From Azospira inquinata (GTDB lineage: Bacteria; Pseudomonadota; Gammaproteobacteria; Burkholderiales; Rhodocyclaceae), in NCBI RefSeq assembly GCF_018905915.1, contig NZ_CP064782.1, positions 186,001 to 250,000 of the forward strand: a stretch of DNA of 64,000 bases, read 5' to 3'. Of the stretch, positions 1-64,000 are shown one piece after another (the first letter of the stretch is position 1; every line of letters starts with the position of its first letter). The notes under the pieces were generated by a model. It made no database searches. It saw only the letters and a program-made list of their open reading frames with translations, and was not told where the DNA came from. Made by a program: the position numbers and the translations under genes.

Positions 1-486
1 ATACTCCACATAGTTGAGCTTGGGCAGTTGTTCCGTACCGCCGGGCTTGGCATTCAGGCTCAGGACAAAACCGGTCTTATCCAAGGCCGCCTGAATCTTG
101 CTGCGGGTGCCGTATTCCCCGCTTTTGTCCTTTTTATCCCAGAAATTCTTGCCTTCCTGCTTGGGATTGATGGGGTGCATGACGGACACCCCCTTGCTGT
201 CATAGACGAAGAAATATTCCTGACCGAGGAAGCGCATAGACCGGAGCACGGCCTTGGCGGCCCCCTGGGCCTGTTCCCGGGTCAGCTGGCCCTTGGCTTC
301 CTGTTCCTGGAATCCGGCGACGGTGGAAGTGGCCAGATTGATGGCCGCCTGGAGGGTGGTCTTCCGGTCTTCCAGCAGTTGATGGCGTAGATGAACGACC
401 TGATAGGTGGCCAGGGCAAACAGCCCCAGCAGGGCCACTAGCACCGATAACACCAGTCGCCCCTTCAAACTTCCGAAATTGAACAT
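1..486 (-). CDS. Methyl-accepting chemotaxis protein, N-terminal part (cut by window edge)
   Basis: The first 162 codons run off the left edge of the window. The start ATG is at 486, preceded by a clear GGGAGGAG ribosome site. A membrane segment covers about residues 8-28. It is followed by a periplasmic single-Cache (sCache_2-like) domain with the typical YFFVYD and VMHPI motifs and a GKNFWDKKD stretch. Cache domains of this kind bind small organic ligands at the N-terminus of chemoreceptors. The signalling domain lies outside the window, so a histidine kinase or diguanylate cyclase with the same sensor cannot be excluded. Confidence 0.75.
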   Translation of the reverse strand, partial: MFNFGSLKGRLVLSVLVALLGLFALATYQVVHLRHQLLEDRKTTLQAAINLATSTVAGFQEQEAKGQLTREQAQGAAKAVLRSMRFLGQEYFFVYDSKGVSVMHPINPKQEGKNFWDKKDKSGEYGTRSKIQAALDKTGFVLSLNAKPGGTEQLPKLNYVEY

Positions 487-646
487 TGGCACTCCTCCCG
501 AGGACGGGCCTGCAACCCAGATTTTGGCGATATGACCTTTGTCTTATATGCCCTTATCGTGGTGCCAGCATAAACACCCGGGGCCCCTTTGTCCATGCCC
601 GATTCCCCGGCTTTCCCTCGCCCGGTTCCCCTCGGCCGTCCCCAGC

Positions 647-684
647 AAAAATGCCCCGCCGGGCTTGGGAGCCGGGCGGGGCAT
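647..684 (-). terminator. Rho-independent terminator downstream of ylqF
   Basis: A 10-bp perfect stem (ATGCCCCGCC at 651-660, its complement at 675-684) is followed in the minus direction by a run of five T. It lies about 110 bases past the YlqF-type GTPase stop codon. The plus direction has no T run. Confidence 0.6.
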
Positions 685-793
685 AAAAATACGTTGGAAT
701 AACAAAGAAAAAGTCAAAAGGAAGACCCCAAGGCTGGGGGAATCCCCTTCCCAGATCGGGACCGACGGCGCCCCAAAGGCGCCGCCCAAAAAC

Positions 794-1711
794 TCAGTCC
801 GCCCTGTCTTGGGATTCCGCCCCGGAATCTTCCGCCTCGGCGGCTGCGGCGGCGGCCAGCATGGCGGCCCGGGTCTCCGGGGTTTCCAGGGAAATGCGGC
901 CCAGGGCCCCCGCCCGGTAATCGGTGAGGAAAATTTGGGCGGCCCGCTCCAGGTCCAGTTCCCCGCCCCGGCCCTTAATCAGGCAGCCCCGCTTGCGGGC
1001 CACCCCTTCCACCACCCCGATGGGGTCCAGGTCCGCCGTGGCAAAGCCGTAGCGGGCGGTAAGGCAGGCCGGATAACGGGTCAGGAGAACGCCCGCCAGA
1101 AATTCCGCCACTTCCTCGTCAATATAGGCATTGGTCCCCACCGCATGGCTGGCGGCCAGCATCAGGCCGTCCGCCGGATGGGCGATCCGGGGCCAGAGCA
1201 TCCCCGGGGTATCCACCAGGGTCTGGCGGGGCCCCAGGTCGTAGCGCTGTTGCTGCTTGGTAATGGCAGGCTGATCCCCCACCGCCGCCACCCGGCGCTT
1301 CACCAGGGTGTTGAGCAGGGTGGATTTGCCCACATTGGGAATGCCCATAATCATCATGCGCAGGGGCTTGAGGTTGTCCTTGCGGTGGGGCGCCAGACTT
1401 TGGCAGAGGCTGGGCAGACGGGCCGCTTCCCCGGGCTTTTTGGCGGAAATGGCCACCGCCTTGATATTGGGCTGGGCGTTGTAAAAGGCGAGCCAGGCCT
1501 TGGTAGCCACCGGGTCCGCCAGATCGGTCTTGTTCAGCACCTTGAGGCTGGGCCGCTGCCGGTGACGGCGCAGTTCCTCAATCATGGGATTGCGGCTAGC
1601 CTCGGGCAGACGGGCGTCCAGCACCTCGATCACCACATCCACCTGTTCCATGGTCTCCGCCGCCTTTTTGCGGGCCGAGGTCATGTGTCCGGGAAACCAT
1701 TGAATCGCCAT
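794..1711 (-). CDS. ylqF: Ribosome-biogenesis GTPase, YlqF/RbgA family
   Basis: A 305-residue circularly permuted GTPase of the YlqF/RbgA/YawG group, which acts in late large-subunit (50S) assembly. The motif order shows the permutation: NKTD (G4) at residues 60-63, SAK (G5) at 89-91, then GIPNVGKST (G1, P-loop) at 123-131 and DTPG (G3) at 167-170. The start at 1711 gives the family's usual opening MAIQWFPGHM. The open frame extends upstream to 2002, but that part has no homology and lacks a plausible start. The C-terminus is alanine- and acid-rich. It is transcribed alone, with a terminator near 650. The family is clear; the exact subgroup in proteobacteria is less studied than B. subtilis RbgA. 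Confidence 0.93.
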   Translation of the reverse strand: MAIQWFPGHMTSARKKAAETMEQVDVVIEVLDARLPEASRNPMIEELRRHRQRPSLKVLNKTDLADPVATKAWLAFYNAQPNIKAVAISAKKPGEAARLPSLCQSLAPHRKDNLKPLRMMIMGIPNVGKSTLLNTLVKRRVAAVGDQPAITKQQQRYDLGPRQTLVDTPGMLWPRIAHPADGLMLAASHAVGTNAYIDEEVAEFLAGVLLTRYPACLTARYGFATADLDPIGVVEGVARKRGCLIKGRGGELDLERAAQIFLTDYRAGALGRISLETPETRAAMLAAAAAAEAEDSGAESQDRAD

Positions 1712-1763
1712 GGGATTGCTGCCTAAGAGGAAAAAAGGGAAGGGAAAAACGCCGGGGGCCGCC

Positions 1764-1791
1764 ATTATGGCAGGACTTGGGGCTAGGCCCA
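1764..1791 (-). promoter_or_regulatory. Candidate sigma70 promoter for ylqF
   Basis: Reading the minus strand there is TTGGGC (1791-1786), a 16-bp spacer and CATAAT (1769-1764), about 50 bases before the ylqF start codon. The 414-bp gap up to srkA (1712-2125) holds no other gene that I can support. Confidence 0.4.
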
Positions 1792-2125
1792 ATCCCAAGG
1801 GCACGGCAAGGCCTGGGATTGGGCTGCCCGCCCCCAGCCATTCCCCCAAGCCGGGCGCTCCCGGGATCGAAGCCGGCTCTCCCGGAGTCAGCCGGAGAAC
1901 GGGAGTCACCCGAATTCGCCCGGCATCACTTTTCCCAGCAAGGACCCGGCGCCTGGGGCGGACGCTCCCGGGCCCGGAGGCGGCACGGGCGAAAGCGTAC
2001 AATAGGGGTTTTGGCTCAGCCTAGGGACGCTCCAACCCTGGTTTTGCTTCCCCATGGGTAAGCGCCGCCCCCACGGCCCCCATAGCCAGCCTTCCCCCGA
2101 CCGAAAAAGCCCTAGCCCCTCGCCC

Positions 2126-3157
2126 ATGACCCAGGACACGCCCCTCGCCCCCCCGCCCCCCTACGCCGGGCTGACGCCGGATTGCGTTCTGGATGCCCTG
2201 GAAAGCCTGGGGCTGAATCCGGATGGGCGGCTCCTGGCCCTGAACAGCTACGAAAACCGGGTCTATCAAATCTGGCTGGATGCGCCCCCCGGGGCCACGC
2301 CCCAGCCCCCCCTGGTGGTAGCCAAGTTCTACCGGCCGGGCCGCTGGTCCGACGCCGCCATTCTGGAAGAACACGGTTTCACCGCCGAACTGGCGGAGCG
2401 GGAAATTCCCGTGGTGCCGCCCCTGGTCATCCAGGGAGCCACCCTGCACCACCACGGCGGATTCCGTTTTGCCCTCTTCCCCCGCAAGGGGGGCCGGGCG
2501 CCGGAACTGGAAACGCCCCAGACCCTGGAGTGGCTGGGCCGCTTCCTGGGCCGCATCCATGCCATAGGCGCCCTAAAGCCCTTCCTGGCCCGGCCCACCC
2601 TGGATCTGGACAGCTTCGGGCTGGCTTCCCGGGACTTTCTCCTGGCCGGGAATTTTCTGCCCCCCGAGCTCCTCATCTCCTGGACCTCCACGGTGAATAT
2701 GGCCCTGGACGGAGTACGGCGCTGTTATGACCGGGCCGGGGATATTCCCCTGCTGCGCCTCCACGGGGACTGCCACCTGGGCAATGTGCTGTGGGTGGAA
2801 GGGGGCGAGGCCCCCGGCCCCCATTTCGTGGATTTTGACGACAGCCGCATGGGTCCGGCCATCCAGGATCTGTGGATGCTCCTTTCCGGCGACCGGGGTG
2901 CCATGCAGTACCAGCTCACCGAAATCCTGGCGGGCTACGAAGACTTTGCCGAATTCCATCCCCGGGAGCTGTTCCTGGTGGAAGCCCTGCGCACCCTGCG
3001 CCTGCTCCATTACTCCGCCTGGCTGGCCAAACGCTGGGACGATCCGGCCTTTCCCGCCGCCTTTCCCTGGTTCCAAACCCCCCGCTACTGGGAGGAACGG
3101 ATTCTGGAACTAAAGGAACAGATTGCCCTGATGGATGAGCCGCCCCTGGCGGCCTGA
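2126..3157 (+). CDS. srkA: Stress response kinase A (SrkA/YihE family)
   Basis: A 343-residue protein of the SrkA/YihE family, a cytosolic Ser/Thr kinase of the aminoglycoside-phosphotransferase fold that protects stressed cells from programmed death in E. coli. The catalytic loop HGDCHLGN is at residues 213-220 and the metal-binding segment FVDFDDS at 234-240, followed by GPAIQDLWMLL. The length matches the family (about 330). The frame is open back to 2054, but the extra 24 residues are Pro/Ser/Arg-rich and unlike the family. I therefore use ATG 2126, although no good Shine-Dalgarno is visible. A DUF1615 lipoprotein follows 32 bases downstream on the same strand and may be co-transcribed. 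Confidence 0.92.
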   Translation: MTQDTPLAPPPPYAGLTPDCVLDALESLGLNPDGRLLALNSYENRVYQIWLDAPPGATPQPPLVVAKFYRPGRWSDAAILEEHGFTAELAEREIPVVPPLVIQGATLHHHGGFRFALFPRKGGRAPELETPQTLEWLGRFLGRIHAIGALKPFLARPTLDLDSFGLASRDFLLAGNFLPPELLISWTSTVNMALDGVRRCYDRAGDIPLLRLHGDCHLGNVLWVEGGEAPGPHFVDFDDSRMGPAIQDLWMLLSGDRGAMQYQLTEILAGYEDFAEFHPRELFLVEALRTLRLLHYSAWLAKRWDDPAFPAAFPWFQTPRYWEERILELKEQIALMDEPPLAA

Positions 3158-3189
3158 CCTTTTTTCATTTTTTCCTCACCTTCCTCACC

Positions 3190-4506
3190 ATGAATTTCCC
3201 CGTCTCTGCCCCCATCCCCCGATCTCTCTCCCTGGCCATCGCTGGCCTGGGCCTCTTGGCAGGCTGCGCCACCCAGGCCCCGGTGCCGGTACAACCGGCC
3301 CCCGCCCCGGCCCAGCCCGCCCCCACGACTCCAGCCGTGGCCCCCGGACTGCCGGTTACCCCCGGGGAACCCATCCAGGTCAAACCCCTGCCCCCGGTCC
3401 CTGCCCCGGCGCCCCAGGCCGCTCCCGCGCCTGCCCGCCCGGCCATGATCGGGGAAAAGGATGCCAAGGCCATGATCGCCCGCTACATCCCGGCCAAGGC
3501 CCCGGACCGCATGGGCTGGGCCGGGGACATTTACGTGGCCTTCGCCACCATGCGCATTACCGTGTCCCCCCAGAACATCTGCTCCGCCGTCGCCGTTATC
3601 GAACAGGAATCCAGCTTCCAGGCCGATCCGGTGGTGCCCGGCCTGGGCAACATCGTCTGGCAGGAAGTGGAAAAGAAGGCGGGCAAGTACCACATTCCCC
3701 TGGCCGTGGTGAAAACCGCCCTGCTCAAGCCGTCCAAGGACGGACGCAGCTACAAGTCGCGGATTGACGCCCTGCGCACGGAAAAGGAAATGGACGAGCT
3801 GTTCCACGAAATCATGGGGGAAATTCCCCACGGGGAAAAACTCTTCGCCCAGAAGGACCCGGTGAAAACCGCCGGTCCCATGCAGGTGAGCGTGGATTTC
3901 GCCCGGGAACACATGAAAACCCGGCCCTACCCCTACCGCCACGGGGGAGATATTCGTCCGGAAGTCTTTACCCGCCACGGAGGGGTCTATTTCGGCGTGG
4001 CGGATCTGCTGGATTACCCGGTGACCTACAGCCACCCCATTTACCGCTTTGCCGACTATAACGGGGGCCGCTACAGCAGCCGTAACGCCGCCTTCCAGTC
4101 CGCCCTGGCCCTGCTGGCCCACAAGAGCCTGGCGCCGGACGGGGATTTGCTGCGCTACGACGGCAACAACCAGCCCAGCCGGGAAACCAGTTCCACCCAG
4201 AAGCTGCTCTACGGCTTAACCGGCAAGCTGGGCCTGGGCAAGGGGGAAATCGACCGGGATTTGCGCCTGGAAAAGGAACCGGGCTTTGCCCAGACCGCCC
4301 TTTATCAGCGGGTCTTCGCCCTGGCGGACAAGGCCGCCGGGCGTCCTTTGACCAAGGAAATGTTCCCCCGCATCGACCTGAAGAGCCCTAAGATTCACCA
4401 CCACCTGACCACCGAATGGTTCGCCCACAAGGTGGATGCCAAGTATCAGGCCTGTCTGGCCCGGGTGCCCATGCCCACGGCCCCCACGCCCCAGCCTTCC
4501 CTCTAG
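3190..4506 (+). CDS. DUF1615 lipoprotein with lytic-transglycosylase-like region
   Basis: A 438-residue lipoprotein. The signal peptide ends in the lipobox LLAGC with Cys26 as lipidation site. A Pro/Ala-rich linker covers about residues 27-90. The rest matches the DUF1615 family: VIEQESSF resembles the catalytic-Glu segment of lytic transglycosylases, and GPMQVSVDFA and YNGGRYSSRNAAFQ are conserved blocks. It is probably anchored in the outer membrane facing the periplasm with a role in peptidoglycan, but no member's activity is established to my knowledge. The gene starts 32 bases after srkA in a T-rich gap without a hairpin, so the two may share a transcript. Confidence 0.85.
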   Translation: MNFPVSAPIPRSLSLAIAGLGLLAGCATQAPVPVQPAPAPAQPAPTTPAVAPGLPVTPGEPIQVKPLPPVPAPAPQAAPAPARPAMIGEKDAKAMIARYIPAKAPDRMGWAGDIYVAFATMRITVSPQNICSAVAVIEQESSFQADPVVPGLGNIVWQEVEKKAGKYHIPLAVVKTALLKPSKDGRSYKSRIDALRTEKEMDELFHEIMGEIPHGEKLFAQKDPVKTAGPMQVSVDFAREHMKTRPYPYRHGGDIRPEVFTRHGGVYFGVADLLDYPVTYSHPIYRFADYNGGRYSSRNAAFQSALALLAHKSLAPDGDLLRYDGNNQPSRETSSTQKLLYGLTGKLGLGKGEIDRDLRLEKEPGFAQTALYQRVFALADKAAGRPLTKEMFPRIDLKSPKIHHHLTTEWFAHKVDAKYQACLARVPMPTAPTPQPSL

Positions 4507-4811
4507 GGCCCGCACGGGCCCCATCCCCCGCCGGCGGCCCCCGGGCTTCCGGTGGGGAAATATCCCTGCAATCTGATTCAGGCAAACTGACGGGATAGGC
4601 CCGTCGAAGCCCGCCCTTGCCCCCTCCCCAATACCGGAGACAGGGGAACTTCCAGCGCCCTGACGCACCCAAGGGGCTTGGCCCCCAAGTCTGACGCCCG
4701 GAGAGGCTCCGGGCCCGATCCCGGCCCCCCTTCCACCGGCCCCAGCCCCCTGCCCGCCTTTCGGTGCCCAGGGGCGCCAGGCCGTTTTTTCACTCCTAGC
4801 CATCTGCCCTA
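4507..4811. other. Intergenic gap before pstS
   Basis: About 305 bases with no credible gene. I looked for a Pho box (CTGTCAT-type direct repeats) ahead of the phosphate-binding protein gene and did not see a convincing one. The short GGGCCC repeats just after 4506 lack a T run. Confidence 0.4.
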
Positions 4812-5891
4812 ATGAATCCAGCCATTACCCTTTCCCGCCCCGGCTCCCTTTGGGCCCGGAGCGCCTTCGGCCTGCTGCTCCTGAGCCTTTCCGCTGTCCT
4901 CCAGGCCGCCAGCCCCATGAACGGCGCCGGTTCTTCCGCCGCCCACCCGGTCTATCGCATCTGGGACGAGCAATACGCCAAAACCGGGGGCGCCCCCCTC
5001 AGTTACGACCCCGCCGGTTCTTCCGCCGGGCTGAAGAAAATCGCCGCCCATCAGGTAGATTTCGGCGCCTCCGACATTGCCCCCGCCAAGGACGCCCTGG
5101 CCAAGGCCAATCTGGTCTTTTTCCCCACCGTGGTCACCGGGGTCGTGCCCGTGGTCAATCTGCCCAAGGAGGGGGGCCCCCTGGTGCTCAACGGGGAAAC
5201 CCTGGCCCGCATTTTCGCCGGCCGCATCACCCGCTGGGATGCCCCGGAGATCAAGGCCCTGAACAAGGGCCGCAGCCTGCCCGACAAACCCATCCAGGTC
5301 CTGGTCCGCGCCGATGGCTCAGGCACCACCTACCACTTCAGCACCTACCTGAGCCAGGTGGATGAGGGCTGGAAACGCAGTCGGGGTGCCGCCCCCCTCC
5401 TGCCCTGGCCCCCCGGCTTCAAGGCGGTGAAAGGCAGCCAGGGCATGGCCGACGGGGTGAAAGCCACCCCGGGCGCCATCGGCTACGTGGATTACAACTA
5501 CGTGCAGGAAGACCACCTGAACGGGGTGGCGATGAAAAACGCCGCCGGCAACACAGTCCAGGCCGGGCCGGAAAGCTTCCGGGCCGCCCTTCTGACCAGC
5601 CCCTGGATGCAGGGCGGCGACTTCGCCCAGCCCCTCACCAATCAGCCCGGTAGCGGCAGCTGGCCCATTACCATGGGCACCTTCGTAGTCCTACCCCGGG
5701 TCACCGACCATCCGGAAAAAACCATCCCGGTGCTGCGCTTCTTCACCTGGGCCTTCATGCACGGGGACGATCTGGCCAAAAAAGTAAATTTCGTCCGCCT
5801 GCCCAACGCCATCCAGGCCAAAGCCTTCAAAGCCATCGCCCAGGTGGTGGACAAAAAGGGAACGCCCCTGGGGGTGGATGGGTTGCGCTGA
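4812..5891 (+). CDS. pstS: Periplasmic phosphate-binding protein PstS
   Basis: A 359-residue ABC-transporter solute-binding protein for inorganic phosphate. A signal peptide ends near residue 32. Family motifs follow: GAGSS, YDPAGSSAGLKKI, VDFGASDIAP, RADGSGTTYHF and the GSWPITMGTFVVL block. These segments form the phosphate pocket in PstS structures. The gene is an orphan: no pstC, pstA, pstB or phoU lies beside it. It may feed a Pst permease encoded elsewhere or act in extracellular phosphate sensing. The next gene downstream is in an AT-richer island, so pstS sits at a composition boundary. Confidence 0.93.
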   Translation: MNPAITLSRPGSLWARSAFGLLLLSLSAVLQAASPMNGAGSSAAHPVYRIWDEQYAKTGGAPLSYDPAGSSAGLKKIAAHQVDFGASDIAPAKDALAKANLVFFPTVVTGVVPVVNLPKEGGPLVLNGETLARIFAGRITRWDAPEIKALNKGRSLPDKPIQVLVRADGSGTTYHFSTYLSQVDEGWKRSRGAAPLLPWPPGFKAVKGSQGMADGVKATPGAIGYVDYNYVQEDHLNGVAMKNAAGNTVQAGPESFRAALLTSPWMQGGDFAQPLTNQPGSGSWPITMGTFVVLPRVTDHPEKTIPVLRFFTWAFMHGDDLAKKVNFVRLPNAIQAKAFKAIAQVVDKKGTPLGVDGLR

Positions 5892-5945
5892 GGGGAAAGA
5901 GCCTTGGCACGACCTTAGATGGACGCCAGGGCCTTATCAAAATAA

Positions 5946-5970
5946 GGAGGAGGAAAAGTATTCCTCCTCT
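5946..5970 (+). terminator. Possible terminator hairpin after pstS
   Basis: Arms AGGAGGAA (5948-5955) and TTCCTCCT (5961-5968) form a perfect 8-bp stem with a 5-base loop, extendable by one pair. There is no long T run, so termination is uncertain. It marks the start of the AT-richer island. Confidence 0.35.
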
Positions 5971-6124
5971 TGCATAACTTCTGGCTTCCCAAGGCTTATT
6001 GAGGCCCCTAGCTTTGCTAGATTTGCATTAGCTGGGACGGTTTACAACTTACCCATGATTCCGGCCCATTAGCGTATTGCGCTATATTTCCATAAGCATA
6101 TTTTTATCTCATGGAAAGACAACA

Positions 6125-7720
6125 ATGGGCAGACGAAACGGTGTAGTTAGCCTGATTAACTCGATTGCGAGGGAAGCGGCAAAGGCTCAACGGCAAGCAG
6201 AAGCAGCCGCTCGACGGGAACAACGCGCAAGAATTGCACAAGCCAGAGAAGATGCCCGACAGGCTGCTGCCGACGCCCGAGAAGAAAAACAGCGTCACTT
6301 AGAAGCCCGTCAGGATGAAACTGATGACATGAATGCCGATCTCGCTTCTGAGATTGCAGAACTCACTGATCTGCTCATCCACACCCTATCTATCAACGAC
6401 ACGATCCGATTTGATGATCTTCGACTAAAAGACGACTACCCCCCATTCAAGATTCCCTCGTCTTTGGCTTCTGCCCCGGAAGCTCCCATCAAGAACACGA
6501 TCCAACCTCCCGGTTTTTTCGCTCGCATAATTCCAGGAGCGACTCAGCGCTATCAAAAAGCCCTGCTTGCCGAGGAGCAACGCTTTAACGAGGAACTCAG
6601 CCTATATAAAGTGGAATGCTCCAGACATGCTGCGGCGATAGAAAAGGAACAAAAAAAATACAAAGAAAGCTATGACTTTTTCCAAACCAAAATTCAGCAG
6701 AGAAACCAGGAAGTGGATGAATTAGAAAGGACTTATCGCAATGGAGAACCGGATGCCGTTGTGACCTATAACACGATGGTCCTGGAAAAATCACAATACC
6801 CAGAGGCTTTCCCCCAGGAATTTCGCGTAGCTTATGTCCCAGAATCGAAAGAACTCGTAGTCGAATATGAGTTGCCGTCGGCCGCTACCATTCCCGAAAT
6901 GGAGTCCTATAAGTACATAAAATCAAGCGACTCAATCGAGGGAAAACCCAGAAAAAAAACCGCCATCAAGGATTTGTATCAGGACATGGTGGCATCGATT
7001 GCCTTACGAACCATTCACGAGGTCTTTGAAGCCGATCAAGTAGATTGTATTCAGGCCGTCGTATTCAACGGTTTTGTCCAAGGCGTAAATCCAGCGAATG
7101 GGCAAGACATCATCTCCCATCTCATCTCAGTTCGAGCCACCAAAGAAGCGTTTTTAAGCATCGATTTAGCACGCATCGATAAAAAAGCCTGCTTACGCAA
7201 CCTTGGCGCCAACGTATCTCCTCGCCCCGATGAACTGCAAGCGGTAAAACCAATTGTGGATTTCAATATGGTGGATCATCGATTTGTGGAACAGAGCGAT
7301 GTACTAGCCGACCTCGACGCACGCCCCAATCTCATGGACTTGTCGCCATTCGAGTTTGAAAACCTGGTGAGTAATCTGTTTGATCGGATGGGCCTTGAGA
7401 CCAAGCAAACAAGGTCATCCAGAGATGGTGGCGTAGATGCAGTAGCGTTCGATGCACGCCCGGTCCTGGGCGGTAAGGTCGTTATCCAATGTAAGCGCTA
7501 CAGCAATACAGTAGGAGTGTCAGCGGTTCGAGACCTATACGGCACCATGCTTAATGAAGGGGCCAATAAAGGAATTCTGGTAACCACCAGCGGATATGGG
7601 CCTGACGCCTTCGATTTCTCGAAGGACAAGCCAATTGAACTCATCGACGGCGGCGGGCTTCTCTTCTTGCTCAACGAGGTTGGGGTAAAAGCGAGAATTA
7701 TCTTCCCAAGCGACGCCTAA
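6125..7720 (+). CDS. Mrr-type restriction endonuclease with long coiled-coil N-terminus
   Basis: A 531-residue protein. Residues about 10-85 are a charged Ala/Arg/Glu/Gln coiled coil, and a second coiled region covers about 150-215. The C-terminus is a Mrr_cat nuclease domain of the PD-(D/E)xK fold: DGGVD at 434-438 and IQCKR with Gln455 and Lys457, matching the D...QxK active site. ATG 6125 has GGAAAG about 8 bases upstream; an in-frame ATG at 6077 lacks one. Mrr-like enzymes cut modified DNA, and stand-alone versions commonly act in phage defence. The gene and its upstream region are clearly AT-richer than the neighbours and use different codons, which suggests acquisition. No methylase is adjacent. 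The middle domain I recognise only as a recurrent companion of this nuclease type. Confidence 0.85.
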   Translation: MGRRNGVVSLINSIAREAAKAQRQAEAAARREQRARIAQAREDARQAAADAREEKQRHLEARQDETDDMNADLASEIAELTDLLIHTLSINDTIRFDDLRLKDDYPPFKIPSSLASAPEAPIKNTIQPPGFFARIIPGATQRYQKALLAEEQRFNEELSLYKVECSRHAAAIEKEQKKYKESYDFFQTKIQQRNQEVDELERTYRNGEPDAVVTYNTMVLEKSQYPEAFPQEFRVAYVPESKELVVEYELPSAATIPEMESYKYIKSSDSIEGKPRKKTAIKDLYQDMVASIALRTIHEVFEADQVDCIQAVVFNGFVQGVNPANGQDIISHLISVRATKEAFLSIDLARIDKKACLRNLGANVSPRPDELQAVKPIVDFNMVDHRFVEQSDVLADLDARPNLMDLSPFEFENLVSNLFDRMGLETKQTRSSRDGGVDAVAFDARPVLGGKVVIQCKRYSNTVGVSAVRDLYGTMLNEGANKGILVTTSGYGPDAFDFSKDKPIELIDGGGLLFLLNEVGVKARIIFPSDA

Positions 7721-7827
7721 AACACCCCCTAGGGAATCGCCCCCAACATTCACCAAGTACCAGCCATTTTCAACAGGGGAAGCCGAGCATCATGGCGTAA
7801 AGCCACCGCGCCCCGCTTCCCCTGCCC

Positions 7828-8379
7828 TTAGCGTTCTTTCTCCCCCTTCAAACACACCGGCTCCAGGCTCAGGTTGTCCTGGTCGTTGCCCAGCCAGGCC
7901 AGGCCTTCCTGGATGGTGGCTTGGAGTTTCATGTTCCGTTCCGCCAGTTTGGCCAGGGCGGCCACGCTGTCCTGGGGCAGGCGCCAGACGGAGAGGTTGT
8001 CCAGACCGGCTAGTTTGGCGCCGGTCTGCTGCCACCATACGTCGGCGGAGCGGCCACCGTAGAGGTAGAGGGTGACGTGATTGGCCCGACCGCAGGCCCG
8101 GCGGATATCCCGCTCGTCGGGCTGGCCCAGGTCGATCCACCGTTCCACATTGCCGGTCAGGTCTTTTTGCCAGAGGTCCGGCTCGTCGTCGGTGGAAATG
8201 CCCCGGCCGAATTCCAGGGCCGGGTCGGCGTTGAAAATGAAGGCCAGCAGCCGGGCCATGAGCCGTTCGTCGGTTTCGGACGGGTGGCGGGCCAGGGTCA
8301 GGCTGTGTTCGGCGTAGTAATTGCGGTCCATGTCCGCGATCTGGACATCCGCTTTGAAAATGGTGGATTTGAGTGCCAT
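7828..8379 (-). CDS. yaeQ: YaeQ family protein
   Basis: A 183-residue protein matching YaeQ over its full length (family about 180): it opens MALKSTIFKADVQIADMDR, then has HPSETDERLMARLLAF, the DEPDLW segment and WIDLGQPDE. YaeQ adopts a compact PD-(D/E)xK nuclease-like fold. The E. coli protein was linked to suppression of rfaH defects, but its molecular role is not settled. It is convergent with the restriction endonuclease gene, and the 107-bp gap between them shows no clear terminator. Confidence 0.92.
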   Translation of the reverse strand: MALKSTIFKADVQIADMDRNYYAEHSLTLARHPSETDERLMARLLAFIFNADPALEFGRGISTDDEPDLWQKDLTGNVERWIDLGQPDERDIRRACGRANHVTLYLYGGRSADVWWQQTGAKLAGLDNLSVWRLPQDSVAALAKLAERNMKLQATIQEGLAWLGNDQDNLSLEPVCLKGEKER

Positions 8380-8531
8380 GGCGGCATTTTACCGTGCCCC
8401 GGCCGGAAGCCGCCGGGCAAAGTCCGTTAAAATGGCGTTTTCGCCGGTGGGTGACCGTCCCGCCTTCGCCCCACCCAGGGGCCGGGCCCGGAAGCGGCCC
8501 CGCCGGCCCCATCCCCCACCCGAGGACTGCC

Positions 8532-8837
8532 ATGTTTATTGCCATGAATCGTTTTCGCATCGCCCGGGGCCGGGAGGCCGAATTTGTCGACCACTGGCGC
8601 CACCGGGAAAGCTACCTGGATCAGGTGCCCGGTTTTCTGGACTTTCACCTGCTCCAGGGGGAAAGCAACGAGGAATTCACCCTGTTCGCTTCCCATACCG
8701 TCTGGGAGACGGAGCAGGCCTTTGAAGACTGGACCCGCTCCGAGGCCTTCCGCAAGGCCCACCAGGCAGCGGGCCAAACCGCCCGGGATTTGTACCTGGG
8801 GCCGCCCCAGCTGGAATTTTTCAACGCCGTGCTCTAA
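8532..8837 (+). CDS. ABM-fold (antibiotic biosynthesis/heme monooxygenase-like) protein
   Basis: A 101-residue single-domain protein of the ABM ferredoxin-like fold. FIAMNRFRI, the EFVDHWRHRE helix, PGFLDFHLLQG and the FxSHTVWETEQAFEDWTRSEAFRKAH block fit HmoA/IsdG-like and small quinol monooxygenases. ATG 8532 is preceded by GAGG with correct spacing; the upstream open frame is Pro-rich and not conserved. Members either degrade heme or oxidise small aromatics without a cofactor. The catalytic residues that decide between these cannot be assigned from sequence alone. It lies 101 bases before rlmJ on the same strand. Confidence 0.75.
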   Translation: MFIAMNRFRIARGREAEFVDHWRHRESYLDQVPGFLDFHLLQGESNEEFTLFASHTVWETEQAFEDWTRSEAFRKAHQAAGQTARDLYLGPPQLEFFNAVL

Positions 8838-8938
8838 GGCCCCCGGGCCCCTTGCCCCTGCCTTAATTCCGGCCCCGGGGCCCCATCTGCCGCCCCAACC
8901 GCTCCGGCCCCAGGCCGGAGTTTTCCGCGAAAGCCCCC

Positions 8939-10048
8939 ATGCTCAGCTACCGCCACGCCTTTCACGCCGGCAACCACGCCGACGTGCTGAAACATCTGAT
9001 TCTGGTCCAACTGCTCCGCTATATGGTCCAGAAGGACAAGCCTTTTCTGGTGGTGGATACCCACGCTGGGGCGGGGGGCTATTCCCTGGAATCGGACTAT
9101 GCCACCAAGCTGGGGGAATTTGCCGGAGGCATCGGCCGCCTCTGGCAGCGCAAGGATCTACCGGAAGCGGTGGCCGCTTACGTAGATCTGGTGCGCCGCT
9201 TCAACCGTAACGACCGGCTGCGCTTTTACCCCGGCTCCCCCTGGATTTCCTGGCAACTGCTCCGGCCCCAGGACCGGATGCGGGTATTCGAATTGCACAG
9301 CACGGACAGCCCCCTGCTGGCCAAGACCCTGGCGGAGGGCAAGCAGCAGATCCAAATCACCGCCGGGGACGGCTTCGCCGGGCTGCGGGCAGCCCTGCCC
9401 CCTCCCTCCCGCCGGGGCCTGGTGCTCATTGACCCCTCCTATGAGCTGAAGAGCGATTACCACGACGTGGTTCAGGCGGTACAGGAAGGGCTGGTGCGCT
9501 TTGCCACCGGCACCTTTGCCATCTGGTATCCCCTGGTGGCCAAGGTGGAAGCCCACCGCCTGCCGGAAAAGCTGGCCCACCTGCCCGCCCACCGCTGGCT
9601 CAACGTCACCCTCTCGGTACACAAGCCCGCCAACGACGGCTTCGGCATGGCGGGGAGCGGCATGTTCATCGTCAATCCCCCCTACACCCTGGAAACCACC
9701 CTGCGGGAAACCCTGCCCTGGCTGACCCAGGCCCTGGCCCAGGACGACCACGCCCAATTCACCCTGGAAGGGGGCGAAAACCCCGTCCCCACGGCCCGCA
9801 AAGCCCGACCGGATGAATACAGTCTGGAAGCCACCCCGCCCCGCCAGGCCCCGGTGGGAGCCAAACCCGGCGCCCCCCGCCGCCCGCCCATTCACCCCTT
9901 TGCCTTTCCCGGCGCCAAAGCCGAGGAAGGCCGGGGCCCCAAGCGCCCCGCCGCCCCTGGCCGCAGCGGCGCCAAACCCGGCACGTCGGAGGCAAAACCC
10001 CGCCCCCGTTCCCAAGGTCCGGCGACCAACTCCCGGAAAAAGCCCTAG
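8939..10048 (+). CDS. rlmJ: 23S rRNA (adenine-N6)-methyltransferase RlmJ with extended basic tail
   Basis: A 369-residue protein. Residues 1 to about 280 match RlmJ, the S-adenosylmethionine enzyme that methylates A2030 of 23S rRNA: the start MLSYRHAFHAGNHADVLKH, VVDTHAGAGGY (SAM loop), and DPSY at 165-168 in place of the common DPPY catalytic motif. E. coli RlmJ is about 280 residues. Here about 85 extra residues at the C-terminus are Pro/Ala/Gly/Arg/Lys-rich and low complexity, which could add RNA affinity. The frame and codon use stay consistent through the tail, so it is probably translated. A heptamer repeat block starts about 125 bases downstream. Confidence 0.93.
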   Translation: MLSYRHAFHAGNHADVLKHLILVQLLRYMVQKDKPFLVVDTHAGAGGYSLESDYATKLGEFAGGIGRLWQRKDLPEAVAAYVDLVRRFNRNDRLRFYPGSPWISWQLLRPQDRMRVFELHSTDSPLLAKTLAEGKQQIQITAGDGFAGLRAALPPPSRRGLVLIDPSYELKSDYHDVVQAVQEGLVRFATGTFAIWYPLVAKVEAHRLPEKLAHLPAHRWLNVTLSVHKPANDGFGMAGSGMFIVNPPYTLETTLRETLPWLTQALAQDDHAQFTLEGGENPVPTARKARPDEYSLEATPPRQAPVGAKPGAPRRPPIHPFAFPGAKAEEGRGPKRPAAPGRSGAKPGTSEAKPRPRSQGPATNSRKKP

Positions 10049-10172
10049 GGAAAAGTCTTAAGCCAGACCCAGGGCGCGGAGGGGCCTCCTTGGGGGAATA
10101 GGTAGGGAAAGATCGACACGGGAAAGGAGGCCCCCAGCCTCTGAGGGCTCGCTAGGGCAAGCGCGGGCCGCG

Positions 10173-10226
10173 CCGTCTGCCGTCTGCCGTCTGCCGTCTG
10201 CCGTCTGCCGTCTGCCGTCTGCCGTC
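10173..10226. repeat. Tandem repeat (CCGTCTG)n, about 7.7 copies
   Basis: Seven perfect copies of CCGTCTG begin at 10173 and a partial copy ends at 10226. This is the first of three adjacent short-period arrays in the 603-bp gap between rlmJ and the next gene. No coding sequence is supported here; the apparent frames are artefacts of the repeat. Confidence 0.98.
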
Positions 10227-10230
10227 CCTG

Positions 10231-10254
10231 CGGCTCTGCGGCTCTGCGGCTCTG
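10231..10254. repeat. Tandem repeat (CGGCTCTG)3
   Basis: Three perfect copies of an 8-bp unit sit between the CCGTCTG and CCCGTTG arrays, four bases after the first array. In the TGC-first register the three array units read TGCCGTC, TGCGGCTC and TGCCCGT, so they look related by drift. Confidence 0.97.
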
Positions 10255-10258
10255 CGTG

Positions 10259-10402
10259 CCCGTTGCCCGTTGCCCGTTGCCCGTTGCCCGTTGCCCGTTG
10301 CCCGTTGCCCGTTGCCCGTTGCCCGTTGCCCGTTGCCCGTTGCCCGTTGCCCGTTGCCCGTTGCCCGTTGCCCGTTGCCCGTTGCCCGTTGCCCGTTGCC
10401 CG
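10259..10402. repeat. Tandem repeat (CCCGTTG)20, perfect heptamer array
   Basis: Twenty uninterrupted identical copies of CCCGTTG cover 10259-10398, plus a partial copy. The perfect identity suggests recent expansion by slipped-strand mispairing. The array lies about 250 bases upstream of the next start codon (10652). The remaining spacer, 10403-10651, holds no gene that I can support. Confidence 0.98.
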
Positions 10403-10651
10403 GCAAGGGTAGCTTGCTGCTTGTGCGCCGGAGATGTCTAGGATTATCGGGGCCTTGGCCCCATCAGCCCGCCCGGCCAGAAGCGCCACCCGGCCGTCGC
10501 CCCAGGTCTCTGCCTCAACCGAAGGACGCCTCCTCCGCCACCCACACCTCCGCCGCCCTTTCCCCCTGACGGCGATTATTCCTAGAGAGCTTGACCTGAC
10601 GGCAACCGTCACCTTCATCCTGGGGCTCCTTTCATGATTAAGGAGCCCACC

Positions 10652-11092
10652 ATGCCCCATCCCCACGCTCTTTCCGATGACCGTTTCCTCGCCGATTTCC
10701 TGGCCTGCCGTCTGCCGGCGGCGGGCTTTGACCACTGGAGCCACCTACGGGCGGCCTGGCTGCTGCTCCAGCGCCATCCCCTGGAAGAAGCCGTGGAACG
10801 GTGCTGTGACGGCATTGCCCGACTGGCCGCCCATCTGGGAGTGCCCGGCAAATACCACCGTACCTTGAGCGAAGCCCTGGTCCGCCTCATGGCGGCGGCC
10901 GGGGCCGTGGACCAGCCCTGGCCGGATTTTCTGGCGGCTAACCCGGACTTGGTGAACGACGCCCGAAGCCTGCTCAGCGGGTATTATTCGCCGGAAAGAC
11001 TGGCCGATCCCCTGGCCTCCAGCACCTTTCTTTCCCCCGATCTCGCGCCCCTGCCCCCATGCCACCCCCTTCCGTCCCCCCCGGCTCCCTGA
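10652..11092 (+). CDS. Conserved hypothetical protein upstream of a MerR regulator
   Basis: A 146-residue cytosolic protein. ATG 10652 has AAGGAG six bases upstream. An in-frame ATG at 10634 overlaps that site and is less likely. The DHWSHLRAAWLLL helix, the GVPGKYHRTLSEALV block and YYSPERLADPLA-FLSPDLAPLP recall a widespread uncharacterised all-helical family that I cannot name. No catalytic motif is certain, though several His residues recur. Its last 34 bases overlap the start of the MerR gene, so the two are probably translationally coupled and functionally linked. Confidence 0.75.
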   Translation: MPHPHALSDDRFLADFLACRLPAAGFDHWSHLRAAWLLLQRHPLEEAVERCCDGIARLAAHLGVPGKYHRTLSEALVRLMAAAGAVDQPWPDFLAANPDLVNDARSLLSGYYSPERLADPLASSTFLSPDLAPLPPCHPLPSPPAP

Positions 11093-11625
11093 CCCTGGGG
11101 CAACTGGCCCGCAGATCCGGCCTGGCCCGGGCATCCCTGCTCCATTACGAAGCCCTGAGCCTGCTCCTGCCAGCCTGTCGCAGCCCGGCCGGATACCGGC
11201 TCTACGGTTCCCGGGAAGTCGCCCGCCTGGATGCCATTCGGGATTTTCGGGAAGCGGGTCTGTCCCTCAAGGAAATCGCCGCCCTGCTCCAGGGCCAACT
11301 CCCCGCCCAAGGCCCGGCGGCCCTGCTGGAAGCCCGCCTTATCGCCCTGCGGGGCGACATCCAACACCTGCGCCATCAGCAACGCCAACTGGCCCGCCTC
11401 CTAGCCCAGCCGGAACTGCGCAGCGGCCGTCTGGCCCAGGGCACCGCCCCCTGGGTCGCCCTGCTGGGGGAAGCGGGCTTCAGCCCGGCGGACATGGACC
11501 AATGGCATCGGGACTTTGAACGGACCGCCCCCGCCGCCCACCAGGCCTTTCTGGCCGCCCTGGGTTTAAGTCCGGAGGACATTCAAAGCCTGCGGGAAAA
11601 ATCCCGGGAACCCCAAGGGGACTAG
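11059..11625 (+). CDS. MerR family transcriptional regulator
   Basis: A 188-residue regulator. The N-terminal winged helix (about residues 10-80) shows the MerR pattern: LTLGQLARRSGLARASLLHYEALSLL, then SPAGYRLYG and ARLDAIRDFREAGLSLKEI. A coiled-coil dimerisation helix follows at about 100-130. The C-terminus (about 135-185) has no Cys cluster of the metal sensors, so a small organic or stress ligand is more likely than a metal. It overlaps the preceding hypothetical gene by 34 bases. The target operator is not evident. Confidence 0.88.
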   Translation: MPPPSVPPGSLTLGQLARRSGLARASLLHYEALSLLLPACRSPAGYRLYGSREVARLDAIRDFREAGLSLKEIAALLQGQLPAQGPAALLEARLIALRGDIQHLRHQQRQLARLLAQPELRSGRLAQGTAPWVALLGEAGFSPADMDQWHRDFERTAPAAHQAFLAALGLSPEDIQSLREKSREPQGD

Positions 11626-12212
11626 ACAGCGCCGAAAAAAAGGGCGGAAAGGTCCCAGACTCGCCCCCTCGGCTCGTCCCTCCCCATGGCCTGCATGGGG
11701 AGCCATCCCCGCCCATGCTGGCCGGTCCCGGCCGCAGGGTCGCCCGTTTTCCCTGTCCCTCTGTAGTACCGAAATTCCTTCTCCCTCTCCCCGAAGCGAG
11801 ACAGCAAGCCGGGAGCAAGCCCCCCGTAACGGCGGAGCTAGGGAACGGTGGCTCCCCCACCATCCCCCGGTCTGTTGCATTCCCCCTGCATAGGGAGCCC
11901 CCTGGTCGCATTCGCCACACGCTTCTGGGGCAAAACCAACAATCGTTGTATTAAAAAATACATAACCGAATCACTGCCACGGGTAAGGCTTTTTAGGAGG
12001 TCAAACAATGGCTTGTTTACATTAGAAAATAATTATTTTCCCCAGGGCTGGCATTGTTAATGCAAAGGGCTATCCGCCAAACGTTATAGACGCAAAAAAA
12101 TAACGAGCCTGCCCCCACCTCCCTTTCCCTGTCCGGCCTAACGCCGATTCCAGGAGCGGAGAGCAAGGGGCGCCGGGAGTCTCCATCTTTCAACTTTGCA
12201 CGAGGAATCCCC
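11626..12212. other. Long leader region before the TonB receptor gene
   Basis: About 590 bases with no supported gene. The stretch from about 11930 to 12110 is markedly AT-rich. It contains TGTATT-N4-AATACA (11947-11962), a 16-bp perfect palindrome (12025-12040) and GCATT-N3-AATGC (12051-12063). I checked for the conserved elements of a cobalamin riboswitch and did not find them. The position fits the control region of the uptake operon. Confidence 0.55.
12025..12040. promoter_or_regulatory. Fur-like palindromic operator
   Basis: GAAAATAATTATTTTC is a perfect 16-bp palindrome in an AT-rich patch about 170 bases before the receptor start. It matches 10 of 13 positions of the Fur core GATAATnATTATC. 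Its placement ahead of an iron-type uptake operon supports a Fur site. The exact regulator is inferred. Confidence 0.5.
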
Positions 12213-14498
12213 ATGTACCCACCACGCCCGCCCCAACGCCTCCGCCCCCTCTGCCGCCTGATCGGCACCTGGTTGATGGGCGGTGGCGCCACCCTGGCCG
12301 CCCTGCCCGCACCGGCCGTGGAACTCCCCACCGTGGAAGTGGTGGGGGAAAAATTCCCCGGGGAATCCCTGGTGAGCAGCGCCAGCGACGGGGAAACGGT
12401 CTATCGCCTGAACCGGACCGGGATGGACCTCTACGGTAGCCTGGGGGGCACCAATCCCTATGCTGTCATCGACAATCTGCCCGGGGTCAATGCCCAGTCC
12501 CCGGACCCCTACGACATGGCCAATGTGCCCGGGGGCAACAAGGGCCTGCGCATCCGGGGGGAGGCCAGCGGCCACGGCAGCATCGGCACGGTGGATGGGC
12601 TGCCCCTCTCCGGCATCAATCCGGGACCGGGCTACCAATGGATGTTTGATGAAGAAAACATCGGGGCCGTCACCCTGAGCCAGGGGCCCATCGCCCCGGA
12701 CCGGTTTGCCTTTTTCACCACCGGCGGCGCCATGGATAGCGAAATTCGCGGTCCTTTAGCTACCTCCCACGTGGAAGCCAGCCAAGCCTTTGGCAGTAAC
12801 AATTTCACCCGTAGCTTCGTACGCGGGGACACGGGGCAACTGGGTGACGGCTCCGCCCTCTTTCTCTCCGCCTCCCGCACTTCCGCCGACAAATGGCGGG
12901 GCCCGGGCCAATCCCCCTCTTACCGGGACAATGTGGAGGCGGGCTGGAGCCGTCCCCTGGGAGACAAGGGTTTTATGAAGCTCACCTATGTCTATAACGA
13001 CATGAAGGGCGACAACTACCGGCCCCTCACCTACAACCAGGCCAAGGACCTGAACCAGTGGCGCAGCTACGACTACAGCTCCACTTCCAGCAACGTGGCC
13101 AGCCAGGCAGTGAATTACTACCAGTACAACCGGCAGGAATTCACCAACTGGGCCTTTATGGGGGAATTCTCCTACGCCCTCTCGGACAAGACCCAGCTGT
13201 CGGTGAAACCCTACTATCTGAACGAAAAGGGTCAGTACTTCGACGGCATGGCCAACGGCAAGGTGCGCAACTGGCTGATCGACCATGAGTGGTACGGCTT
13301 TACCGCGGAAGTGGCGACCAAGCTGGCGGATACGGGCCTGAAACTGGGCTACTGGTTTGAATCCTCCGATCCTCCCGGACCACCCACCGCCTGGAAGATG
13401 TACAACCCCACCGCCAGCGGCGGCCTGGGCACGGCCTCCTGGGCCATTCTGGCGGATACCACGCAACGCCACCTGTTCAACAGCGTCTATGCCCTGGCGG
13501 ACCACCAGTTCGGCCAGCTCAAGGTGGAAGCTGGGGCCCGCTACGTGCAGGAAACCCTGCCCGCCATCAACGAATACAACACCACGGGCATCGGCAATGT
13601 GTCCTACAGCACCGCCCTGTCCCAGTCCAAGGGCATCATCGCCAACCGCAGCGTGAGCAGCTTCGATATCGGGGAATTTCTCCCCTTCCTGGCCCTCACC
13701 TATCCCCTGCACCACAATCTGGACATGAAGGCCAGCCTGGGCCGCACCTACGGGGCCCCGGCCTTCGACGTCTGGCCGGTGTTCCAGCAAAACAGCGCCA
13801 CCTTCCTGGCCAAGGGACTCACCGCCGACAAGCTGTGGCGCAAACTCAAGGCGGAAACCGGGGACGCCCTGGATCTGGGCCTCAACTGGCACACGGACAA
13901 GGGCTACGTGGCCCCCACGGTGTTCTATTCTCGCAACCACGACAAAAACGTCACCTACGATCCGGGGGTGGGGGTGGCCTACGCCCAGAATGTGGGGGAC
14001 ACCCGGACTACCGGGGCCCAGGTGGCGTCCGGCTGGTCCCCCCGGCCCGACCTGGATCTTTTCGCTTCCACCACCTACACCCATACGGTGTTTCTCAAAG
14101 GCCTGCCCCTCCTGAACGGCAACACCCTGGACGTGGTGGGTAAGCAACTGCCCGACACCCCCCGCTGGCAGGCCAGCCTGGGGGGCACCTGGAAGACCCC
14201 CATGGCCAGCGGCCAGTTCAGCCTTTCCCCTGTGGTGCGCTATGTTGGCTCCCGCTACGGGGACACCCAGGGCACCCAGAAGGTGGATGGCTATTTCACC
14301 GCCGACCTCAGCGTGGGCTATCAGCAGAAACTGGGCCTGGGCAAGCTGAACGCCAGCCTGTCGGTACAGAACCTGTTCGACAAGCAATACATCGGCTTCA
14401 TCAACACCAGCTACTACCAGGCCACGTCGGGCACCAACGCCTACTACTATCCGGGTGCCCCCCGGACCGTGATGGCCAAGGTGGGTTATGACTTTTAA
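12213..14498 (+). CDS. TonB-dependent outer-membrane receptor (siderophore/metallophore type)
   Basis: A 761-residue outer-membrane receptor. The signal peptide ends near residue 35 and is followed at once by a TonB box-like PTVEVVGE. A plug domain (about 40-180) carries GLRIRGEASGHGSIGTVDGLPL, then a 22-strand-type barrel runs to the C-terminal aromatic residue (KVGYDF). It uses TonB energy to import a metal-ligand complex. The gene opens an operon with its own binding protein, permease and ATPase, and only 10 bases separate its stop from the next start. The ligand cannot be read from sequence; ferric siderophore, heme-like or another metallophore are all possible. Confidence 0.9.
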   Translation: MYPPRPPQRLRPLCRLIGTWLMGGGATLAALPAPAVELPTVEVVGEKFPGESLVSSASDGETVYRLNRTGMDLYGSLGGTNPYAVIDNLPGVNAQSPDPYDMANVPGGNKGLRIRGEASGHGSIGTVDGLPLSGINPGPGYQWMFDEENIGAVTLSQGPIAPDRFAFFTTGGAMDSEIRGPLATSHVEASQAFGSNNFTRSFVRGDTGQLGDGSALFLSASRTSADKWRGPGQSPSYRDNVEAGWSRPLGDKGFMKLTYVYNDMKGDNYRPLTYNQAKDLNQWRSYDYSSTSSNVASQAVNYYQYNRQEFTNWAFMGEFSYALSDKTQLSVKPYYLNEKGQYFDGMANGKVRNWLIDHEWYGFTAEVATKLADTGLKLGYWFESSDPPGPPTAWKMYNPTASGGLGTASWAILADTTQRHLFNSVYALADHQFGQLKVEAGARYVQETLPAINEYNTTGIGNVSYSTALSQSKGIIANRSVSSFDIGEFLPFLALTYPLHHNLDMKASLGRTYGAPAFDVWPVFQQNSATFLAKGLTADKLWRKLKAETGDALDLGLNWHTDKGYVAPTVFYSRNHDKNVTYDPGVGVAYAQNVGDTRTTGAQVASGWSPRPDLDLFASTTYTHTVFLKGLPLLNGNTLDVVGKQLPDTPRWQASLGGTWKTPMASGQFSLSPVVRYVGSRYGDTQGTQKVDGYFTADLSVGYQQKLGLGKLNASLSVQNLFDKQYIGFINTSYYQATSGTNAYYYPGAPRTVMAKVGYDF

Positions 14499-14508
14499 GG
14501 AGCCGGCC

Positions 14509-15561
14509 ATGAGACTCCCAACCCCAAAAAAAGCCTCTCCCTTGCGCCAGCTCCTGGCCGTCCTGGGCCTGGCCGCCAGCCTCCTGGGCACGACGGCCCA
14601 GGCCCGGGAAATCGTGGATATGGCGGGCCGCAAGGTGGTGGTGCCGGACCACATCCAGCGGGTCTATGGCTCCGCTCCGCCCCTCACCGTGCTGCTCCAT
14701 GCGGTGGCTCCGGACATGATGCTGGGCACCAATCTCACCGTGCCCCCGGAAGGCAAGCGTTACCTGCCCCCCAAGCTCTCCAGGCTGCCCGTTCTGGGCG
14801 GGGTGTACGGCATGGGCCAGGCGGTGAATCCGGAGGAACTGCTGGCCCTCAAGCCGGACATTGCCCTGGCCTGGAAGAGCCCCTTTGTGGATCAGGCCAT
14901 GGTGGAAGCCACCTTCGCAAAAATCCACGTGCCGGTGGTTTTCGTTTCCCTGGACACCCTGGCGGACTGGCCCGCCGCCCTGCGCTTTACCGGGCGGCTG
15001 TTGCACCGGCAGGCCAAGGCAGATGCCGTGGCCGACTACGTGGCTCGGGCCCAGGCCCGGGTCACCCGGGCCGTAGCCAATATTCCGCAAAAAGACCGGC
15101 TACGGGTCTATTACGCGGAAGGCCCGGACGGCTTATCCACGGACTGCAACAGTTCCTTCCACACGGAAGCCATTGCCCTGGCCGGAGGAGACAACGTCTA
15201 TCACTGTCGCCCCAAAACCCATATGGGTATGGAGAGCGTCAGCCTGGAGCAGGTGATCGCCTTCGATCCCCAGGTGATCCTGGTCCAGGACCGAAAGGCC
15301 CTCGCCGCCATTCGCCAGGACCCACGCTGGGCGGGCATCGGGGCGGTGCGGAACGGGCGGGTCTATGCCATTCCCCGGTGGCCCCACAACTGGGTGGACC
15401 GGCCCCCTTCCCTGATGCGGGCCCTGGGCATCCAATGGCTGGCCCATCTGTTCTACCCCCAGCGCTATCCCCTGGACCTGCCCCGGGAAACCCGCCATTT
15501 CTACCGTCTGGTGCTGGGGGTGGAATTGAGTGACGGGGATCTGGAAGCCCTTTTCCACTGA
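14509..15561 (+). CDS. Periplasmic metal-complex binding protein (FecB/BtuF-like)
   Basis: A 350-residue solute-binding protein of the COG0614 helical-backbone type. The start is ATG 14509, with AAGGAG overlapping the receptor stop; an in-frame ATG at 14488 lies inside the receptor gene. A signal peptide ends near TAQA (about residue 33). IVDMAGRKVVVPDHIQRV is the family's opening strand, and NPEELLALKPDIALA and FDPQVILVQDRKAL are the two lobe motifs. It passes the ligand from the receptor to the inner-membrane permease. Ligand specificity remains open: siderophore, cobalamin or nickel/cobalt chelate. Confidence 0.88.
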   Translation: MRLPTPKKASPLRQLLAVLGLAASLLGTTAQAREIVDMAGRKVVVPDHIQRVYGSAPPLTVLLHAVAPDMMLGTNLTVPPEGKRYLPPKLSRLPVLGGVYGMGQAVNPEELLALKPDIALAWKSPFVDQAMVEATFAKIHVPVVFVSLDTLADWPAALRFTGRLLHRQAKADAVADYVARAQARVTRAVANIPQKDRLRVYYAEGPDGLSTDCNSSFHTEAIALAGGDNVYHCRPKTHMGMESVSLEQVIAFDPQVILVQDRKALAAIRQDPRWAGIGAVRNGRVYAIPRWPHNWVDRPPSLMRALGIQWLAHLFYPQRYPLDLPRETRHFYRLVLGVELSDGDLEALFH

Positions 15562-15590
15562 TCCCCTGAGGATTTTCCCCTAATCCGCCC

Positions 15591-15616
15591 GCCGCCCGGT
15601 CTTGCCACCGGGCGGC
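15591..15616 (+). promoter_or_regulatory. Intra-operon hairpin between binding protein and permease genes
   Basis: GCCGCCCGGT (15591-15600) and its perfect complement (15607-15616) form a 10-bp GC-rich stem with a 6-base loop and no T run. Such hairpins often protect the 3' end of an upstream mRNA, raising binding-protein level relative to permease. That role is inference. Confidence 0.5.
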
Positions 15617-15628
15617 CTAAGGCCCCCC

Positions 15629-16645
15629 ATGCGCCCCCGCCCCGCCCTTCCCTTTCTCATCCTCCTGCCCCTCCTGGCCCTGAGCATGGCCGGGGCCCTG
15701 ACCCTGGGCCGTTATCCCCTGGCCCCGGGGGAGCTGGGCCATTACCTGCTGGCCGTGCTCCATCTGGCCCCCATGGACCCGGAGCGCTACGGGCTACTGA
15801 CCAACCTGATCGTGAACATCCGCCTGCCCCGGATTCTGGCGGCGGTGCTGGTGGGCGCCTCCCTGGCTTCCTCCGGCGCCGCCTTCCAGGCCGTCTTCCG
15901 CAATCCCCTGGTATCCCCCGGGCTACTGGGGGTCCTGGCCGGGGCGGCCTTCGGCGCCGCCCTGGGCATCGTCTTTTCCGGCCAGTGGTGGGTGGCCCAG
16001 GTGCTGTCTTTCCTCTGCGGGCTCCTGGCCGTGGGGGTGGGCCTGGGGGTGGCCCACCTGTTCGGCCGGGCTTCCCTGGTCATGCTGGTGCTGGGAGGGG
16101 TCATCAGCAGCGCCCTGTTTTCCTCCCTCCTGTCCCTGGTCAAGTATCTGGCCGATCCCTATAACCAGCTGCCCACCATCGTCTATTGGCTGATGGGCAG
16201 CCTGGCCATGGCCGACCTCCGCCAGGTGGCCTGGCTGGCCCCTCCCATGGTCCTGGCCATGGGCCTCCTGCTCCTCTGCGGGCGGGCCCTGGATGCCCTG
16301 TCCATGGGGGACGACGAAGCCCTGGCCCTGGGCGTGCCGGTGACGGCCATCCGGGCCACGGTCATTTTCGCCGCCACCCTGATCTCCGCCCTCACCGTCT
16401 CCCTGGCGGGCATCATCGGCTGGGTGGGGCTCATCATTCCCCACATCGCCCGGCTCATGGTGGGGCCCGGAAACGCCCGGCTGCTGCCGGTGAGCACCGT
16501 ACTGGGAGCCATCTTCCTGCTGGCCGCCGATGCCCTGTCCCGCAGCCTGAACACCACGGAAATCCCCATCGGCATCGTCACCGAACTCCTGGGCATTCCC
16601 TGTTTTCTCCTGGTGCTGCACCGGGTCCGGCGGGGCTGGGCATGA
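15629..16645 (+). CDS. FecCD-family ABC transporter permease
   Basis: A 338-residue inner-membrane permease with about nine to ten hydrophobic segments. The family motifs are present: RLPRILAAVLVGASLASSGAAFQ, NPLVSPGLLGVLAGAAFGAALG, GRALDALSMGDDEALALGV (the cytoplasmic coupling helix) and GWVGLIIPHIARLMVG. Start ATG 15629 is used because an in-frame TTG at 15602 falls in the hairpin. Its stop overlaps the ATPase start (ATGA at 16642-16645), so the two are coupled. It works as a homodimer with the ATPase to import the metal complex. Confidence 0.93.
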   Translation: MRPRPALPFLILLPLLALSMAGALTLGRYPLAPGELGHYLLAVLHLAPMDPERYGLLTNLIVNIRLPRILAAVLVGASLASSGAAFQAVFRNPLVSPGLLGVLAGAAFGAALGIVFSGQWWVAQVLSFLCGLLAVGVGLGVAHLFGRASLVMLVLGGVISSALFSSLLSLVKYLADPYNQLPTIVYWLMGSLAMADLRQVAWLAPPMVLAMGLLLLCGRALDALSMGDDEALALGVPVTAIRATVIFAATLISALTVSLAGIIGWVGLIIPHIARLMVGPGNARLLPVSTVLGAIFLLAADALSRSLNTTEIPIGIVTELLGIPCFLLVLHRVRRGWA

Positions 16646-17454
16646 GGGCCCCCATCCCGGCCAGCTCCGGGCTACAGGCCTACCGGCTCCACTATGCCTG
16701 GCGGGGCACTCCGGTATTGCGGGGGGTGAATCTGGCCCTAGCTCCCGGGGAAGTGGTCTCCCTCCTGGGGGCCAACGGGGCGGGCAAGAGCACCTTGCTA
16801 CGCCTGCTCCTGAGCCTGCTGTCCCCGTTGTCCGGCCTGGTCACCCTGGGAGATCGGCCCCTGGCCAGTTTTCGGCGCCGGGAACTGGCCAGGCACATCG
16901 CCTATGTGCCCCAGGTCCACGTCACCCCCTTTCCCTATCGGGTAGAGGAGGTGGTGCTCATGGGCCGCCTGCCCGCCAACGGGCTCCTGGGCAGCACCTC
17001 CGGCCCGGAGGATCGGGAACGGGCGGCCCGGGTGCTGGAACGGCTGGGCATCCTGGCCCTCAAGGACCGGGCCTATACGGAAATTTCCGGGGGGGAGCGC
17101 CAGCTCACCCTGATCGCCCGGGCCCTGATCCAGGAAGCCCCCATCCTGGTCCTGGATGAGCCGGTAAACGGCCTGGATTACGGCCACCAGATGAGCCTGC
17201 TGGACCATCTGCAAAGCCTGGCGGCGGAAGGCTACGCCATCCTCAAAACCACCCACCATCCGGAACACGCCCTCCTGGCTTCCACCCGGGTGGTGTTGCT
17301 GGAAGAGGGGCGCATCGCCGCCGACGGGCGTCCCAACGAAGTGGTCACCCCGGCCAGCATTCGCCGCCTTTACGGCGTCCAGGTAGCCGTCTTCCATTCC
17401 CCCCTGGGCCATACCGCTTTCTATCCCCTTTCCTCCGAATCTGCCCCGGACTAA
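16642..17454 (+). CDS. ABC transporter ATP-binding protein (FecE/BtuD-like)
   Basis: A 270-residue ATPase. Walker A GANGAGKST, the Q-loop at YVPQ, signature ISGGE, Walker B ILVLDEP and the switch His in KTTHHPEHA are all present. It overlaps the permease stop by four bases and powers import of the metal complex. The C-terminal PNEVVTPASIRRLYGVQV is typical of the iron-complex importer group. Only four bases separate its stop from the cytochrome gene, so transcription very likely continues. Confidence 0.94.
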   Translation: MRAPIPASSGLQAYRLHYAWRGTPVLRGVNLALAPGEVVSLLGANGAGKSTLLRLLLSLLSPLSGLVTLGDRPLASFRRRELARHIAYVPQVHVTPFPYRVEEVVLMGRLPANGLLGSTSGPEDRERAARVLERLGILALKDRAYTEISGGERQLTLIARALIQEAPILVLDEPVNGLDYGHQMSLLDHLQSLAAEGYAILKTTHHPEHALLASTRVVLLEEGRIAADGRPNEVVTPASIRRLYGVQVAVFHSPLGHTAFYPLSSESAPD

Positions 17455-17458
17455 GCCC

Positions 17459-18091
17459 ATGTCGCCCCTCCCCTCCGTCCCCCGCCCTTTTCTTTCCCGC
17501 CGCCTCGCCCTGGGAGCCGCCTTGTTGCTGGCCGCCAATCTGGGGCTGGCCCAGACCCCCTCGGCCCCCGACCCGGCCCAGGCGGCTTTCATCGCCCGCT
17601 TCACCCCGGAGGTCCAGGCCCGGCTGCTCGCCCTGCCGCCCCCCATGCTGGCCCGCATGGTACGCACCATGAGCGGCGGCCGGCCCCCCGGCCCGGAGGA
17701 TCAGCGCTTTACCCTGCGCCAGGTCATGGTGCAGATGCTGGCCGATTACCAGGCCATCGGCGCCGCCCTGGCCATGGACAACGGCCCCCTGGCCGCCCGC
17801 AACGCCCGGCGTCTAGTGGATCACCCGGCCCCGGTGGGCTACCTGTTCCCCTATATCGGCCCGGAACGCATTACCGCCGCCAATTTCCAGGCCCTGCCCG
17901 CCTTTTTGGACGGGGTGTTCGGGGAAGCGGAACGGCTGGCAAAGGATGGGGAAAAAGGAAATCTGGTCCAGGCCTCCCAGCGTTACGGAGACATTCTCAA
18001 AAGCTGCATCGCCTGCCACGCCGTGTTCCGGGGCACCCCGGGGGTTTCCCCCTATCTGCGCCCCGCCCCAGAAGCCCCCAAAGCCCCCTAA
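17459..18091 (+). CDS. Class II (c'/c556-like) monoheme cytochrome
   Basis: A 210-residue periplasmic protein. A signal peptide ends near residue 32 (GLAQ). A single heme-attachment site C183-I-A-C186-H187 lies near the C-terminus, as in four-helix-bundle class II cytochromes c. Helical segments include FTLRQVMVQMLADYQAIGAAL and the heme helix RYGDILKSCIACHAVFRG. The usual length is about 150 residues, so the N-terminal part is extended. It follows the uptake ATPase by four bases and precedes the flavin monooxygenase, suggesting a redox step tied to the imported complex. Relatives bind NO or transfer electrons; the function here is unknown. Confidence 0.75.
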   Translation: MSPLPSVPRPFLSRRLALGAALLLAANLGLAQTPSAPDPAQAAFIARFTPEVQARLLALPPPMLARMVRTMSGGRPPGPEDQRFTLRQVMVQMLADYQAIGAALAMDNGPLAARNARRLVDHPAPVGYLFPYIGPERITAANFQALPAFLDGVFGEAERLAKDGEKGNLVQASQRYGDILKSCIACHAVFRGTPGVSPYLRPAPEAPKAP

Positions 18092-18116
18092 TTTTCTCCT
18101 TGCCAGGACTATTTCC

Positions 18117-19160
18117 ATGACCGCTCCCGCCATGCAATTCGGCCTTTTCGCCAATTTTGAAAACCCCGCCCAAAACGCCTGGTCCCCCGCCCGGGCCCTG
18201 GCGGAAAGCGTGGAAAACGTGCGCCACGCCGAAACCCTGGGTTACAGCGAGGCCTGGATTACGGAACACCACTTCAATCCCTTCAGCGTCAGCGCCGCTA
18301 TCTTTCCCCTCCTGGCCCATCTGGCCGGAGTCACCCGCAGCATTCGCCTGGGTTCCGCCGCCGTACTCCTGCCCATGCACAATCTGGTACAGGTGGCGGA
18401 AGAGGCTGCCACGGTGGACTCCCTCTCCAACGGCCGCCTGCTGCTGGGGGTGGCCAAGGGGGGCCCCTTTCCCGCCCAGTTCCAGAATTTTCATGTACCC
18501 CAGGAAGAAAGCCGGGCCCGCACCCTGGAAGCACTGCCCCTCCTGGAGCGGCTGCTCACCGAAACCGGGGTCAGTCACCAGTCAGGGGGCTGGAACCTGG
18601 ACCAGGTCACCATTTATCCCCGCCCCACCCAGAAAGCTATTCCCCTATGGCTGGCCAGTGTCAGCGAAGAAAGCATCACCCTGGCCGCCCGCCGGGGCTA
18701 CGGCCTCATGGGCCCGGCCCCCGCCCCCCTGGAAAAGCTCCAGGGCATTCTGGCCCAGTACCGGCAGGCCCTGGCCACGGCAGGCACCGAGCCCCGACCC
18801 TATGTGCTGTCCCGCTTCTTTTTCTGTCACCCGGACCGGCAGACCGCCATCCGGGAGGCGGTGCCCTTCGTCAAGGATTTCGCCCGCAACATGGGGGCGG
18901 TGCTCAAGCAGGCCCAGGCAGCGGGCGGCCCGGGGGCACCCACCCCTTTCGGCGTGGGTGCCGACGCCCTGCTGGAAGAGCGCATTCTGGCCAATTCCAT
19001 CATCGGTGACGTGGCGGAATGCCAGGACCGGGTCCAGGCCCTGGTGGAAGCCCTGGGGCCCCACCACCTGATCCTGAAGCCCGCCTCCGCCGATCCGGAA
19101 GCCAACCGCCGGGCCCTCACCCTATTCGCGGAAAAAGTCCGGTCCCAGTTCACCGTCTGA
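18117..19160 (+). CDS. LLM-class (luciferase-like) flavin-dependent monooxygenase
   Basis: A 347-residue TIM-barrel flavoprotein. ESVENVRHAETLGYSEAWITEHHF, FPLLAHLAGVTRSIRLGSAAVLLP, VAEEAATVDSLSNGRLLLGVAKG and PRPTQKAIPLWLASVSEES are the standard blocks of the bacterial luciferase family. FMNH2-dependent members oxidise alkanesulfonates, sulfones or aminopolycarboxylate chelators (NtaA, EmoA). It is the last gene of the uptake operon, 25 bases after the cytochrome, and a terminator follows at 19178. Oxidative release of metal from an imported ligand is an attractive role but is inference. An alternative start lies at 18132. Confidence 0.88.
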   Translation: MTAPAMQFGLFANFENPAQNAWSPARALAESVENVRHAETLGYSEAWITEHHFNPFSVSAAIFPLLAHLAGVTRSIRLGSAAVLLPMHNLVQVAEEAATVDSLSNGRLLLGVAKGGPFPAQFQNFHVPQEESRARTLEALPLLERLLTETGVSHQSGGWNLDQVTIYPRPTQKAIPLWLASVSEESITLAARRGYGLMGPAPAPLEKLQGILAQYRQALATAGTEPRPYVLSRFFFCHPDRQTAIREAVPFVKDFARNMGAVLKQAQAAGGPGAPTPFGVGADALLEERILANSIIGDVAECQDRVQALVEALGPHHLILKPASADPEANRRALTLFAEKVRSQFTV

Positions 19161-19177
19161 ACCGGTTCTGCCAAAGA

Positions 19178-19210
19178 AAAGGCCGAGGTTTCCCGGCCTT
19201 TGCTTTTCTA
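19178..19210. terminator. Bidirectional terminator
   Basis: Arms AAAGGCCG (19178-19185) and CGGCCTTT (19194-19201) form an 8-bp stem flanked by T-rich sequence on both strands. It ends the uptake operon on the plus strand and tauE on the minus strand. Confidence 0.8.
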
Positions 19211-19248
19211 TCAGTCAGAAACCAGAAACTCAGGGGGTCCCGGCTGTT

Positions 19249-20058
19249 TCACCCGAGATAACGCAACATCAGCCCCGCCCCGCTGGCGATCAGGAGCCCA
19301 TTGAGGAGCCCCACCAGTTGTTCCCGCTTCAGGTGCAAATCCAGGTGGTGACCGGCATAGACCCCCAGGGCCAGGGCAGGGAAAAGGGCCACGGCGGTGA
19401 GGAGGAGATTCCTATCCACCAACCCGGCGCCCCAGCACAGGACGAGGCGCCAGGCGGTGGAAAGGGCGATAAGCAGGGCCTGGGTCCCCCGAAAGGCACT
19501 GCGGCTGGCCAAGCGGCGCTCCAGGTAGGCGGCGTAAATAAAGCCACCACTGCCAAACAGTCCCCCAAGCACGCCCCCCAACAGTCCCTGGGCCCAGGGC
19601 CAGGGAAACAGGAAGCCCGCCCCTTTTCTTCCCGCCAGGCCTCCCAGACCCTGGGCCACAATGAACAGCCCCAAAATCACCGCCATGACCCTGGCCGGCA
19701 ATCTGACCAGCACCAGGACACCCAGCAGCTGCCCGGCCAGCATGCCGGGTAACAGGCGAAAAAACTCGCCCCAGGCCACTTCCCGATGGGCCCGCCATCC
19801 CCGGACGGCAGCCCCTCCGAAGTCCAGCAACGCCAGGGTCGGAATCACCCGGGCCACCGGCATCACCATGGCCAAGGGGCCCCCAGCCATAAGGGCCGAA
19901 CCGAAGCCCACCAGGGTAAATACCCCATAGGCCAATACCACCGCGCCCAGGGCAAAAAGCAAGGGCCAGGGATGGTCCGTAAAAGAGGAAAAAGAGATCA
20001 ATAGGTGCATAAGCCGAAATTTGTTGGGAATTTGGCGGGATAGAGATTTCATTTTCAC
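19249..20058 (-). CDS. TauE/SafE family sulfite/anion exporter
   Basis: A 269-residue inner-membrane protein with about eight hydrophobic segments. GFGSALMAGGPLAM and GLFGSGGFIYAAYLERRL are the paired half-repeat motifs of TauE/SafE (DUF81) permeases, which export sulfite, sulfoacetate or other organic anions. It is divergent from a LysR regulator across a 56-bp gap that holds a LysR-type operator, so it is the probable target. The start at 20058 is the longest form; ATG codons at 20052 and 20010 are alternatives. Confidence 0.87.
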   Translation of the reverse strand: MKMKSLSRQIPNKFRLMHLLISFSSFTDHPWPLLFALGAVVLAYGVFTLVGFGSALMAGGPLAMVMPVARVIPTLALLDFGGAAVRGWRAHREVAWGEFFRLLPGMLAGQLLGVLVLVRLPARVMAVILGLFIVAQGLGGLAGRKGAGFLFPWPWAQGLLGGVLGGLFGSGGFIYAAYLERRLASRSAFRGTQALLIALSTAWRLVLCWGAGLVDRNLLLTAVALFPALALGVYAGHHLDLHLKREQLVGLLNGLLIASGAGLMLRYLG

Positions 20059-20067
20059 GACCCAGCC

Positions 20068-20093
20068 GCTATAACACCAATATCATTTATAGC
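20068..20093. promoter_or_regulatory. LysR-type operator between tauE and lysR genes
   Basis: GCTATAA (20068-20074) and TTATAGC (20087-20093) form a perfect inverted repeat with a 12-base spacer. It contains a T-N11-A core and sits in the short divergent gap. This is the classic position for autoregulation and control of the divergent gene. Confidence 0.65.
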
Positions 20094-20114
20094 CACTACC
20101 CATACCGAATTCAT

Positions 20115-21008
20115 ATGCCTAGTCTCAAGCAAATTCGCTATTTCCTCGCCGTGGCTGACCAGGGGGGCTTTACCCAAGCGGCCGCCGCCCTGTTTGTGGC
20201 CCAACCCGCGTTGAGCCGTCTGGTGGCCCAGCTGGAAGGGGAGCTGGGCTTTCCCCTTTTGGAACGTTTGCCCCGGGGGGTTCGCCTGACCCCGGCGGGT
20301 GCGGTGTACCGGGAAAGGATTCGCCCAATCCAGGACATGCTGGCCATGGCGGCAGAAGAAGGGGGACAGTTGGCCCGGGGAGAAGGGGGCGTGCTGCGCC
20401 TGCTCCACTCCAGCTCCACCCCCGCCACCAGCCTCCTGCCCGCCATGGAGCGCTTTCTGGCCACATCGCCCCAGGCCCGCATTGAACTGGACCGCATGGC
20501 TTCAGAAAGCCAGTTGGGAGAAGTGGGAGAGGGAAAAGCGGATATGGGCCTCATCCGCCTCCCCGTACTGGGCCAGGATCCCCGGGTCAAACTAGTGGAA
20601 TTGCCCCGGGAGCGGCTGTGGTGTGCCCTGCCCGCCGGGCACCGGTTTGCCGGGCGAAAAGACCTGCCCCTCGCCGATCTGGCCCTGGAGCCCTTTGTCT
20701 CGGCGGTCCATCGGGAACGGGGCGGCCTGGCCCGGCGCGTCACCGACCTGTGTCTGAGCCAGGGCTTTGTGCCCAAGCTGGCCAAAGTCATTTCCCGCAA
20801 GACCTCCATGCTCAACCTGGTTGCGGCAGGCTACGGGGTGGCGATAGTCCCGGAGGCGATGAAAACCCTGGCCCCTCCCGGGGTGGCCTATGTGCCCCTG
20901 AGGGATGGGGAGGGCCATACGACCAGCGCCCTGGTTCTCCCCCAGTCCCCTACCCCTTTGGCCCAGAAATTCGCCGCCCTGGTCTTGAATCCCCCGCCTG
21001 TGCCATGA
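20115..21008 (+). CDS. LysR family transcriptional regulator (CbbR/CysB-like architecture)
   Basis: A 297-residue regulator. The N-terminal winged HTH (about residues 1-60) shows LKQIRYFLAVADQGGFTQAAAALFVAQPALSRLVAQLEGELGFPLLER. The effector domain has two periplasmic-binding-like lobes (about 90-290). It is transcribed away from the TauE gene with an inverted-repeat operator between them, so it most likely activates export in response to the exported anion. The effector is unknown. Confidence 0.92.
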   Translation: MPSLKQIRYFLAVADQGGFTQAAAALFVAQPALSRLVAQLEGELGFPLLERLPRGVRLTPAGAVYRERIRPIQDMLAMAAEEGGQLARGEGGVLRLLHSSSTPATSLLPAMERFLATSPQARIELDRMASESQLGEVGEGKADMGLIRLPVLGQDPRVKLVELPRERLWCALPAGHRFAGRKDLPLADLALEPFVSAVHRERGGLARRVTDLCLSQGFVPKLAKVISRKTSMLNLVAAGYGVAIVPEAMKTLAPPGVAYVPLRDGEGHTTSALVLPQSPTPLAQKFAALVLNPPPVP

Positions 21009-21239
21009 AAAACCACCGCCTTGTAGGCCGGGTATTTTCCCTTTGGAACAAGGATTGATCGGGCTACCGGGAATCGGCCCATGGCGGCCAGAGGTAGCCT
21101 TGCCCGGGGAAAGGAATCGGAAGTCCCTTATCCCCCTGTGGGTGAAAAAAAAGAGAGGGAATACCCCCCACCCGGGCAGAAAAGCCCCAAGGCAAGGCCT
21201 TCCCAGCGCCCCCAAAGCCTGCCGCTTCCCCAAACAAAA

Positions 21240-21265
21240 AAAGGCCGGGAAACCCCGGCCTTTTA
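21240..21265. terminator. Strong bidirectional terminator
   Basis: An 11-bp perfect stem AAAAGGCCGGG / CCCGGCCTTTT with a 4-base loop is flanked on the minus side by seven T. It closes the BON-protein gene and probably also the LysR gene from the other side. The gap 21009-21282 holds nothing else. Confidence 0.88.
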
Positions 21266-21282
21266 TCCCAGTGACGAAAAAC

Positions 21283-21597
21283 TCAGTCGTGCTTGGGGGT
21301 CATGTCGTTCATGACATATTTCACCCCAGGCACTTTCTGCACTTCCAGGGCGATTTTGTAGAGGGTGGGACCGTCTTCCACCAGACCGGAGAGGGTCACT
21401 TCCGCGTTTTTGCTGGTGATTTTCAGGCCATCCGCCTTGAATTCCGGGTGCGCCGCCAGGGCCGTTTTCACGGAAGACACCAGGGCTTCGTCGCTGGTGG
21501 CCCCATCAGCGGTCTGGGCCTGGGCGGAAGCGGTAAAGGGAACGGCGGAAAAGCCAAGGGCAGCCAACAGGGCGGCCATGGGAAGAGCGTTCTTCAT
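21283..21597 (-). CDS. BON-domain periplasmic protein (OsmY-like)
   Basis: A 104-residue secreted protein. A signal peptide ends near residue 26 (ASAQAQ). One BON domain (about 36-100) shows DEALVSSVKTALAAHPEFKADGLKITSKNAEVTLSGLVED and the closing VPGVKYVMNDM. BON domains bind phospholipid surfaces, and OsmY-type proteins support envelope integrity under stress. It has one domain where OsmY has two. It is monocistronic, with a strong terminator 20 bases downstream. Confidence 0.88.
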   Translation of the reverse strand: MKNALPMAALLAALGFSAVPFTASAQAQTADGATSDEALVSSVKTALAAHPEFKADGLKITSKNAEVTLSGLVEDGPTLYKIALEVQKVPGVKYVMNDMTPKHD

Positions 21598-21799
21598 CGC
21601 GGAAAGTCCTTTGCAGTGCGGGTTAAGTGAGGAGCTGCCCGTGTTCCAGTGCTATCGGGCTAAGCCCGGCTATTGTCTGGAATGGATGTTGCAGAAAAAT
21701 GACGGAGAGTAATGTCTGCCCTGCCCCATCCGTAGGCTCTCGATTGGCGCCCTGCTCCATCCCCGCCCTGGGGGCAAAACCTCTTGTCCTCCCCTCCGC

Positions 21800-22297
21800 T
21801 CAAGCGGCGGATGCCTGGGGCGCCGCCACGCCAAAGTCCTGGCGCAGTTGTTCCATGGAGGGCTTGGCCTTGGAGGAATAGCGCAGGGTCCGGTAACCCG
21901 CCTGGGCCGTCAGCTCATCCCGCTTGGCGTCCTTGGTTTGGGAATGGGTGCGGTCATCCAATTCCACCAGGGCCAGCACTTTGAATTGGTCATCCACCAC
22001 CACAAAATCCACGATTTTCTGAGCAATGGAGCCCCGGGCCGACCAGAACTCCTTGCCTTTCCGGTCACCCACGGGTTCCATCAGGGCTCCCATCGCCACC
22101 TGGGGAAATACTTGGAACGGCAGGGCAGTTTTCAGCCGGTTGAAGAATTCCTGTTCATTGGCGGTCAGAATTCCTTTGGGGACATATCGCCCCTCTCCTT
22201 TTTGACTCTCGCCCTTCTCTCCCTTGGTCTTCGCTCCAGAAGCAAAAGCCAGAACAGCCACCAGTAACACCACCAAAATCATCATGGAAGACGACAT
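21800..22297 (-). CDS. Membrane-anchored DUF2726 protein
   Basis: A 165-residue protein. A hydrophobic N-terminal segment (residues 3-20) likely anchors it to the inner membrane. A charged linker precedes the DUF2726 domain (about 43-155): LTANEQEFFNRLKTALP, DFVVVDDQFKVLALVELDDRTH and RDELTAQAGYRTLRY. The FVVVD...ALVELDDRTH pattern recalls the PD-(D/E)xK/Vsr-like nuclease fold proposed for this family; activity is unproven. The flanking gaps hold no other genes. Confidence 0.8.
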   Translation of the reverse strand: MSSSMMILVVLLVAVLAFASGAKTKGEKGESQKGEGRYVPKGILTANEQEFFNRLKTALPFQVFPQVAMGALMEPVGDRKGKEFWSARGSIAQKIVDFVVVDDQFKVLALVELDDRTHSQTKDAKRDELTAQAGYRTLRYSSKAKPSMEQLRQDFGVAAPQASAA

Positions 22298-22447
22298 AAA
22301 CTCCCCACTTTCATTAAGTCGGAATTAGCTTGGGTGAAATTGCCAGAGGACCGCTCAATCCTCATTCGGCCCCTTCAGCATCCAAGCAGCATTTTATGCC
22401 TCAGTAATGATCCTGATAAAACAAAAGCCCCTGAACCCGTTGCCGAA

Positions 22448-22834
22448 TTACTTCCCCTTCAACTCCGTATACTTGGCCCGGCTCCCCTTGCACAACGCCA
22501 CCGGGTATTTCTTGGCGTTTTTCTCCAATTTGGCCAAAGCCGCCTGCTTTAAATCCAGGCTGGCTTTGTCCGCCACCAGCAGCAAATAAAGCAATACATC
22601 GGCGCATTCGTCGGCCAGGGCTTCCCGGCTGGTGGGGTCCAGGGGCAGGGCCGCCACTTCGGCGTCGCTTTTCCATTGGGTGAGTTCTAAAAGCTCCCCC
22701 GCTTCCAGGTTCAAGGACACGATCAGGTGGCGCAGGGTGTGGAATTGGGCCCAGTCCCGTTCGTCCCGGAAGCGGCGCAGCCTTTGGGTGAGGTCCTGGA
22801 TATCTGATATGGTCATGGCTTTCTTCAATTTCAT
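22448..22834 (-). CDS. MazG-like nucleotide pyrophosphohydrolase
   Basis: A 128-residue all-helical NTP-PPase of the MazG/RS21-C6 (dCTPase) type. NLEAGELLELTQW supplies one pair of metal-binding Glu residues, and DECADVLLYLLLVADK the second acidic set. LDLKQAALAKLEKNAKKYP closes the fold. Such enzymes remove non-canonical or excess dNTPs. The start at 22834 may be replaced by ATG 22816. It is divergent from pepD across 48 bases. Confidence 0.9.
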   Translation of the reverse strand: MKLKKAMTISDIQDLTQRLRRFRDERDWAQFHTLRHLIVSLNLEAGELLELTQWKSDAEVAALPLDPTSREALADECADVLLYLLLVADKASLDLKQAALAKLEKNAKKYPVALCKGSRAKYTELKGK

Positions 22835-22848
22835 GCCCGGTGGGCAAA

Positions 22849-22865
22849 GGCGCCATTATGGCGCC
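22849..22865. promoter_or_regulatory. Inverted repeat in the pepD/mazG-like divergent promoter
   Basis: GGCGCC-ATTAT-GGCGCC lies in the 48-bp gap. On the minus strand its centre gives CATAAT, a plausible -10 box for the MazG-like gene. No clear -35 match is seen. Confidence 0.35.
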
Positions 22866-22882
22866 GCCCCGGGCCCGTTGCC

Positions 22883-24388
22883 ATGAACGCTAAAGATTCC
22901 ACCCCCCTGGTCCACGCCCCTTTTAATACCCTGGAGCCCCGCTCCGTCTGGGCCCATTTCCAGACACTGTGCGATACCCCCCGCCCCTCCAAACACGAAG
23001 CCGCCATTCGGGATCGGCTGGCGGATTGGGGTCGGGCCCGGGGGCTAACGGTAGAAATTGACCCGGTGGGCAACCTGATTCTGCGCAAAGCCGCCGCCCC
23101 GGGCCGGGAAAAAGCGCCGGGGGTGGTACTGCAAGGCCACCTGGACATGGTCTGCCAGCAGAATGGGGAGGGCGGCCACGACTTTCATCGGGACCCGATT
23201 CAGGCGGAGGTGGAAGAAGGCTGGCTCCTGGCCCGGCACACCACCCTGGGGGCGGACAACGGCCTGGGGGTGGCTCTGGCCCTGGCCGCCCTGGGGGCGG
23301 ATGACCTGGATCACGGCCCCCTGGAAGCCCTGTTCACCGTGGATGAGGAAGCGGGCATGGGCGGCGCCCTGGGCCTGGCCCCGGGCCGCCTGGAAGGCCG
23401 TTACCTGCTCAATATCGACACGGAAGAATGGGGACAGCTCTACCTGGGCTGCGCCGGTGGGGTGGATGTGAATGTGAGCCAGACCCTGGCCACCCGGGCC
23501 CCGGCCCCCGGTGAACAGGCCTACCGCATTACCCTGGCCGGGCTGGTGGGGGGCCATTCGGGCATCGACATCCACAAGGAACGGGGCAACGCCATCAAGC
23601 TCCTGGTGCGCCTCCTGGCCGAATTGACCCAAACCCCGGAATGGGCCGACCTGGGCCTGGCCGTCCTCATCGGCGGTGCCGCCCGCAACGCCCTGCCCCG
23701 GGAAGCCCGGGCCCGGGTGGTGCTGGCTGGCGCCGACCGGGCGGCCCACCTGCAAGACGCCCTGGCCCGCTACCAGGCCCTGTTCCGGGAAGAACTGGCG
23801 GGGGTGGATGGGGGGCTGACCCTCACCCTGGAAGCGGTGGACCTGCCCCAACGCATCCTGGAAAACACCGCCCGGCAAGGGCTCCTGGCCGCCCTGGGGG
23901 CCGCGCCCCACGGCGTGCGGCGCTGGAGCCAGCAACTGCCCGGGGTGGTGGAAACCTCCAATAATCTGGGAGTCCTGGCCCTGCGGGAGGGGGAATTCAG
24001 CGCCAATTTCATGGTCCGCTCCCTGCGGGATTCGGGCAGCCGGGCCCTGGCCGGGGAAATCGCCGGGCTCTTCCGCCTGGCCGGGGCCCAGGCCACCATC
24101 GCCGACGGCTACGCCGCCTGGCAGCCCAACGCCGCCTCCCCCCTCCTGGCCCTGGCCCAGGGGGTCTATGCCAAGCGCTTCGGTGCCCCGGCCCAGGTTC
24201 AGGTGATCCACGCGGGCCTGGAATGCGGCATCATCGGCGCCAAATATCCGGACCTGGACATGATTTCCTTCGGCCCCACCATCCGGGGCGCCCACGCCCC
24301 CGGGGAGCGGGTGGAAATCGCCACGGTGGACGCCTGCTGGACCTACCTGAAAGACATGCTGGCCGCCCTGGCTGTCCGGACCAACTGA
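22883..24388 (+). CDS. pepD: Aminoacyl-histidine dipeptidase (PepD, M20)
   Basis: A 501-residue zinc peptidase of family M20C, which hydrolyses carnosine-type Xaa-His dipeptides. The metal-site motifs are GHLDMVC (His-Asp), ADNGLGVALALA, TVDEEAGMGGALGL with the catalytic and metal Glu residues, and HAGLECGI near the C-terminus. A lid/dimerisation domain lies at about 210-390. The length fits the family (about 485). It is cytosolic and appears monocistronic. Confidence 0.95.
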   Translation: MNAKDSTPLVHAPFNTLEPRSVWAHFQTLCDTPRPSKHEAAIRDRLADWGRARGLTVEIDPVGNLILRKAAAPGREKAPGVVLQGHLDMVCQQNGEGGHDFHRDPIQAEVEEGWLLARHTTLGADNGLGVALALAALGADDLDHGPLEALFTVDEEAGMGGALGLAPGRLEGRYLLNIDTEEWGQLYLGCAGGVDVNVSQTLATRAPAPGEQAYRITLAGLVGGHSGIDIHKERGNAIKLLVRLLAELTQTPEWADLGLAVLIGGAARNALPREARARVVLAGADRAAHLQDALARYQALFREELAGVDGGLTLTLEAVDLPQRILENTARQGLLAALGAAPHGVRRWSQQLPGVVETSNNLGVLALREGEFSANFMVRSLRDSGSRALAGEIAGLFRLAGAQATIADGYAAWQPNAASPLLALAQGVYAKRFGAPAQVQVIHAGLECGIIGAKYPDLDMISFGPTIRGAHAPGERVEIATVDACWTYLKDMLAALAVRTN

Positions 24389-24541
24389 CGGCCCTCCCCA
24401 GCCAGCCCTTGGGAAGAGGCCCGACCTGTGGGCTTCTCCCGGGGGCCAAAAGGAAGAAGTCCGTCTTTCTTGGCTGACAGGATGTTTTTTGGGGGCCGGG
24501 GTAGTGCCCTACCAGAGCTCCGCCCCCCAGGGGCGCCCGCT

Positions 24542-24622
24542 TCTGCCGCCTCTGCCGCCTCTGCCGCTTCTGCCGCTTCTGCCGCTGATTCCGCCTGTTC
24601 CGCCTGTTCCGCCTGTTCCGCC
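24542..24622. repeat. Nine-unit 9-bp tandem repeat (TSTKCCGCC-like)
   Basis: Nine consecutive 9-bp units: two TCTGCCGCC, three TCTGCCGCT, one GATTCCGCC and three TGTTCCGCC. The array lies in the 343-bp gap between pepD and the small periplasmic gene, about 110 bases before the latter. Because the period is a multiple of three, it gives an artificial Pro/Leu/Val frame that joins the downstream gene. The rest of the gap (24389-24541) shows no gene. Confidence 0.95.
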
Positions 24623-24731
24623 TGAACTGTCTGAAGCAGCCTCTAACTTCCCGAGCCCCCGCCCCGTCATAAGCCGGTCAGCTAATCCGGTTAGCCTGAA
24701 TTTTTCCCTAGCCCTCACCGGAGGATGTTCC

Positions 24732-25007
24732 ATGCAAGCGTTCGCCAAACTGCTCGGTGGCGCGGCCCTGGCCGCCGCCTTCAGCCTGCCTGCCCTGGCC
24801 CAGACCCCACCGGCGCCCCCCGGGCCGCCCCCGGCGGGCCCCAATTTCGCCCAGCACAAACAGGAAATGCTGCAACACCTCCAGGCCCGCATTCAGGCCC
24901 TGCAAGGCACGGTGAATTGCGTCCAGAGCGCGGCCAATCCGGAAGCCCTGCGTAGCTGTCGGGAGCAGGAAAAAGCCCAGATGGAGCAGCTGCGCCCCCG
25001 GCGCTAA
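24732..25007 (+). CDS. Small secreted hypothetical protein
   Basis: A 91-residue protein. A signal peptide ends near residue 23 (PALAQ). A Pro-rich linker (TPPAPPGPPPAGP) precedes a helical region with two Cys (NCVQSA and SCREQE) that could form a disulfide in the periplasm. ATG 24732 follows GGAGG with seven-base spacing. The in-frame extension to 24489 translates the tandem repeat and is rejected. I recognise no family. The charged amphipathic helix resembles small Spy/CpxP-like stress proteins only loosely. A terminator follows at 25047. Confidence 0.75.
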   Translation: MQAFAKLLGGAALAAAFSLPALAQTPPAPPGPPPAGPNFAQHKQEMLQHLQARIQALQGTVNCVQSAANPEALRSCREQEKAQMEQLRPRR

Positions 25008-25046
25008 GCCTTTCTCCGCCCCGCGTTTCATCCCCATTTCCGCCCA

Positions 25047-25086
25047 AGCCCGGAGAGCCGCCAGCAGCGGCCCTCCGGGCTTTTTC
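25047..25086 (+). terminator. Terminator after the small secreted protein gene
   Basis: AGCCCGGAG (25047-25055) pairs with CTCCGGGCT (25073-25081), with an inner GCCGC/GCGGC stem and five T after the hairpin. Confidence 0.85.
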
Positions 25087-25097
25087 ATGGGCCGGGC

Positions 25098-25520
25098 CTA
25101 ACGGGGGCCGTGCCAGCCGGGCCGATCCCCGTCCCAATGCCGATCCCCGTGATGCCATTCCGGCGGTGGGGGCGACCGGCGAGCCCGTACCTCCCAATGT
25201 TCGGGCACGTAATGCCAATGGGGGCCCCGGGGCTCCCAGCGGCCCGGCGCGTAGACATAGCCGGGCCGTTCCCCCATCCAGCGCCCGGCCACCCAGAAGT
25301 AGCGGTAACCGTCCCAGGCCCAGTAGCCGGGCGCCCACACATAGCCGTAGCGGGGCGCCGGCACCACTTCCACCCGGGCTGGCGGCGGGGGCGTTCCCAG
25401 ATCCACCACCACCGGGCCGGAGCGCACCTGTAAATCCCAGGCGCCAGCCCAGGCCGTTCCGCCTGCGGCGGAGCAGGCCAGACAAAGGGCCAGGGCCCGC
25501 CATGTCATTCTTTTCATCAT
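25098..25520 (-). CDS. WxxGxW-repeat periplasmic protein, divergent from copRS
   Basis: A 140-residue secreted protein. A signal peptide ends near residue 25 (TAWA). The mature part has repeated aromatic motifs: YVWAPGYWAWDG, FWVAGRWMG, YVYAPGRWEPRG and HWHYVPEHWE, followed by a His/Asp-rich tail (WHHGDRHWDGDR). YXWGXW/WxxGxW-repeat (BcpO-like) proteins are envelope components of unclear function. ATG 25520 has GGAG six bases upstream; the longer open frame is not secretory. It shares a 307-bp divergent region with copR that contains a cop-type box and TGTAAG repeats, so copper control is likely. The His-rich tail could bind metal. Confidence 0.8.
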   Translation of the reverse strand: MMKRMTWRALALCLACSAAGGTAWAGAWDLQVRSGPVVVDLGTPPPPARVEVVPAPRYGYVWAPGYWAWDGYRYFWVAGRWMGERPGYVYAPGRWEPRGPHWHYVPEHWEVRARRSPPPPEWHHGDRHWDGDRPGWHGPR

Positions 25521-25660
25521 CCGTCTCCTTATTCGCCCCGGGGGGCGCTTCGTGCTCTCGGCGGCCTGGGTAGGATTCCAAATCCCGGCGCCGCCACGGC
25601 CGCCCCAGGGCGGCCCTCTTCCCTTAACGGCCCGCCCCGGCTCCGGCGGGACAGGGAACA

Positions 25661-25686
25661 TGTAAGGTTTTGCCAAGACTTGTAAG
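25661..25686. promoter_or_regulatory. TGTAAG direct repeats in the copR divergent region
   Basis: TGTAAG occurs at 25661-25666 and again at 25681-25686, exactly 20 bases (two helical turns) apart. They match the half-site of the cop box at 25751. They may be a second CopR site serving the divergent WxxGxW gene. Confidence 0.4.
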
Positions 25687-25750
25687 CAAATGTGGCCCGC
25701 CGGGGCGATTCGGGGACGGGTGGTCCGGGTGGCCAAACCAGGCCAGCCCC

Positions 25751-25770
25751 GGATTACAGCCTTGTAATCC
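25751..25770. promoter_or_regulatory. cop box upstream of copR
   Basis: GGATTACA (25751-25758) and TGTAATCC (25763-25770) form a perfect inverted repeat with a 4-base spacer. ATTACA-N4-TGTAAT is the architecture of CopR/CusR-type heavy-metal operators. It lies about 58 bases before the copR start, consistent with autoregulation. Confidence 0.75.
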
Positions 25771-25827
25771 CCCCGGGCCGCCCTTTCCGCCACAATAGGA
25801 GCTGGCGCAACCAAGGGAGAACGGGCG

Positions 25828-26529
25828 GTGAAAATCCTGGTGGTGGAAGACGAACCCAAAACCGGAGACTATCTGCGGCAGGGGCTGGAAGAAGCGGGCT
25901 TTGCCGTGGATCTGGCCCGGGACGGGGATACGGGCCTGACCCTGGGCCTGGAAGAACCCTACGACCTCATGGTCCTGGATGTGATGCTGCCGGGCCGGAA
26001 CGGCTGGGAAATATTGCAGGCGGTGCGCCGGGTGAAACCGGAGGTGCCCGTGCTTTTCTTGAGCGCCCGGGACCAGATCGAGGATAGGGTGAAGGGCCTG
26101 GAGCTGGGGGCGGACGACTATCTGGTCAAGCCCTTTGCCTTTGCCGAACTGCTGGCCCGGGTACGCAGCCTGTTGCGCCGGGGCGGGCCCCGTCAGGACA
26201 TCGACCGGCTCGCCGCCGCCGATCTGGACATGGATCTGCTGCGCCGCCGGGTGACCCGGGCCGGCCGTCGCCTGGAGCTGACAGGCAAGGAATTCGCCCT
26301 TCTGGAACTGCTCCTGCGGCGCCAGGGGGAGGTGCTGCCCCGCTCCCTCATTGCCTCCCAGGTGTGGGACATGAATTTCGACAGCGACACCAATGTGATC
26401 GATGTGGCCATCCGCCGCCTGCGGGCCAAGGTGGATGAGGATTTCCCCCGCAAGCTCATCCGCACCGTGCGGGGCATGGGCTATGTGCTGGACCCGGAGG
26501 GGGAGGAAGGTCCGGATGTCCCATCTTAA
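25828..26529 (+). CDS. copR: Heavy-metal response regulator (CopR/CusR family)
   Basis: A 233-residue OmpR-class regulator starting with GTG at 25828. The receiver domain (1-120) has [12 protein letters not shown], phospho-acceptor Asp51 in VLDVMLPG and the [10 protein letters not shown] block. The winged-helix DNA-binding domain (about 130-225) has [23 protein letters not shown] and the [15 protein letters not shown] recognition segment typical of CopR/CusR/IrlR. It overlaps copS by 14 bases. The cop boxes at 25751 and 28164 are its probable sites. Confidence 0.94.
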
Positions 26530-27922
26530 GCCCGGGGCCCGCCCCTCCCTCACCCTGCGCCTCACCCTGCTGTTCGCCGCCGCCTCCACCACCGTGCTCC
26601 TGCTCCTGGGACTCTTCATCGGCCGGGCGGTGGAAGCCCACTTTGTGGAACAGGACATGGAACAGCTCACGGGCAAACGGGAACTGGTGCGCCAGGCCCT
26701 GGCCCGGGAAGCCCCGTCCCATCTGGCGGAGCGCCTGGACGGCGCCCTGGTGGGCCACCACGGCCTGAGTCTGGCCCTCTGGGGCCCGGACGGGCGCCCT
26801 TTCTACGCCTACGGCCCGGCGGGGGAATTTCCCCCGGAACTGCTGGCCCATCCGGTGGCCGAGGCCGCCGCCCCCACGCCCCGCCTCTGGCACACCGGGC
26901 AGGGCGTGGCTTTCCGGGGCTTTGCCAGCACGGTCCCTGGGCCGGAGGGACACCCCTATACCCTGGCCCTGGCCCTGGACACCCGGCACCACGACCACTT
27001 TATGGCCGCCTTTCAGCGCCGCCTCTGGTTCTTTGTGGTAGCGGCGGCCCTGGTCATGGGCCTGGCGGGCTGGGCCGCCGTGGGCCGGGGCCTGGCGCCC
27101 CTGCGGGAAATCCGCCGCAAGACCGCCGCCATCACCCCCAGCCGCCTGGACCGGCGCATCGATCTCAACGACGTGCCCCCGGAATTGGAAGCCCTGGCCG
27201 CCAGTCTCAACGCCATGCTGGAACGGCTGGAAAACGCCTTCCGCCGCCTGTCCGATTTTTCCGCCGATCTGGCCCATGAGCTGCGCACCCCGGTGAGCAA
27301 CCTGCTCACCCAGACCCAGGTGACCCTTTCCAAGGCCCGCACGGCGGCGGAATACCGGGACATTCTGGCCTCCAACGCGGAGGAACTGGAACGGCTGGGC
27401 CCCATCATCAGCGACATGCTTTTCCTGGCCCAGGCCGACCCGCCCCCGGCCCTGCCCCACCGGGAACGGGTGGATTTGGGGTCGGAGGTGCGCAGCCTGT
27501 GCGCCTACTACGAGGTGCTGGCGGAAGACGGGGGCATAGCCCTGACCGTGACGGGCCAGGGCACGGTGAGCGGGGACCGGCTCATGCTGCGCCGGGCGGT
27601 AGCCAATCTGGTCTCCAACGCCCTGCACCACACCCCGGCGAAAGGCCAGGTGACGGTGATTCTGGAAAACGCGCCCCAGGGGGGCTTAAGCCTGGCCGTA
27701 CATAACAGCGGCGCCCCCATTGCCCCGGAACACCTGCCCCGGCTCTTTGACCGCTTTTACCGGGCCGACCCGGCCCGGCAGGCCAGGGGGGAAGGCACGG
27801 GCCTGGGGCTGGCCATCACCCGGGCCATCATGGCCGCCCACGGAGGGGAGGCCACGGTGACGTCGGTGCCGGGGGACACCTGTTTCACCCTCCATTTTCC
27901 CGCCCCTTCGGAGGAAGGCTGA
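26516..27922 (+). CDS. copS: Heavy-metal sensor histidine kinase (CopS/CusS family)
   Basis: A 468-residue inner-membrane kinase. TM1 spans about 14-37 and TM2 about 170-190, enclosing a periplasmic sensor with several His residues ([15 protein letters not shown]) that could coordinate copper. A HAMP domain (about 190-243) leads to the phosphorylated His254 in [14 protein letters not shown]. The N box (NLVSNALHH) and G box ([10 protein letters not shown]) complete the ATPase domain. The start at 26516 overlaps copR by 14 bases. It phosphorylates CopR when periplasmic copper rises. Confidence 0.93.
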
Positions 27923-28239
27923 AACCGGTGTTGGGGCCCGGTCAGGGCGGTTTTCCGGAACGATCCCGGGGAAATTTGGCTTCAGCCCCGGCCTGTCCCA
28001 ATGCCTTTGAGATCGCCAGGGGCCGCCGATCTGCGCCCCCCCTCTCATCCACCAAAGGGGCCTAGAAAGGGAGGCCGTGAGGTCCAGGCGCCAGATTCAT
28101 CCTATTCGCCAAGAGGCCCTTCCCCATCACTCACCCCCACCCCCCGCCAGCCCCGACGCCCAGATGACAGAAATGTAATGCTCCGGTCACCCGGCTAACA
28201 GGCGCTTCCTCCCATCATGGGTCCATTGTCTTTGCCGGA
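27923..28239. other. Intergenic region before copA with cop box
   Basis: About 317 bases with no gene that I can support. The copper operator at 28164 is the only recognised element. No hairpin terminator is visible after copS. Confidence 0.5.
28164..28179. promoter_or_regulatory. cop box upstream of copA
   Basis: ATGACA-GAAA-TGTAAT has the same 6-N4-6 design as the perfect box before copR, with one mismatch in the left arm. It ends about 60 bases before the copA start, the same distance as the copR box, supporting a shared CopR regulon. Confidence 0.7.
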
Positions 28240-29958
28240 ATGGGCCCCATGTCTTCCCTGCCATCCTCCCCCCGCCGTCCCGACCGCCGCCGCTTTGTCC
28301 AAGGATTGGGGGCGGGCAGCCTGTTGCTGGGCCTGGGGACCCGCGCCCTGGCCTCCCCGGGCATGGGCCCAGCGGTCACCGAAGCGGTACCCCCGGCGGG
28401 CCTGGGCACCGCCCCCGTGTTACGGGGCCGGGAATTCCATCTGGTCATCGCCCAGACCCGGGTCAATTTCACCGGCCGCCCGGGCCTGGCCACCACGCTC
28501 AATGGCAGTTTTCCCGGCCCCACCCTGGTGTGGAAGGAGGGGGAAACGGTCACGATTCACGTCACCAACCGGCTGGCGGAGGCCACCTCCATTCACTGGC
28601 ACGGCATTTTGCTGCCCTACGAGATGGATGGGGTACCCGGGGTGAGCTTCGCCGGCATCGCCCCGGGCGCCACCTTCACCTACCGTTTTCAGGTGCGCCA
28701 GAAGGGCACCTTCTGGTACCACTCCCATTCCGGTATGCAGGAACTCACCGGTCTTTACGGGGCCATTATCATTGAACCCGCCATTCCCGAAGGCCTGGGG
28801 GCGGATCGGGAACATATCCTCCACCTGGGGGATTGGACCGACGAAGACCCCATGGCCGTCTTTGCCAAGCTCAAGGTCCTGAGCGATTACTACAACCGGC
28901 TGCGGCCCACGGCCCCGGACTTTTTCCGGGACGTGGCCCGGCTGGGCTGGCAGCAGGCCCTAACCAAGCGCCGCATGTGGCAGCGCATGCGCATGAATCC
29001 CACGGATCTGGCCGATCTTTCGGCGGATACCCTGACTTACCTGATCAACGGCCAGCCCCCAGCGGGCAACTGGACCGGCCTCTTCCGCCCGGGAGAGCGG
29101 GTGCGCCTGCGCTTCATCAACGGGGCCGCCCATACCTTTTACGATGTGCGCATCCCCGGTCTAGCCCTGACCCTGGTCCAGGCCGACGGCACGGACCTGG
29201 AGCCGGTGACCGTGGAGGAATTTCGCCTGGGCCCGGGGGAAACCTACGACGCCCTGGTGACGCCCCGGGACGAGGCCTACACGGTCTTCGCCCAGGCCAT
29301 GGACCGGAGCGGCTACGCCCGGGCCACCCTGGCGGTGCAGGACGGTCTGGAAGCCCCCATTCCGGCCCTGGACCCGCCCCAATGGCTGAACATGGACGAC
29401 ATGATGGGAGCCATGATGGGCGGCCAGGGAACGCCCCGGGCGGTACACCACGCCCAAACGGAATACGGCCCGGGCACGGACATGCGGGTGGATGTGCCCC
29501 GCATCAACCTGGACGACCCGGGGGTGGGCCTGCGCCACAACGGCCGCCGGGTGCTGACCCTGGCGGACCAGCACACCCGGGGCGGGGACCCGGACCCCCG
29601 GGAGCCGGATCGGGAACTGGAACTCCACCTCACGGGCAACATGGAGCGCTACACCTGGTCCCTGGACGGCCTCCCCTTCGGCCCATCCACCCCCATTCAC
29701 TTCCGCCCCGGGGAACGGCTCCGGGTGGTGTTTCACAACGACACCATGATGACCCACCCCATGCACCTCCACGGCATGTGGAGCGATGTGGAAGACCCGG
29801 CAGGCCACTTCCTGGTGCGCCGCCACACCGTGCCGGTCCAGCCCGCCCAGCAGGTGGCCCTGCGCATTACAGCGGAAAACCTGGGGCGCTGGGTCTGGCA
29901 TTGCCACCTGATGCTCCACATGGCGGCGGGCATGTTCCGGGAAGTGGTGGTGGCCTGA
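28240..29958 (+). CDS. copA: Copper-resistance multicopper oxidase CopA
   Basis: A 572-residue periplasmic multicopper oxidase of the PcoA/CopA group. A twin-arginine signal (RRRFVQG at 16-22) implies export in folded, metal-loaded form. Copper ligands appear in HWHG (119-122), HSH (161-163), HPMHLHG (506-512) and HCHLMLHMAAGM (554-565), giving type 1 and trinuclear sites. A Met-rich loop MDDMMGAMMGG begins at residue 385 and likely binds Cu(I). It oxidises Cu(I) to less toxic Cu(II) and sequesters copper. ATG 28249 is an alternative start. copB follows 47 bases downstream. Confidence 0.96.
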   Translation: MGPMSSLPSSPRRPDRRRFVQGLGAGSLLLGLGTRALASPGMGPAVTEAVPPAGLGTAPVLRGREFHLVIAQTRVNFTGRPGLATTLNGSFPGPTLVWKEGETVTIHVTNRLAEATSIHWHGILLPYEMDGVPGVSFAGIAPGATFTYRFQVRQKGTFWYHSHSGMQELTGLYGAIIIEPAIPEGLGADREHILHLGDWTDEDPMAVFAKLKVLSDYYNRLRPTAPDFFRDVARLGWQQALTKRRMWQRMRMNPTDLADLSADTLTYLINGQPPAGNWTGLFRPGERVRLRFINGAAHTFYDVRIPGLALTLVQADGTDLEPVTVEEFRLGPGETYDALVTPRDEAYTVFAQAMDRSGYARATLAVQDGLEAPIPALDPPQWLNMDDMMGAMMGGQGTPRAVHHAQTEYGPGTDMRVDVPRINLDDPGVGLRHNGRRVLTLADQHTRGGDPDPREPDRELELHLTGNMERYTWSLDGLPFGPSTPIHFRPGERLRVVFHNDTMMTHPMHLHGMWSDVEDPAGHFLVRRHTVPVQPAQQVALRITAENLGRWVWHCHLMLHMAAGMFREVVVA

Positions 29959-30005
29959 AGCCCCGGCCCCCCAACCCTTGCGCCAGCTCCCGCCCCCTTT
30001 TCCCC

Positions 30006-31019
30006 ATGCCACTGAAAGCCTTTGCCATGGCCGTTTTGTTCCCCTCCCGCCCCACTTGCCCCCGTCTTTTTCCGGACGCACCCCGGCACCGAAGCCTGCC
30101 TTCCACCGGATGCATCCCCCTGCTGCTCGGGGTGCTGCTGCCCCTGCTCTCCGGCGCCCCGGCTCAGGCGGCGCCCCAGATAGCGCCCCCAGCGGCCATA
30201 ACCAGCGCAGCCACTGCGGCTGCCAGCGAAGACCCCATGATGTCCATGGACATGGATGCTGAAATGGACGACGCCCAGGGCGGTCCCCCACCGGCGGACG
30301 CCCGGGACCCCCACGCCTACAGCGACGGCTATACCCGGGACGCCGGCCCCTACCGTCTGCCCGGTCTTCCCCCCTTGAAACTGGCGGATGAAGCCAGTTT
30401 CGCCGCCCTGCACCTGGACCGGCTGGAACATGTCTCCACCAAAAACGGCAACGCCAACGCCTACGACGCCCAGGCCTGGTTTGGCCAGGACTTTGACCGG
30501 CTAGTGCTGAAGGCGGAAGGAGAACACGCCCGGGGCCGCTTCCAGGAAGCCCGCAGCGAGGTGCTGTGGAGCCACGCCCTGGCCCCCTATTGGGACGTGC
30601 AAAGTGGCCTGCGCTATGACAGCGGCGGCCACCAGAACCGGACCTGGCTGGCCCTGGGCCTCCAGGGGCTGGCCCCCTACTGGTTCGACGTGGAAGCCAC
30701 CCTTTACCTGGGCAGCGACGGCCGCAGCGCCCTACGGGCGGCAGCGGAATACGACCTGCTCCTGACCCGGCGCCTGATCCTCCAGCCCCGGCTGGAATTG
30801 AATGCCTACGGCAAGGACGACCCGGCCCGGGAAGTGGGCCGGGGAGTGACAGACAGTACCTGGGGCCTGCGCCTGCGCTACGAATTCACCCGCCAGTTTG
30901 CCCCCTACCTGGGGGTGGAACGGGCTACCCGGTGGGGCCGCAGCGCCAATCTGGCGGAAGCGGAGGGTAATCCCCGCCAGGAAACCCGCTGGGTCGCCGG
31001 TCTGCGTTTCTGGTTCTAA
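30006..31019 (+). CDS. copB: Copper-resistance outer-membrane protein CopB
   Basis: A 337-residue CopB/PcoB protein. The signal peptide ends near GAPAQA (about residue 56 from this start; ATG 30027 gives a more normal length). A short Met/Asp-rich segment (MMSMDMDAEMDD) could bind copper. The rest is a 12-stranded-type beta barrel with the family blocks LDRLEH, DAQAWFGQDFDRLVLKAEGE and EVLWSHALAPYWDVQSGLRYD, ending in FWF. It is thought to store or limit copper at the outer membrane. No copC or copD follows. Confidence 0.93.
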   Translation: MPLKAFAMAVLFPSRPTCPRLFPDAPRHRSLPSTGCIPLLLGVLLPLLSGAPAQAAPQIAPPAAITSAATAAASEDPMMSMDMDAEMDDAQGGPPPADARDPHAYSDGYTRDAGPYRLPGLPPLKLADEASFAALHLDRLEHVSTKNGNANAYDAQAWFGQDFDRLVLKAEGEHARGRFQEARSEVLWSHALAPYWDVQSGLRYDSGGHQNRTWLALGLQGLAPYWFDVEATLYLGSDGRSALRAAAEYDLLLTRRLILQPRLELNAYGKDDPAREVGRGVTDSTWGLRLRYEFTRQFAPYLGVERATRWGRSANLAEAEGNPRQETRWVAGLRFWF

Positions 31020-31078
31020 ATCTGGCGGCTTTGCTTCCGGCAACGAAACCATTTTTTAATTTTTTTCAGGAAATTCCC

Positions 31079-31453
31079 ATGTTCCCCAAAATTCTGCTCA
31101 TCCCCCTGGTCCTCCTTCCTTTCACCGCCCTCCAGGCTCAGGAAATGTCCATGGACCATTCCGCTGCCCCCATGGGCATGAGCCCCATCCCCATCGCAGG
31201 TCAGGGCACCGTCCCCGCAGAATCCGAAGCCCCCGCCATCCCCGCCCTGATCCGCAAAGTGGATATTGCCAAAGCCCGGGTCATGCTCACCCACGCCCCC
31301 GTCCCCAGCCTCCACATGAGCGCCATGACCATGTACTTCCCCGTCAAAGACCCGGCCCAGCTGCAAGGGTTAAAACCGGGGATGAAGGTGCAGGTGGTGT
31401 TTAGTGAACGGGAAGGGCGGGTTGAGGTAGCAGGAATTAGGGCGGAGGAATAG
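31079..31453 (+). CDS. CusF-like periplasmic copper-binding protein
   Basis: A 124-residue protein. A signal peptide ends near residue 20 (ALQAQ), followed by a Met/His-rich stretch (EMSMDHS). The CusF/DUF-type OB-fold domain (about 50-122) has VDIAKARVMLTHAPVPSL, then HMSAMTMYFPV. His and two Met in this block match the Cu(I)/Ag(I) site of CusF. GLKPGMKVQVVF closes the fold. ATG 31079 follows CAGGAAA. It likely ferries copper to an efflux system encoded elsewhere. It closes the cop run 59 bases after copB. Confidence 0.88.
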   Translation: MFPKILLIPLVLLPFTALQAQEMSMDHSAAPMGMSPIPIAGQGTVPAESEAPAIPALIRKVDIAKARVMLTHAPVPSLHMSAMTMYFPVKDPAQLQGLKPGMKVQVVFSEREGRVEVAGIRAEE

Positions 31454-31746
31454 GGAAACCAGCCGGTCTTCCCCGCGGAGGAAAGCGGTAAAAGGGGAAA
31501 ACGAAGGGGTAATCCCAACTCGGGAGCTTACCTGCCCTTTCCCAACTCACCCTGCCAACGCAGCACTCCGCCCTATCCCCCTTTCCAGGCTATCTCCCGG
31601 GCTCAGAGGCTGTCTCCAGGCCCACCGAAATGGCGTTGATGACGTCGCCGGGGGTGGCAGCCTGGGCTAGACGGCCACTCTTTCGGACCCAGGCCCTGGC
31701 AGCAGGTCCGCTGAACCCAGGCCGGGATTGCCTCTTGTTCTTCCTT
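31454..31746. other. Intergenic gap between copper and arsenic modules
   Basis: About 290 bases. No gene, cop-type box or clear terminator is visible. Frames crossing it on both strands have no recognisable content. Confidence 0.45.
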
Positions 31747-31774
31747 CCATATTTCGATAATCTTCGAAATATGG
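31747..31774. promoter_or_regulatory. ArsR operator overlapping the arsR start codon
   Basis: CCATATTTCGA (31747-31757) and TCGAAATATGG (31764-31774) form a perfect 11-bp inverted repeat with a 6-base spacer. The ATG of arsR (31771-31773) lies inside the right arm. GATAAT at 31755-31760 could serve as -10 element, so repressor binding would cover the promoter and the translation start. Confidence 0.75.
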
Positions 31775-32145
31775 AAACCTTAAACGCCGCCGAGCTCTTG
31801 GCTGCCCTGGGACACGAATCCCGGCTGGCCATTTTCCGTCTCCTGGTCCAGGCCGGGCCAGGGGGCATCAACGCCAGCGCCATTGGGGAGGAATTGGGGA
31901 TGGTCCCCGCCACCCTCTCCTTTCATCTGGCCCATTTGAGCCGGGTGGGGCTGATTTCCGGGGAGCGCTCCAGCCGCTTTATCCACTATTCCGCCAACTA
32001 TCCGGTGATGGATGACCTGATCTCCTTCCTTACCAGCAACTGTTGCCAGGGACAGAACTGCCTGCCCCAGACCCATTGTTGCGATACCACGGAAAAACGC
32101 CGGGCCGGGCTGAAAGACACGCCCCAGGAGGCGAACCATGAATGA
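31771..32145 (+). CDS. arsR: ArsR family arsenic-responsive repressor
   Basis: A 124-residue winged-helix repressor. The HTH is in ASAIGEELGMVPATLSFHLAHLSRVGLISGERSSRFIHYS. It lacks the ELCVCDL metal site of the E. coli ArsR. Instead, Cys91, Cys92 and Cys97 cluster at the C-terminus, with Cys103 and Cys104 following; C-terminal As(III) sites of this style are known from Acidithiobacillus ArsR. Binding of As(III) should release the operator at 31747. The Shine-Dalgarno is absent and the start may be leaderless. The 3' end overlaps arsC by 8 bases. Confidence 0.92.
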   Translation: METLNAAELLAALGHESRLAIFRLLVQAGPGGINASAIGEELGMVPATLSFHLAHLSRVGLISGERSSRFIHYSANYPVMDDLISFLTSNCCQGQNCLPQTHCCDTTEKRRAGLKDTPQEANHE

Positions 32146-32563
32146 GCCAAAAACCGTGCTGGTGCTCTGCACCGGGAATTCCTGCCGTTCCCAGATGGGG
32201 GAAGCCATTCTTAACCAGGTCCTGGCAGGCCGGGTGCGAGCCCTATCGGCGGGCACCCGACCCCAGCCCCAGGTGGCGCCCCTGGCCCTCACCGCCCTGG
32301 CCCGGGCGGGCGTCCCCGGGGAAGGCCTGGTTCCCAAGCCCGTGGAAGCGGTGCTGGGGGAAGCCATTGATCTGGTGGTCACCGTCTGCGATAACGCCCG
32401 GGAAAGCTGCCCGGTATTCCCCCGGCCCGTACCCCGCCTGCACCTCAGTTTCCCGGACCCCCACGGCCAGCCCCTGGCCGCCTTTGTGGCCCTGGAAAAG
32501 GATATCCGGACCCGGCTGGTGCCCGCCGTGGTCCAGGCCCTGGGCTTAGAGGAGGCCCCATGA
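32138..32563 (+). CDS. arsC: Arsenate reductase, thioredoxin-coupled ArsC (LMW-PTPase fold)
   Basis: A 141-residue enzyme reducing As(V) to As(III). The P-loop CTGNSCRS places nucleophile Cys11 at the active site. Cys84 and Cys91 in VTVCDNARESCP match the relay cysteines (82 and 89) of the S. aureus pI258 type, which is recycled by thioredoxin. This fits the presence of a CxxC thioredoxin-like protein at the end of the same operon. It overlaps arsR by 8 bases and acr3 by 4 bases (ATGA). Confidence 0.95.
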   Translation: MNEPKTVLVLCTGNSCRSQMGEAILNQVLAGRVRALSAGTRPQPQVAPLALTALARAGVPGEGLVPKPVEAVLGEAIDLVVTVCDNARESCPVFPRPVPRLHLSFPDPHGQPLAAFVALEKDIRTRLVPAVVQALGLEEAP

Positions 32564-33651
32564 CCCATCCCAATCCCTGCCCGGCCCCCGGCAAAGGGGC
32601 ATCCACTGCCCCCATGGGGGGATTCGAGCGTTATCTCAGCGCCTGGGTAGCCCTCTGCATTCTGGCGGGTATCGGCCTGGGACGCCTGGCCCCGGGCCTG
32701 TTCCAAGCCATTGGTAGCCTAGAGGTGGCCCGGGTCAATCTGCCCGTGGGCCTGCTCATCTGGATCATGATCATCCCCATGCTGGTCAAGGTGGATTTCA
32801 GTGCCCTGCATCAGGTGGGGCGCCACTGGCGGGGCATCGCCGTGACCCTGTTGGTAAATTGGCTGGTGAAGCCCTTTTCCATGGCCTTTCTGGGCTGGCT
32901 GTTCCTGCGCCACCTGTTCGCCCCCCTGCTGCCCGCGGCCCAGGTGGATAGCTACATCGCCGGCCTCATTCTCCTGGCGGCGGCCCCCTGCACCGCCATG
33001 GTTTTTGTCTGGAGCCGCCTGTCCGGGGGCGACCCCCTGTTCACCCTGTCCCAGGTGGCGGTGAACAACAGCATCATGATCTTTGCCTTCGCCCCCCTGG
33101 TGGCCCTGCTCCTGGGCATGTCCGCCATCCAGGTGCCCTGGGACACCCTGCTGACTTCGGTGGGACTCTATATCCTGATCCCCGTCATACTGGCCCAGGC
33201 CTGGCGCCACCGACTGCTGGGCCGGGGCCCCGACGCCCTGGAAGTGACCATGGAAAAAACCGGCCCCTGGTCCATGGCCGCCCTTCTAGCCACCCTGGTG
33301 CTGCTGTTTGCTTTCCAGGGCCAGGCCCTTCTGGATCAGCCCCTGGTCATCGCCCTGCTGGCCGTGCCCATCCTGATCCAGGTGCTGTTCAACGCCGCCC
33401 TGGCTTACGGCCTGAACCGGCAGCTGGGGGAAAGCCATAATGTGGCCTGCCCGTCGGCCCTAATCGGCGCCTCTAATTTCTTTGAACTGGCTGTGGCCAC
33501 CGCCATCAGCCTCTTCGGCTTCCAGTCCGGGGCCGCCCTGGCCACCGTGGTAGGGGTCCTGATCGAAGTTCCGGTCATGCTCCTGGTGGTCCGGGTAGTC
33601 ACCGCCAGCCGGGGCTGGTACGAAGCCCCCTCCTCCCGGTCCCCCCTATGA
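32560..33651 (+). CDS. acr3: Arsenite efflux permease Acr3
   Basis: A 363-residue inner-membrane protein with about ten hydrophobic segments. LPVGLLIWIMIIPMLVKVDFSAL, NWLVKPFSMAFLGWLF and LLAAAPCTAMVFVWSRL with the essential Cys identify Acr3 (BASS fold) rather than ArsB. GASNFFELAVATAISLFG is the second signature. It exports As(III) using the proton gradient. The start overlaps the arsC stop (ATGA) and its stop overlaps the next permease gene, so the four genes are coupled. Confidence 0.96.
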   Translation: MTHPNPCPAPGKGASTAPMGGFERYLSAWVALCILAGIGLGRLAPGLFQAIGSLEVARVNLPVGLLIWIMIIPMLVKVDFSALHQVGRHWRGIAVTLLVNWLVKPFSMAFLGWLFLRHLFAPLLPAAQVDSYIAGLILLAAAPCTAMVFVWSRLSGGDPLFTLSQVAVNNSIMIFAFAPLVALLLGMSAIQVPWDTLLTSVGLYILIPVILAQAWRHRLLGRGPDALEVTMEKTGPWSMAALLATLVLLFAFQGQALLDQPLVIALLAVPILIQVLFNAALAYGLNRQLGESHNVACPSALIGASNFFELAVATAISLFGFQSGAALATVVGVLIEVPVMLLVVRVVTASRGWYEAPSSRSPL

Positions 33652-34685
33652 GCACCGCCCCCGCTCCCCGCCTGACGCCCTGGCTGATACGCCTGGGCGC
33701 CGCCACCCTGGCCTGGGTGGCCGCCTATGCCAGCCTTACCTCCTGGGCCGATGGGGTATTAGCCCTGCTGGGCCTGACCCGCCAGACCCGCCTGGGGGAA
33801 GCCCTACACTTCTTTTGCTACGACACCCCCAAGGTGCTGCTGTTGCTCGTTGCCGTAGTCTTTGTCATGGGGGTGATCCAAACTTTTTTCGCCCCGGAAC
33901 GTACCCGGGCCCTGCTGTCCGGCAGGCGCATGGGGCTGGGCAATATGCTGGCCGCCGCCCTGGGCATAGTGACCCCCTTCTGTTCCTGTTCCGCCGTTCC
34001 CCTGTTCATCGGCTTTCTCTCCGCCGGGGTGCCCCTGGGGGTCACCTTTTCCTTCCTCATCTCCGCCCCCATGGTGAATGAGGTAGCCCTGGCCCTCCTA
34101 TTCGGTATGTTCGGCTGGAAGGTGGCGGCCCTCTATCTGGGTCTGGGACTGGCGGTCGCCATTGTGTCCGGCCTGATCATCGGCCGCCTGGGCATGGAAA
34201 ACCAGCTGGAAGACTGGGTCCGCCAGTTGCAAAACCGGCAGGCGCCAGACTACCAGGGAGAAGCCCAGGGCTGGCCGGAACGCTTCGCCCAGGGGGTGGA
34301 ACACATCCGCAATATTGTGGGCAAGGTGTGGCCCTATATCCTGGCGGGGATCGCTCTGGGAGCGGGCATCCACGGCTATGTGCCCGAGGACTTTATGGCT
34401 TCCTTCATGGGCCGGGAGGTCTGGTGGGCCGTACCCGCCGCCGTGGTATTGGGAGTACCCATGTACACCAACGCCGCCGGGATCATTCCCATCGTGGAAG
34501 CCCTGATCGGCAAGGGGGCGGCCCTGGGAACGGTGCTGGCCTTCATGATGAGCGTTATCGCCCTCTCCGCCCCGGAAATGATCATCCTGAGAAAAGCCCT
34601 CAAACCCCGGCTGATCGCCACCTTCGCCGGGGTGGTCGCCGGGGGAATACTGCTGGTGGGCTATCTCTTCAACTGGTTGCTGTAA
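33648..34685 (+). CDS. ArsP-like permease (DUF318/PF03773)
   Basis: A 345-residue inner-membrane protein with about eight to ten hydrophobic segments. TPFCSCSAVPLFIGFLSAGVPLG contains the paired Cys (CSC) typical of this family, and GVPMYTNAAGIIPIVEALIGKGAALGTVLAF is the second half-repeat. ArsP members export trivalent organoarsenicals such as methylarsenite and roxarsone(III). Here it is coupled to acr3 (ATGA overlap at 33648-33651), so the operon may handle both inorganic and organic arsenic. Confidence 0.88.
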   Translation: MSTAPAPRLTPWLIRLGAATLAWVAAYASLTSWADGVLALLGLTRQTRLGEALHFFCYDTPKVLLLLVAVVFVMGVIQTFFAPERTRALLSGRRMGLGNMLAAALGIVTPFCSCSAVPLFIGFLSAGVPLGVTFSFLISAPMVNEVALALLFGMFGWKVAALYLGLGLAVAIVSGLIIGRLGMENQLEDWVRQLQNRQAPDYQGEAQGWPERFAQGVEHIRNIVGKVWPYILAGIALGAGIHGYVPEDFMASFMGREVWWAVPAAVVLGVPMYTNAAGIIPIVEALIGKGAALGTVLAFMMSVIALSAPEMIILRKALKPRLIATFAGVVAGGILLVGYLFNWLL

Positions 34686-34700
34686 CCCGGAGGATTCACC

Positions 34701-34931
34701 ATGAAAGACATCAAAGTGTTGGGCACGGGCTGTGCGAACTGCCGGAATACGGTGGAACTGATCACCACCGTGGCCCGGGAGAAAGCCATCCCCATTGCCC
34801 TAGAAAAGGTGGAGGACCTGGCCGCCATCATGGCCTACGGGGTCATGACTACCCCGGCGGTGCTCATTGACGGACAGGTGGTCCACGCCGGAGGGGTTCC
34901 CAGCCGCAGCAAGGTGGAAGCCTGGTTCTAG
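34701..34931 (+). CDS. Small thioredoxin-like CxxC redox protein
   Basis: A 76-residue protein of the 'redox-active disulfide protein 2' (MTH895/TM0996) type. The active site is Cys11-A-N-Cys14 after VLGTG, and the cis-Pro loop is [12 protein letters not shown] 34701 has a GGAGG-type site 15 bases after the permease stop. This family often accompanies DUF318 permeases, as here. It may reduce the Cys pair of the permease or recycle ArsC. Confidence 0.87.
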
Positions 34932-35175
34932 GAGCGCCTGGGCAAGCAGGCCCTACCTCCCTTCCCTTTTCCTGCCGCCATTTCCCCACCAGGGAAAAAG
35001 CAGCCAACCCGGTCCTCCCCAAGGGTGGCAGACCGCCTCCCTGACCGGCACAGCGCCGGAGCCTATCCCCCTCGGGGCAAAACCCCAAAGCTTTGCTAAC
35101 ATGGCGATCCCTCAACCGGGGCCGTTCCGGCGGGTTGACCGCCCCCGGACCCACCCCTCTTTTGCTGGAGTCCCC

Positions 35176-35706
35176 ATGTCCTCGTCCCTCTTCCGCCTCG
35201 GAGACAAAACGCCCCAAACGGGCAACCAAGTCTGGGTTGCCCCCAACGCCACGGTGATCGGCGACGTGCGCCTGGGGGACGGGGCCTCCGTGTGGTGGAA
35301 TGCGGTGTTGCGGGGAGACAACGATCCCATCACCATCGGCGCCGGAACCAATATCCAGGACGGCTCCGTGCTCCACACGGACCTGGGGGTGCCCCTGACC
35401 CTGGGCCGGGACGTGACCGTGGGCCATCTGGTCATGCTCCACGGCTGTACCGTGGGGGACGGTGCCCTGATCGGCATCGGCAGCGTCATCCTGAACCGGG
35501 CGGTAATCGGCGCCCATAGCCTGGTGGGCGCCCGCAGTCTGGTGCCCGAGGGCAAGGTCTATCCGGACGGGGTGCTGATCATGGGCTCCCCCGCCAAGGT
35601 GGTGCGAGAACTGACGGAGGAAGAAATCGCCAAGCTGGCGAAAAGCGCCCGTCACTACGAAGAAAACGCCCGGCGTTACCGGGAAAACTTGCAGCCCTTG
35701 GTCTAG
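35176..35706 (+). CDS. Gamma-class carbonic anhydrase-like protein (YrdA family)
   Basis: A 176-residue left-handed beta-helix protein. Hexapeptide repeats run through [44 protein letters not shown]. His in [13 protein letters not shown] and related turns are the zinc ligands of the gamma-carbonic-anhydrase fold. The C-terminal helix is [20 protein letters not shown] 35176 has GGAG with proper spacing; the longer frame upstream is unlike the family. Many YrdA proteins lack proven anhydrase activity. Confidence 0.92.
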
Positions 35707-36092
35707 CCAGAAGCCCCAGCGGCGGGCGCCGTTAGGAAAACGGGTAGCCCGGACGCCCTTTCCTGCGGGGGAGGCCGAGCGGACGTTAAGACTTCTGACC
35801 GGACTTTGAGCCTCCTCGCGGGAGGATCGGCTCCCTGGCCCGAATGCCCGGCGTCCTCGCCGGAAAAATGGAGGGGATAGCCCAGCCCAACCCAGAAGCC
35901 CCGCTAGACCCACCGCCAACCGGCTTCCTGCCCACCCATTCGCCCCGAATCTCCACCCGCACCCAGCCACAAAAAAGCCGCCGAAGCATTAAGCTCAGGC
36001 GGCTTTTTTTACGGGCCCCAAGATTCATCCGGGCCCAGGTACAAGGCCGGTTTGCCCGGCCCCGGTGCTTACCGGGAAGGGGCTCAGCCTCC
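35707..36092. other. Intergenic gap with bidirectional terminator
   Basis: About 386 bases between convergent genes. Only the terminator at 35971-36010 is recognised; the rest appears empty. Confidence 0.5.
35971..36010. terminator. Strong bidirectional terminator
   Basis: AAAAAAGCCGCC (35971-35982) and its perfect 12-base complement (35998-36009) form a long stem with a T tract on each strand. It separates the carbonic anhydrase gene from fliW. Confidence 0.9.
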
Positions 36093-36545
36093 TTAGACGG
36101 CGCTGCTCAGATTGGTCAAGGTCACCTTGGGCTGCACGGCCCGGATCACCTTTTGCAGGCCCAGACGGGCCACCGGGTTAATCAGCAGGGGCGCCCGGAA
36201 GCTGGCCCGCAGACCGCTGTCCCCGTTTCCCTGGGCATTGGCCCGCTTGAAGAGCATGACCATCACGGCTACTTCTTCCGGGGATTTGACCTGGAGCTTG
36301 GCCATTTCCGGTTCGGTCACTTCCAGTTCGTAATGAAAGCCCAGGGTGGCCGGGTCCATGATCTGGAAGGCCACGTCATAACGGTCTACGGACTGGAGGG
36401 TATAGCTCACCGGCTCCCCTTCCAGTTGTTCGTGAATGAGCTTGAAACGCTTGCAGTCCTCAAAACCGGTGAAACCGTCGGGAAAGGTGATGATGGTTTC
36501 CGGATTCACCTCGATGGTGCCGAAAAGATAGGTTTGAACCTGCAT
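36093..36545 (-). CDS. fliW: Flagellar assembly factor FliW
   Basis: A 150-residue protein. MQVQTYLFGTIEVNPETIITFPDGFTGFEDCKRF is the FliW opening, and FQIMDPATLGFHYELEV and the NPVARLGLQKVI segment complete the beta-barrel fold. FliW binds flagellin and antagonises the translational repressor CsrA. ATG 36545 follows GGGAG, while the upstream extension to 36626 is not conserved. No flagellar genes are nearby, so it is an isolated member of the motility regulon. Confidence 0.93.
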   Translation of the reverse strand: MQVQTYLFGTIEVNPETIITFPDGFTGFEDCKRFKLIHEQLEGEPVSYTLQSVDRYDVAFQIMDPATLGFHYELEVTEPEMAKLQVKSPEEVAVMVMLFKRANAQGNGDSGLRASFRAPLLINPVARLGLQKVIRAVQPKVTLTNLSSAV

Positions 36546-36712
36546 GGGAAACTCCCTTCTTGTGGAAATGGGTCGGCGGGCCGTCCCCGGGAAGCACTCC
36601 GCCGCAAGCGGAGGCCGACCCTGCAACGCGGTTGGGGCGCCTGGCGGGGATTATGCCATTGGCGCCGGGGTCCGGCCCGGTTGGTGCGAAATATTTCCGC
36701 TCCGGAACCGGC

Positions 36713-39427
36713 TCAGGCCTGGGGCCGTTCCACCGGAGGGGGGCGGCGCTCCGCCGCTGGCAGCCAGTCCGGGCTAAACAGGGCCGGCACCTGATCCGCC
36801 GGCACCCCGGCACTGAAATAGAACCCCTGAACTTCCTTGCAGTGGTGGCGGCGCAGATAGGCCAGCTGTTCCGGGGTTTCCACCCCTTCCGCAATGGCCC
36901 CCATGCTTAAGGAGCGGGCCATGGCAATAATGGTCTGGGTAATGGCCGCATCCCCCGCGTCGTGGGTCAGATCCCGGACGAAGGACTGGTCAATCTTGAT
37001 CTTGTCCAGGGGGAAGCGCTTCAGATAGGCCAGGCTGGAATAGCCCGTACCGAAGTCGTCCAGGGACAGGCGCACCCCCAGGGCTTTCAAATCCTGCAAG
37101 ACCTGCACCGCCCGCTCCGTGTCGTCCATCAACAGGCTTTCCGTAATTTCCAGTTCCAGCTGGGCCGGGGCCAGGCCCGTATCCCGCAGGGCAGCGGCCA
37201 CCATGGCGGCCAGATTGTGCTGGCGGAACTGGACGGCAGAGAGATTCACCGCCACGGTACAGCGGGGCAGGCCCCGGGTCTGCCAAGCCACCAGCTGGCG
37301 ACAGGCCTCCCGCAGCACCCATTCCCCGATGGGCAGAATGAGGCCCGTTTCCTCCGCAATAGGAATAAAGCGGGACGGGGGCACCAGGCCCTGATCCGGA
37401 TGCTGCCAGCGCAGCAGGGCTTCAAAGCCGAAGAGCCGGGGCTCTCCCATAACGTCGAACTGGGGCTGGTAGTGGAGCACAAGTTCGTTCCGGGCCAGGG
37501 CTTTGCGCAGGCTATTTTCTAGGGAGAGGCGCTCAAACACCCGGGCGTTCATTTCCGGGGTGAAGAACTGGTAGTTGTTGCGCCCCGCCGCCTTGGCGGA
37601 GAACAGGGCCGCATCGGCGTTTTTCAGCAGGGCCCCCAGGTCCGTGCCATCCATGGGATAAACACTGATGCCGATGGAGGCGGTCAGGCCCAGTTCGTGG
37701 CCGGAAATGGAGAAGGGGGAATCGAAAATGCCCAGCAGCCGTTCCGCCGTGCGGCCGATCATGGCCACCCCGCTGCAATCCGTGAGCAACAGGGAAAATT
37801 CGTCGCCGCCGGAACGGCTCAACACATCCCGGGGCCCCAGGCACTGACGCAGCCGCTCCGCCACCTGCTGGAGCAGCAAATCCCCCAGCTCGTGGCCCAG
37901 GGAGTCGTTGATATTCTTGAAATGGTCCAGATCCAGGTACAGCAGGGCCATCTGCACCGATTCCCCCATGGCGGAGGTAATGGCGTCCGCCATCCGCTCC
38001 CCGAGCAGGGTCCGGTTGGGCAGGCCGGTCAGGGCGTCGTGTTCCGCCAGATGGCGGATTTTGGCTTCCGATTCCTTGCGTTCCGTAATGTCCCGGGCCA
38101 CCCCGGCCACCCCTACCACCCGGCCATCCTCGTCCCGCACCGGCACCCGGATGAAGTCCAGGGTCTTCATCGCCCCCTGCTGATCCTCCACCTCCACTTC
38201 AAAGCGCACCGGCTCACCGCGCCGGATAGCCTCCTCATCGTGGGCGTGGAAGGCCTTGGCCAGGGGCTGGGGCCAGACCTGAAAGGCGGTGCGGCCGAGA
38301 ATTTCCTTCACCGGCTTGCCGCATAGTTCGGCAAAGGCCTCATTGACCGCATGGAAGCGGAAATGGTCGTCCTTGATCCAGGCCAGATCGGGAATGCTGT
38401 CCAGCAGGGCCCGGATACGGGAGGCGGACTGGTCATAGGCGTCGCTCATTTCCCGGGCCATGAACATGGCCTGGGTATAGCTCCGCTGCCAAGCCAGGAT
38501 CAAGCCCAGCAGGGCGAGCACCAGCAACAGGGCGCTGACGCTGTAATAGGTGGCCTTGCGGTAGAACTCGGAAAGTACCTCGTCGTAGGCCAGGCCCACA
38601 AAGACCACCAGGGGCAGGCCGGAAACCCGGTGAAAGCCATAGAGCCGCTTCACCCCGTCCTGATAGGCATTGGCGACGAAGTAGCCCCGCTCCTTACCCC
38701 GGATCTGGGCCGCCACCTCCGGACTGTTCATGGTCTGGCCCATCCGGTCCGGCATGGCGGGCTGGTGGGCCACCATATGGAAGCCGTCATCGTAGAGGGA
38801 GATGCTGCCCCCCTTGCCCACATTGAGGTTTTCGTAGGCCCGCTGGAGGGAATCCGCATTAATGGCGGCCTGGACCAGGCCAATGAAATGGCCCCGCCGG
38901 TCTTCCAGGCGGCGGCTGATGGTCACCACCCAGTTATGGGTAAGGCGGGCGAAAATGGGCTCGGAAATAATCAGCCCGGCCCCCGGATCGTTCTTCTGCC
39001 GTTGGAAATAGGTCCGGTCCCCCACGTACTGGGAACTGGGGGCCCCGTTGGCGTCGAAGACAAAATGGCCCTGGGCATTAACGATGCGCAGGCTTTGGGA
39101 TTCGGGAATGCGGGAGAGGAGCCGGGCCAGGCTCAGGTTAAGTTCCGCGGAACGGGCCGAGCCCGCCACGGGCAAGCCTTCCGGATAGCGGCTTTCGAAG
39201 AGGGCCTGGGATTCTTGGAGCACCACATCGATCTTTTCCACCTTGCCCCGGGCCTGGCTTTCCAGGGTGGCCGCCAGGTTTTCAGCCTCCCGCCCGGCAA
39301 AGGCCAGCTCCGCGTCGTAGGAGCGCTTCAACTCCCACCCCAGCAGAGTGCAGATGCCCGTCAAGGCCAGAACGGCCACGATCAGGTAAACAAATTGGCG
39401 GGACGACAGTCCGTGCTGTTTGGTCAA
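36713..39427 (-). CDS. Cache-PAS-GGDEF-EAL cyclic-di-GMP protein
   Basis: A 904-residue inner-membrane signalling protein. TM1 (about 12-32) and TM2 (about 292-315) enclose a periplasmic double-Cache sensor with [22 protein letters not shown] domain (about 335-455) leads to GGDEF (about 465-625) with intact SGGDEF at 539-544, then EAL (about 640-885) with EALLRW starting at Glu669 and [10 protein letters not shown]. Both catalytic signatures are complete, so it could synthesise and degrade c-di-GMP; which dominates cannot be told. The C-terminus is Pro/Arg-rich. It stands alone, 167 bases after fliW in the same direction. Confidence 0.95.
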
Positions 39428-39652
39428 GACGACACGCAGCTTCGCAAAAAGGAAACACCGGGGGGATTATTGTTGTCACCGGCAATCGGGCGCTTTAACA
39501 CCCCGCCTGGGACGAACCGGAGTTCGTCGCCCCCCGCCTGTTGGCATTACGGCCCCCCACTGAAAAAGGGCAACCGGCCGCAAACCGTTTATACACGCAG
39601 CATATCGCAAAATGATCGCTACGTTTGGCCATGTTACCTCAAGCGGGGCGCC

Positions 39653-39681
39653 TTGTCTTTTGTGTCCAGTTTCTGCATAGT
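39653..39681 (+). promoter_or_regulatory. Candidate promoter for tex
   Basis: TTGTCT (39653-39658) and CATAGT (39676-39681) are separated by 17 bases, and the tex start lies 29 bases after the -10 element. Confidence 0.4.
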
Positions 39682-39709
39682 GCGGCTCTTTTTTTCGTCC
39701 TCCATTACC

Positions 39710-42019
39710 ATGCTGCCTCCCATCGAACACCGCATTGCCGAAGAGTTGGGCGTCCGCCCCCAACAGGTTATGGCGGCCGTCGCCCTGCTGGACGAAGGCG
39801 CCACCGTGCCCTTCATCGCCCGCTACCGGAAGGAAGCCACCGGGGGACTGGATGACACCCAGCTGCGCACCCTGGAGGAGCGGCTCACCTATTTGCGGGA
39901 GCTGGAAGAGCGCCGCAAGGCCATCCTTGCCAGTATTGAGGAACAGGGCAAGCTCACCCCGGCCCTGGCCGGGGAAATCAACGCGGCGGACACCAAGCAG
40001 CGCCTGGAAGACCTTTATCTGCCCTACAAGCCCAAGCGCCGCACCAAGGCCCAGATCGCCCGGGAAGCCGGGCTCCAGCCCCTGGCCGACGCCCTGCTGG
40101 CCGATCCGGGCCTGAATCCGGAGGCGGAAGCAGGGGCTTACCTGAATGGGGAAGCGGGTTTTGCCGACATCAAGGCGGTATTGGACGGCGCCCGGCAGAT
40201 TCTCATGGAACGCTTTGCCGAAGATGCGGAACTGCTGGGCCAGCTGCGGGATTACCTGGACGAACACGGGGTGGTGAAATCCACCGTGGTGGAAGGCAAG
40301 GAAACGGAAGGGGCCAAGTTCCGGGACTATTTCGACTTTTCCGAACCTCTGCTGGCCATTCCCTCTCACCGGGCCCTGGCCCTCTTCCGGGGCCGCAATG
40401 AAGGCTTCCTCGGTCTCACCCTGGTGCTAGACAGCGAACTGGACGAAGCCAATAAGCCCAGCGGCCCCAACCCCTGCGAACAGCGCATTGCCAAGCGTTT
40501 CGGCGTCAAGGATCAGGGCCGCCCCGGGGACAAATGGTTGCAGGACACGGTGCGCTGGGCCTGGCGGGTAAAAATGGCCCTGCACCTGGAAACCGAACTC
40601 ATGACCGTGCTCCGGGACAAGGCGGAAGACGAGGCCATCCGGGTCTTCGGGCGCAACCTGAAGGATCTGCTCCTGGCTGCCCCTGCTGGCCATCGGGCCA
40701 CCATGGGCCTGGACCCGGGCATCCGCACCGGGGTCAAGGTGGCGGTGGTGGATAAGACCGGCAAACTCCTGGATACGGCCACCATCTATCCCCATGAACC
40801 CCGCCGGGACTGGGAAGGCTCCCTGGCCGTATTGGGGGCCCTGGTGCAGAAGCACCAGGTGGATTTAATTTCCATCGGCAACGGCACCGCCTCCCGGGAA
40901 ACGGACAAGCTGGCGGGCGATCTGATCAAGCGCCTGGGCCATCCCAACCTGACCAAGGTGGTGGTCTCGGAAGCCGGAGCCTCGGTTTATTCCGCCTCCG
41001 AATTCGCCGCCCGGGAATTCCCCGAGCTGGATGTGTCCCTGCGGGGGGCCGTGTCCATCGCCCGACGCCTCCAGGACCCCCTGGCGGAACTGGTAAAAAT
41101 CGAGCCCAAGGCCATTGGCGTGGGCCAGTACCAGCACGACGTCTCCCAGAGCAAGCTGGCCCGGGCTCTGGACGGGGTGGTGGAAGACTGCGTGAATGGG
41201 GTAGGAGTGGATGTGAATACCGCCTCCATCCCCCTCCTGGCCCGGATTTCCGGCCTTAATCAGAGCCTGGCCAGCAACATCGTCAGCTACCGAGACCAGC
41301 ATGGCGCCTTCCCGGACCGGGCGGCCCTCAAACAGGTGCCCCGCCTGGGAGACAAGACCTTTGAACAGGCCGCCGGCTTCCTCCGGGTGCCCCAGGGGGC
41401 CAATCCCCTGGACGCTTCGGCGGTCCACCCGGAAGCCTATCCGGTGGTGGAGCGCATCCTGGCCGACATTAAAAAGGGCATCAAGGAAGTAATTGGGGAT
41501 GCCCGCCTGATCCAGAGCCTGAATCCGGCCAAATACACGGATGAGCAATTCGGCCTGCCCACGGTCCAGGACATTCTCAAGGAACTGGAAAAACCGGGCC
41601 GGGACCCCCGCCCCGAATTCAAAGCGGCGGTCTTCCGGGAAGGGGTGGAATCCCTGAAAGACCTGGAGCCGGGCATGCTGCTGGAAGGGGTAGTCACCAA
41701 TGTGGCCGCCTTCGGCGCCTTTGTGGATATCGGGGTACACCAGGACGGCCTGGTCCACGTCTCCGCCCTCTCCCACAAATTCGTCAAAGACCCCCACGAG
41801 GTGGTGAAGGCTGGCGACATCGTCAAGGTCAAGGTGCTGGAAGTGGACCTGGACCGGAAGCGGGTCGCCCTCACCATGCGCCTGGACGACGCCCCGGGCA
41901 AAGCCCCCGGCGGCCCCCGGACAGGCGCCCCCCTGTCCGCCAAGGCCCGGCAGCGCACTGAACGCCAGCCCGAGACTCAAGGCGCCATGGCCGCCGCCTT
42001 CGCCAAGCTGCGGCGCTAA
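39710..42019 (+). CDS. tex: Transcription accessory protein Tex
   Basis: A 769-residue RNA-binding protein, close to the usual 770-785. In order: N-terminal helical domain ([47 protein letters not shown]), a YqgF-like domain from about 330 ([16 protein letters not shown], Asp335), helix-hairpin-helix motifs around 490-560, and an S1 domain at about 645-720 ([33 protein letters not shown]). Tex is the bacterial relative of Spt6. The open frame extends upstream to 38351 antisense to the c-di-GMP gene; ATG 39710 is where homology begins. The low-GC cassette begins 61 bases after its stop. Confidence 0.95.
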
Positions 42020-42051
42020 AATAGCGCCTCCCCCAAGAAACAGAGAACGCC

Positions 42052-42081
42052 ATGATCAAGGTCTACGGTATCAAGGACTGA
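42052..42081 (+). pseudogene. Displaced 5' remnant of the ArsC-family gene
   Basis: ATG-initiated reading frame MIKVYGIKD followed directly by TGA. This is the normal N-terminus of the ArsC/Spx-like YffB family, whose next residues would be CDTMKKA. It has AGAGAA upstream. The intact downstream gene at 42542 carries the same motif as LWGIKNCDTMKKA. I read this as the original gene start, cut off by the inserted segment. Confidence 0.7.
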
Positions 42082-42624
42082 ATAACGATATTAAATATGA
42101 GTCGACCGGACATCTAAGATATACCCGCCAATGAGGACATTCTTCTTACTCCTAATGTTGATGTTAGCGATTGCCCTTTTAGCTCCACCGATCATTCTGT
42201 GGAAACGGGAGGAAACGCTGTCATGGAGCAAGAGGTATCTTCTGTCGATTATTCCCCTTGGCTACACATTCATCGGATGGAAGCTTGGCGCATACGGTTA
42301 TGGCAATCTTGCGTGCCAAGGCAATCCCAAACGCTTTCATGACTGCATTCTCTGGGGCTTTGACCTCACAGCGATCGTCGATTACGGACTGTTTTTAATG
42401 ATGCCCTGCCTGCTTTTCGCTCTTCCCCTCTCGTTATGGCTATCACTGGATACTGCCCTAAAACAGTTGGGCGCCTGGCACAAGAAAAACTATCCGGATC
42501 AAACCTCTCATAACGAATAACACCTCAGTTAATAAACGATCATGACGAATGCCCCCCTCACTGCCACATCCAGCAGCCAAGAAAAAAACCTTAAGAACGT
42601 GCGTCTTTGGGGAATTAAGAACTG
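42081..42624. mobile_element. Low-GC inserted cassette bounded by gene-derived near-repeats
   Basis: A 544-bp segment inserted between GGTATCAAGGACTG (42067-42080) and GGAATTAAGAACTG (42611-42624). The near-direct repeats encode the same GIK(D/N)C stretch. Composition drops sharply at 42081 and returns to the GC-rich background right after 42624. The cassette carries one small membrane-protein gene and a new 5' end for the target gene, but no recombinase. It may have arrived by homologous or site-specific recombination within the conserved codons. Confidence 0.6.
42131..42520 (+). CDS. Small membrane protein carried by the cassette
   Basis: A 129-residue protein with a hydrophobic N-terminal helix (about 4-23), a middle segment (about 35-55) and a C-terminal pair (about 82-110). 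NLACQGNPKRFHDCILWGFDLTAIVDYGLFLMMPCLL includes two Cys likely facing one side of the membrane. The codon use is AT-rich, unlike both neighbours. No Shine-Dalgarno is evident before ATG 42131. I recognise no family. It could be cargo such as an immunity or phage-exclusion protein, but nothing in the sequence shows this. Confidence 0.65.
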   Translation: MRTFFLLLMLMLAIALLAPPIILWKREETLSWSKRYLLSIIPLGYTFIGWKLGAYGYGNLACQGNPKRFHDCILWGFDLTAIVDYGLFLMMPCLLFALPLSLWLSLDTALKQLGAWHKKNYPDQTSHNE

Positions 42625-42940
42625 CGACACCATGAAAAAGGCCTTTGCCTGGCTCACGGGAAACGGTGTGGCTTACGAATTCACGGACTACAAGAAGGCC
42701 GGGGTGGCCGCCGCCAAATTGCCGGAGTGGACGGCCAAGGCGGGTTGGGAAACCCTGCTTAATACCAAGGGGCTGATGTGGCGCAAGCTCTCTCCGGAAC
42801 AGAAGACGGATGTGGATGAAGCCAAGGCCTTGAGCCTCATGGCCGAATACCCCAGCCTTATCAAGCGCCCCGTGCTGGAAGTGGGAGACCGGCTGCTGGT
42901 GGGCTTTTCCCCGGATACCTACCAAAGCCTGCTGAAATAA
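42542..42940 (+). CDS. ArsC/Spx-like (YffB family) reductase with replaced N-terminus
   Basis: A 132-residue thioredoxin-fold protein of the ArsC/YffB family. LWGIKNCDTMKKAFAWL carries the single active Cys28. YEFTDYKKAG, GWETLLNTKGLMWRKL and LIKRPVLEVGDRLLVGF complete the domain. Relatives are glutathione-dependent reductases of unclear substrate, not proven arsenate reductases. The first 22 residues (MTNAPLTATSSSQEKN and following) come from low-GC sequence and are an added leader; the older start is the remnant at 42052. The gene body is GC-rich and intact. Confidence 0.88.
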   Translation: MTNAPLTATSSSQEKNLKNVRLWGIKNCDTMKKAFAWLTGNGVAYEFTDYKKAGVAAAKLPEWTAKAGWETLLNTKGLMWRKLSPEQKTDVDEAKALSLMAEYPSLIKRPVLEVGDRLLVGFSPDTYQSLLK

Positions 42941-43000
42941 GCGCCCCAGGGCCCAAGGGGCCCGTCCCCTTCCCCTCCTTTTTCTTTTTTGTGAGCAGTC

Positions 43001-43870
43001 ATGGCCGACACCATTCACCGTTTTCTCTTTGACGACCTGGATATCCGGGGCGCCCTGGTGCACCTGGACCAGGCCTGGCAGCAGATGCAGGAAGGCCGGG
43101 GCTACGGCCCGGTCACCGCTTCCCTCCTGGGCCAGATGACCGCCATTACGGCGGTCATCGCAGGCCAGTTGAAACAGGCGGGGCGCCTCACCTTCCAGCT
43201 CCGGGGCAACGGCCCCATCGCCATGCTGGTCATCGATTGCAACGAACGGCTGGAACTGCGGGGCATGGCCCGCAGCCGGGAGGGGGAAGATCCCCGCCCC
43301 GCCCCCCTGCCCGACCTACTCGGCCACGGCCAGCTTATGCTCAGCCTGGACGCGGCCCAGGCCCGGGATACCTATCAGAGCTTTGTGCCCCTGGAAGGGG
43401 ACAGCCTGGCCCAGGTCTTTGAACACTATCTAGCCCTTTCGGAACAGCAGCCCTCCCGTCTGGTGCTGGCAGCGGATGGCCGGACGGCAGCGGGCCTTTT
43501 CCTGCAAAAACTTCCCGAAGCGGACCAGCGGGATCCGGATGGCTGGAACCGGGTTACCCAGTTCCTGGACACCCTGACGGAAGACGAACTCCTGACCCTG
43601 GCCCCGGAACAGATCCTCACCCGGCTTTTCCACGAGGAAACCCTGCGCCTCTTCGATCCCCGGGAAGTCACCTACTGCTGCCCGGAAGACTGGGAAAAGG
43701 TGCGCACCATGCTCCGCTCCCTGGGCCGAGAGGAAGTGGAAGCCATTCTGGCGGAACATGGGGAAGTGGTGATTCAGGACGAAATCTGCAATCGGGAATA
43801 TCGTTTCGACCCCATTGCGGTGGCCGAACTGTTCGCCGCCCCGCTGACCAGCGGCCCCACCTATCACTAA
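43001..43870 (+). CDS. hslO: Hsp33-like chaperone HslO with degenerate redox switch
   Basis: A 289-residue protein matching Hsp33, the redox-activated holdase: HRFLFDDLDIRGALVHLDQAW, GQMTAITAVIAGQLKQAGRLTFQLRGNGPI and the C-terminal REYRFDPIAVAELF. Canonical Hsp33 uses CxC and CxxC to bind zinc. Here the first pair is the adjacent Cys226-Cys227, followed by a two-residue-longer loop. The second is Asp260-E-I-Cys263, so one Cys is replaced by Asp. Only three Cys remain, and the switch may be altered or lost. It starts 60 bases after the ArsC-like gene. Confidence 0.9.
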   Translation: MADTIHRFLFDDLDIRGALVHLDQAWQQMQEGRGYGPVTASLLGQMTAITAVIAGQLKQAGRLTFQLRGNGPIAMLVIDCNERLELRGMARSREGEDPRPAPLPDLLGHGQLMLSLDAAQARDTYQSFVPLEGDSLAQVFEHYLALSEQQPSRLVLAADGRTAAGLFLQKLPEADQRDPDGWNRVTQFLDTLTEDELLTLAPEQILTRLFHEETLRLFDPREVTYCCPEDWEKVRTMLRSLGREEVEAILAEHGEVVIQDEICNREYRFDPIAVAELFAAPLTSGPTYH

Positions 43871-44074
43871 ACGCCCGGCTGGCGCCCAGGTCCCCGCCCT
43901 ACCACCGGAGAGCCAATATCCACGCCACTCTCCGAAAAGCCCCCCGGGCCATCGTTGATAAATAAGGCTTTCTGCTGCAATGCAATAATAAAGGCATAAG
44001 TCATAGCCAAACGGCCTAAAGACTCCCTCCCTTGTTGCTCATAATGGGCATAAAAAAAGCAAGGGAGGTTTGCC

Positions 44075-44272
44075 ATGATCACGCTTAAAGACAGCGTCCG
44101 GGATATTGACCGGACCTATCTGGCCAACGTGGAAAAGCTGCGTCTCCAGCTCCACCAAATCCACGTCGCCCAACAGGAAAACAGCCGGCTGCTCCAGGCC
44201 ATTCGCCTAAGAGTGCTGGATTTACACGCCGTATTGCAGCGCCGCCATCGGGCCACGGAATTTCTCCGTTAA
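44075..44272 (+). CDS. Small helical hypothetical protein
   Basis: A 65-residue, almost entirely helical and charged protein with heptad-like spacing (LRLQLHQIHVAQQENSRLLQAIRLRVLDL). ATG 44075 follows AAGGGAGG with good spacing. No signal peptide, Cys or domain is recognised. The 204-bp gap after hslO is somewhat AT-rich and may hold its promoter. The strong ribosome site is the main support for calling it real. Confidence 0.6.
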   Translation: MITLKDSVRDIDRTYLANVEKLRLQLHQIHVAQQENSRLLQAIRLRVLDLHAVLQRRHRATEFLR

Positions 44273-44317
44273 ACGCCCCTTGGGAAAATACGGAAAGCCC
44301 GGCCCAACCTAGGGACT

Positions 44318-45730
44318 TCAGGCGAAAATCTTGCCCGGATTCATCAGGCCCCGGGGATCGAAAAGGTGTTTCACCGCCCGCATCATGTCCATCTCCAGGG
44401 GCGACTTGTAGCGCAGGATCATGTCCCGCTTCAGCTGCCCCAGGCCATGCTCAGCGGAAATGGTGCCCCCCAGCTCGGTGACCAGATCATAGACCTGCCG
44501 ATTCACCGCCGGAGTGGCGGCAATGAAAGCCTGGTTCCGCTCCCGCTCCGGTTGGGAAAGGTTGTAGTGCAGGTTGCCGTCCCCCGCATGGCCAAAGGCC
44601 ACGATACGCACCCCGGGAAAGGCCGCCTGAAGCAGGGGTTCGGCCCGGGACAGGAACTCAGGCACCCGGGCCACGGGCACGGCCACATCGTGCTTGATGC
44701 TCACCCCTTCCCGCTTCTGGGCTTCCGAGATGTTTTCCCGCAGGGCCCACAGCTGGCGGACCTGATCCCGGCTTTGGGCCAGCACCCCATCCGTCACTTC
44801 CCCGCCTTCCAGCCGGTCTCCCATGAAGGCGGTGAGGCTGTCCTGCAACAGGTCATCTTCTCCGCCGTCGTTCAATTCCAGTAGCACGAACCAGGGGCTG
44901 GCGCTCCCCGGCAGGGGATCATGCATCCCCGGAATATGGCGCAGCACCAGTTCCAGGGCGGGCCGGGAGACCAGTTCAAAGGCGATGAGCCGGGCCTGGA
45001 AACGGTCCTGGGCCCGTTGCAACAGGACCAGGGCGGCCCGGGGATCGGGCACCGCCAGCCAGGCCACGGCCCGGGCCCCAGGCAGGGGAAAAAGCTTGAA
45101 TACGGCGGCGGTAATAATGCCCAGGGTGCCTTCGGCGCCGATAAAAAGGTGCTTCAGGTCATAGCCCGTGTTGTCCTTGCGCAGGCCCCGCAGGCCATCC
45201 CACAGCTCCCCGCTGGGCAGGACCACTTCCAGGCCCAGGGTCAAATCCCGGGTGTTGCCGTAGCGCAGCACATGGACTCCCCCCGCGTTGGTGGACAGGT
45301 TGCCCCCCACCTGGCAGCTGCCTTCCGAAGCCAGGGCCAGGGGAAAGAGCCGATCCGCGGCGGCGGCCCGTTCCTGCACCGAGGCCAGGAGACAGCCCGC
45401 CTCGGCGGTCAGGGTGTTGTTGTCCCCATCCACCGCCCGAATCCGGTTGAGACGGGCAAGGCTGATGACCACCGCACCGCCGCTGGCGTCCGGAGTAGCG
45501 GCGCCGCACAGGCTGGTATTGCCCCCCTGGGGCACCATGGGCCAGCCCCGGGCCAGGCACAGGCGCACCACCTGGCTCACCTCCTCCGCCGTGCCGGGCC
45601 GCACCACGCAACGGGCCTGGCCCTGATAACGGCCACGCCAGTCCGTCACATAGGGAGCCGTGTCCGTGGCCTCGGTGAGCAGGTGGGCCGGGCCCACGAT
45701 GGCTGCCAGCCCGTCCAGGGAATCCGTCAT
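44318..45730 (-). CDS. FAD-linked D-2-hydroxyacid dehydrogenase (GlcD/D-LDH/D2HGDH type)
   Basis: A 470-residue flavoprotein of the VAO/PCMH family. FAD-binding motifs are VVRPGTAEEVSQVVRLC, PQGGNTSLCGAATPD and GSCQVGGNLSTNAGG. The C-terminal cap has FGHAGDGNLHYN, GTISAEHGLGQLKRD and LFDPRGLMNPGKIF with metal-binding His residues. It oxidises a D-2-hydroxyacid such as D-lactate, glycolate or D-2-hydroxyglutarate; the exact substrate is not clear. Its start overlaps the patatin stop (ATGA at 45730-45727), and it is the last gene of the run from rimO. Confidence 0.92.
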   Translation of the reverse strand: MTDSLDGLAAIVGPAHLLTEATDTAPYVTDWRGRYQGQARCVVRPGTAEEVSQVVRLCLARGWPMVPQGGNTSLCGAATPDASGGAVVISLARLNRIRAVDGDNNTLTAEAGCLLASVQERAAAADRLFPLALASEGSCQVGGNLSTNAGGVHVLRYGNTRDLTLGLEVVLPSGELWDGLRGLRKDNTGYDLKHLFIGAEGTLGIITAAVFKLFPLPGARAVAWLAVPDPRAALVLLQRAQDRFQARLIAFELVSRPALELVLRHIPGMHDPLPGSASPWFVLLELNDGGEDDLLQDSLTAFMGDRLEGGEVTDGVLAQSRDQVRQLWALRENISEAQKREGVSIKHDVAVPVARVPEFLSRAEPLLQAAFPGVRIVAFGHAGDGNLHYNLSQPERERNQAFIAATPAVNRQVYDLVTELGGTISAEHGLGQLKRDMILRYKSPLEMDMMRAVKHLFDPRGLMNPGKIFA

Positions 45731-46635
45731 CGGTAATTGTCCAGAGCGTTGTGCAGGAGGGGCAGCATGAGCTTGGTGGCGCTCCAGCCTTCAGCGATGG
45801 CCTCCGCCCCCCGGTGGAAATCCAGCAAGCCTAGCTGGGCCAGGCGGGGCGCCACCAGCACCTCCGCCGGGTCCCCAGCCATACGGCTGCGGGCCACCCG
45901 GACCTGCATGATATTGATACTGGCGGCAATCACATCCAGCACCCCGGGCCCGGTAGGGGCGCCCCCGTTGCGGCCGGGTAAAAGATTGAGGAGTTTGCCG
46001 GACCAGCCCGGCTCGGCGGCCTTTTCCTGGGCCTTTTTCCGCCCCCGGAGGTGCTTGCCCACCAAGTCCGAGCCCAGGTCCACCGCAATCACCACTTCCG
46101 CCCCCAAGGCCCGGCAGAGGGACACGGGCACCGGATTGACCAGACCCCCATCCACCAGATGGCGGCCTTCCCGCTCCACGGGGGAGAAGAGCCCGGGCAG
46201 GGCGATGGAGGCCCGCACCGCGGCCGCCACACTGCCTTCTTTCAGCCACAATTCCTTGCCATTGCCCAGGTCCGTGGCCACGCAGGCGAAGGGCACGGGC
46301 AATTGGTGGAAATCCCGATCGGTGAAATGGCTGGAGAAAAAGTCCATGAGCTTTTCCCCCTTGATCAGCCCCCCATTCAGGCCGATATCGAAAAAGCCCA
46401 GCACATCCTTCCAGGAGAGATGACCCACCCAGCTTTCCAGGGCATCCAGTTCGCCGCAGGCGGCGGCCGCCCCCACAAAAGCGCCAATGGAGGCGCCGCT
46501 GATCACGTCAGGCACCAGACCATCATCGGCCAGGGCCCGCAGCACCCCGATATGGGCCCAGCCCCGGGCCGCCCCGGAACCCAGGGCCAGACCGATGCGG
46601 GGCCGGCGGGGCTGGGGCCGGGCGGACTCGGCCAT
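45727..46635 (-). CDS. Patatin-like phospholipase (RssA/YlbK-like)
   Basis: A 302-residue patatin-fold hydrolase. The oxyanion segment is LGSGAARGWAHIGVLRAL, the nucleophile Ser lies in GASIGA (GxSxG), and the dyad Asp in DGGLVNPVPV (DGG). The N-terminus is Arg/Pro-rich with no signal peptide. It is predicted to act as a lipid acyl hydrolase at the inner membrane. Its start follows the rimO stop by one base and its stop overlaps the dehydrogenase start, so translation is coupled along the three genes. Confidence 0.92.
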   Translation of the reverse strand: MAESARPQPRRPRIGLALGSGAARGWAHIGVLRALADDGLVPDVISGASIGAFVGAAAACGELDALESWVGHLSWKDVLGFFDIGLNGGLIKGEKLMDFFSSHFTDRDFHQLPVPFACVATDLGNGKELWLKEGSVAAAVRASIALPGLFSPVEREGRHLVDGGLVNPVPVSLCRALGAEVVIAVDLGSDLVGKHLRGRKKAQEKAAEPGWSGKLLNLLPGRNGGAPTGPGVLDVIAASINIMQVRVARSRMAGDPAEVLVAPRLAQLGLLDFHRGAEAIAEGWSATKLMLPLLHNALDNYR

Positions 46636-46636
46636 G

Positions 46637-47980
46637 TCAGATCCGTTGGGCGTAGAGGTCGAAAGCGTCCGCGTCCACAATGCGTACCTGGAGGAAATCC
46701 CCCGGATTGACGTCGAACACCCCGTCCAGATAGACCACCCCGTCGATTTCCGGGGCGTCGGCGCTGGAGCGGGCGATGGCCCCCTCCTCATCCACCGCAT
46801 CCACCAGCACGGTCATTTCCTTGTCGATCTTGGCGGCCATGATGTCGGCGGAAATGTCTTCCTGCAATTCCATCACATAGCGGCGCCGCTCTTCCCGCAC
46901 TTCGTCGGGCAGAGCCCCGGGCAGGGCGTTGGCTGCCGCCCCTTCCACCGGGGAATAGGCGAAGCAGCCCACCCGGTCCAGACGGGCGGTTTCCAGGAAC
47001 TGGAGCAGTTCCTCGAATTCCGCCTCCGTTTCCCCGGGGAATCCGGCGATAAAGGTGGAGCGGATGGTGATGTCCGGACAAATTTCCCGCCAGGCCCGGA
47101 TGCGTTCCAGGTTGTTTTCCGCGCTGGCGGGCCGCTGCATGGCCTTGAGAATGCGGGGGCTGGCATGCTGGAAGGGCACATCCAGGTAGGGCAGGATTTT
47201 GCCATCGGCCATGAGGGGAATGAGTTCATCCACGCTGGGGTAGGGATAAACGTAATGGAGCCGCACCCAGATGCCGAACTCGGCCAGGGCCTCGCACAGT
47301 TCCTTGAGCCGGGTTTTCATGGGACGACCGCCCACAAAGCCGGTGCGGTATTTCAGATCCACCCCGTAGGCGCTGGTGTCCTGGGAAATGACCAGCAACT
47401 CCCGCACCCCGGATTCCGCCAGGGCCTTGGCTTCCTGATACACGTCCCCGATGGGCCGGGAAACCAGGGGGCCCCGCAGGCTGGGAATAATGCAGAAGGT
47501 GCAGCTATGGTTGCAGCCTTCGGAAATTTTCAGATAGGCGAAATGGGGCGGGGTCAGGCGAATGCCCGCTTCCGGCACCAGATCCACAAAGGGATCGTGG
47601 GGCTTGGGCAGGCGAGCGTGGACCTGCTCCATCACCTCCTGGGTGGCGTGGGGGCCGGTAACGGCCAGCACGGAGGGGTGGGCCTCCCGCACCACATTGC
47701 CCTTGGCGCCCAGACAGCCGGTGACGATCACCTTGCCGTTTTCCGCCAGGGCTTCCCCAATGGCATCCAGGGATTCGGTCACCGCTTCGTCAATGAACCC
47801 GCAGGTGTTGACGATGACCAGGTCCGAGCCCTGGTAGGAGGAGGAAATCTCATAGCCCTCGGCCCGCAATTGGGTCAGGATGCGCTCCGCATCCGAGGAG
47901 GCTTTGGGACAGCCCAGGGAAACAAACCCCACGGTGGGGGAAGAAAAAATGCTGGTGGGGGTGTTTTGGCTATCAGGCAC
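46637..47980 (-). CDS. rimO: Ribosomal protein S12 methylthiotransferase RimO
   Basis: A 447-residue radical-SAM enzyme that methylthiolates Asp88 of ribosomal protein S12. The UPF0004 domain opens with [16 protein letters not shown] (Cys24), with further Cys in VNTCGF and VTGCLG binding one Fe-S cluster. The radical-SAM motif [10 protein letters not shown] places Cys156, Cys160 and Cys163 for the second. A TRAM domain ends the protein. It lies 15 bases downstream of phaR on the same strand and one base before the patatin gene. Confidence 0.96.
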
Positions 47981-47995
47981 GAAAGGCTAATCCAT

Positions 47996-48556
47996 TTATT
48001 CGCTTTTCCCGCCCTGTTCCCCGTCCTCCCCCGGAAAGGGGAAACCGGTGAACATGTTGCGGGTCTGGTTCTGTAACTGATCCTGCATTTGCTGGAACAT
48101 TTTTTGGCTTTGGTCCATGTAGGCGGACATCATGCTTTGCATGGCCGGCCCCTGGAAATTCAGGAACTGGCCCCACATGTCGGCCTGCACCTGGTTGTTT
48201 TCCCCGTACAGGGAACGGGATTGCTCCTGTACCTTGTTCTGGAATTCCACTAGGGATTTGATGTTGTTTTCCAGATACTTGCTCAGCATAGACTGCATGG
48301 CATTGCCGTAGAAACGGATGATCTGGGCCAGCAACTCGGAGGAAAACAGGGGCACACCACCGGATTCCTCTTCCAGAATGATCTGGAGCAGGATGCTCCG
48401 GGTCAGATCTTCGCCGCTTTTGGCATCCACCACGACGAAATGTTCAAAATCCAGGACCAGATCCTTGACGTCCGCCAAGGTGATGTAAGAGCTGGTTTTG
48501 GTGTCGTAGAGACGACGGTTGGGGTACTTCTTGATCAGACGCGGTTGTTCCGACAT
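47996..48556 (-). CDS. phaR: Polyhydroxyalkanoate synthesis repressor PhaR
   Basis: A 186-residue regulator. The N-terminal PHB/PHA DNA-binding domain opens RLIKKYPNRRLYDTKTSSYITLADVKDLV, followed by the PHB accumulation regulatory segments (about 60-110, LLQIILEEESGG). A Gln/Met-rich helical tail probably binds the granule surface. PhaR represses phasin genes and its own gene, and leaves DNA when it binds nascent PHA. It follows phaB by 123 bases with a terminator between them. Confidence 0.95.
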   Translation of the reverse strand: MSEQPRLIKKYPNRRLYDTKTSSYITLADVKDLVLDFEHFVVVDAKSGEDLTRSILLQIILEEESGGVPLFSSELLAQIIRFYGNAMQSMLSKYLENNIKSLVEFQNKVQEQSRSLYGENNQVQADMWGQFLNFQGPAMQSMMSAYMDQSQKMFQQMQDQLQNQTRNMFTGFPFPGEDGEQGGKSE

Positions 48557-48627
48557 GGGGACTGGCTCCGGGAGCGGGGGTGGGCGGAAAACACGGACCT
48601 AGCGGCCCGGATTATACCGAAAAACAA

Positions 48628-48647
48628 AGCCCCGCCGCGGCGGGGCT
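48628..48647 (-). terminator. Terminator between phaB and phaR
   Basis: AGCCCCGCC and GGCGGGGCT form a 9-bp palindromic stem, followed on the minus strand by a T-rich tract. It likely makes phaR a separate transcript or reduces read-through. Confidence 0.8.
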
Positions 48648-48679
48648 CGGGAGAGACAGGGCCTGACGCCCCGTCCCGA

Positions 48680-49420
48680 TTAGCACATATGCAGACCACC
48701 GTTGATGTTCAGGGTGGCGCCGGTCATGAAGCCGGAAATATCGGAAGCCAGGTAGGAGACCAGACCGGCGATTTCTTCCGGCTTGCCGAAACGCTTCATG
48801 GGAATGGTTTCCCGAATGGCTTCCCGGATGTCTTCCCGGATGGCCATGACCATGTCGGTACCGATGTAGCCCGGAGCGATGGCATTCACCGTCACCCCCT
48901 TGGTCACCAGTTCCTGGGCAATGGCTTTGGTGAAGCCCAGACAGCCGGCCTTGGCGGCGGAGTAGTTGGCCTGACCGGCTTGTCCCTTAACCCCGTTAAT
49001 GGAGGAAATGTTGATAACCCGGCCCCAGCCCTTTTCCACCATCTTGGGCACCACCTGATGGGTGACATTGAAGAGGCTGTTCAGGTTAGTGGAAATCACT
49101 GCATCCCACTGGCCCTTGTCCATTTTCATGAAAAACTTGTCCCGGGTGATACCGGCGTTATTCACCAGCACATCCACCCCGCCCGCTTCGGCTTCAATCT
49201 TTTCCACCATGGCTTTGCAGGAATCAAAATCAGCCACATCCCCCTCGGCGGCGGAGAAGTCAAAACCCAAGGCCTTTTGGGCAGCGAGCCATTCCCCGGC
49301 TTGGGGAAAGCCCGGCAGGCAGTTGGCGTACACCTTGAAGCCGTCCTTGGCCAGGGCGTGGCACATGGCCGTTCCCAGACCACCCATGGCACCGGTCACC
49401 AGAGCTACTTTTTGCGTCAT
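48680..49420 (-). CDS. phaB: Acetoacetyl-CoA reductase PhaB
   Basis: A 246-residue short-chain dehydrogenase that makes (R)-3-hydroxybutyryl-CoA with NADPH. The nucleotide motif is TGAMGGLGTAM, with VNNAGITRD, the catalytic Ser in INISSINGVKG and the YSAAK Tyr/Lys pair. PGYIGTDMV and GFMTGATLNINGGLHMC end the fold as in PhaB. ATG 49420 has a GGAAGG-type site, and the longer frame is not conserved. It lies 181 bases downstream of phaC. Confidence 0.96.
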   Translation of the reverse strand: MTQKVALVTGAMGGLGTAMCHALAKDGFKVYANCLPGFPQAGEWLAAQKALGFDFSAAEGDVADFDSCKAMVEKIEAEAGGVDVLVNNAGITRDKFFMKMDKGQWDAVISTNLNSLFNVTHQVVPKMVEKGWGRVINISSINGVKGQAGQANYSAAKAGCLGFTKAIAQELVTKGVTVNAIAPGYIGTDMVMAIREDIREAIRETIPMKRFGKPEEIAGLVSYLASDISGFMTGATLNINGGLHMC

Positions 49421-49601
49421 GACGCTTCCTTCCTTGTTTTCGTGCGGGATTAACAATGGCCGCCGGATAGTCCGGCGACACGGGGAAAGCAACCCTGACC
49501 GTAGCCACCAAGGCGGCCGGACAGACAGTCACTCGGGAAAGAATCAGCCAGGGCCTGCCTGACCGGCTTTAACCACGGGAGCCTGGGGCAGCCCAGGAAA
49601 C

Positions 49602-51329
49602 TCACGCCATTTCCTTTACATAGCGCCCGGGAGCGGCTTCCACCGGCTTATAGCGGCTGTTGCCCAATTTGCTCCGGGCCGCCACCTCGCCACCGGCATA
49701 CTGACCAATCCATTCGCTCCAAGCAAGCCACCAGCTACCCTTGTGCTCTTCCGCCCCGGCCAGCCAGGCATCCGCATCCACCTTGAGATCCGGATTGGTC
49801 CAGTAGGAGCGCTTGTGCTTGGCCGGAGGATTGACGATGCCCGCAATGTGGCCGCTGGCCCCCAGGAGGAAACGGGAGTCCCCTCCCAGCAGGCGGGTGG
49901 ATTGGTAGGCTGTCTGCCAGGGCACGATGTGGTCTTCCCGGGTGGCCAGGATGAAATTCGGCATATCCACCCGGGCCAGATCCACCCGCACCCCGCACAT
50001 TTCCAGCTTGCCCGGCAGGCGCAGGTGGTTATGCAGGTACATGTTACGCAGATACCAGCAGGCGAAGGGGCCGGGCAGATTGGTGCTGTCGCAGTTCCAG
50101 TAGAGCAGATCGAAGGGGGGCGGGGTCTGGCCTTTGAGGTAATTGTTGGCCACGTAATTCCACACCAGGTCGTTGGCCCGCAAAGCGGAAAAGGTGGTCC
50201 CCAGTTCCCGGGCGGTCAGCAGACCCCCCTGGCCGATCTGGCCTTCCTTCAGGGCCACGAAGTTTTCGTCCACCAACAGGCCGATTTCCCCCGTGTCGGA
50301 AAAATCCAGCAGGGTGGCCAACAGGGTCAGGCTGGCCACGGGGTTTTCTCCCCGCCCGGCCAGCACCGCCAGGGCGCTGCTCAGCAGGGTGCCGCCAACG
50401 CAGAAGCCCAGGGCGTTGATCTGATCCACCCGGCAAATGCTGCGCACCGCTTCGATGGCCGCCAGGGGCCCTTTTTCCAGGTAATCCTCCCAGCCCAGAC
50501 GGCCCTGTTCCCCCTTGGGATTGCGCCAGGAGACCATGAACACGGTCTGGCCCGTTTCCACCGCATAGCGGACGAAGGAGTTTTCCGCCTGGAGATCCAG
50601 GATGTAGTACTTGTTGATGCAGGGAGGCACCATCAGCAGGGGGCGCTTGGCCACCCGGGGGGTGCGGGGCGCGTACTGGATCAGCTGGATCAGCTCGTTT
50701 TCATAGACCACGCTGCCTTCCGTCACGGCCAGATTGCGGCCCACCTGGAAGGCGTTTTCGTCGGACATGGAAATATGGCCCTTTTCCAGGTCACTGATGA
50801 GATTCTTTACCCCTTCCGTAATGTTCTTGCCCTTGGTTTCCACCGCCAGGCGGATGAATTCCGGATTGGTGGCGGCGTAATTAGCCGGGGACAAGGCATC
50901 CACATACTGCCGGGCGAGGAAGCGCAGGCGGCTCTTGACCTTGTCTTCCTCCAGGGGCACCTGATCCACCAGGGACATGAGGAAACGGGAATTGAGCAGA
51001 TAGGCCTGGCGCAGGTAATCAAAGGAGGGACTGGCCTGCCATTCCGGGGCGTTGAAACGGCGATCACCCGCCTCGGGGGCCACCTGAAAATCCACCGCCT
51101 CGCCCCGACCCTTGGCCAGCATGGCGTTCCACAGGGCGATGTGCTGATTCAGGTAATCCTGCTGGAGCCGGGCCATCTCCTCCGGACGGGGCACGGGCAG
51201 GGCGGGCGCCGCCCCGGGCATGGGGGGCTGCTGGCCGGAAAGATAGCTGAGAAAACCCTGAGCCAGGGTCTGGCCGGCCTCAAGAAAATTTTGCAAAACG
51301 GGCGGAACGGAAGTTGGCTGACTGGCCAT
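49602..51329 (-). CDS. phaC: Class I polyhydroxyalkanoate synthase PhaC
   Basis: A 575-residue class I PHA synthase. The lipase-like box GFCVGG holds catalytic Cys310; the Asp lies in TREDHIVPW and the His in GASGHIAGIVNPP. The N-terminal domain (1 to about 200) and GRNLAVTEGSVVYEN are typical. It polymerises 3-hydroxybutyryl-CoA on granules. phaA (beta-ketothiolase) is not in this cluster. A TTGACA promoter lies about 80 bases upstream, and an intergenic hairpin (49461-49477) separates it from phaB. Confidence 0.96.
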   Translation of the reverse strand: MASQPTSVPPVLQNFLEAGQTLAQGFLSYLSGQQPPMPGAAPALPVPRPEEMARLQQDYLNQHIALWNAMLAKGRGEAVDFQVAPEAGDRRFNAPEWQASPSFDYLRQAYLLNSRFLMSLVDQVPLEEDKVKSRLRFLARQYVDALSPANYAATNPEFIRLAVETKGKNITEGVKNLISDLEKGHISMSDENAFQVGRNLAVTEGSVVYENELIQLIQYAPRTPRVAKRPLLMVPPCINKYYILDLQAENSFVRYAVETGQTVFMVSWRNPKGEQGRLGWEDYLEKGPLAAIEAVRSICRVDQINALGFCVGGTLLSSALAVLAGRGENPVASLTLLATLLDFSDTGEIGLLVDENFVALKEGQIGQGGLLTARELGTTFSALRANDLVWNYVANNYLKGQTPPPFDLLYWNCDSTNLPGPFACWYLRNMYLHNHLRLPGKLEMCGVRVDLARVDMPNFILATREDHIVPWQTAYQSTRLLGGDSRFLLGASGHIAGIVNPPAKHKRSYWTNPDLKVDADAWLAGAEEHKGSWWLAWSEWIGQYAGGEVAARSKLGNSRYKPVEAAPGRYVKEMA

Positions 51330-51402
51330 CGGGGGAAACGCTCCAAAAAGGTCGGCAATCCAAGTCTGGCGCGGTTTCAGCCGCGCTCTGGAATGTCTTT
51401 CG

Positions 51403-51432
51403 ATTCTGCTATGAGCCCTTCCCGGCTGTCAA
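51403..51432 (-). promoter_or_regulatory. Candidate phaC promoter
   Basis: The minus strand reads TTGACA (51432-51427), 18 bases, then CAGAAT (51408-51403). This is about 75 bases before the phaC start. Confidence 0.45.
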
Positions 51433-51514
51433 TGAATTGTGCATGACATTGCCCTCTTCTTTTCCGGCCCAAGCCCCTGGCCCTCTCCCCCGCCCCCGCC
51501 TTACAATCCGGGCC

Positions 51515-51739
51515 ATGCTCATTTTGCTCATCATCATTATCGGCTGGCTTTACGTCACCCTGCTCATGGCCTTAAGCGAATCCAGCGTGGTGGCCGGGGT
51601 GCTGACCTTCGTCTTTTATGGCCTGGCCCCCTGCACCCTGCCTTTTTGGCTGTTGCTGAGCAAAATCCGGAGGCAGCGGCGCCTGTTCCGGGAAGCGATG
51701 GCGGCGCGGGAGGGCGCCCCAGAAAATAGAGAGGACTAA
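51515..51739 (+). CDS. Small membrane protein
   Basis: A 74-residue protein with two predicted membrane helices (about 1-22 and 27-48) and a basic cytoplasmic tail (KIRRQRRLFREAMAAREG). ATG 51515 gives a hydrophobic N-terminus. TACAAT at 51502 just upstream could be a -10 element, which would make the message nearly leaderless; an in-frame ATG at 51443 is an alternative. No family is recognised. It ends at a bidirectional terminator. Confidence 0.55.
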   Translation: MLILLIIIIGWLYVTLLMALSESSVVAGVLTFVFYGLAPCTLPFWLLLSKIRRQRRLFREAMAAREGAPENRED

Positions 51740-51785
51740 AGCGGCCCCAAGGGCCCTTGCCCCACCCATCCGCCCCATCGCCCAT

Positions 51786-51821
51786 AAAAAAGGCCGCTCC
51801 CCACCGGGACCGGCCTTTTTT
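51786..51821. terminator. Bidirectional terminator
   Basis: AAAAAAGGCCG (51786-51796) and CGGCCTTTTTT (51811-51821) form an 11-bp stem with T tracts on both strands between convergent genes. Confidence 0.88.
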
Positions 51822-51853
51822 GGGGAATGGCGCCTGGAACGGCAAGGTGCGGG

Positions 51854-52621
51854 CTATTCCCCCAAAGCCGCCTTGGCCCCCCAGATGGAGGCCACCCCCA
51901 GGAGAATGAGGGCCACCTGCTGGGCCGTGGCCCGCAGTTCGGTGCGCTTATGCAGGCCGGGAATCAGGTCCGCTACGGAGACATAGAGCATGCTGGCAGC
52001 GGCCAGACCCAGGAGGGCGGGCACCCATTCTTCCAGGGCTTTCAGGGCAAAATAGGCAAACAGGCCACCGAACAGGGTGGCGACGCAGGACACCAGATTG
52101 AATACCAGAGCCTTCCAGCGGCTATAGCCGGAATGGAGTAGCACCATGAAATCCCCCACTTCCTGGGGAATTTCGTGGGTAATGATGGCCAGGCCGGTAA
52201 CGATGCCCAGATGGGTGTCTTCCATGAAGGCGGCGGCGATCAGAATGCCATCCACGAAATTGTGGAAGGTGTCCCCCACCAGGATCATCAGGCCGGAACG
52301 GCCGTGGTCATGGGCTGCCGGCCGGGCCTCGTGGGCTTCGCAATGGTCGGAATGGCAATGGCGCCAGAGCACCAGTTTTTCCAGAATGAAAAACAGGAGA
52401 ATGCCCGCCAGCAGGGTCAGGGCCACCATGTCCGGGCTGCCATGTTCCAGGGCGTGGGGCAGAATTTCCAGGAACACTGCCCCCAGAAGGGCGCCGATGG
52501 CGTAGGAAATGAGGTGCTGTACGCTGGCCAGGCCCAGGACGTAGGTGACACCGCTGGCGGCCATGACGCTCAGGCTGCCCCCCAGCAGGGTCATGCAGAT
52601 AATCCAGGCCAAGGTGCTCAT
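51854..52621 (-). CDS. ZIP family metal transporter
   Basis: A 255-residue inner-membrane transporter with about eight hydrophobic segments. The metal-path motifs are GDTFHNFVDGILIAAAF (TM4) and ITHEIPQEVGDFMVLLHSG (TM5). A His-rich cytoplasmic loop (HCHSDHCEAHEARPAAHDHG) lies before TM4. The family imports or balances Zn, Mn or Fe; this sequence looks closest to the ZIP/GufA-like group. It appears to be monocistronic. Confidence 0.92.
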   Translation of the reverse strand: MSTLAWIICMTLLGGSLSVMAASGVTYVLGLASVQHLISYAIGALLGAVFLEILPHALEHGSPDMVALTLLAGILLFFILEKLVLWRHCHSDHCEAHEARPAAHDHGRSGLMILVGDTFHNFVDGILIAAAFMEDTHLGIVTGLAIITHEIPQEVGDFMVLLHSGYSRWKALVFNLVSCVATLFGGLFAYFALKALEEWVPALLGLAAASMLYVSVADLIPGLHKRTELRATAQQVALILLGVASIWGAKAALGE

Positions 52622-52709
52622 GGGGAGGCTCGCGTAAAAAAGGCCGCATTATACGCCCCTCCCCTGGTCCGCCGGAGCCGCAGGGTGGGCGGAAAATCGG
52701 GCAGGGCCC

Positions 52710-53477
52710 TTAAGATTCCAGCCAGATCAGGGAAGCCATGCGGCCGGTAACCCGGTCCCGGCGGTAGGAAAAAAACCGCTCCCCGTCCCCCACGGTACAG
52801 AAACCGCCGCCGTAAATCTGGCTCCCCCTCATCCCCAGACGGATCAGGCGCCGCCGGGCCAGGGCATAGATATCCGCCAGCCATTTGCCCGGCGCGGCAC
52901 CGGGGAGGAAGGCAGGGGCCTGTTCCCCGTCCTGCTCCAGAAAGGCCTGACGCACCTCATCCCCCACCTCAAAGGCGCTAGGGCCGATGGCCGGGCCCAG
53001 CCAGCAGCTGAGCTGGTCCGGCGCCCCCCCCATGGCGGCCACCGTGGCTTCCAGCACGCCCCCCGCCAGGCCCCGCCAACCGGCGTGGGCAGCCCCCACG
53101 GCGCTACCGTCCCGGGCGCAGAAGAGCACGGGCAGGCAATCGGCGGTCATGATGGCGCAGACCCGGCCCGGGGCCCGGGCTACCACCCCATCCCCCTCCG
53201 TACCATCCGGGGTGGCCCGGGTGGCTTCCACCACCTGGCAACCGTGCACCTGGTTCAGCCACAACGGCGCGGCGGGCAGGCAGGCGGCTAGCCGACGCCG
53301 GTTTTCCGCCACCGCCTGAGGCTCATCCTGGACATGGAGGCCCAGATTGAGACTCTGATAAGGAGGCGGGCTGACCCCGCCCAGACGGGTGGTCTGGCAA
53401 GCGCCTACACCGGGGGGCAGGGGCCATTCCGGGGTAAGCCAGAAGGCCGGAGCGCCGCCCTCAGAGGTCATCGTCAT
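52710..53477 (-). CDS. pgeF: PgeF/YfiH family (laccase-domain) protein
   Basis: A 255-residue protein of the YfiH/PgeF (Cu-oxidase_4, DUF152) family. TRLGGVSPPPYQSLNLGLHVQD, the HG in NQVHGCQV, TADCLPVLF and GAAHAGWRGLAGGVLE carry the conserved Cys/His metal site. E. coli YfiH edits mis-incorporated serine in peptidoglycan precursors, and other members cleave purine nucleosides. Its start overlaps the rluD stop by 17 bases, the classic rluD-yfiH pairing. Confidence 0.93.
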   Translation of the reverse strand: MTMTSEGGAPAFWLTPEWPLPPGVGACQTTRLGGVSPPPYQSLNLGLHVQDEPQAVAENRRRLAACLPAAPLWLNQVHGCQVVEATRATPDGTEGDGVVARAPGRVCAIMTADCLPVLFCARDGSAVGAAHAGWRGLAGGVLEATVAAMGGAPDQLSCWLGPAIGPSAFEVGDEVRQAFLEQDGEQAPAFLPGAAPGKWLADIYALARRRLIRLGMRGSQIYGGGFCTVGDGERFFSYRRDRVTGRMASLIWLES

Positions 53478-54552
53478 AATCTTCGTCTTCCTCCGGAGCC
53501 CACTGGGCAGCCACTTCCGCCCGCAGGCCCGCCAGCAGCTCGGCCATATCTTCCGGCAGGGGCACTTTCCACACCATGGGCGCCCGGGTGTCCGGATGGA
53601 TCAAGCCCAGGCGTCGGGCGTGGAGGGCCTGGCGGGGAAAGGCCGGCGCCCCCCCGTTGCGGCCTCGGGCATAGACCGGGTCCCCCACCAGGGGATGGCC
53701 CAGGGACGCCAGATGGACCCGGATCTGGTGGGTGCGCCCGGTTTCCAGGGAGCATTCCACCAGGGTGCAACGGGGAAACCGCTCCACGATGCGGAAATGG
53801 GTACGGGCCGGGCGACCGTTAGCCACCACGGCCATACGGGTACGCTGGGTGGGATGGCGGCCGATGGGGGCATCCACCACCCCGCCCCGGTCCAGCACTC
53901 CCTGGGCTAGGGCCAGGTATTCCCGCTTCACTGTGCGGGCCTGGAGCTGGCGCACCAGATCGGTCTGGGCGGCCAGGGTCTTGGCCACCACCAGAAGGCC
54001 GCTGGTGTCCTTATCCAGACGGTGCACAATACCCGCCCGGGGCACATTGGCCAGTCGGGGATCGTGATAGAGCAAGGCATTGAGCAGGGTGCCGCTCCAG
54101 TTGCCGCTGCCCGGATGGACCACCAGCCCGGCGGGCTTGTTGATGACCATCAGGGTCTGGTCCTCATAGACCACATCCAAAGGAATGGGCTCGGGCTGGA
54201 GGGCGGTCTGGCGTTCGTCCGGCCCCTCTTCCACCACCAGGGCTTCCCCGCCCCGCAGTTTATAGCGGGGCTCCCGCACCTCCTGGCCGTCCAGGCGCAC
54301 CTGTCCGGCCTTGATCCAGCTTTGCAGCCGGTTGCGGGAATATTCGGGCACCAGCCGGGCCAGCACCTGGTCCAGACGCTGGCCCCCCTCCCCCAAGGGA
54401 ACCTCCAGGAGCCGGGGAGGCTTTGGGTTATAATCGGCCCCATTTGTCGCCAGGGACGGCGCCCCTTGCCCGTCTTCATCATCCCAGTCATCGCCGCTGT
54501 CGGCGTCTTGGGCCTGAAAATTTTCGGTTTTCGTATTCGGACTCTTCATCAT
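53461..54552 (-). CDS. rluD: 23S rRNA pseudouridine synthase RluD
   Basis: A 363-residue RluA-family synthase that forms pseudouridines in helix 69 of 23S rRNA. An S4 domain (about 50-105, GQRLDQVLARLVPEYSRNRLQSWIKAGQVRLDGQ) precedes the catalytic domain with HRLDKDTSGLLV, whose Asp is the nucleophile, and RTHQIRVHLA. About 45 N-terminal acidic residues are not conserved. The start at 54552 overlaps the bamD start codon on the other strand, so the true start may differ. The C-terminus is acidic (EEDEDYDDDL). Confidence 0.92.
   Translation of the reverse strand: MMKSPNTKTENFQAQDADSGDDWDDEDGQGAPSLATNGADYNPKPPRLLEVPLGEGGQRLDQVLARLVPEYSRNRLQSWIKAGQVRLDGQEVREPRYKLRGGEALVVEEGPDERQTALQPEPIPLDVVYEDQTLMVINKPAGLVVHPGSGNWSGTLLNALLYHDPRLANVPRAGIVHRLDKDTSGLLVVAKTLAAQTDLVRQLQARTVKREYLALAQGVLDRGGVVDAPIGRHPTQRTRMAVVANGRPARTHFRIVERFPRCTLVECSLETGRTHQIRVHLASLGHPLVGDPVYARGRNGGAPAFPRQALHARRLGLIHPDTRAPMVWKVPLPEDMAELLAGLRAEVAAQWAPEEDEDYDDDL
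54429..54434 (+). promoter_or_regulatory. Possible bamD -10 element inside rluD
   Basis: A perfect TATAAT lies on the plus strand 117 bases before the bamD start, within the 5' part of rluD. No good -35 match is visible. It is rare sequence in this GC-rich context. Confidence 0.35.
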
Positions 54553-55363
54553 GCGTAGTTTACCGGCAAAAGCCCCATTGTTCGCCGCCATTCTCGCCGC
54601 CCTGACCCTCGCCGGTTGCGGCCTCTTCCCCGAGCAGAAGGACGAAACCGTCAATTGGTCGGCCAACAAGCTCTATGCGGAAGCCAAAGACGCCATGTCC
54701 GAAGGCACCTGGGATAAGGCGGTGAAATACTATGAAAAACTGGAATCCCGCTACCCCTATGGCCGCTACGCCCAGCAGGCCCAGATCGAAGTGGCCTACG
54801 CCTACTTCAAGCAGGGGGAAAGCGCCTCCGCCATCGCCGCCTGCGACCGCTTTATCAAGCTCCACCCCAACCATCCCAATGTGGATTACGTCTATTACCT
54901 GAAGGGCCTGGCCACCTTTAACGAAGACCTGGGCATTCTGGGGGGCCTGGCGGACCAGGATCAGTCGGAGCGGGACCCCAAGGGCATGTCGGAATCCTTT
55001 GACGCCTTCAAGACCCTGGCGACCCGCTATCCGGATAGCAAATACACCCCGGATGCCGTGCTGCGCCTGAAATATCTGGTGAATGCCATGGCCTCCCATG
55101 AAGTCCATGTGGCCGAGTTTTACATGAAGCGGGGTGCCTATCTGGCCGCCGCCAATCGGGCCCAGGAAGCCATCAAGAATTACCCGGAAGCTCCGGCCAT
55201 CGAAGAAGCCCTGTTTATCATGGTCCTGGCCTACGACAAGCTGGGCATGACCGATCTGCGGGACGATGCGGACCGGGTCATGCACAAGAGCTTCCCCAAT
55301 AGCGAATATTACAAACGGGGTCTCAGCAAGCCCAAGGGCCCCTGGTGGAAACTCTGGAATTAA
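54551..55363 (+). CDS. bamD: Outer membrane assembly lipoprotein BamD
   Basis: A 270-residue lipoprotein of the BAM complex that folds outer-membrane proteins. The lipobox LAGC gives a lipidated Cys23. Tetratricopeptide-like helical repeats fill the rest: AEAKDAMSEGTWDKAVKYYEKLESRYPYGRYAQQAQIEVAYAYFKQGE, then FIKLHPNHPNVDYVYYLKGL and FKTLATRYPDSKYTPDAVLR. It contacts BamA and BamC/E in the periplasm. Start ATG 54551 overlaps the rluD start on the opposite strand. A terminator follows 19 bases after the stop. Confidence 0.96.
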   Translation: MRSLPAKAPLFAAILAALTLAGCGLFPEQKDETVNWSANKLYAEAKDAMSEGTWDKAVKYYEKLESRYPYGRYAQQAQIEVAYAYFKQGESASAIAACDRFIKLHPNHPNVDYVYYLKGLATFNEDLGILGGLADQDQSERDPKGMSESFDAFKTLATRYPDSKYTPDAVLRLKYLVNAMASHEVHVAEFYMKRGAYLAAANRAQEAIKNYPEAPAIEEALFIMVLAYDKLGMTDLRDDADRVMHKSFPNSEYYKRGLSKPKGPWWKLWN

Positions 55364-55381
55364 GGGGCCACCCTGCCCGCC

Positions 55382-55412
55382 AAGCCCCCGCTGGTCGGGG
55401 GCTTTTCTTTTG
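55382..55412 (+). terminator. Terminator after bamD
   Basis: AAGCCCCCG (55382-55390) and CGGGGGCTT (55396-55404) form a 9-bp stem with a 5-base loop, followed by a T-rich tract. Confidence 0.9.
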
Positions 55413-55522
55413 GGGAACGGGAACGCTGTGGGCAACCCAGACTCGGAACTAGGCGGGGGTAAAGCCCGGGAAACTGCCGCGCCCCTAGAAAGCACCAAGC
55501 CCTGCCCGCTAACGGCCTCGGC

Positions 55523-57916
55523 TCAGACCGCCTGTTTAATGGCCAGCAGGGCCTGATTGCGTAGGGTGCGCAGGAGGGACAATTCCTTTTCCGGGATCAC
55601 GATTTCCCCCGCGTGGTCCTTTTCCGCGTAGATCAGGGCGATGGGATTGCCCTTGATGGTGAGGGGAAAGAGCACAAAGGTTTCCGCGCTGGAAACCTTG
55701 CGGAACCAGCTGGGCATGCGGGGGGCGATTTTGGGGTCCCCCGTGTCGCTGATGAGAATATCCACCCCCCGGGACAGGGCGGCATGGAAAATGTCCGGGG
55801 AAAAATCCAGGGGAAAGTGGAATTGCCGGGCGGCGGCTGCCGCCTCCGGACCAAAGCCGATGCGCCCCTGCATGATGTTGGTGCGCCCGTCCTTGATGCC
55901 CAGGATGACCCGCTTGAAGCCCATGGCCCGGTACATGGTTTCCAAGATGATGCGCAGGATGTCGTTGAGCTTATAGTCTTCCACCAGGGTATTGCTGATG
56001 TCCTGGATACCGGCGGTGAGAATGGCCTGGGCGGCAGCGGAGTCCAGCGCCTCCCCTTCCCCTCCGGTGGCAGACACGGGAGGCAGCTCCCCATCCGGCC
56101 GCTCGGCCAGGATGGTCCCGGCCAGCTCCCCTTCTTCCGTCTCCCGGGCGGTTTCCCCCGCCGGGGTATTGCCCGCCCACTGGCGCAGCTGGCGGCCAAA
56201 GTTGGTCTGCTGCACGTTAATGCGGATGATGCGGGCGAATTCCTTCACTTCCTCAATGGCCTGCTCCACGGTCTGGACCAGGGTCGGGGCATCCAGGGGG
56301 ACGCTTTCCTGGAAGCGGCCCCGAATCTTGCTCAGAGCCCGGCTCCGCTCCTCCGGCCCCATCTGGGCGATGGCGTCGCAAATCTCATTGGCAAAGGCCG
56401 CTAGCACCTGGAGCCGGTCTTCCGGACTGCGGGGATGGCGCACCGGCCCGGCAGGCAGCTTGCGCATGCTGTTCACGATCAGGGGCGGGAAGCCCCAGCT
56501 TTTCGCCACCCCGATGCCCAGTTCCTCATAGGACAGGCCCAGCACCTGGAGCGCCGCCGCCTCTTCCCCCACCTCCTTCTGGGCCATGCGCTTTTTCACT
56601 TCCTCGCTCTCTTCCGGGAAGTAGAACTGGCAAAGCAGGCGGCCCAGATTGTGGAACATGGCGCAGATGAACACCTGTTCCGCGTCCCGGAAGGCGATCT
56701 TGACTCCCAAATCCCGGGCCAGAATACCCGCCAGATTGGCCCGGAGGAATTCATCCTTGAGCTGATTGGCGTTGGCCTTGTTCTGCAAATGCTCGAAGAG
56801 CAGGACGGTGATGGCGATATTACGCACCGCATCAAAGCCCAGGACGATGACCGCCCGGGATACGGTGCTAATACTGCCCCCCCCGGCCTGACGGAAGTAG
56901 GCCGAATTGACCAGACGCAGGATTTTGTTGGTGAGGGCGAAATCCTTGAGGATGGTGTTGGAAAGCCGGGAAATGCTCTCCGTTTCCGAGGTGGCGATGC
57001 GGTTGATGGCGCTCACTGACTCGGAAAGGGCGGGAAAATCGCTCTTATGGCGCATGCGCCGCAGGAGAAAATCCAGGGTGCCGGGCTTACCCTGGCCCCC
57101 GGTGGCCACCGCTTCTTCCGGTTCCAGATAGGCCTCCAGGGCCTGGCGGAACTGGCTGACGCTGGGGTAGCGGTTCTCTGGCCGCCGGGCCAGGGCCTTG
57201 TAAAGCACGTCCACCAGCCGCTCGTCCAGATTCAGTTCCGGCGGCAGGGTCACATCCTCGTTGGCGATACGGCGCATCAGTTCGGCAATGCTGCGGCCCT
57301 GGATGGCCCGCCGCCCGGTGAGCATTTCAAAAAGCACCAGCCCGGCGGCGAAAATGTCGCAACCCACGGTCACCGCGTGATCCAGGATGTATTCGGGAGC
57401 CATATAGGCCGGCGTCCCCGTGTAGCCCTCATCCCCGTCCCGGGCCCCATCCACCCGGGCGGCAATGCCAAAATCCATGACCCGGGGCTGGCCATCCTCG
57501 TCCAGGAGAATATTGGAGGGTTTCAAGTCCCGGTGGATGATGCCATGGGCGTGGGCATGGGCCAGGGCATCCAGAATGCCGGTCATCAGGGTCACGGCCC
57601 GCACCGGGGTAAGGGCGCCCCCATCCGCCAGATGCTGGGCCAGGCTCTTGCCCGGCACATATTCAAAAACTAGGTAGAGATCCCCTTCCTCTTCCCCCGC
57701 CTCGAAAATGGGCACGATATTGGCGTGGCGCAGCTGGCTGACGGTCTGGGCTTCCCCCAGCAGATAGCGGTTCTGGGCCGGGTCCGGGCGGGAGAAATGG
57801 AGGGTCTTGATGGCCACTTCCCGTTTCAGCCCCGGATCAAAGGCCAGATAGACCACGCTTTGGGCACCCCGCCCCAATTCGCGCCGGATTTCGAATTTTC
57901 CTAGATGCTGGGTCAT
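55523..57916 (-). CDS. Ser/Thr protein kinase - HDOD - GAF fusion protein
   Basis: A 797-residue cytosolic signalling protein. The N-terminal kinase domain (about 8-270) has the glycine loop GRGAQS (15-20), Lys37, HRDLKPSN (128-135, Asp130), DFG (148-150) and an APE-like MAPEYI. An HDOD domain follows (about 295-500), with LSNTILKDFALTNKILRLVNSAYF and FICAMFHNLGRLLC. A linker leads to a GAF-like domain (about 635-797). HDOD domains act in c-di-GMP, stress and development signalling; GAF domains bind small ligands. The kinase signature is complete, so it is likely active. No cognate phosphatase or FHA protein is adjacent. Confidence 0.93.
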   Translation of the reverse strand: MTQHLGKFEIRRELGRGAQSVVYLAFDPGLKREVAIKTLHFSRPDPAQNRYLLGEAQTVSQLRHANIVPIFEAGEEEGDLYLVFEYVPGKSLAQHLADGGALTPVRAVTLMTGILDALAHAHAHGIIHRDLKPSNILLDEDGQPRVMDFGIAARVDGARDGDEGYTGTPAYMAPEYILDHAVTVGCDIFAAGLVLFEMLTGRRAIQGRSIAELMRRIANEDVTLPPELNLDERLVDVLYKALARRPENRYPSVSQFRQALEAYLEPEEAVATGGQGKPGTLDFLLRRMRHKSDFPALSESVSAINRIATSETESISRLSNTILKDFALTNKILRLVNSAYFRQAGGGSISTVSRAVIVLGFDAVRNIAITVLLFEHLQNKANANQLKDEFLRANLAGILARDLGVKIAFRDAEQVFICAMFHNLGRLLCQFYFPEESEEVKKRMAQKEVGEEAAALQVLGLSYEELGIGVAKSWGFPPLIVNSMRKLPAGPVRHPRSPEDRLQVLAAFANEICDAIAQMGPEERSRALSKIRGRFQESVPLDAPTLVQTVEQAIEEVKEFARIIRINVQQTNFGRQLRQWAGNTPAGETARETEEGELAGTILAERPDGELPPVSATGGEGEALDSAAAQAILTAGIQDISNTLVEDYKLNDILRIILETMYRAMGFKRVILGIKDGRTNIMQGRIGFGPEAAAAARQFHFPLDFSPDIFHAALSRGVDILISDTGDPKIAPRMPSWFRKVSSAETFVLFPLTIKGNPIALIYAEKDHAGEIVIPEKELSLLRTLRNQALLAIKQAV

Positions 57917-57976
57917 GGCGGTTTTTACTGTTTTTTTGAAGTTGGGAACCTGATGTCTCCGGTGTCTCCCGGCGCT

Positions 57977-58540
57977 TCATTCTAACCCCGGGGCCCCGGA
58001 CCCGCCGGGCAAAAAGCTGAGTTTCCCAGGCTTTTTCAGAAAAAATCCGGAAAATCCTGGTTCTTCACCCTTTGCCCTCCTCGCCCCCCCCGGGGAGGGT
58101 AGCCAGAGAAGTTGCCCCGCCCCTTTCCGCCAGCCCCAGACCAGGGCGTTTTGCCCGAAAAGACGCCCCAGGGCCCGGGCCGCCCGGCGCCCTGCCCGGG
58201 GGAAAAGCACCAGAAATCCGGGTTCCACGGGCCAATCGCCCTGGTCCGCCCGGTTTTCCGCCGGCCACCAGCGCCAGCCCGCCCCGCCGCCCCGGCGGGC
58301 CAAACAGGCGGCCAAAGCCTCCCGCCGGGCCTGGTTGGCCTGGGGAGAAAGGGGTCGGGAGCCCGGATTGCAGGGGGTAATCACCGCCCAGCCAACCATC
58401 CCCAGCCGCCCCATGCGAGCCGCCAGGGGAGGCGACCGGCGGCCCACCCGCAAATCCAGGGGCCCCTCGGGAAACCATACCCGATAGGTGGTAGCCGCGT
58501 AGGCCGCCGCCAGGTTCGTCCGGGAAGGGGCCTCAGCCAT
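57977..58540 (-). CDS. DUF3293 family protein
   Basis: A 187-residue protein. AAYAATTYRVWFPEGPLDLRVG, WAVITPCNPGSRPLSPQANQARREAL and FGQNALVWG match DUF3293, a small uncharacterised family. The frame opens at 58621, but the first 27 codons have lower GC at third positions and no conservation, so I start at ATG 58540. No Shine-Dalgarno is clear for either. The C-terminal 40 residues after LLWLPSPGG are basic and atypical. Function unknown. Confidence 0.75.
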   Translation of the reverse strand: MAEAPSRTNLAAAYAATTYRVWFPEGPLDLRVGRRSPPLAARMGRLGMVGWAVITPCNPGSRPLSPQANQARREALAACLARRGGGAGWRWWPAENRADQGDWPVEPGFLVLFPRAGRRAARALGRLFGQNALVWGWRKGAGQLLWLPSPGGARRAKGEEPGFSGFFLKKPGKLSFLPGGSGAPGLE

Positions 58541-58797
58541 AGAAGCAGCCACAGGGGGCTGCCGGACCCCGTTTGTCCCGGAAGCAGGCAGCAAGGGGGT
58601 CCCCGACGGGGATAGTGGCATAGGCTTAAGTCAGGCCTAGCTCAGGGATAGACCCGGGGGCAAAGGCGGGGAAATTACCGCCTGGAGAGAATCTCCCCCC
58701 GAAGCAGTTACCCCAGACTGGCCCTCTGAATGCCCTGGAAGCCAAGCCGCCTGGGCATGAACCAGGGCCCGGGCGCCCCCCCTCTCTGGGCGCCACC

Positions 58798-60444
58798 TCA
58801 CTCCCCTTCCTCCTCCGCGCCCTCCAGGCTTTCCAGGCTGCCCAGGACCTGGCCCACGTTTTCCACGGGCAGGGCTTCCACGCTTTTCAGCTTGCGGCTG
58901 ATCTGGCGGGTACGCACTTCCGCCGCGCCGATGCTGTTGGTGGCCTGTTCCAGCTTTTTCTTGGTGTTGGCCAGGGCTTCCCCGAATTTGCCGAATTCAG
59001 TCTTCACCGCCCCCAGCACGGACCACACTTCGGAAGAACGCTTTTCGATGGCCAGGGTGCGGAAGCCCATTTGCAGGCTGTTGAGCATGGCCGTGAGGGT
59101 GGTGGGACCGGCCAGGGAAACCCGGAAATCCCGCTGTAACAGTTCCGCCAGACCGGGGCGCCGCAGGGCCTCGGCGTAAAGCCCTTCAATGGGCAGATAG
59201 AGCATGGCGAAATCCGTGGTGTAGGGCGGTTCCACGTACTTTTCCCGGATGGTCTTGGCTTCCTGCTTGAGCCGGGCCTCCAGGGCCTTGCCCGCCTCTT
59301 CCACCGCCGGCCCGTCAGCCCGTTCCTGGGCGTCCAGCAGCTTCTGGTAATCCTCGATGGGAAATTTGGCGTCGATGGGCAGCCACACCTGGCTGCCGTT
59401 GGGCCCCTCTTCCCCCTTGCCTGGCAAGCGGATGGCGAATTCCACCCGGTCGTTGCTGTGGGGCCGGGTAATCACATTGGTGGCGTACTGGTCCGCCGTC
59501 AGCACCTGCTCCAGCAGGCCGGACAGCTGGACTTCTCCCCAGGTGCCCCGGGTTTTCACGTTGGTCAGCACCTTTTTCAGATCCCCCACCCCGGCGGCCA
59601 GGGTCTGCATTTCCCCCAGGCCCCGATGCACCTGCTCTAGGCGATCGGACACCAGTTTGAAGGATTCCCCCAGCCGCTGTTCCAGGGTGGCGTGGAGCTT
59701 TTCGTCCACGGTCTTGCGCATTTCTTCCAGCTTTCCCGCATTCTCGGCCTGCAAAGCCGCCAGCCGGGCTTCCACGGCCTGGCGCAGGCGCTCGAAACGC
59801 TCGTCCATGGACTGGCTGAGCAGGCCCAGTTGCTTGGCAAAGGCCTCCAGACGCTGGCCCTGGGTTTCCCCCAGCTGGACCACCTGCTGGCTCAGGGTTT
59901 CGCTCAGGCGGTTCAAGGACTGGGTCTGGGTTTCCCGGGCCTGCTGGGCTTCCACCCCCGCCTCCTGGCGGCCCCGGGCTAATTGCTGGGCAAAGTTTTC
60001 CAGCTGCTGGGTCTGCAACTGGCCGAACTGGCTCACCTGCTGCCCCAGGGTTTCACTGAGCCGGGCCAGGGACTGGGACTGGGCCTCCCGGGCCTGATGG
60101 CTTTCCGCCGTGGCCTCCTGGCGCCCCCGGGCCAGCTGCTGGGCGAAGTTGTCCAGCTGCTGGGCCTGGAGCTGGCCCAGCTGGCCCACCTGACCGCCCA
60201 GGGACTGGGCCAGCCGGTTTAACGCGGCGGCCTGTTCCTCTCGGTTTTGCCGGGAATCCGCCCCCGCCTCCTGGCGGCTACGGGCCAATTCCTCCCGCCA
60301 GGCTTTTTCCTGACGGGCCAGGGCTTCCGTCAGGGCCTGGAACTGGAAGCCCCAGTCCGGCCCCTTGCGGCTCAAGGCCAACAATTGCAGGCCCAGAATT
60401 CCCAGGCTCAAGAGCACCAGGCCCCCTATCAATACTTCGCTCAT
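58798..60444 (-). CDS. rmuC: DNA recombination protein RmuC homologue with repeated coiled coil
   Basis: A 548-residue protein. An N-terminal membrane helix (about 4-24) is followed by a long coiled coil (about 35-290) and the RmuC domain (about 300-520): [67 protein letters not shown] and [16 protein letters not shown]. This is a PD-(D/E)xK nuclease-like domain that limits inversions at short inverted repeats in E. coli. The coiled coil has near-identical 51-residue units starting at 82, 133 and 184. ATG 60444 overlaps the macro-domain gene stop (ATGA). Confidence 0.93.
59824..60201 (-). repeat. In-gene tandem duplication (153-bp units) in rmuC
   Basis: Two full 153-bp units (60201-60049 and 60048-59896) and a partial third encode residues 82-132, 133-183 and 184 to about 207. 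Units 1 and 2 share the [12 protein letters not shown] and ARLSET/NRLSET blocks. The duplication keeps frame and heptad register. Confidence 0.85.
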
Positions 60445-61004
60445 TCCCCATCCTTCCCAAAATCGGCCGTCGCCAAGGCATGGCGCCAGCAGGCCTCCAT
60501 GTCCGGCCCAAAGGCCACCAAAACAATTTTTTCCAAAACCGGATAGGCCGCCAGGGCCCGTTTCACTTCCCGTACCCCCAGGGCACAGCCGGCCTCCGGG
60601 GGATAACCGTAAATACCGCAGCTGATGGCGGGAAACGCCAGGGAGCGAAAGCCCCGGGCCGCCGCCAGCTGGCAGGCTTGGCGGTAACAGGCCGCCAACT
60701 GTTCCGCCTCGCCCCGGGCGCCCCCCTGCCATACCGGCCCCACCCCATGGATCACCCAGGGGGCGGGGAGCCGGAAGCCCGGGGTCAGGCGCACTTCCCC
60801 CGTGGGACAGGGGGCCACCCGACGGCAGGCCTCCGCCAGCTCGGGCCCGGCAGCCCGGTGAATGGCGCCACACACCCCGCCCCCGGGAGTCAGCCCCGGA
60901 TTAGCCGCATTGACGATGGCCGCCACAGCCAGGGCCGTAATGTCCCCCTGCCAGACCACCAGACGATCCGGTCCAAGGCTGGCGGGGGCAAGGGATAGGG
61001 ACAT
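60441..61004 (-). CDS. Macro-domain ADP-ribose hydrolase (YmdB-like)
   Basis: A 187-residue single macro domain. [34 protein letters not shown] holds the ADP-ribose pocket and catalytic Asn/Asp, while VIHGVGPVW and [12 protein letters not shown] form the second loop. Such enzymes remove O-acetyl-ADP-ribose or mono-ADP-ribose; YmdB also modulates RNase III. It overlaps rmuC by four bases, an unusual pairing that places ADP-ribose turnover with a DNA-maintenance protein. Confidence 0.93.
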
Positions 61005-61214
61005 GGCCGGGCTCCGGCAACGGGGAAGGAGGGGATTTTACCCGCATCCCGGGCCCCGCTCCCCCTCTTGCCCCGGGCCCCTCGCCCATTGGCAGAGGCC
61101 GGGGGATGGGCTATCTTGGCGCTGACGCAAGCAACCGGGGCGGCAGGGCCCCGGAATCCACACACCGGGCAAAGGGGCGGCACCATGATCGCCCCCCCCG
61201 GACGGGAGCCATCC

Positions 61215-61652
61215 ATGGGACTGCTACGCCAATTTGGCCGGAACTGCCGGGATTTCCTCAGGGACATTGGCCGGGATTTCCGGGCCATGGGGGAAGAACT
61301 GAAGCGGCCGGAAACCTGGGTCATGCTGGGCATGATGGCCCTCTTCGCCCTGGTTATTTTCGTCGCCTTTTACTTTGCCCTGCGCTTCGATTCCACCCGT
61401 CGCCTGTGGAATCTGAGTAGCACTTTCTGCCAGGATTTGGGCAACAGCCAAACCGCCGCCCTGTTTTTTGCCGTGGCCGCCTTCGGCCTGGCCATGGTCA
61501 CCGCCCTGGGGGAATTCACCCGCTACATGGACAACAAGCGCCAGGGCCTGCGCCACCAGGGCAAGACCGCCCGCACCGCCTTGCTCCTGGCGGCGGTGAC
61601 CCTGATTATCGGCGCCGGGGTTTCCCTGTTTCTTGAACGCATGTGCCAGTAG
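61215..61652 (+). CDS. Three-helix inner-membrane protein
   Basis: A 145-residue protein with hydrophobic segments at about 35-56, 78-100 and 120-138. The N-terminus is amphipathic and charged (LLRQFGRNCRDFLRDIGRDF). ATG 61215 follows GGGAG with good spacing, and ATG 61185 is an in-frame alternative. No family is recognised. It is 95 bases before the REC-GGDEF gene on the same strand, so a link to that signalling pair is possible but not shown. Confidence 0.7.
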   Translation: MGLLRQFGRNCRDFLRDIGRDFRAMGEELKRPETWVMLGMMALFALVIFVAFYFALRFDSTRRLWNLSSTFCQDLGNSQTAALFFAVAAFGLAMVTALGEFTRYMDNKRQGLRHQGKTARTALLLAAVTLIIGAGVSLFLERMCQ

Positions 61653-61747
61653 CCGGAAAACGGCTCACCATGCGCCATCCCCAATCACCACGACATCGGG
61701 TTAGAATCCCCTATTGATTCGATTCGCTCCCGTCCCAGAAAAAAACA

Positions 61748-62713
61748 ATGAAAACCCTGGTAGTCGAAGACACCAAGACCGCCCTGGCGGTGGTCTGTCA
61801 CCATCTGGAAAAGCTGGGCATTACGCCCATTCCCGCCCACTGCGGTGAGGAAGCCATTGCCCTGTTCCAGTCGGAAGCCCCGGATTTGGTGCTTCTGGAC
61901 GTGGTCTTGCCCGACATTGACGGTTTTCAGGTAGCCCGCAGCATTCGGGAAATGGAACGGCCCGGGGACTGGACCCCCATCATTTTCCTCACCGCCATGT
62001 CCGGGGACATGGACCTGGAAAAGGGTATCGCCGCCGGGGGCGACGATTACCTGCAAAAGCCTGTCAGCGACGTGGTGCTGCGGGCCAAAATCCGGGCCAT
62101 GCAGCGCATCGTCCAAATGCGCCAGTCCCTGGTGGTCCTCACCCGCAAGCTGGATACGGCCAATCAGGAATTGAAGCGCCTCTCCGCTGTGGACGGCCTC
62201 ACCGGCATCGCCAACCGGCGCCAGTTCGACGAGGCCCTGGCCCGGGAATGGCGCCGCTCCATCCGCCAGGGCACGGAGCTGGCGGTGATCATGTGCGACG
62301 TGGATTTTTTCAAGGCCTACAACGATTCCTACGGCCACCTGGCCGGGGACGAATGTCTCAAGCGGGTGGCCTCCTCCATGGCCAAGGCCATGGAGCGGGG
62401 CGGGGACCTGCTGGCCCGCTACGGGGGCGAAGAATTCAGCATCATCCTGCCCGACACCAAGCTGGGGGGCGCCGCCTTCGTGGCGGAACGGATGCGCTAC
62501 AGCGTTTCCCAGATGAAGCTGCCCCACCCCACCTCCCAGCACGGGGTGGTGACCATTAGCTGCGGCGTTTCCTCCACCGTAGCCACCGCCGGTTTCCGCC
62601 CGGAAACCCTGCTCCAGGCCTCTGATCAGGCCCTTTACCAGGCCAAGCAAAACGGCCGCAACCAGGTCACCCGTCTCTCCATGGCTGAAGCCCTGGCCCT
62701 GCAAAACGCCTGA
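61748..62713 (+). CDS. Response regulator diguanylate cyclase (REC-GGDEF)
   Basis: A 321-residue cytosolic protein. The receiver domain (1-120) opens VVEDTKTALAVV and has phospho-acceptor Asp51 in LLDVVLPD and Lys in YLQKPVSD. A helical linker leads to a GGDEF domain (about 150-315) with DGLTGIANRRQFDEAL and active-site RYGGEEF. Phosphorylation should dimerise it and activate c-di-GMP synthesis. It is followed after six bases by a single-domain receiver, and the two probably share an upstream kinase that is not in this window. Confidence 0.95.
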   Translation: MKTLVVEDTKTALAVVCHHLEKLGITPIPAHCGEEAIALFQSEAPDLVLLDVVLPDIDGFQVARSIREMERPGDWTPIIFLTAMSGDMDLEKGIAAGGDDYLQKPVSDVVLRAKIRAMQRIVQMRQSLVVLTRKLDTANQELKRLSAVDGLTGIANRRQFDEALAREWRRSIRQGTELAVIMCDVDFFKAYNDSYGHLAGDECLKRVASSMAKAMERGGDLLARYGGEEFSIILPDTKLGGAAFVAERMRYSVSQMKLPHPTSQHGVVTISCGVSSTVATAGFRPETLLQASDQALYQAKQNGRNQVTRLSMAEALALQNA

Positions 62714-62719
62714 TTTCCC

Positions 62720-63208
62720 ATGAGCTACCATCCCAAGGTTCTCATCGTTGATGACAACGATGTGATGCGTACCCTGCTCCGCGCCCTGCTGCGGGACGAG
62801 GCCTATCAGGTGGTGGGAGAAGCCCGCAACGGCCTGCAAGCCCTGGAACAGATCGCCAGCCTCCAGCCCGATCTGGTCTGTCTGGATGTGATCATGCCGG
62901 ACCTGGACGGTCTGGAAACCCTGCGCACCATCCGCCGGGACTACCCCCGAGTGGTGGTGGTCATGGTGACCGGCATGGCCAGCGTGGAAAACGTCCAGGA
63001 AGCCCTGAAACTGGGGGCTGCCGGCTTTGTCATCAAACCCTTCAACGCGGCCAAGGTGTTGGAAAACCTGGCCCGGGCCTGGGCCAATCGCAGCCACTTC
63101 ATCCCGGCGGAAGAACCGGGCACGCCGGCCGCCCCGGAAGGGCAGGACGCTCCCGCGCCAGACCCCACCGCCCCCAGCCCCAGCCCGGCCCCGGACGGGG
63201 CTGCCTGA
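62720..63208 (+). CDS. Single-domain response regulator (CheY-like) with Pro-rich tail
   Basis: A 162-residue protein. The receiver domain (1-125) has LIVDDNDVMRTLLRALL, phospho-acceptor Asp56 in CLDVIMPDLDG, the VTGMAS Thr and FVIKPFNAAKV Lys. No output domain follows; the last 40 residues are Pro/Ala-rich and low complexity. It lies six bases after the REC-GGDEF gene, so it may compete for phosphate or gate a protein partner in the same c-di-GMP circuit. Confidence 0.93.
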   Translation: MSYHPKVLIVDDNDVMRTLLRALLRDEAYQVVGEARNGLQALEQIASLQPDLVCLDVIMPDLDGLETLRTIRRDYPRVVVVMVTGMASVENVQEALKLGAAGFVIKPFNAAKVLENLARAWANRSHFIPAEEPGTPAAPEGQDAPAPDPTAPSPSPAPDGAA

Positions 63209-63223
63209 TTTCCCTCCAGCCCC

Positions 63224-64000
63224 TCAGAATTCGTTACGCCAGCTCCGGAGCGCGGTAAAAACGCTCACCGGGTCCGTCCCCGTGGCGCCCCGGGCTCGGG
63301 CGGCCGCCATAACCGCCCCTTCGCCGCAGCGAAGAAAGGGATTGGTGGCCAGCTCCAGGGCCAGGGTACTGGGCACCGTAGATTCTCCCCGCTCCCTCTG
63401 GGCCTGAACCGCCGCCTGCCGGTCCCGGATGGCCGGATTGTCCGGCTCCACCGCCCGGGCAAAAAGCAGATTACGGGCGGTGTATTCGTGGGCGCAGTAA
63501 ATCCGGGTCTCCGGCGGCAGAGCGGCAATGCGCCCCAGGGAATCGGCCATCTGGGCCGGCGTACCCTCAAACAGGCGGCCGCAACCGGCACCGAACAGGG
63601 TGTCGCCGCAAAACAGGGCGGGGCCCCCCGCGCCTTCCAGGACATAGGCCAGATGGCCCCGGGTATGGCCGGACACGGCCCAGACCTGGAAATCCGCCCC
63701 CAAGAGGGTAAGACGTTCCTGGCCCCCTAAAGGATGATCCACCGTCGTGATAGACTCGGCCTCCGGCCCGAAAACAGGGCAGGGAAAACGGCTCACCAGG
63801 GCCGCCACACCGCCCACATGGTCGCCGTGGTGGTGGGTGAGCAGAATCCCCTCCAGGGTCAGCTTGCGGGCTTCCAGGGCGGCCAGGACCGGTCCCTCTT
63901 CCCCCGGGTCCACCACCACCGCCCGATCGCCCCGAACCAGGAGCCAGATATAGTTGTCCTCAAAGGCGGGAAGGGGAAAAATTGCGATTTCCCCGACCCG
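63224..64000 (-). CDS. gloB: Hydroxyacylglutathione hydrolase (glyoxalase II), 5' end cut by window
   Basis: At least 258 residues of glyoxalase II; the start codon lies beyond 64000. The N-terminal IAIFPLPAFEDNYIWLL is typical. The binuclear metal motif is THHHGDHVGG, with further ligands in SGHTRGHLAYV, CGDTLFGAGCGR and CAHEYTARN. The C-terminal HAGH-C domain ends SVFTALRSWRNEF. It hydrolyses S-lactoylglutathione to D-lactate in methylglyoxal detoxification. Its product could be a substrate for a D-2-hydroxyacid dehydrogenase like the one at 44.3 kb, although the genes are far apart. Confidence 0.94.
   Translation of the reverse strand, partial: RVGEIAIFPLPAFEDNYIWLLVRGDRAVVVDPGEEGPVLAALEARKLTLEGILLTHHHGDHVGGVAALVSRFPCPVFGPEAESITTVDHPLGGQERLTLLGADFQVWAVSGHTRGHLAYVLEGAGGPALFCGDTLFGAGCGRLFEGTPAQMADSLGRIAALPPETRIYCAHEYTARNLLFARAVEPDNPAIRDRQAAVQAQRERGESTVPSTLALELATNPFLRCGEGAVMAAARARGATGTDPVSVFTALRSWRNEF

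Follow-up and report, generated by a model that had tools for sequence, protein, structure and literature searches.

The arsC/yffB-like gene of the window (the whole stretch of 64,000 nucleotides analysed, from Azospira inquinata) is split by a 544-bp insert that also rebuilds its 5′ end, and a scan of 104 arsC loci shows inserts of this kind at eight, the window's included, which by the labels given represent four genera. We propose that they form a family of tiny (101–715 bp) integrative cassettes which enter the AAGAACTG block of arsC/yffB-like genes by site-specific recombination, a reading to which we assign a probability of roughly 0.6; an enzyme acting in trans, a circular form and mobility of the cassettes are parts of this proposal that we infer. 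The first-pass annotation of the window had guessed at a cassette family aimed at this codon block, and the eight carriers, with four unrelated cargos and one cargo-free insert, support that guess.

In the window, all the features of the locus lie on the plus strand. The gene 5′ of arsC is tex (39686–42019), recognized by its Pfam Tex domains and adjacent to arsC in empty relatives as well. It is followed by the remnant of the native arsC start (42052–42081), which encodes MIKVYGIKD and then a TGA; as had been expected of an arsC N-terminus, it aligns with the functional starts of G002 and others. The remnant codons are ATG-ATC-AAG-GTC-TAC-GGT-ATC-AAG-GAC-TGA, also readable as ATG...AAGGACTGA, and the insert, which splits the YffB/ArsC-family gene directly 3′ of AAGGACTG, creates the in-frame TGA with its first base. 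The cassette itself (42081–42624, 46.5% GC) was delimited by empty-site comparison and composition, and its 544 bp equal the distance between the two ACTGs. An attL-like left core copy, GGTATCAAGGACTG, occupies 42067–42080, and the conserved left end, AATAACGATATTAAATATG (42081–42099), is near-identical in six other carriers. From a conserved ATG runs a mini-ORF of six codons, MSRPDI (42097–42117), before cargo A (42131–42520), an ORF of 129 amino acids with two strongly hydrophobic stretches which the family searches assigned to no known family. The right end (42521–42610) comprises a spacer, a new start codon at 42542 and the leader MTNAPLTATSSSQEKNLKNVRLW, and differs from the native starts of relatives; the attR-like right core copy, GGAATTAAGAACTG (42611–42624), encodes GIKN. 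The rebuilt gene (42542–42940, 132 amino acids) is followed by hslO (Hsp33; 43001–43870, Pfam HSP33). It scores above the cut-off against Pfam ArsC (PF03960, 9.6e-22) and against TIGR01617 of the Spx/MgsR group (95.4 bits, cut-off 75.05), and falls one short of the 121 cut-off of NF008107, 'ArsC family reductase', at 120.1 bits. The family profile match and the GIKNC block, which had been noted as GIK-N-C in the intact copy, identify it as ArsC/YffB (Spx-like), and it is the one arsC/yffB-like match at E 0.001 or better in the window genome. Between 41900 and 43050 no sigma-70-like match was found on either strand, and there was one terminator-like match, on the minus strand.

Composition alone is weak evidence for an insertion, because about 1% of the 544-bp stretches of the window, which is 64.1% GC overall, have 47.4% GC or less. 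The observation goes beyond chance because the empty sites of relatives join here and because a left-end pattern matched nowhere but at arsC starts in 199 family genomes. In several relatives tex runs directly into an unbroken arsC. Carriers were compared with empty relatives by scoring the left 60 nt and the right 60 nt separately, and for five carriers there were near relatives, in which the site proved unbroken at one position. G136 matched empty G813 at 59/60 left and 57/60 right; G316 matched G263 at 60/60 and 50/60; G787 matched G789 at 44/60 (29 of the last 30) and 60/60; G166 matched G132 at 46/60 (29 of the last 30) and 56/60; and the window genome matched G002 at 34/60 (26 of the last 30) and 48/60. 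More distant relatives had to serve for G400, G032 and G832; over the last 30 left positions they gave at most 26, 21 and 23 matches respectively. When all carriers are combined, the stretch of exchange narrows to about AAGAACTG, just 5′ of the catalytic Cys codon. The empty-site comparison that the first-pass annotation had called for thus returned unbroken sites joining at these codons (G813 for G136, G263 for G316, G002 for the window), and its account of a 544-bp low-GC insert that splits and rebuilds an ArsC-family gene holds in all its coordinates. A GC-matched insert lacking a remnant, which it had named as counting against that account, was not encountered: in each of the seven carriers for which the two were compared, GC is lower in the insert (0.33–0.48) than in the flanks (0.51–0.69), and the G832 insert has a GC content of 0.45. 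In G001, a genome of the window's genus (L004:1468–1848), no tex lies within 1.5 kb upstream of arsC, another gene standing there instead, and the gene begins with its own, longer leader in the case of arsC.

The 104 loci were scanned by script over about 1.6 kb upstream of arsC for a remnant or a left end, a scan that long or fully decayed inserts escape and that had less than 1.1 kb of upstream sequence in L138, L157, L182, L125 and L129. The carriers are the window genome (G000), G032, G400, G832, G136, G316, G787 and G166. Five of them (G136, G316, G787, G400 and G832) belong to an Azonexus-like genus in which 69 of 76 genomes have the main arsC match, all 69 loci having been scanned; in the genus of G166 one of five arsC loci has a cassette, and among the 52 genomes matched in the arsC search that included G000, 30 loci were scanned and two carriers, G000 and G032, were found. 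The G316 locus is identical to that of Azonexus hydrophilus ZS02 over 2,392 bases and the G787 locus to that of A. hydrophilus DSM 23864 over 2,800 bases, while G032 (Candidatus Accumulibacter sp. 66-26, of another genus) has the same layout with a different cargo. A chance rearrangement, that is, a duplicated arsC start or an insertion private to the window genome, would have been a fair reading of one genome alone; it is refuted by the seven other carriers at the same position, and we give it next to no weight.

Searches beyond the arsC loci point to the same site. A 23-nt left-end pattern, ACTGARTARCGATATTRAATATG, allowing up to three mismatches, occurred in three of 199 family genomes, every match lying at an arsC start, and its reversed control had no match in the same genomes; it missed one carrier in this sample, G166, which has an extra base in its left end. 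An exact left-end scan of GTDB 220 species genomes gave three loci, those of Candidatus Accumulibacter sp. 66-26 and of A. hydrophilus DSM 23864 and ZS02. A junction pattern (truncated start, then A or G) matched nine of 395 family genomes, four being carriers (G136, G316, G400 and G166) and five unrelated; the matches had to be sorted by reading because the reversed control matched seven genomes of this sample. Six carriers belong to this sample, G787 and G832 lying outside it, and the pattern overlooked two of them, the window genome and G032, whose remnants are altered; it revealed no new carrier in 389 genomes of the order. At L138 (G814) a C-type-like right end, TCGTGCTATGGCATCAAGAACTG, is preceded by sequence unlike that of relatives up to the contig end, 348 bases 5′ of the core; G814 may be a ninth carrier.

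The cassettes share a frame and differ in what it holds. Insert lengths are 544 bp for type A (window), 514, 514 and 513 bp for type B (G032, G400 and G832), 704 and 715 bp for type C (G136 and G316), 550 bp for type D (G787) and 101 bp for the cargo-free insert of G166. The 20-nt left end, AGTAACGATATTAAATATGG, has zero to two differences (at least 18/20 identical) in six carriers, matches but for one extra base in G166 and is decayed in G832. The first base of the cassette turns the Cys codon TGC into TGA in seven of the eight carriers, G832 reading GGG, and in each of those seven an ATG follows 15–16 nt after the TGA and starts either the cargo or a mini-ORF before it. Read by eye, this ATG opens cargo B or D directly and elsewhere a mini-ORF of two (G166), six (A) or 16 (C) codons. 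The 14-bp core is present at both ends, with zero to three differences in seven carriers and more in G832. Right ends vary in length and leader, yet all encode a leader running into (Y/W/F)GIKNC, and in all eight carriers the arsC N-terminus is replaced in frame by a new start and GIKNC. The right ends of G136, G316 and G166 each contain an inverted repeat of the left end, (A)CGATATTAAATAT, that exceeded all 100 shuffles; the 7-nt match of G787 was equalled by 12 of 100 shuffles and the other four carriers showed nothing, which leaves five of the eight cassettes without a significant repeat. The G166 insert folds as one nested hairpin, a fold only modestly better than those of shuffled sequences, 12 of 200 of which did as well (z −2.0). 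Another short motif, C(C/T)GGACATCTAA or CTGGACATCTAA, occurs immediately 5′ of the cargo in the window (42106–42117) and in G316 (L047:1544–1555) and halfway along the insert of G166, which has no cargo (L040, reverse complement, near 1590); by eye, GGACATCTAA closes the mini-ORF of the window, and the motif recurs in the left part of the inserts of G316 and G166.

The longest open frames in the inserts are the cargos, with 178 codons at most. The first-pass annotation saw no recombinase in the window insert, where the longest frame is the 129-residue cargo, and the same is true of every insert: none was found in any of them, with no room for one beside the cargo, and none could be tied to the arsC site. 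One explanation for this is that full elements with an integrase entered arsC repeatedly and that deletions left the ends and one gene, the cassettes themselves being immobile. Elements of this kind, CIMEs, have by definition lost their integration and transfer genes and keep attL and attR, according to the part of PMC5704250 drawn on here, and the 101-bp insert of G166 resembles ends only. Remnants are altered in the window genome, G032 and G832, which would also fit, and because of this the cassettes of these three carriers may no longer be mobile. However, independent deletions are not expected to give one compact layout, and type B measures 513–514 bp in three genomes from two genera, in all of which the left end runs straight into the cargo ATG, while type C measures 704 and 715 bp in two. 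No full-size element appeared among the junction-pattern matches in the 395 family and 389 order genomes, a weak test, since the pattern requires an unaltered remnant with A or G after it and overlooked two of the six family-sample carriers. We regard such relics as an unlikely source of the family, although one to be kept in view, and prefer integrative cassettes.

The number of insertions bears on another alternative, in which one ancient insertion was inherited vertically and lost many times, its cargo being swapped by homologous recombination. A tree built from 80 arsC sequences (315 columns) needs eight changes to account for the eight carriers, at least seven of which are forced by well-supported branches; it draws on a single short gene, leaves forks open and places the window's gene on a long branch. 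Shuffled carrier labels need 7.8 changes on average, a scatter no different from that observed, which could reflect gains or losses. The divergence of the cassettes tracks that of arsC, as a single old insertion would predict: B-type pairs have cassette and arsC identities of 73.6 and 75.6%, 72.9 and 70.6%, and 72.3 and 76.0%, and in the C-type pair (G136 and G316), where the cassettes differ by 25%, the values are 74.9 and 81.9%, the cassettes being more different than arsC. Identity is therefore no proof of recent transfer, because paired cassettes are as different as their arsC genes or more so. The left remnants tell against the old insertion. Those of G316 and G136 no longer start a whole gene, yet they are 60/60 and 59/60 identical to the functional starts of empty relatives, and for this reason these two insertions look recent. 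The eight changes needed for eight carriers, and the differences among carriers in upstream genes and native arsC starts, likewise argue against a single event, which we consider improbable.

The four cargo types are mutually unrelated (best between-type E-value 1.6), and among arsC loci each occurs only in its own carriers, always in the orientation of arsC (7/7). Searches of cargos A, B, C and D against Pfam and NCBIfam gave no family above its cut-off, and the AlphaFold models of A and B (mean pLDDT 49.8 and 52.8) were set aside. Among 5.8 billion proteins, five, six and three relatives at E 0.001 or better were found for A, C and D respectively; the first of these for A (99%) and for C (100%) is the cargo protein itself or nearly so. 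The first-pass annotation had suggested looking for the window membrane protein beside other ArsC-family gene starts; tblastn over the other arsC loci did not find it there, those sites holding other cargos. Cargo A was present in three of 61 genomes, namely its own, G002 and G001, in the latter two away from arsC, and a genome-contig scan with it found no relative. Cargo B occurred in eight of 249 family genomes; one of the matches, in G170 (L265:1400–1990), is a close relative that lies away from arsC, and short CGATAT and ATCAATATCG stretches on either side of it are weakly like cassette ends. On viral contigs, pattern scans and protein scans (the latter with C and A only) gave nothing relevant, one pattern that fitted the G166 end alone, like another used on genomes of the order, being no evidence, as it held an extra base relative to the other carriers; plasmids and phages searched with the G166 ends matched only at ordinary arsC starts, and plasmids had no match for B or for the window cassette. 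Nine plasmids hold relatives of cargo C at about 27–33% identity, and the three surroundings inspected were uninformative.

Cargo D was found in three of 76 genomes: its own carrier, G827 and G277. In G827 (L263, reverse complement, 1300–1910) a distant relative lies behind GGCGTTAGGT, between accD and folC, and by eye we take it to be comparable to a lone integron cassette at a secondary site; in G277 the relative presumably stands behind an attC-like stretch, again by eye. Part of the cargo may stem from the integron pool. These apparent integron surroundings raise the possibility that the inserts are themselves integron cassettes put into arsC by an integron integrase at a secondary site. 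By eye, TAAC forms the stops of cargos A, C, C′ and D, and GCCTAAC...GTTAGCA occurs in the G166 insert, both of which resemble attC ends. A direct search found IntI-like genes in all eight carriers; six of these are complete, whereas those of the window genome and G787 lack an inner stretch. In the window genome (L256:18182–18726) about 150 inner residues are missing, with a similar gap in G787, and G166 has an integrase gene about 3.5 kb 3′ of arsC with no visible link to the cassette. However, an integron integrase scores above the curated cut-off in 48 of the 76 genomes of the Azonexus-like genus, so its presence in all five carriers there is not significant (0.09). Integron insertion has the boundary G/TTRRRY, which neither junction shows by eye; nor does inspection by eye reveal a full attC between cargo and arsC, and an integron cassette would not bring an ArsC N-terminus. 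We find this origin very improbable for the inserts as a whole. Genome-wide, the eight carriers have 77 tyrosine-recombinase matches, none linked to a cassette; 30 of the 77 were sorted into groups, some of them translated in a wrong frame. Two groups cover seven of the eight genomes and one covers five, and we assume that the former are XerC and XerD and the latter the integron integrase.

We propose that an integrative cassette acts on arsC as follows. Comparison with empty relatives shows that the gene is split between the GIKN and catalytic Cys codons, leaving the native start on the left and the body on the right. The first base of the cassette closes the truncated frame by making the Cys codon TGA, as read in seven of eight carriers, and the right end supplies a new start with the first-strand and GIKN codons; because it carries all three, arsC is complete again. 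The cargo would be read from the host operon, perhaps through translational re-initiation after the leader stop. A recombinase would be supplied in trans, because no cassette encodes one, and the cassette may travel as a circle with the core between its two ends, the joint of which would read right end, core and AGTAACGATATT. Separately, a YffB/ArsC gene with TGA at the catalytic Cys codon, open on both sides, occurs in four genomes of two other families (G041, L016:1501–1875; G559, G650 and G522, in L233, L234 and L235 near 1500); judged from these sequences it looks like selenocysteine, and a model for an ArsC-type (seleno)protein exists (NF041106).

If the cassettes move, they offer a route of single-gene capture for which about 20 bp at the left end and a substitute start at the right end suffice, and by which an operon can be entered without being broken; small low-GC 'hypothetical' genes before conserved genes would then be recognizable as cassettes wherever the start of the next gene is repeated in a stop-truncated copy. 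Two strains named A. hydrophilus with different cassettes at one site provide a direct experimental entry. The family could conceivably be a second, non-integron system of gene-cassette capture, in which single genes between fixed ends enter one housekeeping codon block by a trans-acting recombinase and the target is rebuilt each time, so that insertion costs little, but this broader idea is offered tentatively and is on balance doubtful. A search of the literature on integrative elements at arsC/yffB, on integrase-less cassettes and on these hosts, with most subscription journals outside it, did not find the arrangement.

The closest known kinds are CIMEs and the dusA islands that supply a new N-terminus. 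In the part of PMC8409611 used here, the dusA island IMEVchUSA3 disrupts dusA yet provides a new promoter and restores the frame. Both dusA islands and arsC cassettes target a conserved protein gene at its 5′ end and give it a frame-restoring N-terminus. The island, as described there, has an integrase, a directionality factor, mobilization by IncC plasmids and a promoter, whereas the arsC cassettes measure 101–715 bp and have no recombinase, and that of the window has no sigma-70-like match. With CIMEs they share att-like ends and the absence of integration and transfer genes; but CIMEs, in the portion of PMC5704250 consulted, are decay products of ICEs or IMEs, whereas the arsC cassettes have no parent that we could find and exchange cargo in a fixed, compact frame. 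Like integron gene cassettes, as characterized in the relevant part of PMC2426708, they are small units with swappable cargo, and their hosts often have an integron integrase; they differ in their fixed target, in end sequences flanking the cargo, in the rebuilt host gene and in having no full attC by eye. The strand-biased circularizing elements (SE) bear a likeness in their imperfect terminal inverted repeats of 13–19 bp, but in the sections of PMC10214605 on which we draw they encode two tyrosine recombinases (intA/intB) and have a 6-bp spacer at the joint, whereas the arsC cassettes have no recombinase and about 25 bp would separate their repeats. We place the arsC cassettes among the integrative elements that bring a new 5′ end to their target gene, where they are unusual in being very small, in lacking a recombinase and in carrying exchangeable single-gene cargo.
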